Assembly: GCA_937128595.1 (NCBI GenBank)
Contig: CAKZMO010000763.1
Span: 1 to 34,611, forward strand
Source of the DNA: an uncultured cyanobacterium
Lineage (GTDB): Bacteria; Cyanobacteriota; Cyanobacteriia; CAKZMO01
DNA length: 34,611 bases
Reading direction: 5' to 3'
The notes beneath the pieces are model-generated. The model saw nothing but the letters and a program-made list of their open reading frames with translations. It was not told the DNA's origin and did not search any database. How positions within the stretch are numbered: the stretch's first letter is position 1; each line of letters begins with the position of its first letter. Below, in pieces: positions 1-34,611 of this stretch. The position numbers and the translations under genes were made by a program.

Positions 1-51
1 GCGCGGCTTCTCCATCAATATCTGTCCTAACCTATCTGCGCATTGCTATAG
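1..51. repeat. Palindromic dispersed repeat, half copy at left edge
   Basis: The first 51 bases are the reverse complement of 34557-34607 with one mismatch, and of 12717-12767 with two. They begin exactly in the stem of the hairpin seen complete at 12750-12788 (arm GCGCGGCTTCTCCAT). This is therefore the outgoing half of a copy whose other half lies outside the window. It is followed by a 12-bp motif, AGTTAGCTCATT, present twice in tandem at 56-79. Confidence 0.85.
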
Positions 52-230
52 CTGTAGTTAGCTCATTAGTTAGCTCATTTGTCTCCTAGACATTTTTCGT
101 GTCTGTGTAGCGTGCAGCCCCAAAAATGCCCTAGAGCAACGGGTTATATAGCAATCTCAAACGATTTGTGGGATGTCAAAGATTGTTAAATAAAAGGAAA
201 ACTTATGGTTTAGATTTATCATTGCTTTAC

Positions 231-256
231 AAAATCACGCAGCATAACGTGATTTT
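231..256. promoter_or_regulatory. Inverted repeat upstream of sbtA
   Basis: AAAATCACG at 231-239 and CGTGATTTT at 248-256 form a perfect 9-bp inverted repeat with an 8-base spacer, about 240 bases upstream of sbtA. The symmetric arms and short spacer fit a dimeric regulator site. Carbon-uptake genes in cyanobacteria are commonly controlled by LysR-type proteins (CcmR/NdhR, CmpR), but this site does not obviously match their described motifs. It could also be a hairpin ending an unseen upstream transcript. Confidence 0.35.
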
Positions 257-385
257 AGATGCATTTCAAGATAGACTTAATTGCATGAAGTTTGAGGTAT
301 TGATAGATTTCTGTCTATGAAAGTAGCGCGGGGCGGCGATCGCTTTTCAACACCATTCGAAGAGTCGCCATCTCTGAACATCTTA

Positions 386-435
386 TTGACAGGCTCTTGC
401 GTAACACCCGTGTTGTTGAGGTGAAGCGCTTCACC
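386..435 (+). promoter_or_regulatory. Candidate sbtA promoter with palindromic operator
   Basis: A consensus -35 box TTGACA lies at 386-391. No good -10 hexamer follows at the usual distance, which would fit activator dependence. A perfect 16-bp palindrome, GGTGAAGCGCTTCACC, lies at 420-435, about 60 bases before the sbtA start. It sits where a repressor or activator could act, or where it could form a leader hairpin. The transcription start is not known. Confidence 0.35.
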
Positions 436-495
436 CTTACTCTCTTCAGTTTTAAGATCACTCATCACAAGATTTGATCAAGGAGGAACTACACT

Positions 496-1620
496 GTGGA
501 TTTCTTATCCAATTTCTTGACCCTCTTTTTGGGGAAGTTGCAGTCCCCAACACTTGGTTTTCTCATTGGCGGTATGATCATTGCCGCTCTCAATAGCCGG
601 TTAACCATTCCCGATTCGATTTATAAGTTCATCGTTTTCATGCTGCTCATCAAAGTTGGACTGAGTGGCGGTATTGCAATCCGCAATGCCAATCTAGCGG
701 AGATGTTGTTGCCAGCGCTTTTCGCTGTGATCATTGGCATTCTGATCGTGTTCATAGCGCGCTATACACTGGCTCAAATGCCGGGTGTCAAACCCTTAGA
801 TGCTATTGCGACCGGGGGATTGTTCGGTGCTGTAAGTGGCTCGACTCTCGCTGCTGGCATCACGCTACTAGAAACGGAAGGCTTAGAATATGAGGCGTGG
901 TCAGCTGCACTCTATCCTTTCATGGACATTCCGGCGCTTGTTACCGCGATCGTCTTAGCAAGCATTTATGCTGGTAAGCAAAAGCCTCTTGGTAAGGAAG
1001 AAACTCTTAGCAAGCAGGCAGTCGCCGCAGGCGGCGGGTATTCTAGCGAGTCAGGCGGTTCTTCAGATGGGTATCCTAGCACTGCAAGCGAGTATCGAGT
1101 CCAACAAAGTCAGCGCGTCAGAATATGGCCCATTGTCAAGGAAAGTCTTCAGGGGTCTGCTCTCTCGGCTTTGCTGCTTGGTCTCGCACTGGGTATTTTT
1201 ACCAGACCAGAGAGTGTCTATGAGAGCTTCTTTAATCCTGGTTTCCGTGGATTGCTGTCGATTCTGATGTTGGTTATGGGTATGGAAGCCTGGGCAAGAC
1301 TGGGTGAATTACGCAAGGTGGGTCAGTGGTATGTTCTATACGCGATCGCAGCGCCGTTGCTCCACGGATTCATCGGTTTTGGTCTCGGCTATGTTGCACA
1401 TATCATTACAGGCTTCAGCCCCGGCGGTGTTGTACTCTTGTCTGTTATCGCTGCTTCCAGTTCAGATATTTCAGGCCCACCTACCCTACGCGCTGGTATT
1501 CCCAAAGCAAACCCCTCCGCCTACATCGGTTCGTCTACAGCTGTCGGCACACCCATTGCCTTGGCTGTCTGTATCCCACTCTTCATTGGGCTTGCTCAGG
1601 CAACGATGGGTGGTGGCTGA
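496..1620 (+). CDS. sbtA: SbtA, sodium-dependent bicarbonate transporter
   Basis: SbtA is the inducible high-affinity Na+/HCO3- symporter of the cyanobacterial CO2-concentrating mechanism, located in the plasma membrane. The 374-residue protein has the family's length. It starts MDFLSNFLTLFLGKLQSP and continues with ten or so hydrophobic segments in two halves. Between the halves, roughly residues 160-215, is a hydrophilic Gly/Ser-rich cytoplasmic loop (GGSSDGYPSTASEYR). The GTG start is chosen because AGGAGG lies at 481-486, nine bases upstream, and the N-terminus matches the family. sbtB follows on the same strand after about 140 bases, the usual arrangement. The start is therefore well supported despite the non-ATG codon, and the family assignment is confident. 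Confidence 0.95.
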   Translation: MDFLSNFLTLFLGKLQSPTLGFLIGGMIIAALNSRLTIPDSIYKFIVFMLLIKVGLSGGIAIRNANLAEMLLPALFAVIIGILIVFIARYTLAQMPGVKPLDAIATGGLFGAVSGSTLAAGITLLETEGLEYEAWSAALYPFMDIPALVTAIVLASIYAGKQKPLGKEETLSKQAVAAGGGYSSESGGSSDGYPSTASEYRVQQSQRVRIWPIVKESLQGSALSALLLGLALGIFTRPESVYESFFNPGFRGLLSILMLVMGMEAWARLGELRKVGQWYVLYAIAAPLLHGFIGFGLGYVAHIITGFSPGGVVLLSVIAASSSDISGPPTLRAGIPKANPSAYIGSSTAVGTPIALAVCIPLFIGLAQATMGGG

Positions 1621-1756
1621 TCCTAGATGTCTTACTGTCCGTCGGTACTCTCTTGAACAGAGGACAACACGTCAGTAACATCACGCCCTATTGCTCGGTG
1701 TTGCCGTTTCCCTAAGTTTTTTATGCCATTCAATGAATACATACGTAAGGAGGTAA

Positions 1757-2095
<339 letters not shown>

Positions 2096-2112
2096 ATCAA
2101 GATGACGCAGAC

Positions 2113-2146
2113 CTAAAAAGCCGGGGGCACGTCCCCGGCTTTTTAG
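2113..2146 (+). terminator. Rho-independent terminator of sbtAB
   Basis: CTAAAAAGCCGGGG at 2113-2126 pairs perfectly with CCCCGGCTTTTTAG at 2133-2146, giving a 14-bp stem, a 6-base loop and a T tract. It lies 17 bases after the sbtB stop. The A tract before the stem means it could also work on the opposite strand. Confidence 0.92.
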
Positions 2147-2442
2147 TGGCCGCAATTCGCGCCCATAAGACATTGAAACTAGTGAAAACATCGTTCTGTC
2201 TGACGACGACGCACTCAACCAAAGGTAAGCGGCAGGCCACAGCGATAAACCATCACAATCGCTGTCATGCGCGAGGAGGGCTCCCATCTGCAAACCCATG
2301 TGTAAACGAATGTGCGGCGATCGCCTCAACCCAGCTCGAGTCAATACTAATGAGACTTGAGTTCGGGGTAAGTCTGAACGTCAACTGTCTTGGCCTGACT
2401 GTGATTGCGACTACTGTGTAGGAAGCACATGGCGGTCAATTG

Positions 2443-2664
2443 CAATCTAGGAAAGTACGGAAGCCAATCCTGTTGCACCTTTTGAATGTAGTCAGTTTCG
2501 AAATTGCGGTTACACGAGTGATGAAAGCCAATCAGGATCGTCATAATTTCGCTCAGGCATAGGCCGCTATGAGCCTGTAGACCCCTGCACAGCAAGTGAT
2601 GTTCCTAGGCTGGCTCAAACTTTTGGCAAAAGTCATCGCAGAAAAGGTCTTCTAGACTAATCAT
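2443..2664 (-). pseudogene. Truncated IS982-like transposase remnant
   Basis: Reading the minus strand from the ATG at 2664 gives MISLEDLFCDDFCQKFEPA, then a TAG stop (2605-2607), then EHHLLC and, in the same frame, SEIMTILIGFHHS, RNF and WLPYFPRL. This is the N-terminal pattern of cyanobacterial IS982-type transposases (SEIMTIxIxFHxSxxRNF). Relatives I recall have a Trp at the stop position and one extra residue in the CDVDDF stretch. After PRL (about 2443) similarity is lost, so the catalytic half is missing. No terminal inverted repeats were found. The rest of 2147-2754 holds nothing else I recognise. The family name is from memory of the motif and is moderately sure. Confidence 0.65.
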
Positions 2665-2754
2665 GGGTATAGCGAGTAAGCGAGTAGGTGAGATGTTGCT
2701 ACTTCCCACCTACCTGTTAGCCCCTTCTCTTATCCCGAACTCACATTCCTTCGG

Positions 2755-4872
2755 TCACAGTCCCAACGCTTGTCTTTGAGTCTCGTCGTAGCGAGCCCGA
2801 CTCCAATTCGTCGCAGTTCGAAGTTGCTCTGCTGTCCAGCCCGTTGCCCCAGACAAATCGGCTCCTTCCAAATTCGTGCCTGTCAGGTTCGCGTTTTGCA
2901 AGCTAGCACCTCGCAAATTGGCATCACTCAAATCAGTACACCGCCGCAGGGCAGTGTCTGAAAAGGCGCAACTCAGGTTCCCGTCTGACAGGTCAGCCGC
3001 TTCGAGGTTGGCCTCCGTCAGATTGACGCCCAAGAGTCTCGCTCGACTGAGAGTGGCATTTTGCAGTTGAGCATCGCGCAAGTCTGTACAAGTGAGAACC
3101 GTATTGACGGGATTTTTGCCTGTGGCACTCCCTGTCCCGACTTCGATGCGATCGCAACTCAAATCCGCTTCCGAAAGATTGGCTCCGCTGAGTTGGGCCT
3201 GTCGCAATTTCGCTCCTTGCAAACTCGATCTCATAAGCTGGGCCTGCTCTAAGTTCGCTTCGCTCAGTTCTGCCCGGTTAAGATTGATACTCGTCAACAC
3301 TTCATCTGGCACAATCGCGTGGGCTTTTTCAAATGCCCGTTTGCTCTCTCCACAGGCCGCCGTTGACCACACGGTTTCTCTTCCGTTAGTCGAAACGGCA
3401 CACTGATATTGAGTATGGGTATCTAGAAAGGTCGGAATATCGGTCGAAACAACTCGATCACATCCTGTGTTGAAGGTGGCGTTGTTTTCGGCTGGACTCG
3501 TTTCATCATCAAGGCGACACACTTCAATCAGCGTGCGATCGTCGTACAGTGCCCCATTTAATTCTACGTCGGTCAAAAGTGCCCGCCCAAAGTGAGTGGG
3601 ACTGGTCTCTTGCCCTCCTCGTAGATTAGAACGGCTGAGGTTTGCTTTTCTAAAGCTGGCGGGCTGCAAACATTCACTCCGACGAGTTAAGCCAAGCTGA
3701 AACCAGCCCGAAAACTGCTGTTCTGGAGGACAGTAGAAACTGGCTCCTGCCAGATCAGCCTCCTCCAGCGTGGCTCCCTCAAAGTTAACGCCTTGGAGAC
3801 TCGCGTTGCGCAAGCGCGATCGCTGTAGTTGTGAGCCTTGAAGCTGTGCTCCTTGGAGATTGGCACTCCAGAGCTTCGTGTCCTGCATCCGCGAATTTCG
3901 CAAATCGGCCCATTGCAGATCGAGTTCAGGCAAGTGGGCATTGGTAATGTCTAGACCCCGCAAACTGACGCAGTCTGGGAAAAATCCGCCGATCAGAGGA
4001 AAGCTCCGCCAGTTGACCTGTACGAGACTCAAGGCATCCGTTGCTTTACTGGGAAAATTCGAGGAAAAGAGCCGAGACTCGCTGTAGGTGGCTTGGTGCT
4101 CCGCATCTAAAGAACGGCAGCCCTCTGCCAACGTTTGTAGAGCTTGAATGCGTCCGGCGCTTTCGGTTGAACCTTTATTCCCTGTAATAATCTGCCATGC
4201 TTGAGTGTGAGCCTCTTGCTGGCGCGAGTCAGCCTCCAGAATAAAGAGAACAATTCCCCAAAAGATCGTGAGACTACCGAGAATAGTCCCGAGGGTTTTT
4301 GTCCCTCGCCAAAGTGTGCCACAGACCGCACGAACTCCTTTCGCCTGTTGACGCTCAAATTCTTTAAATAGTTCTCGATACTCGTCGGTGTCAATTTCAG
4401 ACGCTTTTGCCCGTTGGATTAGGCGATAGTTTCGCTCGATTGGATCGCGGGTCGAGGCAATTTTCTTAAATTCGTCGTTGAGCCGCTGTAGTAGTTGCTC
4501 GTGAGCTGCATCGGTGTGGTGGGCGTAGAGAGAACAATATTCCTCAAACAGAGCGCGATATTCTGTCGCTGGGAGAAAAGAGGCATTGGCACGCTGGCGA
4601 AGCTGATAGTTCTGTTCCAGGAAATCGCTTGTTTGACACAGCTCAGCAAATTCTTGACGCAATTGCTCAAGCTCGGCGGTGGGTTGAGGCGAGGATGCGG
4701 TGAATGATTCTGTAAGCTGCTCGGAGAGAGAGGCATCTGAAGTCGGTTCTGACCTATGACGGTGATCCGGCTCATCTAAATGCTGAGGCTTATCTGGGTG
4801 AGAATCTGAAGCTGGCGGCTCGGAGGAGTGCTTGGAATGAGGAGAATTGGGGTTTGGGGGGGGGTGGCTCAT
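2755..4872 (-). CDS. Pentapeptide-repeat protein with one membrane segment
   Basis: This is a protein of about 705 residues of unknown function. Its order is: a Pro/Ser/His-rich polar N-terminus (1-65); two copies of a helical module (about 68-118 and 127-178) sharing NYxLxQRAxAS and EYRxLFxE; one membrane helix (about 192-213, GTILGSLTIFWGIVLFILEA); a linker; and three blocks of A(D/N)Lxx-type pentapeptide repeats (about 310-385, 415-430, 535-690). Pentapeptide repeats fold as a right-handed quadrilateral beta-helix and usually mediate protein contacts; catalysis is not expected. The ATG at 4872 is preferred over a TTG two codons upstream, although neither has a clear ribosome site. It stands alone, with the MFS gene 241 bases upstream. 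Such proteins abound in cyanobacteria, but this N-terminal arrangement I do not recognise. Confidence 0.85.
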   Translation of the reverse strand: MSHPPPNPNSPHSKHSSEPPASDSHPDKPQHLDEPDHRHRSEPTSDASLSEQLTESFTASSPQPTAELEQLRQEFAELCQTSDFLEQNYQLRQRANASFLPATEYRALFEEYCSLYAHHTDAAHEQLLQRLNDEFKKIASTRDPIERNYRLIQRAKASEIDTDEYRELFKEFERQQAKGVRAVCGTLWRGTKTLGTILGSLTIFWGIVLFILEADSRQQEAHTQAWQIITGNKGSTESAGRIQALQTLAEGCRSLDAEHQATYSESRLFSSNFPSKATDALSLVQVNWRSFPLIGGFFPDCVSLRGLDITNAHLPELDLQWADLRNSRMQDTKLWSANLQGAQLQGSQLQRSRLRNASLQGVNFEGATLEEADLAGASFYCPPEQQFSGWFQLGLTRRSECLQPASFRKANLSRSNLRGGQETSPTHFGRALLTDVELNGALYDDRTLIEVCRLDDETSPAENNATFNTGCDRVVSTDIPTFLDTHTQYQCAVSTNGRETVWSTAACGESKRAFEKAHAIVPDEVLTSINLNRAELSEANLEQAQLMRSSLQGAKLRQAQLSGANLSEADLSCDRIEVGTGSATGKNPVNTVLTCTDLRDAQLQNATLSRARLLGVNLTEANLEAADLSDGNLSCAFSDTALRRCTDLSDANLRGASLQNANLTGTNLEGADLSGATGWTAEQLRTATNWSRARYDETQRQALGL

Positions 4873-5113
4873 GGTCAAGGCTCTGGAGACTCTAAGTCAA
4901 AGCGCAATCAATAGGTTAAGGCGATTTCTGGAAACAAATTACCGATCGATAGTGCGTTACGCTTCGCTAACAGCATCCTACAAACGGCATGTTTTTTCTC
5001 GAAAAGCACCTCAGGCGATCGCACTTGCTTCCCCGACCCTAACGAAAAGGCATTTTCGTCAATCGGAGAGCGTGATGCTTTCAAAACTGTCTACTCTGCT
5101 TCTCTTATTCTGA

Positions 5114-6382
5114 TTATTCTGATGATCGCGTAGCAGGCGGGGGGAGCACCTGATTTAGAGCATATAGAATGCCCAACCCGCCTAGGCTGCTGACCGCGAG
5201 CGCCAACCAGAAACCGTGGGCAACCTGGGCAGACTGGTCAAGAGCCCAGCCGCCTAAGGGGGGGCCAATAAAGTAGCCGATCGCCCAACATTGAGAATTA
5301 ATCGACAGATAGACTCCCCTCATCGACTCAGGAGCAATATCAATAATAAAAGCAGAGGCAGAAGGGAGATAAGTGACGGTGGCGATCGCCAATACCGCTA
5401 GAGCCAGAGCCGCCCACAGCAAATACCCTCCCGATGCCGTCCCTGTGAGCACGATGCAGATAAAACCTGCTCCCCAAAGCAAAAGCGACAGCCCTAGAGC
5501 TTTGACCCGAGTGAGACGGTTGAGAAATCGCGCTACAGGCAACTGGCATAAGGCGGTCAGCGCCACGTGCCAGGTGAACAACGCGCTGATGATGGCGGTT
5601 GAGAATCCCGTCCCCTTTTCTCCCGCAGGAACAATGTTGCTGAAATAAAGCGGCATCGTGCTTTGTACCTGGGCAAGATACATCGTGATCAGCGTGTTGA
5701 CGCAGGCAAAAATCCACAGTCGGCGATCGCCCAACGCCGTTTTCCACCCAGAGAAAAGAGAAGAAGATTGCCCTTCTGTTTGCAAAGTTTCGGCGATCGC
5801 CCAATAGATGATGCCGAAGAACAGGACATAGGTGACGCCATCGATCACAAAAAGCAGTCGATACTGTCCTGTGAGTTCAATCAGGGCTCCGCCGAGCACA
5901 ATGCCTAAGCTGAGACCAAGGCTATCGGCTAGCCGCACCAAAGCAAACGCCTCATTGCGCTCATCCCCTGTGGTCAAATCAGCAACCACCGCCTCTGTGG
6001 CAGGCCAATATAGGCCAATGCCTAACCCCATCAGCATGTTACCGAGTACAAACAGAGGAAAGTTGAAGGCAGTGGCTAAGGCCACATCTGCCACCGCAGA
6101 AACCGCCGCAGAAGCAAGCAGCGTTTTGCGCCGTCCCCACCGAGGCGAATCAGAAGCAGAACCTCCGATAAATCGACCCACAACGCCTGAAATGGAACTG
6201 CTTCCTAGTCCGATGCCTACCGCTGTGGCGGACAACCCCACTTGATTGACGAAAAAGATCGGCGCGTAAAACAGCGTGAACCCATTTCCTAATTGAGACA
6301 AAAGACGACCAAAAGCCAAAATCCAGACTTGACGGTCGAGCTTAGGCAGCCACGAGAGCAACGAACGAAATCGAAAGTTCAC
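5114..6382 (-). CDS. MFS transporter
   Basis: This is a 422-residue major facilitator superfamily protein with about twelve hydrophobic segments, probably a plasma-membrane exporter of small molecules; the substrate cannot be told. The loop between the second and third segments carries the MFS motif A region (GGSASDSPRWGRRKTLL). The reading frame extends to 6568, but the extra 62 residues are polar and overlap the promoter side of the divergent phosphatase gene. The GTG at 6382 (VNFRFRSLLSWLPKLDRQ) gives the usual cytoplasmic N-terminus, so I chose it; the start is not certain. The closest general resemblance is to the drug:H+ antiporter-type MFS. Its divergent neighbour suggests a shared promoter region, not a shared pathway. 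Confidence 0.85.
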   Translation of the reverse strand: MNFRFRSLLSWLPKLDRQVWILAFGRLLSQLGNGFTLFYAPIFFVNQVGLSATAVGIGLGSSSISGVVGRFIGGSASDSPRWGRRKTLLASAAVSAVADVALATAFNFPLFVLGNMLMGLGIGLYWPATEAVVADLTTGDERNEAFALVRLADSLGLSLGIVLGGALIELTGQYRLLFVIDGVTYVLFFGIIYWAIAETLQTEGQSSSLFSGWKTALGDRRLWIFACVNTLITMYLAQVQSTMPLYFSNIVPAGEKGTGFSTAIISALFTWHVALTALCQLPVARFLNRLTRVKALGLSLLLWGAGFICIVLTGTASGGYLLWAALALAVLAIATVTYLPSASAFIIDIAPESMRGVYLSINSQCWAIGYFIGPPLGGWALDQSAQVAHGFWLALAVSSLGGLGILYALNQVLPPPATRSSE

Positions 6383-6520
6383 AGAGTAACCCAGATAGAC
6401 ATTCAACGAGTGGACACAAGTGTCAGAATGGTGAGAGTCAGCCCCAGGGAAGCTGATGTCATCCCCCTTCATCACGTACACTTTGCGTGGCGAAGTCTTG
6501 TCATTGAGGGAATGAGTGAA

Positions 6521-7282
6521 ATGTCCCAGCCCCAATCCCCTTTTATGTTTATCACCGATCTGGATCATACGCTGGTCGGTGATAACAATGCTCTAGCTGA
6601 GCTAAACCAGCAGCTTCAGCAGCATCGGCAAACCCACGGCACGGTGATTGTCTATTCCACAGGGCGATCGCTCACTCTTTATCGTCAACTTCTGACTGAA
6701 GTAGATTTACTAGAACCCGATTTTCTAGTGCTTTCCGTAGGCACTGTCATCTATTCGAAGGGCAGCGAGACTCCCAGCCAAGACTGGATTGACTATCTTT
6801 CCCCGGATTGGGATCGAACCAAAGTTGTGGCGATCGCCCAGTCGTTTCCAGCTCTGACCCCTCAACCGGAGTCAGAGCAAACGCAATTTAAAGCTAGTTA
6901 TGTCATTGATGGTGAAGCGGCTCAGACTGTTTTGCCCCAACTTGAAACGGCCCTCCGAACTGCTCAGCTCGACACCCAGATTATCTACAGCAGTGCTCAA
7001 GATCTCGATATCCTCCCTCGGCGTGGCAACAAAGGAGCGGCGGTGGCCTTTTTGCAAGAGCAAGTGGGGATGAGTGGCGATCGCACAGTCGTTTGCGGCG
7101 ACTCAGGCAACGATATTGCCATGTTTGAAGCAGCCGCAGCAAAAGGAATTGTGGTCGGCAATGCTAAACCTGAATTGCGCGGCTGGTACACCAATCAGGC
7201 AACAGCCGAAACTTATTTAGCCGACGCTCATTGTGCAGGTGGCATTTTAGAAGGACTACTCCACTTTAAATTCCTGGATTGA
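6521..7282 (+). CDS. spp: Sucrose-phosphate phosphatase (HAD family)
   Basis: It hydrolyses sucrose-6-phosphate to sucrose in the cytoplasm, the last step after sucrose-phosphate synthase; in cyanobacteria sucrose acts as a compatible solute. The 253-residue length fits stand-alone cyanobacterial SPP (about 244). HAD motifs are present: DLDHT with nucleophile Asp13 and acid/base Asp15, Ser46 in VYSTGRS, Lys171 in RGNKGAA, and GDSGND at 193-198. The C-terminus (GGILEGLLHFKFLD) is also family-like. The ATG at 6521 is preferred because GAGGG at 6506-6510 is ten bases upstream. An in-frame ATG at 6512 would be only one base from it, and the open frame further upstream looks non-coding. No synthase gene is in the window. 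A related mannosyl- or glucosylglycerate-type phosphatase is the main alternative. Confidence 0.85.
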   Translation: MSQPQSPFMFITDLDHTLVGDNNALAELNQQLQQHRQTHGTVIVYSTGRSLTLYRQLLTEVDLLEPDFLVLSVGTVIYSKGSETPSQDWIDYLSPDWDRTKVVAIAQSFPALTPQPESEQTQFKASYVIDGEAAQTVLPQLETALRTAQLDTQIIYSSAQDLDILPRRGNKGAAVAFLQEQVGMSGDRTVVCGDSGNDIAMFEAAAAKGIVVGNAKPELRGWYTNQATAETYLADAHCAGGILEGLLHFKFLD

Positions 7283-7813
7283 GTCCAGAGTCAGCCCCGC
7301 ACGGAATACATGTGAAAGATAGGCACAGCAACAGAACCAAATAATGCTGACAGCCCTTAATCTTTGACAAATAAACTCGTCAATCGACTTTGATAGGGCA
7401 ACAATTCAACCTTTTGACCGTTTATGTCTCAAAAAAATAAAAAAGGTTGATCAATCTCATGTGAGTGTTCTCAGAAACACCACAGCACGTCAACAAAACG
7501 CAGCTCAGAAGCTATGTATAGCAAGCTTTACAAGGATTTTTAATCTAGTAAAAATGACAATGCTGTTCTGTCTAAATGTTACGAACTCGTTTTATCCTTT
7601 GATCTTCAGAACAGTCTCCAGGTCTTGTACTGTTACCTCAGTACACTCTGTAAAGACATGGTTTAAATGGTAACGGTATCGAGGTGTTCAAGAATTTTAA
7701 GAAAACTTGAAAACTTAAAAGATTCAGAAGTAACGGCCAGATCAGGAATAAGTTTCTTAGGATATGGGATAGAAAATATGCACGACCTGCACAGTAAATA
7801 ATGAAGGTTCATA
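7283..7813. other. Intergenic region, AT-rich, with one inverted repeat
   Basis: No convincing gene was found here. TCAACCTTTT at 7406-7415 and AAAAGGTTGA at 7441-7450 are a perfect 10-bp inverted repeat with a 25-base spacer. The right arm is preceded by an A-rich run, so on the minus strand it would be stem-T-rich loop-stem, not a terminator. The stretch presumably carries the promoter of the gene at 7814, but no clear -35/-10 pair was seen. Confidence 0.5.
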
Positions 7814-8191
7814 ATGAGGTCATCCCAAGATCACATCGTTACGCTGAATGACAAGATTGACTCTTTGCACCATGTCATTGATCAGCTGAGTGAGCGTTTC
7901 TCACTTTTCATGGTTGATCAAAAAGATCGGCAATCTGATGTCGGAACTCAGACAGGCCACGGAACTAGCCGTCATTATCAAGGTCGTATTAGAAACGCTT
8001 TTGAGGAAGAGATTATCAGCCACAAAGATGTTCTGAGTGAGGAAGATTACCTCATTGAGAGCGAACGTGTAGCAGGCGATCAGGTTCTTTCTTCTGAAGT
8101 TCAAGTTCAACGTCTTACTGCACAACTAACGGCTGCATACAATCGCATTGCAGCTCTTGAAGAACAGCTTCTTGCTCGCAGAGTTCACTAG
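7814..8191 (+). CDS. Hypothetical small coiled-coil protein
   Basis: I do not recognise this 125-residue protein. It is polar and soluble, with two predicted helical heptad stretches: residues 8-36 (IVTLNDKIDSLHHVIDQLSE) and 93-121 (VQRLTAQLTAAYNRIAALEE). They flank a Gln/Gly/His-rich, probably loose middle. There is no signal peptide, membrane segment or cysteine. The ATG has GAAGG a few bases upstream. The regular leucine/isoleucine spacing and ordinary codon choice make it look genuinely translated. It is isolated, with over 500 bases on either side, so the context gives no clue to its role. A structural or scaffolding part, or a small DNA/protein adaptor, would be guesses. Confidence 0.6.
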   Translation: MRSSQDHIVTLNDKIDSLHHVIDQLSERFSLFMVDQKDRQSDVGTQTGHGTSRHYQGRIRNAFEEEIISHKDVLSEEDYLIESERVAGDQVLSSEVQVQRLTAQLTAAYNRIAALEEQLLARRVH

Positions 8192-8339
8192 CTACAACAC
8201 TCCTTCGTTTAGGGTTGAGTAGAGAGTGACATGCAAAATAGAGCGTCGTTGGACGAAGCCGCAACTCAACATTCACAAAGAAATTACGTTGCACAGCATG
8301 GAATGATGTGGAAAGATTCAACTCATGGATGACCTGCTA

Positions 8340-8366
8340 TAGGGGCATCGCATTGCGATGCCCCTA
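8340..8366. repeat. Dispersed hairpin repeat
   Basis: TAGGGGCATCGC at 8340-8351 and GCGATGCCCCTA at 8355-8366 form a perfect 12-bp stem with a 3-base loop. GC-rich hairpins with a GTAGGGGC...GCCCCTAC frame are common between cyanobacterial genes. No T tract follows, so it is probably a mobile palindromic repeat and not a terminator, though it may stabilise the 3' end of the transcript from 7814. Confidence 0.7.
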
Positions 8367-8510
8367 CCAAAATCATTCTTCGAATGTGCAACGCCAAAAA
8401 ATTGATGTCTAGTGTTCCTCTAACACAGTATCTACCAAATTAATGGTGTCACGACAATAGCTTCCTAAGGCACACGTCTTCTACTGTGCTGTTTTCATCC
8501 AGCATTGCAG

Positions 8511-8737
8511 TCAATAGAGCGGTAAAACGGCTTCAGTTCTATCGCTCTATTGATAGGAGGCGTCTGATATGAATAGAGTGGTACCGAAATGCTTCGTCTC
8601 AACTGCTGCAACGCTCTCAAAGCAATGTTAGGTGGATGAGTGAATTTCTTCAATCTACCCCTAACATCAGGCCATTTTGCATTCGAGAGTCGTCTGTTTT
8701 TGGGGAGCGACAATGCATGCGCTCCCCAAGTTTTTAG
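8511..8737 (+). ncRNA. Candidate structured RNA with three hairpins
   Basis: Within 230 bases there are three stem-loops: TCAATAGAGCG/CGCTCTATTGA (8511-8521 with 8543-8553, perfect 11 bp); ATGTTAGGTGGAT pairing with 8653-8667 (one G-U pair and a two-base bulge); and the terminator at 8700-8735. Between the first two lies AGGAGG (8555-8560), eight bases before an ATG at 8569. That ATG opens a 20-codon frame (MNRVVPKCFVSTAATLSKQC) ending inside the second stem. This could be a small RNA, a leader-peptide attenuator, or a coincidence in decayed sequence. No promoter was identified and no known RNA family was recognised. Confidence 0.3.
8700..8735 (+). terminator. Rho-independent terminator, plus strand
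   Basis: TTGGGGAGCG (8700-8709) and CGCTCCCCAA (8720-8729) make a perfect 10-bp GC-rich stem with a 10-base loop, followed by GTTTTT. The T tract gives plus-strand polarity. The nearest recognised plus-strand gene ends 510 bases upstream, so it may belong to an unannotated transcript (see the candidate RNA at 8511). Confidence 0.75.
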
Positions 8738-8833
8738 AAGCCTGTTTGATAGCTACAGCCATTAGCCGTAGAAGTCTCCAACCCAAGACTGAGTTGTAGT
8801 GTGACTGTTCACAGGATTCAGCATTGTTTCTGT

Positions 8834-10612
8834 CTAAGCTGCGATCACATCATCGACGGTGATCTCGTTGGGACGGATGCCTTGGAGAATGGCTACATCG
8901 CTATCTGTTGCGCGGATGAGAGTGTTGCTCCCCTGACGCTCAAAGCTCAATGCATCAAAGGTCAGTCCTCCGGTCAACACAAGCAAATCGCTGCCAGCTT
9001 TGAAATCGAAAATGGTATCAAGACCATTGCCTAGCTCTAGGGTAAAGCGATCGCTGCCCCCTTCTCCGAACAGTTCATCATTGCCTGAACCGCCTGTCAG
9101 CACATCATCCCCGCCGCCGCCGAGCAGAGCATCGTTGCCGCTGCCGCCAATGAGCTGATCGCCACCGCCATTTCCTCGGAGGGTGTCATCGCCGCTGCCG
9201 CCCTTTAGCCGGTCGCCGCTGCCGCCACCTCGAAGGGTATCATCGCGGCCTCCTCCGGCTAAGAGGTCTGCATCGCGACCACCCACGAGCAAATCGTCGC
9301 CGCTGCCGCCTTTGAGTTTGTCTTCACCCGCTCTACCCTTCAAGACATCTTCGCCCGCCTTACCCTTGATGAGATCATCGCCTGTGGTGCCTTTGAGAAC
9401 GTTGGCTCGGCGATCGCCAACAATCACATCTCCTGGATTATTCGTGTTTCGTCCGGGTTCAATGCTGAAACGCTGACCGAAGATGCCGCTGTCGTCTCCA
9501 TCTTGGGCAATGCTTTCCCAAACCACCAAGGTGTCGCCGTCCGCAGTCGTGGCGATCGCCGGGTTGTTTTGGCTGTTCTCTGTCTCGGTGTTGATTAGAA
9601 ACTCAGAGCCGATGGGTTGTCCATTCGAACCGTAGTGGCGTCCATATACTCCTCGCTTATCACCATCCTGGTCAGAATTGCTCCATGTCACCATGAAGTT
9701 GCCATCCGCGTCGATGGCGATCGCCGGGGCAATTTGATTGCCGCCGCCCGTGGAGTTGACTTGGAACTCCTTGCCAATGGCCTTGCCGTCTGAATTGAAG
9801 CGCTGTCCGTAGATGCCGCTACCGCTTTTGTCTTGGTCGTCACTTTCCCAAGCCACCACAAAGCTGCCATTAGAGCCAAGGGCGATCGCCGAGTTATCTT
9901 GGTTGCCGCTGGTCTCGGTATTAACCTGAAACTCTTCACCTACTGCTACACCCTCAGCATTGAATCGCTGAGCAAAAATGCCGCGTCCATCACCATCTTG
10001 GTCTTCACTGTCCCACGTGATGATGAAGTTGCCATTGGCATCCATGGCGATCGCAGCTTCATCTTGAGATTCGTCAATCTCGGTATTGATCAAAATTTCG
10101 TCGCTGAGGGGCGTTCCGTTGGAGCTAAAGCGCTGGGCAAAAATACCGCTCTCATCGCCATCGTCCCCCGTCCAAGCCACAACAAAGCTGCCGTCTGCTG
10201 CGATCGCGACTTTGGGGGAGTCTTGGTCGCCACGGGTTGACGAGTTCACACGAAACTCTGGCCCAACGCGATCGCCTTCTGCGCTAAAGCGCTGCGCGTA
10301 GACTCCCTCGCCGCTACCATCAAGACCGTTGTCTTCCCACACGATGACAAACTCACCGCTGACATTCATGGCGATCGCCGCTGCGTCTTGTTTGCCATCA
10401 GTCGTTGTATTCACTCGGAATTCATCACCGACCGCTCGGCCCCTAGCATTAAATCGCTGAGCAAAGATTCCAGTTTTGTCGTCGTCCTGCCTATCACTTT
10501 CCCAAGTCACGACAAAGTTGCCCTGACCATCCATCGCAATGGCGGGAGAATCTTGATCCTTTTCTGTGAAGGTATTGATTTGAAATTCGCGACCCAGTGC
10601 TGTTGCCGTCAT
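8834..10612 (-). CDS. RTX-type calcium-binding protein with sevenfold repeat
   Basis: This is a 592-residue acidic protein, probably exported. Residues 9 to about 385 hold seven units of about 50-55 residues following the pattern EFxVNT...Q..PAIAxDxxGxFVVxW...QDGxxxGIxxQRF...G. About residues 400-530 hold RTX-like nonapeptides (GGSGDDxLxGG), which bind calcium in this family. The C-terminal end, rich in Asp, Leu and Ile, resembles the RTX tail recognised by type I secretion. There is no N-terminal signal peptide, which fits that route. The start has AAGGAA five bases upstream. No type I secretion genes are nearby. The seven units could form a seven-bladed beta-propeller (inference). No catalytic domain is visible, so an adhesive or surface-layer role is likelier than an enzyme or toxin. 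Confidence 0.88.
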   Translation of the reverse strand: MTATALGREFQINTFTEKDQDSPAIAMDGQGNFVVTWESDRQDDDKTGIFAQRFNARGRAVGDEFRVNTTTDGKQDAAAIAMNVSGEFVIVWEDNGLDGSGEGVYAQRFSAEGDRVGPEFRVNSSTRGDQDSPKVAIAADGSFVVAWTGDDGDESGIFAQRFSSNGTPLSDEILINTEIDESQDEAAIAMDANGNFIITWDSEDQDGDGRGIFAQRFNAEGVAVGEEFQVNTETSGNQDNSAIALGSNGSFVVAWESDDQDKSGSGIYGQRFNSDGKAIGKEFQVNSTGGGNQIAPAIAIDADGNFMVTWSNSDQDGDKRGVYGRHYGSNGQPIGSEFLINTETENSQNNPAIATTADGDTLVVWESIAQDGDDSGIFGQRFSIEPGRNTNNPGDVIVGDRRANVLKGTTGDDLIKGKAGEDVLKGRAGEDKLKGGSGDDLLVGGRDADLLAGGGRDDTLRGGGSGDRLKGGSGDDTLRGNGGGDQLIGGSGNDALLGGGGDDVLTGGSGNDELFGEGGSDRFTLELGNGLDTIFDFKAGSDLLVLTGGLTFDALSFERQGSNTLIRATDSDVAILQGIRPNEITVDDVIAA

Positions 10613-11127
10613 AGCTTTCCTTATGTGTTGAACACACTCGAATTCTGTTTGTTTACGTGAAAAATCACATGAGAGATTGAAGTCTGAAATTAGAGTCAGA
10701 CGTTTTGTCTTTTGCTAGGCATGACCCCGTTTTAAGGCTTCTCTCAATCAGAGCAGACAGACATTGATGTCTGAGTTTTGTCCTCAAAAATCAACAGTTG
10801 AAATGAGTTGTTTTTAGCAGAATCCTCGAATGAGCACCAGTTTTGATACCCAAACAAATTCCTTGATTTTTAGCGCTATCAAATAAGGCTTAGTGTTTTG
10901 CACCTTGCCGCAGCTATCTTATTTGACTCTCTTTAGTTCCCTAGTAGTTCCACTCTTAATGCCGCTTTCTCGGCTGTCCTACAGGTGAATTTTTGGTGGT
11001 TTCCAAATGTCTCAAATCTCGTCTACAAGAGTCTCAATATCGAGAGACAATTCACGATTTGGATGCGTTATTCAAATGGGTCGTAGTTGTCAATAGAACC
11101 TCAAACAATGGCGCTTCATCCGTAAGT
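10613..11127. other. Intergenic region upstream of the RTX gene
   Basis: There is no convincing gene in 515 bases. The most regular element is CAGACAT/ATGTCTG with a two-base centre at 10758-10773, about 145 bases upstream of the RTX start. It could be an operator or a short hairpin. No terminator is evident for the DUF815 gene that ends at 11128. Confidence 0.45.
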
Positions 11128-12498
11128 TCAAGTCTGTCGGTGCATCTCTGCTGTAAGCGCATCGACAAATTGCCGAGCCGATCGCCCCGATCGTCCATTG
11201 TGACGCGTTGCCCACTGTAGCGATCGCGCGGTCAGTTCCTCATCGGAAATGGGTAACTGAGCTTGTTGGGCTAGGTGAAACACAATATCGAGATAGGTCG
11301 CTTGATCCGCAGGTTCAAATGTCAATGTCAATCCAAAGCGATCGCTAAAGGAAAGTTTTTCCTGGAGGGTGTCCCAAGCGGAGACTTCTTCTACATCTTT
11401 GGGACGGGGGCGATCGCTGTGAAATTGGCGTACCAAGTGACGACGGTTAGAGGTGGCGTAAACCACCACATTTTGGGGCCGAGCGGTGAGACTCCCCTCC
11501 AGCATAACCTTGAGCGCTTTGTAAACATCGTCATCTTCTTCAAACGAGAGATCATCCACGAAAATGATGAATTTCTGAGGAAGATTGCGCATGTCATCCA
11601 CCATCAATGGCAGATGCTGCAAATCTGATTTGGCGACCTCAATTAGCCGTAAACCGCGATCGCCATATTCATTCAGGAGCGCCTTGACCAAAGAAGATTT
11701 GCCCGATCCCCGACTGCCGTACAGCAACACGTTAAGCGCAGGATATCCCGCTAATAATGCTTCTGTATTCTGAATCAGAGCCTGACGCGGAGCCAAATAT
11801 GCAGCGAGGTCATTGAGTCGAACTGGATCTGGATGAGAAATGCCGACGAGCATATGGCCGTGCCATCGCAAGGCTCGGTATTGTGCAAAAAGTCCAGCCC
11901 CAGCCTGATGATGGTAGGCTGCCAACGCTTCAGCAAGGGAACTCCAGTCTCCCGTAGAACTGAGTTTTTCCCAGATCGGGTGCGATCCCAGAGCCGCCAG
12001 TGATTTTTGTGGTGATTGTGTTGGGTTTCTATTCTTTGCGGGCAGGGGCAATTTAGAGGCTTGCTCGGGACTCCAAGGAATGGGGCGCACGTTTGACGAA
12101 AGACTTTGAATCCACTCACAAATCTGTTGCGGCGAACACTGACTCAGAGCCTTGAGCGCAGAGAGATCCTGGCAAACTGCGGCGGTAAGAGAAGAGGGCA
12201 AAGCGCTCCAGCCTTGGTGCTGTGACTGACGAGTGAAGGGGTTATCGTCCAGCAAAAGCCGCATTTGGATATAGTTGCACCAACTGTCGCCCCAGCTGGC
12301 TAACTGCTGAAACCAGCGGCCATAGGTTTGAAGACAGGCCAGCTCATCCTCTGAAGTTTGCAGCCGATCAAGTAGTTCGAGAAAGGTCTGACCTAGGGGA
12401 TCATCGAACACGGAAGCATACAGCAACAGAGCGGCAGCTTGAAGCCTCAGTTGCCTGATGGCAGTCGTTGTGGCGATCGCTTCGGAAGAATTTGGCAT
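11128..12498 (-). CDS. DUF815-family AAA-type ATPase
   Basis: This is a 456-residue P-loop ATPase of the DUF815 group. The C-terminal half carries Walker A GSRGSGKSS (261-269), Walker B IIFVDDLSFE (311-320), a sensor-like ATSNRRHLV stretch and a helical lid (GRSGRSARQFVDALTAEM). The spacing matches the AAA fold. The N-terminal 220 residues are helical and less conserved. Cellular function in this family is not established; a chaperone- or regulator-like role is only an inference from the fold. The ATG at 12498 has no clear ribosome site but gives a sensible N-terminus. The gene stands alone, with the RTX gene downstream after 515 bases on the same strand. Confidence 0.85.
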   Translation of the reverse strand: MPNSSEAIATTTAIRQLRLQAAALLLYASVFDDPLGQTFLELLDRLQTSEDELACLQTYGRWFQQLASWGDSWCNYIQMRLLLDDNPFTRQSQHQGWSALPSSLTAAVCQDLSALKALSQCSPQQICEWIQSLSSNVRPIPWSPEQASKLPLPAKNRNPTQSPQKSLAALGSHPIWEKLSSTGDWSSLAEALAAYHHQAGAGLFAQYRALRWHGHMLVGISHPDPVRLNDLAAYLAPRQALIQNTEALLAGYPALNVLLYGSRGSGKSSLVKALLNEYGDRGLRLIEVAKSDLQHLPLMVDDMRNLPQKFIIFVDDLSFEEDDDVYKALKVMLEGSLTARPQNVVVYATSNRRHLVRQFHSDRPRPKDVEEVSAWDTLQEKLSFSDRFGLTLTFEPADQATYLDIVFHLAQQAQLPISDEELTARSLQWATRHNGRSGRSARQFVDALTAEMHRQT

Positions 12499-12615
12499 TT
12501 GAAATTTGGCATCTGAGTGGACTTAGTTTTTAGCGATTAAAGAGGGTAAATGGTTTTCTGTCCTGATTTGATCCCCACAGATGGAAGAAAGAAATGGTAG
12601 ATGCACCCTGATTCT

Positions 12616-12647
12616 AATCCCTGGCTTCGGCCAGGGATTTTCTTTTT
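12616..12647 (+). terminator. Orphan rho-independent terminator, plus strand
   Basis: AATCCCTGGC (12616-12625) pairs perfectly with GCCAGGGATT (12630-12639) around a TTCG tetraloop, followed by TTCTTTTT. This is a textbook terminator, but only in the plus direction. Both flanking genes (DUF815 starting at 12498, oxidoreductase ending at 12816) are on the minus strand. It therefore implies a short plus-strand transcript starting within or before 12499-12600, possibly a small RNA. Confidence 0.85.
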
Positions 12648-12716
12648 AAAGGTTTCAAGCCTATCAACGGGTCACATCGCTTCAATGTGATGACCTAGTA
12701 ATGATCTATTCAGACG

Positions 12717-12788
12717 GTATAGCAATGCGCAGATAGGTTAGGACAGATATTTATGGAGAAGCCGCGCACCGCGCGGCTTCTCCATAAA
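12717..12788. repeat. Palindromic dispersed repeat, complete hairpin copy
   Basis: A left arm of about 33 bases (TATAGCAATGCGCAGATAGG and on) runs into a perfect 18-bp hairpin: TTTATGGAGAAGCCGCGC (12750-12767), loop ACC, and its complement to 12788. The first 51 bases match the window's right edge (34557-34607) and the reverse complement of its left edge with two or three differences. Bases after 12788 only loosely resemble the expected second outer arm, so this copy is symmetric only in its core. It lies between the oxidoreductase gene and the orphan terminator and encodes no protein. Confidence 0.88.
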
Positions 12789-12815
12789 CTATTGGTTTGA
12801 TATCAGCGCGTAGCA

Positions 12816-13898
12816 CTATATATTGACCCATGCCTGTTGTTGATTCGACGCGTGAGTCAAGTCCATCAGCCGCTGAGAATACAAGCCTTCTTCTAAGCAG
12901 GGAGCCGTGGATTTTCCCTGGGCAATGTCTTGCAACCAGTGATCGACAACGCGGATGAAGGGCGCTAGACGACCATCGGGATAGGTTTGCCCAAACTGAA
13001 GTCGCTGGGGAATGCTCATCTCTTCAAGCGGCTTGCCGTCTTGACTTCCCCAAAGCCTAAACCCATGAACATAATCGTTCTGGTTGTCGCTACCTAGAAC
13101 GAGTGTGCCGCGATCGCCATATACTTCAACCCAGTGGCCTCGACCCTGATAAGTCACAGAACTCAATAGCACTTGGCAAGGCGTTCCATCTGCCATATCG
13201 AGCCAAATTCGGCAGGTATCGTCACTATCTACAGGCTTCATTTCCCCTGATTGAGGGTCGGGTCGCTCGGTGATCCCAGTGCTAAAGCTACCGCAGAGAC
13301 GACTGACTGGGCCAAACAACCAGGCAAGATAGTCGAAGGTATGGGAGCCAAATGCACCCAAGGCTCCACCGCCAAGATCACGACGGGCATACCAGTTCCA
13401 TGCTCGCTCTGGGTTTGCTCGTCCAGACGCAAGCCAGTCTACTTTGATAAACCGCTTTTTCCCAACATAGCCATCATCCAAAAGCTCCGCTAAGCGCATC
13501 CAGGCCGGTACGTAGCGAAATTCGAAATCTAGACAGGTGACGAGGTTTTTGGCGATCGCCAAATCCAGCAGTTCCTTGGCCTCTCCTGCGTTCAGCGTTG
13601 TTGGTTTTTCGATCAATAGATGTTTCCCGGCTTCGATCACCTGCTTTGCCATCTCGTAGTGAACGAAGGGTGGCGTTGCAATGCTGACCGCCTGTACTTC
13701 GGGGATCGCAAGCAAGTCTGCAACAGATGAACACGCGTTAGGAATCTGGTATTTGCTGGCGATCGCTTCTGCTTTTTGCGGATTCCGATTGTACACGGCA
13801 ACCAGATGGGCTTCGGGATGAGTTTGAAACCCTGGGATATGGATTTTTTCTCCAAACCCCGTACCAATAACGCCGATGCCGATAGGAGACTGAACCAT
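12816..13898 (-). CDS. Gfo/Idh/MocA-family NAD(P)-dependent oxidoreductase
   Basis: This is a 360-residue protein with the two-domain layout of sugar and inositol dehydrogenases of the Gfo/Idh/MocA family. The N-terminal Rossmann fold shows GVIGTGFGEKIHIPGF (nucleotide loop GxGxxG-like at 11-16) and the catalytic EKPTTLN motif with Glu97-Lys98-Pro99. The C-terminal alpha/beta domain includes the glycine-rich DLGGGALGAFGSHTFDYLAWLFG, typical of the substrate side. The substrate cannot be predicted; relatives act on polyols, sugars and biliverdin. It lies 165 bases downstream of the class II aldolase on the same strand. A shared transcript is possible, but no functional link is shown. There is no obvious ribosome site before the ATG. 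Confidence 0.88.
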   Translation of the reverse strand: MVQSPIGIGVIGTGFGEKIHIPGFQTHPEAHLVAVYNRNPQKAEAIASKYQIPNACSSVADLLAIPEVQAVSIATPPFVHYEMAKQVIEAGKHLLIEKPTTLNAGEAKELLDLAIAKNLVTCLDFEFRYVPAWMRLAELLDDGYVGKKRFIKVDWLASGRANPERAWNWYARRDLGGGALGAFGSHTFDYLAWLFGPVSRLCGSFSTGITERPDPQSGEMKPVDSDDTCRIWLDMADGTPCQVLLSSVTYQGRGHWVEVYGDRGTLVLGSDNQNDYVHGFRLWGSQDGKPLEEMSIPQRLQFGQTYPDGRLAPFIRVVDHWLQDIAQGKSTAPCLEEGLYSQRLMDLTHASNQQQAWVNI

Positions 13899-14063
13899 AG
13901 TGAGTCAAGATAACAAACAATATGCGGTACATCTTCTAGATCAAAGAAATGCCAAGAACCCTTAGAAAAACTGAGTCCAGAAGATTGTTTTAGAGACGGT
14001 TGTCTGAGGAAATCATACAACTTCCTTTGGTGAACATCGAGAACAGCAGGAACCTCAGAAATC

Positions 14064-14669
14064 TCAATTCACAAGGCTAAGTAAACGCGAGGCTGCTTCG
14101 TCCAAGGTTCGACCCACGGCAATCATGCCATCTTCGTGGCCTGCCATGACAAGAATTTTTTGTTCAGACAAACGGCTTTCTCGAAACAGTCGCCACATTT
14201 CATGAGCCATCGAAGGTGTTCCATAGGGCACATCAGCCCTTGTCGTGGGCAACCGATTCCGATAGTTTTGCCAAAGCTGGGAGTGATGAATATGAATGAT
14301 CGCTTGAATGTCTGGATGAGCTTCATACAGTGCGGCGTGGGTCAAAGACTCTGAAGATGCCTTGATTGGCCCTGTGCAATGTAAGGAATTCTGTTCGACA
14401 TCCCAACCATCGACGCGGGTATAGTGCTCTGGGGTTGTACGGCGTAAGTGCCCTGTTTGTGTTCCTGAGACGACAAATTCTCTGGAACCAATTTTCTGGC
14501 TGATGTTACCATAGCCAATTCCGTCGGGATAGACACCGATAAAACTGACCTCTGCCATCTGATCCCGGATGTTCATAAGGGAAGGCAGAATTGCATCGAG
14601 TCCGGAACCGTTTAACTGCTCCGTCCGCTGCCAATCGCAGAAAAATTTGATGACACCATCGTCATGCAT
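14064..14669 (-). CDS. Class II aldolase/adducin-family protein, MtnB- or Ald2-like
   Basis: This is a 201-residue zinc-dependent class II aldolase-fold protein. The L-fuculose-phosphate aldolase residues map onto Glu107 (ASSESLTH), His126 and His128 (IIHIHH) and His178 (MAGHED). The 19-residue gap from the catalytic Glu to the first His equals that of FucA. It starts nine bases after mtnA stops, with its GAGGGG ribosome site overlapping the mtnA TGA, so the two are co-translated. This suggests it acts on 5-methylthioribulose-1-phosphate, as a dehydratase (MtnB) in methionine salvage. Alternatively it could be an aldolase on that or 5-deoxyribulose-1-phosphate, as in the DHAP shunt. The sequence alone does not decide, so no symbol is given. 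Confidence 0.8.
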   Translation of the reverse strand: MHDDGVIKFFCDWQRTEQLNGSGLDAILPSLMNIRDQMAEVSFIGVYPDGIGYGNISQKIGSREFVVSGTQTGHLRRTTPEHYTRVDGWDVEQNSLHCTGPIKASSESLTHAALYEAHPDIQAIIHIHHSQLWQNYRNRLPTTRADVPYGTPSMAHEMWRLFRESRLSEQKILVMAGHEDGMIAVGRTLDEAASRLLSLVN

Positions 14670-14678
14670 GGAACCCCC

Positions 14679-15809
14679 TCACACTGATGCGTAAGTTTCT
14701 GTAGGAAAGAGCGATCGCAGTCCAGCTTCGGACGCTTCGCAAATTCCTTTTTCAGTAATCAGTCCTGTCACGAGACGAGCGGGAGTCACATCGAAGCCGT
14801 AATTTGCAGCGGGCGAAAACTCGGGACAAATCAACACTTCAGCGATTTGGGAATCAGATGAATCGTTGATGATCTTGCCACTCATGTGTTTGACTTCGCG
14901 ATCGCTCCGCTGCTCAATCGGAATCTCTCGAATTCCATCCCCTAAATCCCAATCAATCGTTGAGGACGGCAACGCCACATAAAAGGGAACTCCATTATCC
15001 TTCGCGGCAAGAGCCTTGAGATACGTGCCAATTTTGTTTGCTACGTCGCCCTGACGAGTTGTGCGATCGCTCCCAACAATCACAATATCCACTGAGCCAT
15101 GCTGCATTAAATGTCCCCCAGTGTTATCGGGGATCACCGTATGAGGAACGCCGTGCTGTCCTAATTCCCAAGCTGTCAGCTTCGCCCCTTGATTACGGGG
15201 GCGCGTTTCATCAACCCAAACATGCACTGGAATGCCGCCATCGTGGGCCTGATAGATGGGTGAAGTCGCAGTTCCCCAATCGACGCAGGCCAGCCAACCC
15301 GCGTTACAGTGAGTCAAAATATTGACTGTTTCTTGGGTCTTTTCGTAAATTTCTTGAATCAAACTTAAGCCGTGACGACCAATCTCATAACACTGGCTGA
15401 CATCTTGCTCAATTAGGCGTTCGGCATTAGAACGTAAACGGTTGAGTGCTTCATCTGATGTGCTGCACTGATCTAAGACTGAAAGCTGTTGGGCGATCGC
15501 CCATTGCAAGTTCACCGCTGTAGGCCGCGTTGCTCCTAATCTCTGTGCTGCCGCTCGAATGCAATCGAGAAAGTTTTCTCGATCCTGAGACTCTAGTGCA
15601 GCTAGATACATGCCCATCGCTGCCGTTGCTCCAATTAGAGGAGCACCTCGCACAACCATATTTTTAATGGCGTAGGCTGCGTCATCGACATTGCTCAAGT
15701 TATGCCATCGGAAGTCGTGGGGAAGTTGCCGTTGGTCGATGACTTGGACAAGAGAAACTTCGTTCGGGTGGAAGCGAATCGTTCGGGTCGGGGTGCCATG
15801 AAGCTGCAT
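14679..15809 (-). CDS. mtnA: S-methyl-5-thioribose-1-phosphate isomerase
   Basis: MtnA converts 5-methylthioribose-1-phosphate to 5-methylthioribulose-1-phosphate in salvage of the methylthioadenosine left by polyamine and related synthesis; it belongs to the eIF2B-like family. This copy has 376 residues. Motifs include VRGAPLIGA (53-61), HCNAG with catalytic Cys168, DETRPRNQGAKLTAWEL, GSDRTTRQGDVANKIGT with catalytic Asp248, PSSTID and FDVTPARLVTGLITEKG. The ATG at 15809 is chosen because GGAAGG lies five bases upstream; the frame opens seven codons earlier at a GTG. It is the first gene of a two-gene unit with the class II aldolase. The other salvage genes (mtnP, mtnK, mtnC, mtnD) are not in the window. 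Confidence 0.92.
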   Translation of the reverse strand: MQLHGTPTRTIRFHPNEVSLVQVIDQRQLPHDFRWHNLSNVDDAAYAIKNMVVRGAPLIGATAAMGMYLAALESQDRENFLDCIRAAAQRLGATRPTAVNLQWAIAQQLSVLDQCSTSDEALNRLRSNAERLIEQDVSQCYEIGRHGLSLIQEIYEKTQETVNILTHCNAGWLACVDWGTATSPIYQAHDGGIPVHVWVDETRPRNQGAKLTAWELGQHGVPHTVIPDNTGGHLMQHGSVDIVIVGSDRTTRQGDVANKIGTYLKALAAKDNGVPFYVALPSSTIDWDLGDGIREIPIEQRSDREVKHMSGKIINDSSDSQIAEVLICPEFSPAANYGFDVTPARLVTGLITEKGICEASEAGLRSLFPTETYASV

Positions 15810-15972
15810 TCTATCCTTCCAAAGGTTCACAGTTAGAACTCGTCATTGCTGCATTGGCAGCTATTGTTTCTAGTCTCTCACCCACCATGTCGTTGTGTGC
15901 GACACAAAGCTTCAAAATACTGCCCCAGCCTTGAACAACAATGCTTCAATCAGACGATTATCCGTCACAAAT

Positions 15973-16008
15973 GAAGACGACGTTCCACTCAAACGGAACC
16001 TCGCCTTC
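15973..16008. terminator. Hairpin between mtnA and rpsJ
   Basis: GAAGACGACGTTCC (15973-15986) pairs with GGAACCTCGCCTTC (15995-16008) over 14 positions, with one mismatch and one G-U-type pair depending on strand, around an 8-base loop. It lies about 50 bases after the rpsJ stop in the direction of str transcription and could be a back-up terminator or 3' stabiliser. The T tract (TTTAGT) is weak and on the plus side. Confidence 0.4.
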
Positions 16009-16034
16009 TTTAGTACAAAATTTTGCTCGGCTAA

Positions 16035-16066
16035 AAGCTGTAAACCAAAGTCAGACTTTACAGCTT
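16035..16066 (-). terminator. Candidate str-operon terminator overlapping the rpsJ stop
   Basis: On the minus strand AAGCTGTAAA pairs with TTTACAGCTT (plus-strand arms 16057-16066 and 16035-16044), followed by TTAG. The 10-bp stem contains the TAA stop of rpsJ (16058-16060), so ribosomes terminating there would cover it. The T tract is short, so the strength is uncertain. Confidence 0.45.
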
Positions 16067-16375
16067 CACCTCAATATCGACCCCTGCAGGTAGATCCAGC
16101 TTCATCAAAGCATCAATCGTTTTTGATGAAGGCTGATAAATATCGATAATTCGTCGGTGAGTTCGGGTTTCAAAGTGCTCACGAGAATCTTTATCGACAT
16201 GGGGCGATCGCAAAACGCAGTAAATTTTGCGCTTTGTCGGTAGTGGAATAGGGCCAATCGCTGTTGCGTTTGTACGATTTGCCGTGTCAACAATCTTCTC
16301 ACAGGATGTATCAAGAAGACTGCGATCAAATGCTTTTAAACGAATACGAATTTTTTGCTGCTGAATCGTTGCCAT
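16058..16375 (-). CDS. rpsJ: 30S ribosomal protein S10
   Basis: This is a 105-residue protein of the usual S10 length and sequence. It runs from [20 protein letters not shown] through [33 protein letters not shown] to [15 protein letters not shown]10 sits in the 30S head and in bacteria also joins the NusB antitermination complex. As in other cyanobacteria it follows tuf as the last gene of the str cluster, whereas in E. coli it heads the S10 operon. The ribosome site is weak. The stop codon lies in a hairpin that may be the operon's terminator. Confidence 0.97.
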
Positions 16376-16429
16376 GGGTTACGAAGATTGAATTAGGTTG
16401 TCAAGGTTCAGTCAAAACTGAGAAGTGAC

Positions 16430-16470
16430 TAAGGCTATCGGTATCGCTTAACCTGACACCGATAGCCTTA
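16430..16470 (-). promoter_or_regulatory. Intercistronic hairpin between tuf and rpsJ
   Basis: TAAGGCTATCGGT (16430-16442) and ACCGATAGCCTTA (16458-16470) make a perfect 13-bp stem with a 15-base loop, starting about 25 bases after the tuf stop. No T tract follows on the minus strand. It is more likely an RNA-processing or stability element, or a partial attenuator that lowers rpsJ relative to tuf, than a full terminator. Confidence 0.55.
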
Positions 16471-16495
16471 TTAAGTCATTGAATTAGGATCGTGC

Positions 16496-17716
16496 CTACT
16501 TCAAGATTTTGGAGACGACTCCTGCACCTACCGTACGACCACCTTCACGAATGGCAAAACGCATGCCTTGCTCAATCGCAATGGGGTTGATAAGTTCAAC
16601 AGTCATTTTGATGCGATCGCCAGGCATCACCATTTCCACAGAACTACCATCGTCAGCTGTATATTGCTTAATGGTTCCGGTCACGTCAGTGGTTCGAATG
16701 TAGAACTGAGGGCGATATCCAGAGAAGAAAGGAGTGTGACGTCCACCCTCTTCTTTCTTGAGGATGTAAACCTCAGACTCAAACTGGGTATGAGGAGTGA
16801 TTGAGCCAGGCTTGGCAATAACCATACCACGCTCAATGTCTTCCTTCTTAAAACCGCGAAGAAGAATACCAGCATTGTCCCCAGCCATTCCCTCTTCGAG
16901 GCTCTTACGGAACATCTCGATACCCGTTACCGTAGTCTTACGAGTGTCACGGATGCCGATAACCTCAATTTCTTCACCAACTTTGACGCGTCCTCTTTCA
17001 ATCCGCCCAGTTGCAACAGTTCCACGTCCTGTAATAGAGAACACATCCTCAACAGCCATCAAGAAGGGCTTATCAACGTCCCGCTCAGGCGTAGGAATGT
17101 ATGCGTCTACATTCTCCATCAAGTCGTAGATCTTCTGAACCCAGGGATCATCGCTTTTGCCTGCGTCAATGGCTTCAACAGCCATCAATGCAGAACCTGC
17201 AACGATAGGAATGTCATCACCAGGAAAGTCATAACTGCTCAAAAGCTCACGAACTTCTAGTTCAACAAGCTCCAAAAGCTCTTCGTCATCTACCTGGTCT
17301 TGCTTGTTTAAGAACACCACCAAACTAGGCACATTCACCTGACGAGCAAGAAGAATGTGTTCACGGGTTTGGGGCATAGGGCCATCAGCAGCGGAGACTA
17401 CAAGAATTCCTCCATCCATCTGAGCTGCACCCGTGATCATGTTCTTCACATAGTCAGCGTGCCCTGGGCAGTCTACGTGAGCATAGTGACGGTTGTCAGT
17501 TTCGTACTCTACGTGAGCCGTGTTGATCGTGATACCACGAGCCTTTTCTTCAGGTGCAGCATCAATATCTTCGTACTTACTGGCCTTGTTAGTAGAGTCC
17601 TTTGCAGACAGCGCCATCGTAATAGCAGCTGTTAGCGTAGTCTTACCATGGTCGACATGACCGATGGTACCGATGTTAACGTGTGGCTTCTTTCTTTCGA
17701 ACTTTTCACGTGCCAT
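16496..17716 (-). CDS. tuf: Translation elongation factor Tu
   Basis: EF-Tu delivers aminoacyl-tRNA to the ribosome as a GTP complex. The 406-residue protein begins [20 protein letters not shown]. It has G1 GHVDHGKT (19-26), G3 DCPGH (82-86) and G4 NKQD (137-140), followed by the two beta-barrel domains ending in [15 protein letters not shown]. The NKQD form and the short insert after [14 protein letters not shown] are typical of cyanobacterial and plastid copies. The ATG has GAGGAAAGGGA upstream. It is 28 bases downstream of fusA and surely co-transcribed with it. Confidence 0.98.
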
Positions 17717-17744
17717 GAGTTACGTATCCCTTTCCTCTGAAATG

Positions 17745-19820
17745 TTATGCGTTCCCTTTAACTTTTGCGATGATTGTTTCAGCAACATTTTGAGGAACCT
17801 CATCATATTTGCTGAACTCCATCGAGAATATACCCCGACCTTGAGTCTTAGACCGAATGTCGGTTGCATATCCGAACATCTCCGCTAAGGGTACCTGTGC
17901 TGTCACCTTAGCGATCCCCCCATCGGAACCCATGCCCTCAATCTGCCCCCGACGAGAGTTTAAATCACCCATGACGTCTCCCAGAAAATCTTCTGGAACT
18001 TCGACCTCAACTTTCATCTTGGGCTCAAGAAGCACAGGTGATGCCTTCATGACGGCTTCTTTGATTGCCATGGAACCAGCAATCTTAAAAGCCATTTCTG
18101 AAGAGTCCACATCGTGATAAGACCCATCCACTAGAGTCGCCTTGAGATCGATCACCGGATACCCAGCCAATATACCAGACTCACAGGCTTCTTTCATGCC
18201 CTCTTCAGCAGGGCTGATATACTCTTTTGGGATTGTGCCTCCCACAATTTTTGAAACAAACTCAAAGCCACTTCCCGGCTCACTAGGCTCAAGCTTGATC
18301 ACAACATGACCATACTGCCCTTTGCCTCCGCTCTGACGGATAAACTTACCCTCAGCACTAACCGATTTCCGGACGGTTTCCCGATACGCGACCTGGGGAG
18401 CTCCAATATTCGCCTCAACCTTAAACTCTCTTAGCATCCGATCGACGAGAATTTCAAGGTGTAACTCTCCCATACCCGCAATAACTGTCTGATTTGTTTC
18501 AGGATCAGTGTTTACCCGAAATGTTGGGTCTTCTTCAGACAAAGATTGAAGAGCTTTTGAGAGCTTCTCCATATCTTGCTTGGTTTTGGGCTCAACTGCA
18601 ACCGAGATAACAGGTTCTGGAATGTAGAGAGACTCCAAGATGACCGGAGACGTACCATCACAAAGCGTGTCACCAGTGAAGGTATTTTTCAATCCAAGCA
18701 CTGCGCCTAAGTCTCCAGCACGCAGCTCATCGACTTCGCTTCTATCGTCAGCCTTGAGAATAATCAAGCGAGAGATGCGCTCTTTCTGTTCTTTTGTCGA
18801 ATTGAGAATGTAGCTTCCCTTTGAAAGCACACCTGAATACACTCGAATGAATGTTAACCGACCATATGGGTCAGACATAATCTTGAATGCAAGTGCTGAG
18901 AAGGGCGCTTCGTCGGAGGAATGACGAACCACTTCGCTGCCATCAGGCGACAGCCCCTGAATAGGGGGAACATCAATCGGAGCGGGCATGTAATCAACTA
19001 CAGCATCTAAAAGCAGCTGAACACCCTTGTTTTTGAAGGCGGAACCACACAGTAGCGGAACCATCTTTCCGGTGTTGGTTGCCTTGCGAATACCAGCAAC
19101 GATCTCCTCTACAGATAATTCTTCACCTTCGAGATACTTCAGCATCAACTCATCATCAGCCTCAGAAACCGATTCAATCAACTTTGTTCGATACTCTTGA
19201 GCTAGTTCAGAAACATCCTCAGGGATCTCGACATCGTCCATATCCATGCCGAGGTCGTCGTTGTAGATGCGTGCACGCATGTTGACCAAGTCAACAACTC
19301 CCCTAAAGCGATCCTCGCTTCCGATGGGCAACTGAATGGGAACTGCATTCGCTCGCAGGCGATCGCGCAGTTGGTCGTAAACTTTGTAGAAGTTTGCTCC
19401 AGTGCGATCCATCTTATTAACGAACGCAATGCGAGGTACGTGATAGCGGTCAGCTTGCCGCCATACTGTTTCAGATTGAGGCTGAACCCCGCCGACGGAA
19501 CAGAAAACCGCAATTACCCCATCCAGCACTCGCATAGAGCGCTCAACCTCGATTGTGAAATCGACATGTCCTGGGGTATCGATGATATTGATCCGATGAT
19601 CTCTCCAGTTGGTGCTGATAGCTGCTGCGGTGATGGTAATACCACGTTCACGCTCTTGTGCCATCCAGTCTGTGACAGCAGTTCCCTCGTGAACCTCACC
19701 GATTTTGTGAACCACACCAGAATAAAACAGGATTCTTTCTGTGGTCGTCGTCTTCCCCGCATCTATGTGCGCGGCGATTCCAATATTGCGTACCCGTGTG
19801 AGCGGGATGTTACGCGCCAC
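17745..19820 (-). CDS. fusA: Translation elongation factor G
   Basis: EF-G drives ribosomal translocation and, with RRF, ribosome recycling. The 691-residue protein has AHIDAGKT (17-24), DTPGHVDF and NKMD in the G domain, then domains II-V (for example [15 protein letters not shown] and RRGQIEGM), a complete length for the family. The ATG at 19820 is preceded by a strong AAAGGAGGTAA ribosome site. Its place between rpsG and tuf is canonical and marks this as the main EF-G; many cyanobacteria carry paralogues elsewhere. Confidence 0.98.
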
Positions 19821-19937
19821 ATTTACCTCCTTTGCCTCTACCGTTGCCCTAACGACACTTTTTAGACTTATTATCTGTGTTCGTCAGACCACCGCTCCTT
19901 GGGGAATGAGTTTCCGAACCATTAAAAAACAGACTTC

Positions 19938-20408
19938 TTAGTATCGATAGTGGGCAAATGCTTTGTTCGCTTCAGCCATTCGATGGGTTTCTTCTCGTCT
20001 GCGTATTGCACTACCCGTTTCGTTCGCAGCATCCATCAATTCATTAGCCAGCTTCATAGACATCGTTCGTCCTGAACGCTGACGAGAGAATTGGATAAGC
20101 CAACGCAATGCTAAGGCAATACCTCGGTCAGAGCGAACTTCCATCGGCACTTGATAAGTAGCACCACCGACTCGTCGGGCTTTAACTTCGACCAAAGGAG
20201 TTGCGTTTCGGACTGCCTGCTCGAACGTTTCTAGGGGATCAGAACCAGTACGCTCTTGAATAATTTTGAACGCATCATAGATAATGCGATAGGCAACTGA
20301 TTTCTTACCACTTTTCATGATACGACTTACCATCATGTTTACAAGACGACTGTTGTAAACAGGATCGGGGTTGATGCGACGCTTTTGGGCTGCTGTACGA
20401 CGAGACAT
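19938..20408 (-). CDS. rpsG: 30S ribosomal protein S7
   Basis: This is a 156-residue S7, a primary 16S rRNA-binding protein that organises the 30S head. It is recognised by [20 protein letters not shown], the [21 protein letters not shown] helix, [16 protein letters not shown], and the C-terminal [15 protein letters not shown]. It follows rpsL after an unusually roomy 274-base gap and precedes fusA by 117 bases. In E. coli S7 represses translation of its own operon; no such site was identified here. Confidence 0.97.
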
Positions 20409-20682
20409 GACTTATCAGAGTAGGTTAAGAGTGTATGTACGTGCGAGATAATTCTAAATTGGAATCGGCTGAAAATTTTTGAAGCGAGACATCTTATGAG
20501 ATAAACCCCGTTCTAAAACGTGATGTAAAGACTTTACGCGTTTCGTTCAGCCGACTTAGAACAGCTTCGATAAAGATTCAGCCTTTGACTAACAGGCAAA
20601 CCTTAATAGCCCAAGGACAGTAGCTGACGCTACGTGACTCAGAATATAAGCGTTGTTGGACGGCAGAGCAGAAACCATCATC

Positions 20683-21057
20683 CTAGGTTTTAGGACGCTT
20701 AGCTCCGTACTTCGAACGTCCTTGTCGCCGATCCTTCACACCTGCCGTGTCTAGCGTTCCACGGATAATATGATACCGAACCCCAGGCAAATCTTTTACC
20801 CGTCCACCTCGAATCATAACAACGGAATGTTCTTGCAAATTGTGACCGATTCCTGGAATGTAAGCAGTCACCTCGAAACCAGACGTCAGGCGAACACGAG
20901 CCACTTTCCTTAAAGCCGAATTTGGCTTCTTGGGCGTGGTTGTGTAGACCCTAGTGCATACTCCTCGGCGCTGAGGGCAGCCTTTTAGGGCGGGAGATTT
21001 TGTCTTTTGAGTGACTTTACTGCGCTCATCGCGGATGAGCTGCTGGATAGTTGGCAT
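20683..21057 (-). CDS. rpsL: 30S ribosomal protein S12
   Basis: This is a 124-residue S12, which lines the decoding centre. Signature stretches are [57 protein letters not shown] and the basic tail KYGAKRPKT. The lysines whose changes give streptomycin resistance in E. coli (in PKKPNS and GGRVKDLPG) are wild type. It is the first gene of the str operon, with a likely promoter about 100 bases upstream, just after the IscA-like gene. Confidence 0.97.
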
Positions 21058-21151
21058 AGAAGCTGACTCTTTGAGTTATTTTCCTTTGGTTGATCCCTGC
21101 GCTTTAACTGGCATTCCGTTCAGGGCGTCAGAAAAATTTCAACAGTCTATG

Positions 21152-21181
21152 AAATTAGCATTCTTAGCTGTTACCTGTCAA
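21152..21181 (-). promoter_or_regulatory. Likely str-operon promoter
   Basis: On the minus strand a perfect -35 hexamer TTGACA (21181-21176) is followed after 18 bases by TAATTT (21157-21152). This lies about 95 bases before the rpsL start and begins 17 bases after the stop of the IscA-like gene. The -10 box is imperfect, but the position suits the head of the str cluster. Confidence 0.5.
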
Positions 21182-21197
21182 TTCCTGACCTAATCTA

Positions 21198-21563
21198 TCA
21201 TACCGCTTTTGCCCCTAAAGGGGTCTCTGCCTCAACTGGCAGCACAGAGAAAGAGTTACTGCAGCTACAGGTTTGTGTCACGTTCGGATTTTGAAATCGA
21301 AATCCCCCGCCCATCAGGTCTTCAGAGTAATCAATGATGAGACCTTGCAAATAGCCTTGCTTCCCAGGCTCAATGAGAATGCATAAGTCATCGTCTCTAC
21401 ACATCTGATCACTAGTTTGGATTTCTTCTGTAAGAGACAATTGATAGTACAGTCCCAAGCATCCTCCAGACCCAATATTCATTCGAATTTTTGGATCTCG
21501 GATAGATTGGCGATCGCCCATTCGCCGAATTTCCCGTCGGGCTGCAGGAGTAAAGTGAATCAT
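21198..21563 (-). CDS. IscA/SufA/HesB-like iron-sulfur assembly protein
   Basis: This is a 121-residue A-type carrier-like protein thought to pass Fe-S clusters or iron to apoproteins. The three conserved cysteines are Cys35 (GSGGCLG), Cys99 and Cys101 (TCSCSNSFSV). The segment IIDYSEDLMGGGFRFQNPN matches the family's (V/I)DxxSxxxLxGxxxxF...NPN pattern. The C-terminal motif is CSC where most relatives have CGC, a mild variation. Residues 43-65 form a longer, more acidic loop than in typical IscA. It is upstream of the str operon on the same strand but probably separately transcribed. Which of several cyanobacterial paralogues this is cannot be told, so no symbol is given. Confidence 0.85.
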   Translation of the reverse strand: MIHFTPAARREIRRMGDRQSIRDPKIRMNIGSGGCLGLYYQLSLTEEIQTSDQMCRDDDLCILIEPGKQGYLQGLIIDYSEDLMGGGFRFQNPNVTQTCSCSNSFSVLPVEAETPLGAKAV

Positions 21564-21623
21564 GAGAGTCGCTTGTCTAGAACTGTGTCGAGGTGCAGTC
21601 TCATCGCACCATAGTGTGACTAT

Positions 21624-21665
21624 TAAAGCAAAACCGGGTTCACTCTGTTCGAGTTAACCCGATTT
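21624..21665 (-). terminator. Terminator after the cupin gene
   Basis: On the minus strand AAATCGGGTT pairs with AACCCGGTTT (plus-strand 21656-21665 with 21631-21640; one G-U pair). An inner ACTC/GAGT extension is present and TGCTTTAATA follows. It is 72 bases downstream of the cupin stop and upstream of the IscA-like gene, so it separates the two. Confidence 0.55.
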
Positions 21666-21736
21666 AAACTGAATTCGAAGGTGTTTATGGTTGAAGAAAT
21701 CAGCGAATGCAACGCATCGACATCTAAGACCTTAGT

Positions 21737-22189
21737 CTACTTCGCGCGGGCGTAGTCGTCTTGAAAACGAACAATGTCATCTTCGCCAAGATATTCCCCG
21801 TTTTGAACTTCAATCAAAATCAGGGGAAGGACTCCAGGGTTCTCTAGTCGATGGCTGGAGCAAGGAGGCACATACGTGGACTGGTTGCTGCTAAGGAGAG
21901 TGTCTTTTTCGTTGCAGGTGACTCTAGCTGTTCCAGATACGACAATCCAGTGCTCACTGCGATGATGGTGCATTTGAAGACTGAGTCGATGTCCAGGCTT
22001 TACCTCAATACGCTTGATTTTGTATCCGCGTCCTTCTTCTAGAACCGTGAATGAACCCCAAGGACGAAGTTCTGTTGCGGCAACGCTCTGTTCGACTGAT
22101 GCAACACCTTTCAGCGCTTCTGAAATAGATGAACTGGAATGGTTGTCAGAATTAATTGTAGTTGCTTCTTTGGACTGAACCACGATCAC
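21737..22189 (-). CDS. Stand-alone type II mannose-6-phosphate isomerase-like cupin
   Basis: This is a 150-residue protein. After a polar 40-residue N-terminus comes one cupin domain: ELRPWGSFTVLEEGRGYKIK, RLSLQMHHHRSEHWIVVSG with the metal-binding histidines, TYVPPCSSHRLENPG, and LILIEVQNGEYLGEDDIVR. This is the isomerase part of bifunctional GDP-mannose pyrophosphorylase/phosphomannose isomerase (ManC/AlgA) without the nucleotidyltransferase domain. It presumably interconverts mannose-6-P and fructose-6-P for GDP-mannose and polysaccharide synthesis. The frame opens with GTG at 22189, but a second GTG two codons on (22183) is better spaced (about eight bases) from AGGAG. Either start gives the same domain. 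It has its own terminator. Confidence 0.88.
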   Translation of the reverse strand: MIVVQSKEATTINSDNHSSSSISEALKGVASVEQSVAATELRPWGSFTVLEEGRGYKIKRIEVKPGHRLSLQMHHHRSEHWIVVSGTARVTCNEKDTLLSSNQSTYVPPCSSHRLENPGVLPLILIEVQNGEYLGEDDIVRFQDDYARAK

Positions 22190-22701
22190 TTCTCCTGGTC
22201 AATTGTCAATTTAGGATCTAAGTCAAGACGGTCAAAACTCTAGGCTAAGAAAAAACTGATGCAGTCAAACGGTATCGAATGAGTGAGACTAGCTTGCCCA
22301 AAGTCGAGATTACTATTAGCTTTCCCGGAAAATAAGGACAGGTAGCATGTCGGCTACATGCATTCGTCAACTGGTACAGAAATTGATAGGCCACACTTTC
22401 TTAAACACTGTGAGGACTAAAAGTGACTGAAAAGCTCGAGCCTTGAGTCTCTCTATTCCTCGTTTCGTGGACAGGCAACAAAGCTCACTTTGAACGCCAC
22501 CACAGCTTTTGACGAATTATCTAATTTGAAAATAATTCTATTTTGTGCTTCCACTATTGGCCACTCTATCAATTGAGGAGAAAAGCCGTCATCCCACCTC
22601 GACTGAACTTCACACGAATTTCGTAATTTAGAGACGGTTTCACTAGGGTATTAATGTTTTGCACTGGGCTATCCGAACGGCGATCGCCCCGGTTACAGAC
22701 A
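22190..22701. other. Intergenic region with no recognised feature
   Basis: There are 512 bases between the NAGPA-domain gene, which ends at 22702, and the cupin gene, which starts at 22189. No open frame looks coding. Only short weak hairpins were seen, such as GCATGT/ACATGC near 22345. It should hold the cupin promoter, which I could not locate with confidence. Confidence 0.5.
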
Positions 22702-24714
22702 TCAGGGAGCGATAAAGAGGCCAATTCCGTTGTGAACACGAGCGACGCTACTGGCAGGGCGATTAATCATTTGTCCACCCAAAATTAGAGATGCTGAATT
22801 CCCTCCGTCTAGGTTAAGGGCATCGGTAGCACCCATTTGATGCAGGATATGGGCCAACTCAGAAAGGGTAGGGCCAGAACCATTGACTCGTCGAGTAATC
22901 GTCAGCATCACGATATGGCCTGACTGCATTTTGGCGATCGCACTACGGGCAGCGCCCTGACGGGCAAATGCTGATGAAAACCCTTCACCCTCTGCATTCA
23001 AAACGATCTGGCGGTTCTGAATCAGCAGAGGGCCCGCTCCTACGATATGGCTGTATTGGTCGAAGATCGGAGGGACAGAGACAGAGTCTGGCTGTAGCTC
23101 TGACCCAATAGGCATTGCATCTGCCGCTGTTCGGTAAGATCGGGCTGCCAAAACATAGCCATCTCGTGGAATAGCAACCGACGAAGAACCTGCAGATTCG
23201 ATTAGCTGCTTAGAAACGATCCGGTTATTTTGAACGGTTATCAAATTTTCATAATCCGTCAGTGGAGTGTAGCTTGCACCCCAGCTCGGCGTGTAGCGAG
23301 ACAGTCCTGCTTGCACATAACCACTGTTGAGATGGAGGCTAGGAAAAGACTGGCCGCTATCTAATTGAAGGGTTTCACGAAGTGCAAGACGCCCAACACT
23401 CAGATCGGTTAGCTGATTCCAGGCGATCGCCCCTCGATTGAGAATGGGACCCGAAATCCACTCTCGATCTCGACGAATGGCTCCCAGCGGGAGTTGATTG
23501 TTGCGATTGAAAAAACCTGCATTGATGGCTGCAGTAGCCTGCCAGCGCTGGGCTGTAGAAGACAACGAAGCAATTCCTGGCATGGCCGATGGATTTGTCC
23601 AGATTGGCTTGACACTTACATTGGGCTGGCGGGGATCAATCTCCAGAAATACCACCGGAAACTGGTCAGAGCCCAAATTCATCACCCCCTGCCGCCACCA
23701 CACCCCAGGCTGCCACTGAATCGTTTTTGCTTCCATGAAGCCTGGATTGATGTCCACGATCAAGCGCGGAGGCGAAGGAACCGTCCATACCCGCGCCTGA
23801 TAGCGGTTAGAGAACCGTAAATCGAGCCGAGTCTGCGCCCCCTGCGGAGTTAGGGAGATTGAAGAAAGTGTATTGGTGAGATCAGGCTCTGGCACTGGCA
23901 AAGCGCTGGCGACACGAGCGTCTAGCGTGATAGAGACGCTGCCTGAATTTAAGTCCGTTTGAAACGGTGTAGGTTGATCTAAGTCGATGACGAGGCGATC
24001 GCCCCATGATTGGTTGCCGTGACGGAGACTCACAACTTGGCTAGGAGGAGTAGCGATCGCCAGTATGTCGCCCTGGGAACGGACTCGCCAATTGAGGGTT
24101 TGAGCCAGCGGTTCCAGATTGAGAGCGCGCCCCGTTCCGTCAAAATCTGTATCGAGTTGCAGTGGCGACACAGTCTCATCTGAAAACCACTGAATCGGTT
24201 GGGATGAGGGATCCTCGGTACTCAGTAGATCGAGGCCAACGCTCTGCATCAGCGTCGATTCTGCTAAGTGAATGCGATTGCCCTGCTTTGTCCAGCGCCC
24301 ACTAACAGCGCGGCCATTGATCTGAATACGAGTTCCCTGCTGAGGCGTATTTTGCGTGAGCAAACGACGAATCGGGTTGAGTCCTGATGGAACGGTGGAC
24401 GAAACCACAGGCGTATCTGGCGAGACACTCCCTGCGAAAGCTGATGATGCGTTCGGGTTCGGCGCGTTTGGATTCGAGTTCGAAGTTGCTGATGAGTCCG
24501 GCGCGACTTGGGATGACTTTGCTGGAACTTGCTGATGTCCCTGCAACATATCCACAATCAATAAGGCTGCAAACAACAGTAGCCAAAGTCGAGCAGTTTT
24601 GGGCGATCGCCCAAAACTTGATACGCGATGGCGATCGCCCGACCGGGATCTCCCCGGTTTCAAAGATTTAGGAGTTTCTGGGGTCATACTCGTGCTATTG
24701 CTTTGGGTAGCCAC
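22702..24714 (-). CDS. Phosphodiester glycosidase (NAGPA) domain protein, membrane-anchored
   Basis: This is a protein of up to 670 residues. A single membrane helix (about 42-58, RLWLLLFAALLIVDML) after a basic N-terminus suggests an uncleaved anchor with the rest in the periplasm. A Pro/Ser/Asn-rich linker follows, then two beta-rich segments (about 115-220 resembling a copper-amine-oxidase N-like domain; about 225-325 resembling AMIN). The C-terminal NAGPA (DUF2233) domain has INAGFFNRNNQLPLGAI, VGAGPLLIQ, ARSAIAK and ATDALNLDGGNSASL. That domain cleaves sugar phosphodiesters in animal uncovering enzyme and acts on cell-wall glycans in bacteria; the substrate here is unknown. The frame opens with GTG at 24714; an ATG at 24687 is an equally good start, and neither has a clear ribosome site. 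Confidence 0.85.
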   Translation of the reverse strand: MATQSNSTSMTPETPKSLKPGRSRSGDRHRVSSFGRSPKTARLWLLLFAALLIVDMLQGHQQVPAKSSQVAPDSSATSNSNPNAPNPNASSAFAGSVSPDTPVVSSTVPSGLNPIRRLLTQNTPQQGTRIQINGRAVSGRWTKQGNRIHLAESTLMQSVGLDLLSTEDPSSQPIQWFSDETVSPLQLDTDFDGTGRALNLEPLAQTLNWRVRSQGDILAIATPPSQVVSLRHGNQSWGDRLVIDLDQPTPFQTDLNSGSVSITLDARVASALPVPEPDLTNTLSSISLTPQGAQTRLDLRFSNRYQARVWTVPSPPRLIVDINPGFMEAKTIQWQPGVWWRQGVMNLGSDQFPVVFLEIDPRQPNVSVKPIWTNPSAMPGIASLSSTAQRWQATAAINAGFFNRNNQLPLGAIRRDREWISGPILNRGAIAWNQLTDLSVGRLALRETLQLDSGQSFPSLHLNSGYVQAGLSRYTPSWGASYTPLTDYENLITVQNNRIVSKQLIESAGSSSVAIPRDGYVLAARSYRTAADAMPIGSELQPDSVSVPPIFDQYSHIVGAGPLLIQNRQIVLNAEGEGFSSAFARQGAARSAIAKMQSGHIVMLTITRRVNGSGPTLSELAHILHQMGATDALNLDGGNSASLILGGQMINRPASSVARVHNGIGLFIAP

Positions 24715-25505
24715 TCTAGAGAAGTTGACAATAAAGTCATCGGCACTGCTGCAAAGGGCATTTGTTCTGGACTTTCGAGCGAAGGGATAAAGTCAAACCG
24801 TGATGCAGTGACTGGTTTATCAGCATCAGTCCCCTTTATCTTGAGAAAAGAAAGCTATAGGATAAGAATTACTTATTCAAAGAATTCGATTCAGAGCAAC
24901 ACGTCGATGAGGCTCAAGAGGTTCTCGGCTCAATTCGAGGGCATACACCAGAGAGTCGAAGCTATCTCTATAATACATTTGCGCTAAATACTTCTGCAGA
25001 TTGAAGCAATAGAAGCTATTGAAAATCTGGGTTTGAGCTAGATCAAGTCGATGTCGGTTAATCCGGCTATGGCATGGATTCAATCAAAACTTGTGGAAGG
25101 GAGAATATTTTCAGCACCTTATTCACAATGCTTTGAGTCCAAATGCATACCGCCACAATTGAAAAAAACTTTGGGCGTAGCGGCTAATCCGGATCAAGTG
25201 TCATCGTCTTGGTCAAATCTCGTTCTTTGTTAAGGAACGTTTCCTTTACGAGTCAGGCCAAATAAAAAGACGTATTCACAATCAGTTAGTTTCGTCTATA
25301 TTCAAAAGTAATCATGGCGAACGATTTCGTCATCAAACTTGCAACAAACTGAGAAGTATTAGACAAGCATTGAGCATATTGGGCGTGCGATGCGACACAA
25401 CGTTGCAGATCTCTTCAGCCTTTCTGTTGTCCATCAGCAGCTCAATTAGCATTTCTCTCTGAGAATTATTTTTTTAAGGTTCAAATTTATTTTCAAGGTG
25501 TGTGA
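24715..25505. other. Long intergenic region upstream of glsF
   Basis: These 791 bases lie between divergent genes. A minus-strand frame (25083-24877, TTG start) encodes a protein-like stretch (YYRDSFDSLVYALELSREPL) but lacks a ribosome site and I do not recognise it; it may be a decayed gene. The part next to glsF is AT-rich and should hold its promoter and a long leader. I looked for an NtcA site (GTA-N8-TAC) by eye and did not find one. Confidence 0.4.
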
Positions 25506-28500
25506 ATGAGACGGGTATCTATGAACAACATGAGCGCGAATCAACAGGGGGACATTCTGCGTCAAAGCGCACCGCAGGTCTACAACGGTCAACGATGGCT
25601 TGTGGAAGAGCGAGATGCTTGCGGTGTCGGCTTCATCGCTGATTTGCAAGCACGATCAAGCCATGACTTGGTCGAAAAGGCTCTAGGAGCGCTTTCTTGC
25701 TTAGAGCATCGAGGAGGGTGTAGCGCTGACCGTGATTCCGGCGATGGGGCGGGCGTGCTGACAGCTTTGCCTCGGAAAATTCTAGATGCGTGGCTTCAAG
25801 AGCAAGGAAAACCAGTTCCGTCCAAAGACGAGCTTGGCGTAGCAATGGTGTTTTTGCCCCAAGATGAGTCGCTGGCAGAGCTAACACGGACGGCTAGCAA
25901 CGAAGTGCTTAGCGACGCTGGAATGACTGTTCTCGGATGGCGCTCTGTTCCTGTTCACCCAGAGTTTTTAGGGGTTCAAGCAAAAGAAAACCAGCCTGTT
26001 ATCGAACAGCTTTTGGTACAAGCGCCTCAACGAGATGGAGTCGTCTTGACAGGCGATGCGTTTGAGCAAGAACTCTTTCTCGTGCGCCGTCAAATTCACA
26101 AGGCGGTGGATCAGCGACTTGGAATGGCAGAAGAAATTCCAGAAGAGCTAGAAGATTTTTATATCTGCTCCTTCTCAAGTCGTACGATTGTCTACAAAGG
26201 CATGGTGCGCTCTGAGATTCTCGGTGAGTTCTATGCCGATCTCACCCACATTGACTATGAAAGTCCGTTTGCATTTTACCATCGTCGCTTTAGCACCAAC
26301 ACCATGCCTCGTTGGCCATTGGCTCAGCCCATGCGGATGTTGGGTCACAACGGCGAGATCAATACTCTCGTCGGCAACATCAACTGGATGATGGCGCGGG
26401 AGGCGGATCTAGAACATCCAACTTGGAGCGATCGCCTCGACATCCTCAAGCCAACAGTTCGGGCTGAAAACAGCGACTCGGCTAACCTCGACAACGTGCT
26501 GGAGTTGCTGGTGAATTCTGGGCGATCGCCTCTCGAATCCATCATGATGATGGTTCCAGAATCCTATCGAAATCGGCCAGAGCTAGATAACTATCCTGAA
26601 ATCATTGATTTCTACGAATACTATGGCGGTATTCAGGAACCTTGGGATGGCCCAGCCCTGCTCGTATTCAGCGATGGAAAAACGGTAGGCGCTTCGCTCG
26701 ACCGTAATGGATTGCGCCCCGCTCGTTATGTCATTACCAACGACGGCTGCGTTATTGTTGCGTCTGAAGCTGGCGTGATTCCAGTTGTGGAAGAAGACGT
26801 GCTCGAAAAGGGACGTCTTGGCCCTGGACAGGCGATCGCGGTCGATTTGGAAAACCACGAAATTTTGCGGAATTGGGATATAAAACAGCGCATCGCAAAA
26901 AAACAGCCCTATGGACAGTGGCTGGCTGAAAACCGCCAAGAGCTGGAGGCTGGAGCCTACCTCTCTGAACCTCAGATGGACAGCGATGCAGTCCTTCGAC
27001 AGCAATCTGCCTTTGGGTTCACCACGGAAGACGTGGAGATGATCATCGAGTCCATGGCGGCTCAGGGCAAAGAACCCACCTTTTGCATGGGTGACGATAT
27101 CCCCTTGGCTATTCTGTCTGAGAAGCCTCGCCTTCTATACGATTATTTCAAGCAGCGGTTTGCCCAAATCACAAACCCAGCGATTGATCCCCTGAGAGAA
27201 AGCTTAGTGATGTCGCTAGCTATGCGGTTGGGAGCGAGGGGAAATTTGCTGGACGAGAAGCCAGAATATGCCCGCCAAATCAAGATTTCGAGTCCGCTGT
27301 TCAGCGAGTCAGAACTGGAGCAGTTGAAGCAATCGGCTTTGGGCACAACTACCTTGTCAACCCTGTATCCAGTGGTCAATGGCCCCTCAGGCCTGAAGCA
27401 AGCCGTGGATGAGCTGTGCCAAAAAGCGGATGCTGCAGTGAAGCAGGGAACCGAAATTTTGATCCTGAGCGATCGCCTTCTCCCTGACGGTTCTGAAAGT
27501 AGCGTGAGCGAAGAGTATACGTATCTCCCCCCGCTGTTCGTTGTGGGGGCTGTGCATCATCATCTGATTCAGCAAGGGCTGCGGATGAAAGTGTCTCTCG
27601 TGATTGACACCGCTCAGTGTTGGAGCACCCATCACTTTGCTTGCCTGGTAGGCTTTGGTGCCAGCGCCATTTGTCCCTACCTCACATGGGAAACCGTGCG
27701 TCAGTGGTGGGCTAGCTCGAAGACTCAAGGCATGATGTCGAAGGGGCGCATGGAGTCTCTCACCATTGAGGAAGCCCAAGCCAACTATCGCAAGTCCATT
27801 GAAGCTGGGTTGTTAAAGATTCTCTCGAAGATGGGAATTTCTCTGCTATCGAGCTACAACGGGGCGCAAATTTTTGAGGCTATTGGTATTGGCATGGATC
27901 TGCTGGAAACGGCCTTCCGAGGAACGACTTCTCGTGTGGGTGGCCTCAGCTTGGCCGACCTAGCTCAAGAAAATATTGCCATTCATCAACGAGCTTTTCC
28001 TGAACTCAATACGAAGAAGCTACAAAACTTTGGCTTCATCCAATATCGACCGGGTGGTGAGTATCACATGAACAGCCCGGAGATGTCGAAGGCTCTCCAC
28101 AAGGCAGTCGCTGATAAGAATCCAGACCATTACGAACTCTATCAGCAGCATTTAGCAGGTCGTCCGCCGACAGCACTGCGCGATTTGCTCGACTTAGAGG
28201 GCGATCGCTCATCTATTCCTGTGGACGAGGTCGAGTCGGTCGAAGCGATTGTCAAGCGATTTTGCACGGGGGGAATGTCTCTGGGTGCCCTATCACGGGA
28301 AGCTCACGAGACCCTTGCTGTTGCCATGAATCGGATTGGCGGCAAGTCTAATTCGGGAGAAGGTGGCGAAGATCCCACTCGTTATAAAGTCCTGTCGGAT
28401 GTGAACGGCGATGGTAAGTCGCAGCTCATGCCTCATCTCCACGGGCTACGCAATGGAGACACTGCGAGTTCGGCCATCAAGCAAATTGCGTCGGGTCGCT

Positions 28501-30215
28501 TTGGGGTGACTCCCGCTTATTTGATGAGCGGACAGCAGCTCGAAATCAAGGTGGCGCAGGGCGCAAAGCCTGGTGAAGGAGGTCAGCTTCCTGGTAAGAA
28601 GGTCAGTCCATACATTGCCATGTTGAGGCGTTCTAAGCCCGGAGTTCCCCTAATTTCTCCGCCTCCCCACCACGATATTTACTCGATTGAAGACCTAGCT
28701 CAGCTGATCTTTGACCTGCATCAGATTAATCCAGAGGCAAAAGTCTCTGTGAAGCTGGTGGCAGAGATCGGCATTGGCACCATTGCGGCTGGAGTCGCCA
28801 AGGCCAACGCCGATGTCATCCAAATTTCGGGACATGATGGCGGCACGGGTGCGTCGCCCCTCAGCTCTATCAAACATGCCGGAACCCCTTGGGAACTGGG
28901 CGTGACAGAAGTTCATCGGGTGTTGCTGCAAAACAAATTGCGCGATCGCGTCATTCTTCGAGCTGATGGTGGTCTAAAAACAGGCTGGGATGTCTTGATG
29001 GCTGCCCTCATGGGTGCAGAGGAATATGGCTTTGGCTCTATTGCCATGATTGCGGAAGGCTGTATCATGGCTCGAATTTGCCACACCAACAACTGTCCGG
29101 TCGGCGTCGCGACTCAGCAGGAAAAACTGCGGAAGCGATTCTCTGGTACCCCAGAACATGTGGTTAACTTCTTCTACTTCATCGCAGAAGAGGTGCGATC
29201 GCTCTTGGCACGAATGGGATATCGATCTCTAAACGAGATCATCGGTCGTTCAGATCTGCTCAAACCGAGAGAAAATGTCAATCTGACTAAGACTGATTCG
29301 CTCAATCTGGACTGCCTGACCGATCTGCCAGACGTTCGAAAAGATCGGAGCTGGCTCAACCACGAACCGGTTCATAGCAACGGCGTGGTGCTAGATGACG
29401 AATTGCTCAACGATGCCGATGTTCAGCAGGCGATCGCCAACCAGGGCAGCATCACGAAGAATCTGAAGCTCGTCAACACCGATCGCACAGTCGGGACTCG
29501 AATTGCCGGGGCGATCGCCAAGCAGTATGGCGACACTGGATTCGAAGGGCAGATCACCTTGAACCTGACGGGCAGCGCTGGTCAAAGCTTTGGCGCGTTT
29601 ATTCTGCCTGGTATGACTCTACGGCTTGAAGGCGAAGCCAACGACTACGTCGGCAAAGGAATGCATGGTGGCGAGATCATCATCAAGCCTCCTGCAGCGT
29701 CTACCTTTGATCCTGCCAAGAACGTCATCGTTGGCAACACTTGTTTGTATGGTTCAACCGGAGGGATTCTGTTTGCTAATGGACAAGCGGGAGAGCGCTT
29801 CGCCGTTCGCAACTCCAAGGGACAGGCCATCATCGAAGGCACAGGGGATCACTGCTGCGAATACATGACAGGTGGCGTCGTCGTGGTTCTGGGTCGAGCT
29901 GGGCGCAACATCGGCGCAGGCATGACTGGAGGTTTAGCCTACTTCTTTGATGAAGAGGATGGAATCCCTGACAAGGTAAATCCTGAAATTGTCACCCTTC
30001 AACGAGTGTCAACTGAGGCTGGAGAGCAACAGCTCAAAGGGCTAATCGAAGCTCACCTCGATCGCACGGGTAGCGCGAAAGCGAAGGCTATTTTAGACGA
30101 TTGGTCGGATTACCTGCCGAAGTTCTGGCAGGTTGTTCCTCCGTCTGAAGCCGATACGCCAGAGGCCAGCAACCAAGGCTCGGTTGAGGAGAGAGTGCTG
30201 ACGCCAGCCCAATAA
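25506..30215 (+). CDS. glsF: Ferredoxin-dependent glutamate synthase
   Basis: Fd-GOGAT makes two glutamates from glutamine and 2-oxoglutarate using photosynthetically reduced ferredoxin, completing the GS-GOGAT cycle. The 1569-residue protein has a propeptide ending before catalytic Cys39 ([12 protein letters not shown]), a class II glutaminase domain, a central domain, and the FMN-binding synthase domain ([19 protein letters not shown]). The [3Fe-4S] cysteines are Cys1186, Cys1192 and Cys1197 ([15 protein letters not shown]), and a C-terminal GxG beta-helix follows. The stretch around [20 protein letters not shown], before [11 protein letters not shown], corresponds to the insert that marks ferredoxin-type enzymes. 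Overall it matches Synechocystis GlsF better than GltB as I recall them. The ATG at 25506 has AAGGTG five bases upstream. It is monocistronic; no gltD partner is adjacent. Confidence 0.95.
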
Positions 30216-30254
30216 AGGCACTCGTCATAGAGCGGCAAAAAGACAAAAGCCTCA

Positions 30255-30282
30255 GTAAGGGCGAATGGTCATTCGCCCTTAC
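30255..30282. repeat. Dispersed hairpin repeat after glsF
   Basis: GTAAGGGCGAATG (30255-30267) and CATTCGCCCTTAC (30270-30282) form a perfect 13-bp stem with a 2-base loop, 40 bases after the glsF stop. The same GTAxGGGCGAATG palindrome is widespread between genes in cyanobacteria. It lacks a T tract but could protect the 3' end of glsF mRNA. Confidence 0.75.
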
Positions 30283-30400
30283 CATGCGGCGAGACGATAT
30301 ATCTTACGGTGGGGAGGTGTGTTGCGAGAGCGATCGCCTTTTCGTGTTAAAGATTGGTGATATGAGCTACGCCCAGGCAATCCAACGCTCTTATCCATCT

Positions 30401-31012
30401 TTATCTCAGCGAATCAACCTTCTCTCCACTGAGGACAAACATTGGATTAGTGGCGGCTAGGACTTGATTGTTGCCGCGAGTTTCGAGGCGATTGATGGCA
30501 GACTGTACCACCTCAATGTTGCACGCCCGAACTTCAGCTAGAGCTTCCGAAATCCGATACAGGCTTTCCAAACTTTGGGCAGTCGCGACAATCCGTCCAG
30601 AAGACTGGAGATACTTCCACGCGTCTAGTACGATTGACTTGACATCGCGCCCCCCTTCGATGCAGATGCAATCTGGGGTCGTCGCAATCTCTTTGAGACA
30701 GTCTGGAGCGCTGCCCATGACGATATTCACATTACTGACATTGAAGCGATCGCAGTTGCGGCGAATCAGATCCACTACATCCTCATCGCGCTCAATCGCG
30801 AATATTTGTCCTTCAGGGCACAAGAGACCAACCTCAACAGGAATCGTGCCTGTACCTGCGCCAATATCCCACAGAACAGCGTCCGCTTTTAGCCTCAGTT
30901 GGGAAACAATCAGCAAGCGAATCTCTCGCTGACTCATGGGAATGCCTGGAAGGCGCTCAAACAGATGGTCAGAAATACCGGGCGTTTGATAAGGCCAGAA
31001 TGCAGAAGACAT
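30401..31012 (-). CDS. cbiT: Precorrin-6B/cobalt-precorrin C15 methyltransferase (CbiT type)
   Basis: CbiT methylates C15 and decarboxylates the C12 acetate of cobalt-precorrin-7-type intermediates in cobalamin synthesis, using S-adenosylmethionine. This 203-residue protein shows the CbiT start GIPMSQREIRLLIVSQL, the SAM loop DIGAGTGT (49-56), the acidic AIERDED and the GSAPDCL stretch, and has the length of stand-alone CbiT. It is not fused to CbiE as in CobL. It begins only 14 bases after the 3' end of tRNA-Lys, with no ribosome site in that gap, so it is probably made from a tRNA-mRNA transcript. No other cobalamin genes are nearby. Confidence 0.9.
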   Translation of the reverse strand: MSSAFWPYQTPGISDHLFERLPGIPMSQREIRLLIVSQLRLKADAVLWDIGAGTGTIPVEVGLLCPEGQIFAIERDEDVVDLIRRNCDRFNVSNVNIVMGSAPDCLKEIATTPDCICIEGGRDVKSIVLDAWKYLQSSGRIVATAQSLESLYRISEALAEVRACNIEVVQSAINRLETRGNNQVLAATNPMFVLSGEKVDSLR

Positions 31013-31026
31013 ATGGACTGAAAATA

Positions 31027-31098
31027 TGGGTCGCCTGGGATTCGAACCCAGAACTATTCGGTTAAAAGCCGAGTACTCTACCGTTGAGTTAGCGACCC
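31027..31098 (-). tRNA. tRNA-Lys (UUU)
   Basis: The minus strand gives a 72-base cloverleaf: acceptor GGGTCGC paired with GCGACCC and discriminator A, anticodon loop CTTTTAA with anticodon TTT, and a T-loop stretch GGTTCGAATCC. The 3' CCA is not encoded. It is immediately upstream of cbiT on the same strand. Confidence 0.96.
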
Positions 31099-31276
31099 AG
31101 TTAACCAGCTTGCTCGTTGACTGTACAAGCTGCTCAGGCTATTTGACTGCTCAATCTACCAGTCGTTCGGAGAACGTAAAGCGGAAAGGTGTAGGCAAAA
31201 AGCCAGTTTCTAAATTAACACAGAAACGTTACAGAGAGCCGCTTAACTACAAAAAAAAATCTGCCTCGTCCCCAAT

Positions 31277-32143
31277 CTAAACCTCGACGCTGAGACTCAC
31301 TCTACTCTCCAGGGTTTTTCCGGGTTCTAGATGAATCAGACAATCGCCTGTATTGAGGGCATTTCGAGGTGCACTCCAAGGTTCTAGACAGTAGTAGTCC
31401 TTGCCTTTGATTGTCCAAAACACTAGCACAGGGTAAGTCGAATCATAGTCGAGCCGGAGGGTCGTTTTTTGCTGGCGATCGCCCACCAACGCCGACATCG
31501 CCGACAAGTCTCGCAGGGCAACATCAATTTCGTCTTGCTTCATATCAAAACTGCCATCAAACTCAGCTATTTCTTGCGTCATCTGGTTCTGTAGAGTCGT
31601 TGCGGGAATGTCGAACTGGAGCTGAGACTTGTCGTCAACGGCAAAGTAGGGGTGCAGTCCAGTACAGAAAGGCATCGCCACATCAGAATGGTTGGTATGA
31701 CGCTGAATCAGCGTTAGACGATTGCCCTTTAGCTGATAGGTAAATAACAGTTCAAAATCAAAAGGATAAACGCTGCGGGTCTCATCAGTGCTCGTCAGTT
31801 TAAGCGTAAGACTTGCTCCATCGTCTACAGACTGTTGCGCGATCGCCCAGGGCAAATTGCGGGCAACCCCATGCTGTTTTAGCTTGTAGGCTTTGCCATC
31901 GTAGGTGTAGGTGTCATCGGGCAAATTGCCGCAGATGGGAAACAAAATTGGAATGCCGCCACGTACGGTCATCTCTGGCTTCGCAAACCGCTCTTTGTCC
32001 AGGTAGAGCAGTTCCTTTCCTTTGACTTGCCAGCGCGTAATGATGCCGCCTCGTTCCGGCACAACCTCTAGCCGAGCCTGATGATCTGAATCCGTCAAGA
32101 TGTAAGTTTCGTACTGCTGGGCTTCATTGCTAATGGAATACAT
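31277..32143 (-). CDS. Aldose 1-epimerase family protein
   Basis: This is a 288-residue protein of the galactose mutarotase-like fold, in the branch that includes D-hexose-6-phosphate epimerases. It would interconvert alpha and beta anomers of an aldose or sugar phosphate in the cytoplasm. Key features are GGIPILFPICGNLP, HGVARNLPW (His91), the catalytic-type His164 in CTGLHPYF, LEPWSAPRNALNTG, and a C-terminal HLEPG whose Glu is probably the base. A stop-free short gap to the tRNA-Lys downstream holds no clear terminator. The ATG start gives the usual N-terminus. The exact sugar substrate is not known. Confidence 0.9.
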   Translation of the reverse strand: MYSISNEAQQYETYILTDSDHQARLEVVPERGGIITRWQVKGKELLYLDKERFAKPEMTVRGGIPILFPICGNLPDDTYTYDGKAYKLKQHGVARNLPWAIAQQSVDDGASLTLKLTSTDETRSVYPFDFELLFTYQLKGNRLTLIQRHTNHSDVAMPFCTGLHPYFAVDDKSQLQFDIPATTLQNQMTQEIAEFDGSFDMKQDEIDVALRDLSAMSALVGDRQQKTTLRLDYDSTYPVLVFWTIKGKDYYCLEPWSAPRNALNTGDCLIHLEPGKTLESRVSLSVEV

Positions 32144-32432
32144 GGGAAATTAGGGTAAACAACAAGTTTCGTTTGGGATTCAAACCGAAATTCGAAACAG
32201 TACTAAGAGTGAGAGTTTGAGCAAGACTTCCAAGAACGCATACAAAAACATCACACAGAAGTCCGCAGCAAAAGAAAAGTCTGTGACTACATCACCATAC
32301 GAATGGAATGCACCGCTTCCGATATTTCCTAACCATTCTCTAACCATTTTGCGCCCACCGTTCAGAATCGCGAATAGTGAGATACTGGCTTGATGTCGCG
32401 TAGGGTCATGCTTGCTGAGGAAGGGGCTGCTC

Positions 32433-34235
32433 ATGATGTACCGTTTGCTGTCTCGTCTGCACAGGGGGCTGCTTTCACCCAGTCAACGGCTGACTGCACC
32501 TCAAACCTTTTTTTGGCTGGCGCTTAGTTTGGCGATCGCTCTTGCTTACGGACTCATGGCATGGCAGCAGGCAGGTACTGCCGACTACGTGATTCAAGAC
32601 GACGCCCGTCAGCATGTGTTTTGGATGCAGCGGTTCATCAACCCAGACCTATTTCCCGGAGATTTGATTGCAGACTATTTTCAATCCGTTGCACCTGCAG
32701 GCTATAAAACGGTGTACTGGGTCGCGGCACAGGTCGGCATCGATCCCCTGGCATTCCACAAAATTTTACCCATTGGGCTGAACCTGATTACTGCGGCTCT
32801 CTGTTTTGGGGTCAGCCTCCAGTTTTTACCCATCCCCTTTGTCGCCTTCATCGCCACAGTGCTGCTCGGTCAGGGACTAGGACTGACAGATGCCATTGTC
32901 TCTGCCACCCCCAAAGCCTTTGTCTATCCCTTGCTGCTGTTGTTTCTGTGGGTCATGCAGCGGCGCTCTCCTTGGGGGGTGGCTGTGGCGATCGCTCTAC
33001 AAGGACTGTTTTATCCGCAGTTGGTGTTTATCTCAGCGGCAATGCTGCCGTTTCAGCTTGTGCGATGGCAGTATGGTCGGCTGTGGTTCACCCAGAGTCG
33101 AGGCGATCGCCAACTTGTGCTAATCGGCATTGGCGTCGCTTTCCTTAGCCTCTTGCCCTATGCGCTTCAGACAAATGATTTCGGCCCCACCCTCACCGCT
33201 GCCGAAGCCCGACAGTTACCAGAATTTTCCCTAGAAGGCAGTCGCTCTCGCTATTTCTACGACGATGATCCCGCAACCTATTGGCTAAAGGGACGCAGTG
33301 GTCTCCGGTTTGCAACGGCACTGACCCCTGCCACGAACGTGCTGGGATTGCTCCTACCTGGACTGATGCTCTTGCCCAAAGCCTTTCCCCTTGTGCGACA
33401 GATTCGAGAGACGGTGGCTTGCTTTGACGTAGCCCGGATCGCCCTATTGCCCCAGATGCTGGCAGCTTCACTGGTAATGTTCGGAGCAGCGCATATACTG
33501 CTGTTTCGGCTACATCTTCCCAGCCGCTACACTCAGCACTCGTTTCGAGTAGTGGTGACTCTGGCAGCGGCGATCGCTCTTGGATTACTGATCGACGGAG
33601 CACTGCGCTGGGGGCTGTCAGAATCTCCGCGTTCCAAGGGAATCACAGGAGTAAAGGCGATCGCTAGCTTGGGGATCACAGCGGCATTAACGATCCTTGT
33701 GCTTGCCTATCCTGCGCTCACCGCTCAGTTTCCCATCACGGCTTATCAAACAGGCACCGCAACAGAACTCTACGAATTGCTGCAAGCCCAGCCCCCAGAG
33801 GCGCTCATCGCTTCCTTATCCGACGAGACCGATAATCTGCCCAGCTTCACCCAACGATCGGTGCTGGCGGCAAACGAATATGCGATTCCTTACCATCAGG
33901 GCTACTACACCGAATTTCGGCAGCGGGTAAAGGATCTGATTCGAGCACAATATACGACTGATGCCTCAGAACTGGCGGAGATCATTGAGCGCTACGGAAT
34001 TGACATGTGGCTGCTTGACCGACGTGCTTTTGAACCCGCCTATGTGCGCGATCGCCCTTGGATTCAGCCTTATGAACAAGAAGTGAATGATGCGTTAGAG
34101 GTGCTGAAAGGGGAGGAGCAACCTGTGTTGGCGACATGGGCTAGGCCCAGGCAAGTCAATGCCCCTCGTCGCTGCACGATGTTGAGAAAGCGGGGATTGA
34201 TTCTGCTGGATGCGGATTGCGTGGTGGAGCAGTGA
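32433..34235 (+). CDS. Polytopic membrane protein of unknown function
   Basis: This is a 600-residue integral membrane protein that I do not recognise by name. There are about ten hydrophobic segments between residues 20 and 440 (for example FFWLALSLAIALAYGLMAW and ITAALCFGVSLQFL), then a soluble C-terminal domain of about 150 residues. An Asp-Asp pair just after the first helix (VIQDDARQHVFWMQRF) is in the place where GT-C glycosyltransferases carry acidic catalytic residues. A polyprenyl-sugar-dependent transferase is therefore possible but unproven. The ATG at 32433 is preferred over the TTG at 32412 because GAGGAAGGGG ends six bases before it. It is divergent from the epimerase gene; tRNA-Ser follows on the other strand. 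Confidence 0.8.
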   Translation: MMYRLLSRLHRGLLSPSQRLTAPQTFFWLALSLAIALAYGLMAWQQAGTADYVIQDDARQHVFWMQRFINPDLFPGDLIADYFQSVAPAGYKTVYWVAAQVGIDPLAFHKILPIGLNLITAALCFGVSLQFLPIPFVAFIATVLLGQGLGLTDAIVSATPKAFVYPLLLLFLWVMQRRSPWGVAVAIALQGLFYPQLVFISAAMLPFQLVRWQYGRLWFTQSRGDRQLVLIGIGVAFLSLLPYALQTNDFGPTLTAAEARQLPEFSLEGSRSRYFYDDDPATYWLKGRSGLRFATALTPATNVLGLLLPGLMLLPKAFPLVRQIRETVACFDVARIALLPQMLAASLVMFGAAHILLFRLHLPSRYTQHSFRVVVTLAAAIALGLLIDGALRWGLSESPRSKGITGVKAIASLGITAALTILVLAYPALTAQFPITAYQTGTATELYELLQAQPPEALIASLSDETDNLPSFTQRSVLAANEYAIPYHQGYYTEFRQRVKDLIRAQYTTDASELAEIIERYGIDMWLLDRRAFEPAYVRDRPWIQPYEQEVNDALEVLKGEEQPVLATWARPRQVNAPRRCTMLRKRGLILLDADCVVEQ

Positions 34236-34366
34236 CCAACAGCAAGGATCAGGGACTATGCAACGACGCCTGCCGTAGAGTGGTGGCTGCAAAAAGAATC
34301 CGACAGCATCGCTCTCCACCTTTCACCAAAAGGTATCAGATGGAACACTCAGAGTGTCGTATCAAA

Positions 34367-34458
34367 CGGAGAGGGAGGGATTCGAACCCTCGGATAGGCC
34401 TTACGTACCTATCAACAGATTAGCAATCTGCCGCTTTCGACCACTCAGCCACCTCTCC
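34367..34458 (-). tRNA. tRNA-Ser (GCU)
   Basis: The minus strand gives a 92-base class II tRNA: acceptor GGAGAGG paired with CCTCTCC and discriminator G, anticodon loop TTGCTAA with anticodon GCT, a long variable arm, and GGTTCGAATCC in the T arm. The CCA end is not encoded. Confidence 0.96.
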
Positions 34459-34472
34459 TGGTCTAGAGCATA

Positions 34473-34500
34473 ATAATAGCAAATTTTTGAGAGATGCCAA
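34473..34500 (-). promoter_or_regulatory. tRNA-Ser promoter
   Basis: On the minus strand TTGGCA (34500-34495), a 16-base spacer and TATTAT (34478-34473) form a good sigma-70-type promoter. The -10 box ends 14 bases before the mature tRNA 5' end, which leaves a short leader for RNase P. Confidence 0.6.
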
Positions 34501-34556
34501 TAGGTCTCTGCTCTCAAAATTCCATGACTTTATGGAACCATTAGTCAGAGCACGCA

Positions 34557-34611
34557 CTATAGCAATGCACAGATAGGTTAGGACAGATATTGATGGAGAA
34601 GCCGCGCACCG
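34557..34611. repeat. Palindromic dispersed repeat, half copy at right edge
   Basis: These bases are the incoming arm (TATAGCAATGCACAGATAGG and on) plus the first hairpin arm and loop (GCCGCGCACCG) of the repeat seen whole at 12717-12788. 34557-34607 equals the reverse complement of 1-51 at 50 of 51 positions. The window stops within the hairpin loop. Confidence 0.85.

What the first reader, a model, noticed from the sequence alone, without database searches (positions are those of the whole stretch)
12717..12788. Palindromic repeat present once whole and as half-copies at both window ends
The arm-plus-hairpin at 12717-12788 recurs at 34557-34611 and, reversed, at 1-51. Each end of the window stops at the hairpin loop. 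Joined tail to head, the two ends would rebuild a palindrome of roughly 105 bases. Where the middle copy has T...A at the stem position next to ATGG/CCAT, the edge copies have G...C. The pairing is thus kept while the bases change, as expected if the hairpin itself is maintained. It carries no protein, so it looks like a non-autonomous element (MITE or REP-like) of the host genome.
Basis: partly seen in the sequence, partly recalled or inferred. Interest (0 to 1): 0.6.

Follow-up and report, generated by a model that had tools for sequence, protein, structure and literature searches.

The report
Miniature jumping repeat of a cyanobacterium
The palindrome is one of roughly 250 copies of a 103-base "passenger" jumping element that carries no gene, has the end signals of IS630-type transposons and is scattered over a cyanobacterial genome; it is an ordinary kind of element, but its central hairpin records an unusually clear trail of replication template switching.

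Summary
The repeat is real. The window is a whole contig (C763) of a 6.4 Mb, 801-contig cyanobacterial draft. The genome holds 247 left-arm and 255 right-arm matches (controls 0). 89 of 102 full copies I read are exactly 103 bp. The two window ends are two other copies cut by the assembler about 50-54 nt inside; they do not make a 105-base palindrome.

It is a MITE of the IS630 (Tc1/mariner-like) family. Its left end fits the terminal signal of 50 cyanobacterial IS630 ends (25/28 to the nearest). It is bounded by TA, and an unoccupied homologue of one site carries a single TA. The genome has no Y1/REP-type transposase, so REP/RAYT is out. No intact matching IS630 was found in this genome, so the copies are probably stranded.

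Stem pairing is kept while bases change, here and in a related family in genome G038. Loop inversion (ACC 37, GGT 45 copies) independent of linked markers, and one multi-base stem extension, point to template switching rather than selection as a sufficient cause.

The parts
12718..12820 (+). Complete 103-bp MITE copy (T-A variant at stem pair 35/69, loop ACC)
   Evidence: Aligns ungapped with 88 other 103-bp copies
12718..12745 (+). Left end, IS630-type terminal repeat TATAGCAATGCGCAGATAGGTTAGGACA including the TA (12718-12719)
   Evidence: PWM of 50 IS630 ends scores 33.8 here (IS ends themselves 27.4-45.2); best non-element site in the window 1.7
12750..12767 (+). 5' arm of the central hairpin
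   Evidence: 100% complementary to 12771-12788
12768..12770 (+). Hairpin loop ACC; occurs inverted (GGT) in about half of the copies
12771..12788 (+). 3' arm of the central hairpin
   Evidence: covariation
12793..12820 (-). Right end; outer 14 nt match IS630 ends, inner GTTAGGAC box absent (GATATCAAAC here); TA at 12819-12820
   Evidence: outer-14 score 15.7, the highest of the window; whole-end score 10.0, below the IS range
1..50 (-). Left 50 nt of another MITE copy, cut by the contig end
34558..34611 (+). Left 54 nt of another MITE copy, cut by the contig end

Best explanation
A non-autonomous miniature element (MITE) of the IS630/Tc1-mariner superfamily. Inferred life cycle: an IS630-type transposase made elsewhere recognises the about 28-bp left end (TATAGC..TACGC......GGTTAGGACA) and the outer 14-16 nt of the right end, cuts the element out and inserts it at a TA, which is duplicated. 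Shown here: repeat family, exact boundaries, TA at both ends, match of the ends to IS630 ends, one unoccupied homologous site with a single TA. Inferred: mobilisation in trans, and that the mobilising IS630 has been lost from (or is not assembled in) this genome. The central hairpin is kept paired mainly because replication template switching copies one arm from the other and flips the loop; any function of the hairpin (blocking read-through, terminating transcripts) is not shown.
For: 247 left and 255 right arms, controls 0; 102 full copies read, 89 of exactly 103 bp, mean divergence about 2.5%, conservation stopping at TATA/TATA with random flanks. IS630 elements (NF033545 187 bits, PF13358 143 bits) in G370, G379, G206 end in ...TTGTCCTAACGTATGCGCGTAGCGCTATA, the reverse complement of the MITE left-end type; 31 3' ends and 19 5' ends of cyanobacterial IS630 share the signal; the four best PWM sites of the whole window are the three left ends and the one right end of the element. 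Unoccupied homologous site L361 against L031: ungapped with a single TA. Hairpin: 11 further two-sided changes, all complementary, where about 0.6 are expected from the single-change rate; A3 covariation 0/500 shuffles; G038 family likewise. Loop ACC/GGT on all marker backgrounds; G038 core CGCGCAGCG 26 / CGCTGCGCG 14; L104 stem extended by 6 bp at once. Mechanism precedents: ISY100 inserts at TA, needs only the transposase, and mini-elements with 30 bp per end transpose (PMC2170065); template switching homogenises arms and inverts spacers (PMC8604942, PMC8794818).
Against: No intact IS630 with matching ends in the 99.94%-complete draft. The right end lacks the inner box found at both ends of the ISs, so recognition of that end is inferred. 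Only one clean unoccupied-site comparison; a second (G038 L397) fits a 2-nt duplication but the homologues carry TT/TG/GT/CT, not TA. Two copies (L015, L022) have 12- and 21-nt flanking repeats not expected of IS630.
Confidence: 0.92

Rival explanations
1. REP/BIME-type palindrome spread by a REP-associated (Y1/HUH) tyrosine transposase.
For: Hairpin-centred short intergenic repeat; cyanobacterial GTAG-type REPs exist (PMC3733652); GTAG occurs in the right end.
Against: No PF01797 (Y1_Tnp) match in this genome while 5 control genomes ring; unit is 103 bp with two defined ends and TA boundaries, GTAG is not terminal; ends match IS630.
Confidence: 0.02
2. The hairpin is kept by selection (as transcription terminator, RNA element or protein site), and the compensatory changes are its signature.
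For: Strong covariation in two genomes; hairpin kept in most copies although its sequence differs between the families.
Against: Loop orientation is close to 50:50 on every linked-marker background, a multi-base stem extension occurs (L104), uncompensated pairs near the loop persist (pairs 47/57, 49/55), and hairpin-less 61-64 bp copies exist. Template switching predicts all but the last (PMC8604942, PMC8794818). Selection and template switching are not exclusive.
Confidence: 0.2
3. The ACC/GGT loop inversion and mixed stem variants are artefacts of short-read assembly mixing near-identical copies.
For: The draft is broken at this repeat; copies are about 97% identical; contamination estimate 7.95%.
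Against: Both orientations occur in copies with unique flanks on both sides; the element (103 bp) is short enough for single reads; the two orientations of a different core recur in another assembly, G038; two-sided stem changes are mostly private to single copies.
Confidence: 0.07
4. The window is a small circular or linear replicon with palindromic (telomere-like) ends, since both ends stop in the same hairpin.
For: Both ends carry the same arm in inverted orientation.
Against: 20 of 22 left-arm copies cut by stretch ends stop at the same depth, 48-55 nt; the contig holds core chromosomal genes (EF-Tu, EF-G, gltB-like glutamate synthase, tRNA-Ser, tRNA-Lys).
Confidence: 0.01

Closest known systems
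RUP (repeat unit of pneumococcus), MITE attributed to IS630-Spn1
   Same: About 107 bp, about 110 copies per genome, terminal repeats like those of an IS630, strongly folded (PMC3049150)
   Different: Different sequence and host phylum; in RUP the matching IS is present in the same genome, here no intact matching IS630 was found; right end here lacks the inner IS box
Cyanobacterial IS630 elements with TATAGC..TACG......GTTAGGAC ends (e.g. in G370; Phormidium tenue FACHB-886 = G206; Zarconia navalis, Symploca, Nostoc and others)
   Same: Left terminal 28 nt (25/28 to the nearest), TA boundary
   Different: They are about 0.95-1 kb and encode the transposase; both of their ends carry the GTTAGGAC box
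MITE family of genome G038 found here
   Same: Same ends (ATAGGTTAGGACA; TTTAYATCA(TGA)GCGCGTAGC), 104 bp, central hairpin with 3-nt loop, core inversion
   Different: Hairpin sequence unrelated; copies far more diverged; some copies lack the hairpin (61-63 bp)
ISY100 of Synechocystis
   Same: Tc1/mariner/IS630 member of a cyanobacterium, TA target (PMC2170065)
   Different: Autonomous; I did not compare its terminal sequence directly
Nezha MITE of cyanobacteria
   Same: Cyanobacterial MITE
   Different: Attributed to ISNpu3-like elements (PMC3049150); Nezha sequence not available here, no sequence comparison made

Membership tests
IS630-derived MITE | Short, high-copy, no coding capacity for a transposase | tested here: met
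   103 bp, 247/255 arms
IS630-derived MITE | Ends matching those of an IS630-family element | tested here: met
   Left end scores within the range of 50 IS630 ends; right end matches in the outer 14 nt only
IS630-derived MITE | Insertion at TA with TA duplication | tested here: met
   TA at both ends in at least 85 of 89 copies, flanks random, no longer adjacent repeat beyond chance; one unoccupied homologue with a single TA. Rests on one clean empty site
IS630-derived MITE | Autonomous partner in the same genome | tested here: not met
   Only distant or broken IS630 copies; nearest a remnant at C471:69-260, 55% identical. Not a strict requirement for a MITE (partner may be lost)
IS630-derived MITE | Mobilisation by the IS630 transposase | not testable with these tools
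   Needs an in vivo or in vitro assay
REP/RAYT | Y1/HUH tyrosine transposase in the genome, framed by the repeat | tested here: not met
   PF01797: 0 matches
REP/RAYT | 20-40 bp palindrome tagged at one end by GTAG or CGTC | tested here: not met
   103-bp unit bounded by TATAG...CTATA; definition from PMC3733652
Template-switch-homogenised inverted repeat | Arm homogenisation, loop inversion, clustered stem changes | tested here: met

The most novel reading that the evidence does not exclude
An IS630 MITE lineage shared patchily by distant cyanobacterial families (strict right-end pattern in only 2 of 291 genomes) has kept both ends, including a right-end inner box (GATRTAAAAC) not seen in its IS relatives, while its hairpin sequence was wholly replaced and keeps being rewritten and flipped by template switching; hundreds of paralogous copies per genome thus form a natural recorder from which template-switch and loop-inversion rates could be measured.
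Probability: 0.4. Interest if true: 0.5.

Novelty: new member of a known kind. Interest (0 to 1): 0.3.

Why it matters
It names a new high-copy MITE family and ties it to a widespread group of cyanobacterial IS630 elements through a shared terminal signal. More generally it is a caution: compensatory stem changes in mobile hairpins, often read as selection for structure, here come with loop inversions and stem extension that show a mutational origin. The many paralogous copies, with recurrent loop flips, could be used to measure template switching in wild bacteria.

Tried and rejected
REP/RAYT: no Y1 transposase. Autonomous partner in the own genome: all DDE_3 hits examined; C49 (L219), with the MITE right end next to a transposase, proved to be an ISAzo13-family IS inserted into a MITE copy. 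Longer target duplications: adjacent repeats in 91 copies are at chance, only L015 and L022 stand out. Plasmid collection: no match. Viral contigs: no exact match to the 20-nt core. Literature search for the sequence GGTTAGGAC with cyanobacteria: none in the held library. G-U versus A-C asymmetry as an RNA test was considered and dropped, because insertion orientation relative to transcription is unknown. Palindrome by joining window ends: rejected. The organism of the window could not be named with these tools.

Full report
WHAT IS THERE. The window is the complete contig C763 of a cyanobacterial draft genome G000 (6,418,143 bases, 801 contigs, contamination estimate 7.95). The arm plus hairpin reported at 12717-12788 is real, but it is the left two thirds of a 103-bp element at 12718-12820: TATAGCAATGCGCAGATAGGTTAGGACAGATATT[stem-loop-stem]ACTATTGGTTT.ATATCAGCGCGTAGCACTATA. 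The left arm has 247 and the right arm 255 genome matches at up to 3 mismatches; the reversed control patterns have none. I read 102 distinct full copies; 89 are exactly 103 bp with about 2.5% mean divergence, and conservation stops abruptly at TATA on both sides.

WINDOW ENDS. Both window ends run into the left arm of a copy and stop 50 and 54 nt inside. Of 22 left-arm copies cut by the end of a stretch, 20 stop 48-55 nt inside, and many right-arm copies stop at a similar depth. This is where the assembler lost its way in a repeat, near the loop only because the loop lies in the middle of a 103-bp unit. The proposed 105-base palindrome would fuse two left halves and is not found among the full copies. 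The G...C pair claimed for the edge copies cannot be read from the window, because the 3' stem is absent there; it does hold genome-wide.

WHAT KIND OF ELEMENT. A related family with at least 175 copies sits in genome G038 of another family. A class-wide pattern search led to G370, G379 and G206, where the same end lies at the 3' end of an IS630 transposase gene (NF033545 187 bits, PF13358 143 bits). A scan of genome contigs gave 64 relatives in cyanobacteria (one record is labelled Tatlockia, L243). 31 3' ends and 19 5' ends give the signal TATAGCACTACGCATATACGTTAGGACA. Scored over all positions of the window, the four best sites are the three left ends (33.8, 33.8, 29.6) and the right end (10.0) of this repeat; the next is 1.7; genuine IS ends score 27.4-45.2. 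The right end fits in its outer 14 nt but lacks the inner GTTAGGAC box, in both G000 and G038.

TARGET SITE. Both ends carry TA. Flanking bases are close to random and adjacent direct repeats are at chance level over 91 copies. Joining the flanks of copy L031 around one TA aligns without gaps to an unoccupied homologue in L361, which has a single TA; a G038 copy in another repeat fits a 2-nt duplication, although its homologues carry TT, TG, GT or CT there. This agrees with IS630/Tc1-mariner elements, which insert at TA and duplicate it; the cyanobacterial ISY100 does so in vitro with its transposase alone, and mini-elements with 30 bp per end work as well as the full element (PMC2170065).

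PARTNER. No intact IS630 with such ends is assembled in G000; the nearest is a 64-residue remnant at C471 (55% identity), others are 30-42% identical and broken or of another type. So movement in trans is inferred, and the copies may be stranded. No Y1 transposase exists in the draft, which removes the REP/RAYT reading.

THE HAIRPIN. In 89 own copies the 18-pair stem is 98% paired (82 distinct rows) and its covariation is reached by 0 of 500 shuffles. Outside pair 35/69 there are 11 two-sided changes, all complementary, and 40 one-sided ones; about 0.6 two-sided changes would be expected by independence (my calculation from these counts). In G038, 16 of 23 pairs have two-sided changes. Three further signs identify the process: the loop is ACC in 37 and GGT in 45 copies, on all three backgrounds of linked markers; in G038 the core also occurs in both orientations (26 and 14); and copy L104 has its stem extended by six pairs through a cluster of changes. 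Arm homogenisation, spacer inversion and clustered changes are the described products of DNA-polymerase template switching between inverted repeats (PMC8604942, PMC8794818). Compensation therefore does not demonstrate selection for the hairpin. Hairpin-less copies (61-64 bp) exist, so the hairpin is not strictly required for persistence.

LOCAL EFFECT. The copy at 12718-12820 lies at the 3' end of a Gfo/Idh/MocA oxidoreductase gene on the minus strand (12816-13898); the element's terminal CTATA supplies its TAG stop codon (12816-12818). The protein still covers the full C-terminal domain profile, so the insertion is probably harmless.

DISTRIBUTION AND NOVELTY. The strict right-end pattern occurs in 2 of 291 cyanobacterial genomes sampled. 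The full element has no match among plasmid records, and its 20-nt left-arm core has no exact match in viral contigs. I found no report of the sequence in the held literature, which misses many subscription papers. It is a new member of a known kind; RUP of pneumococcus, a 107-bp repeat with IS630-Spn1-like ends (PMC3049150), is the closest analogue.

Noticed in passing
window 8285-8395 (- strand); also L007:1121, L022:1397, L026:333, L107:1597: A second MITE family, about 110 bp, ends GGCGTTGCACA...TGTGCAACGCC, central hairpin TAGGGGCATCGCATTGCGATGCCCCTA, apparent 8-bp target duplications (e.g. AATTTTAG in L007, GATTTTTT in L022); the window copy's far end is degenerate.
   Followed up: partly
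L006 and L364 (reverse strands): The second MITE is nested at the same position in the right arm of the IS630 MITE, flanked by ATTGGTTT, at two loci with different outer flanks, which suggests that the nested composite moved or was copied as a unit.
   Followed up: partly
window 12595-12645 (+): Rfam NsiR1 (nitrogen stress-induced RNA 1) match, 53.1 bits against a gathering score of 39, ending 72 nt before the MITE.
   Followed up: no
L328, element ending at 345: A variant with the same right end but a different left end and hairpin (TATAGCTACAGCCAGTAGTCTTAGGACATAAAC...AACCCGAGG...CCTCGGGTT), about 90 bp.
   Followed up: no
L015 (reverse strand) and L022:148-250: Two copies with long flanking direct repeats (12 and 21 nt, a few bases off the left end), not expected of IS630 insertion; shuffled flanks never exceeded 11.
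   Followed up: partly
L219 (C49:1-1905): ISAzo13-family IS inserted in a MITE right arm; its transposase frame is interrupted.
   Followed up: yes
L397, L133, L135, L204, L124, L406 (genome G038): Another dispersed repeat in G038 (GCGCACGGAACAGCAAGG-TTTCAGC-ATCCCGAATTCACGTTA), into which one MITE copy has inserted.
   Followed up: no
window, many sites: Frequent GGCGATCGCC octamers (the cyanobacterial HIP1-type motif), which dominate the short repeat families.
   Followed up: no
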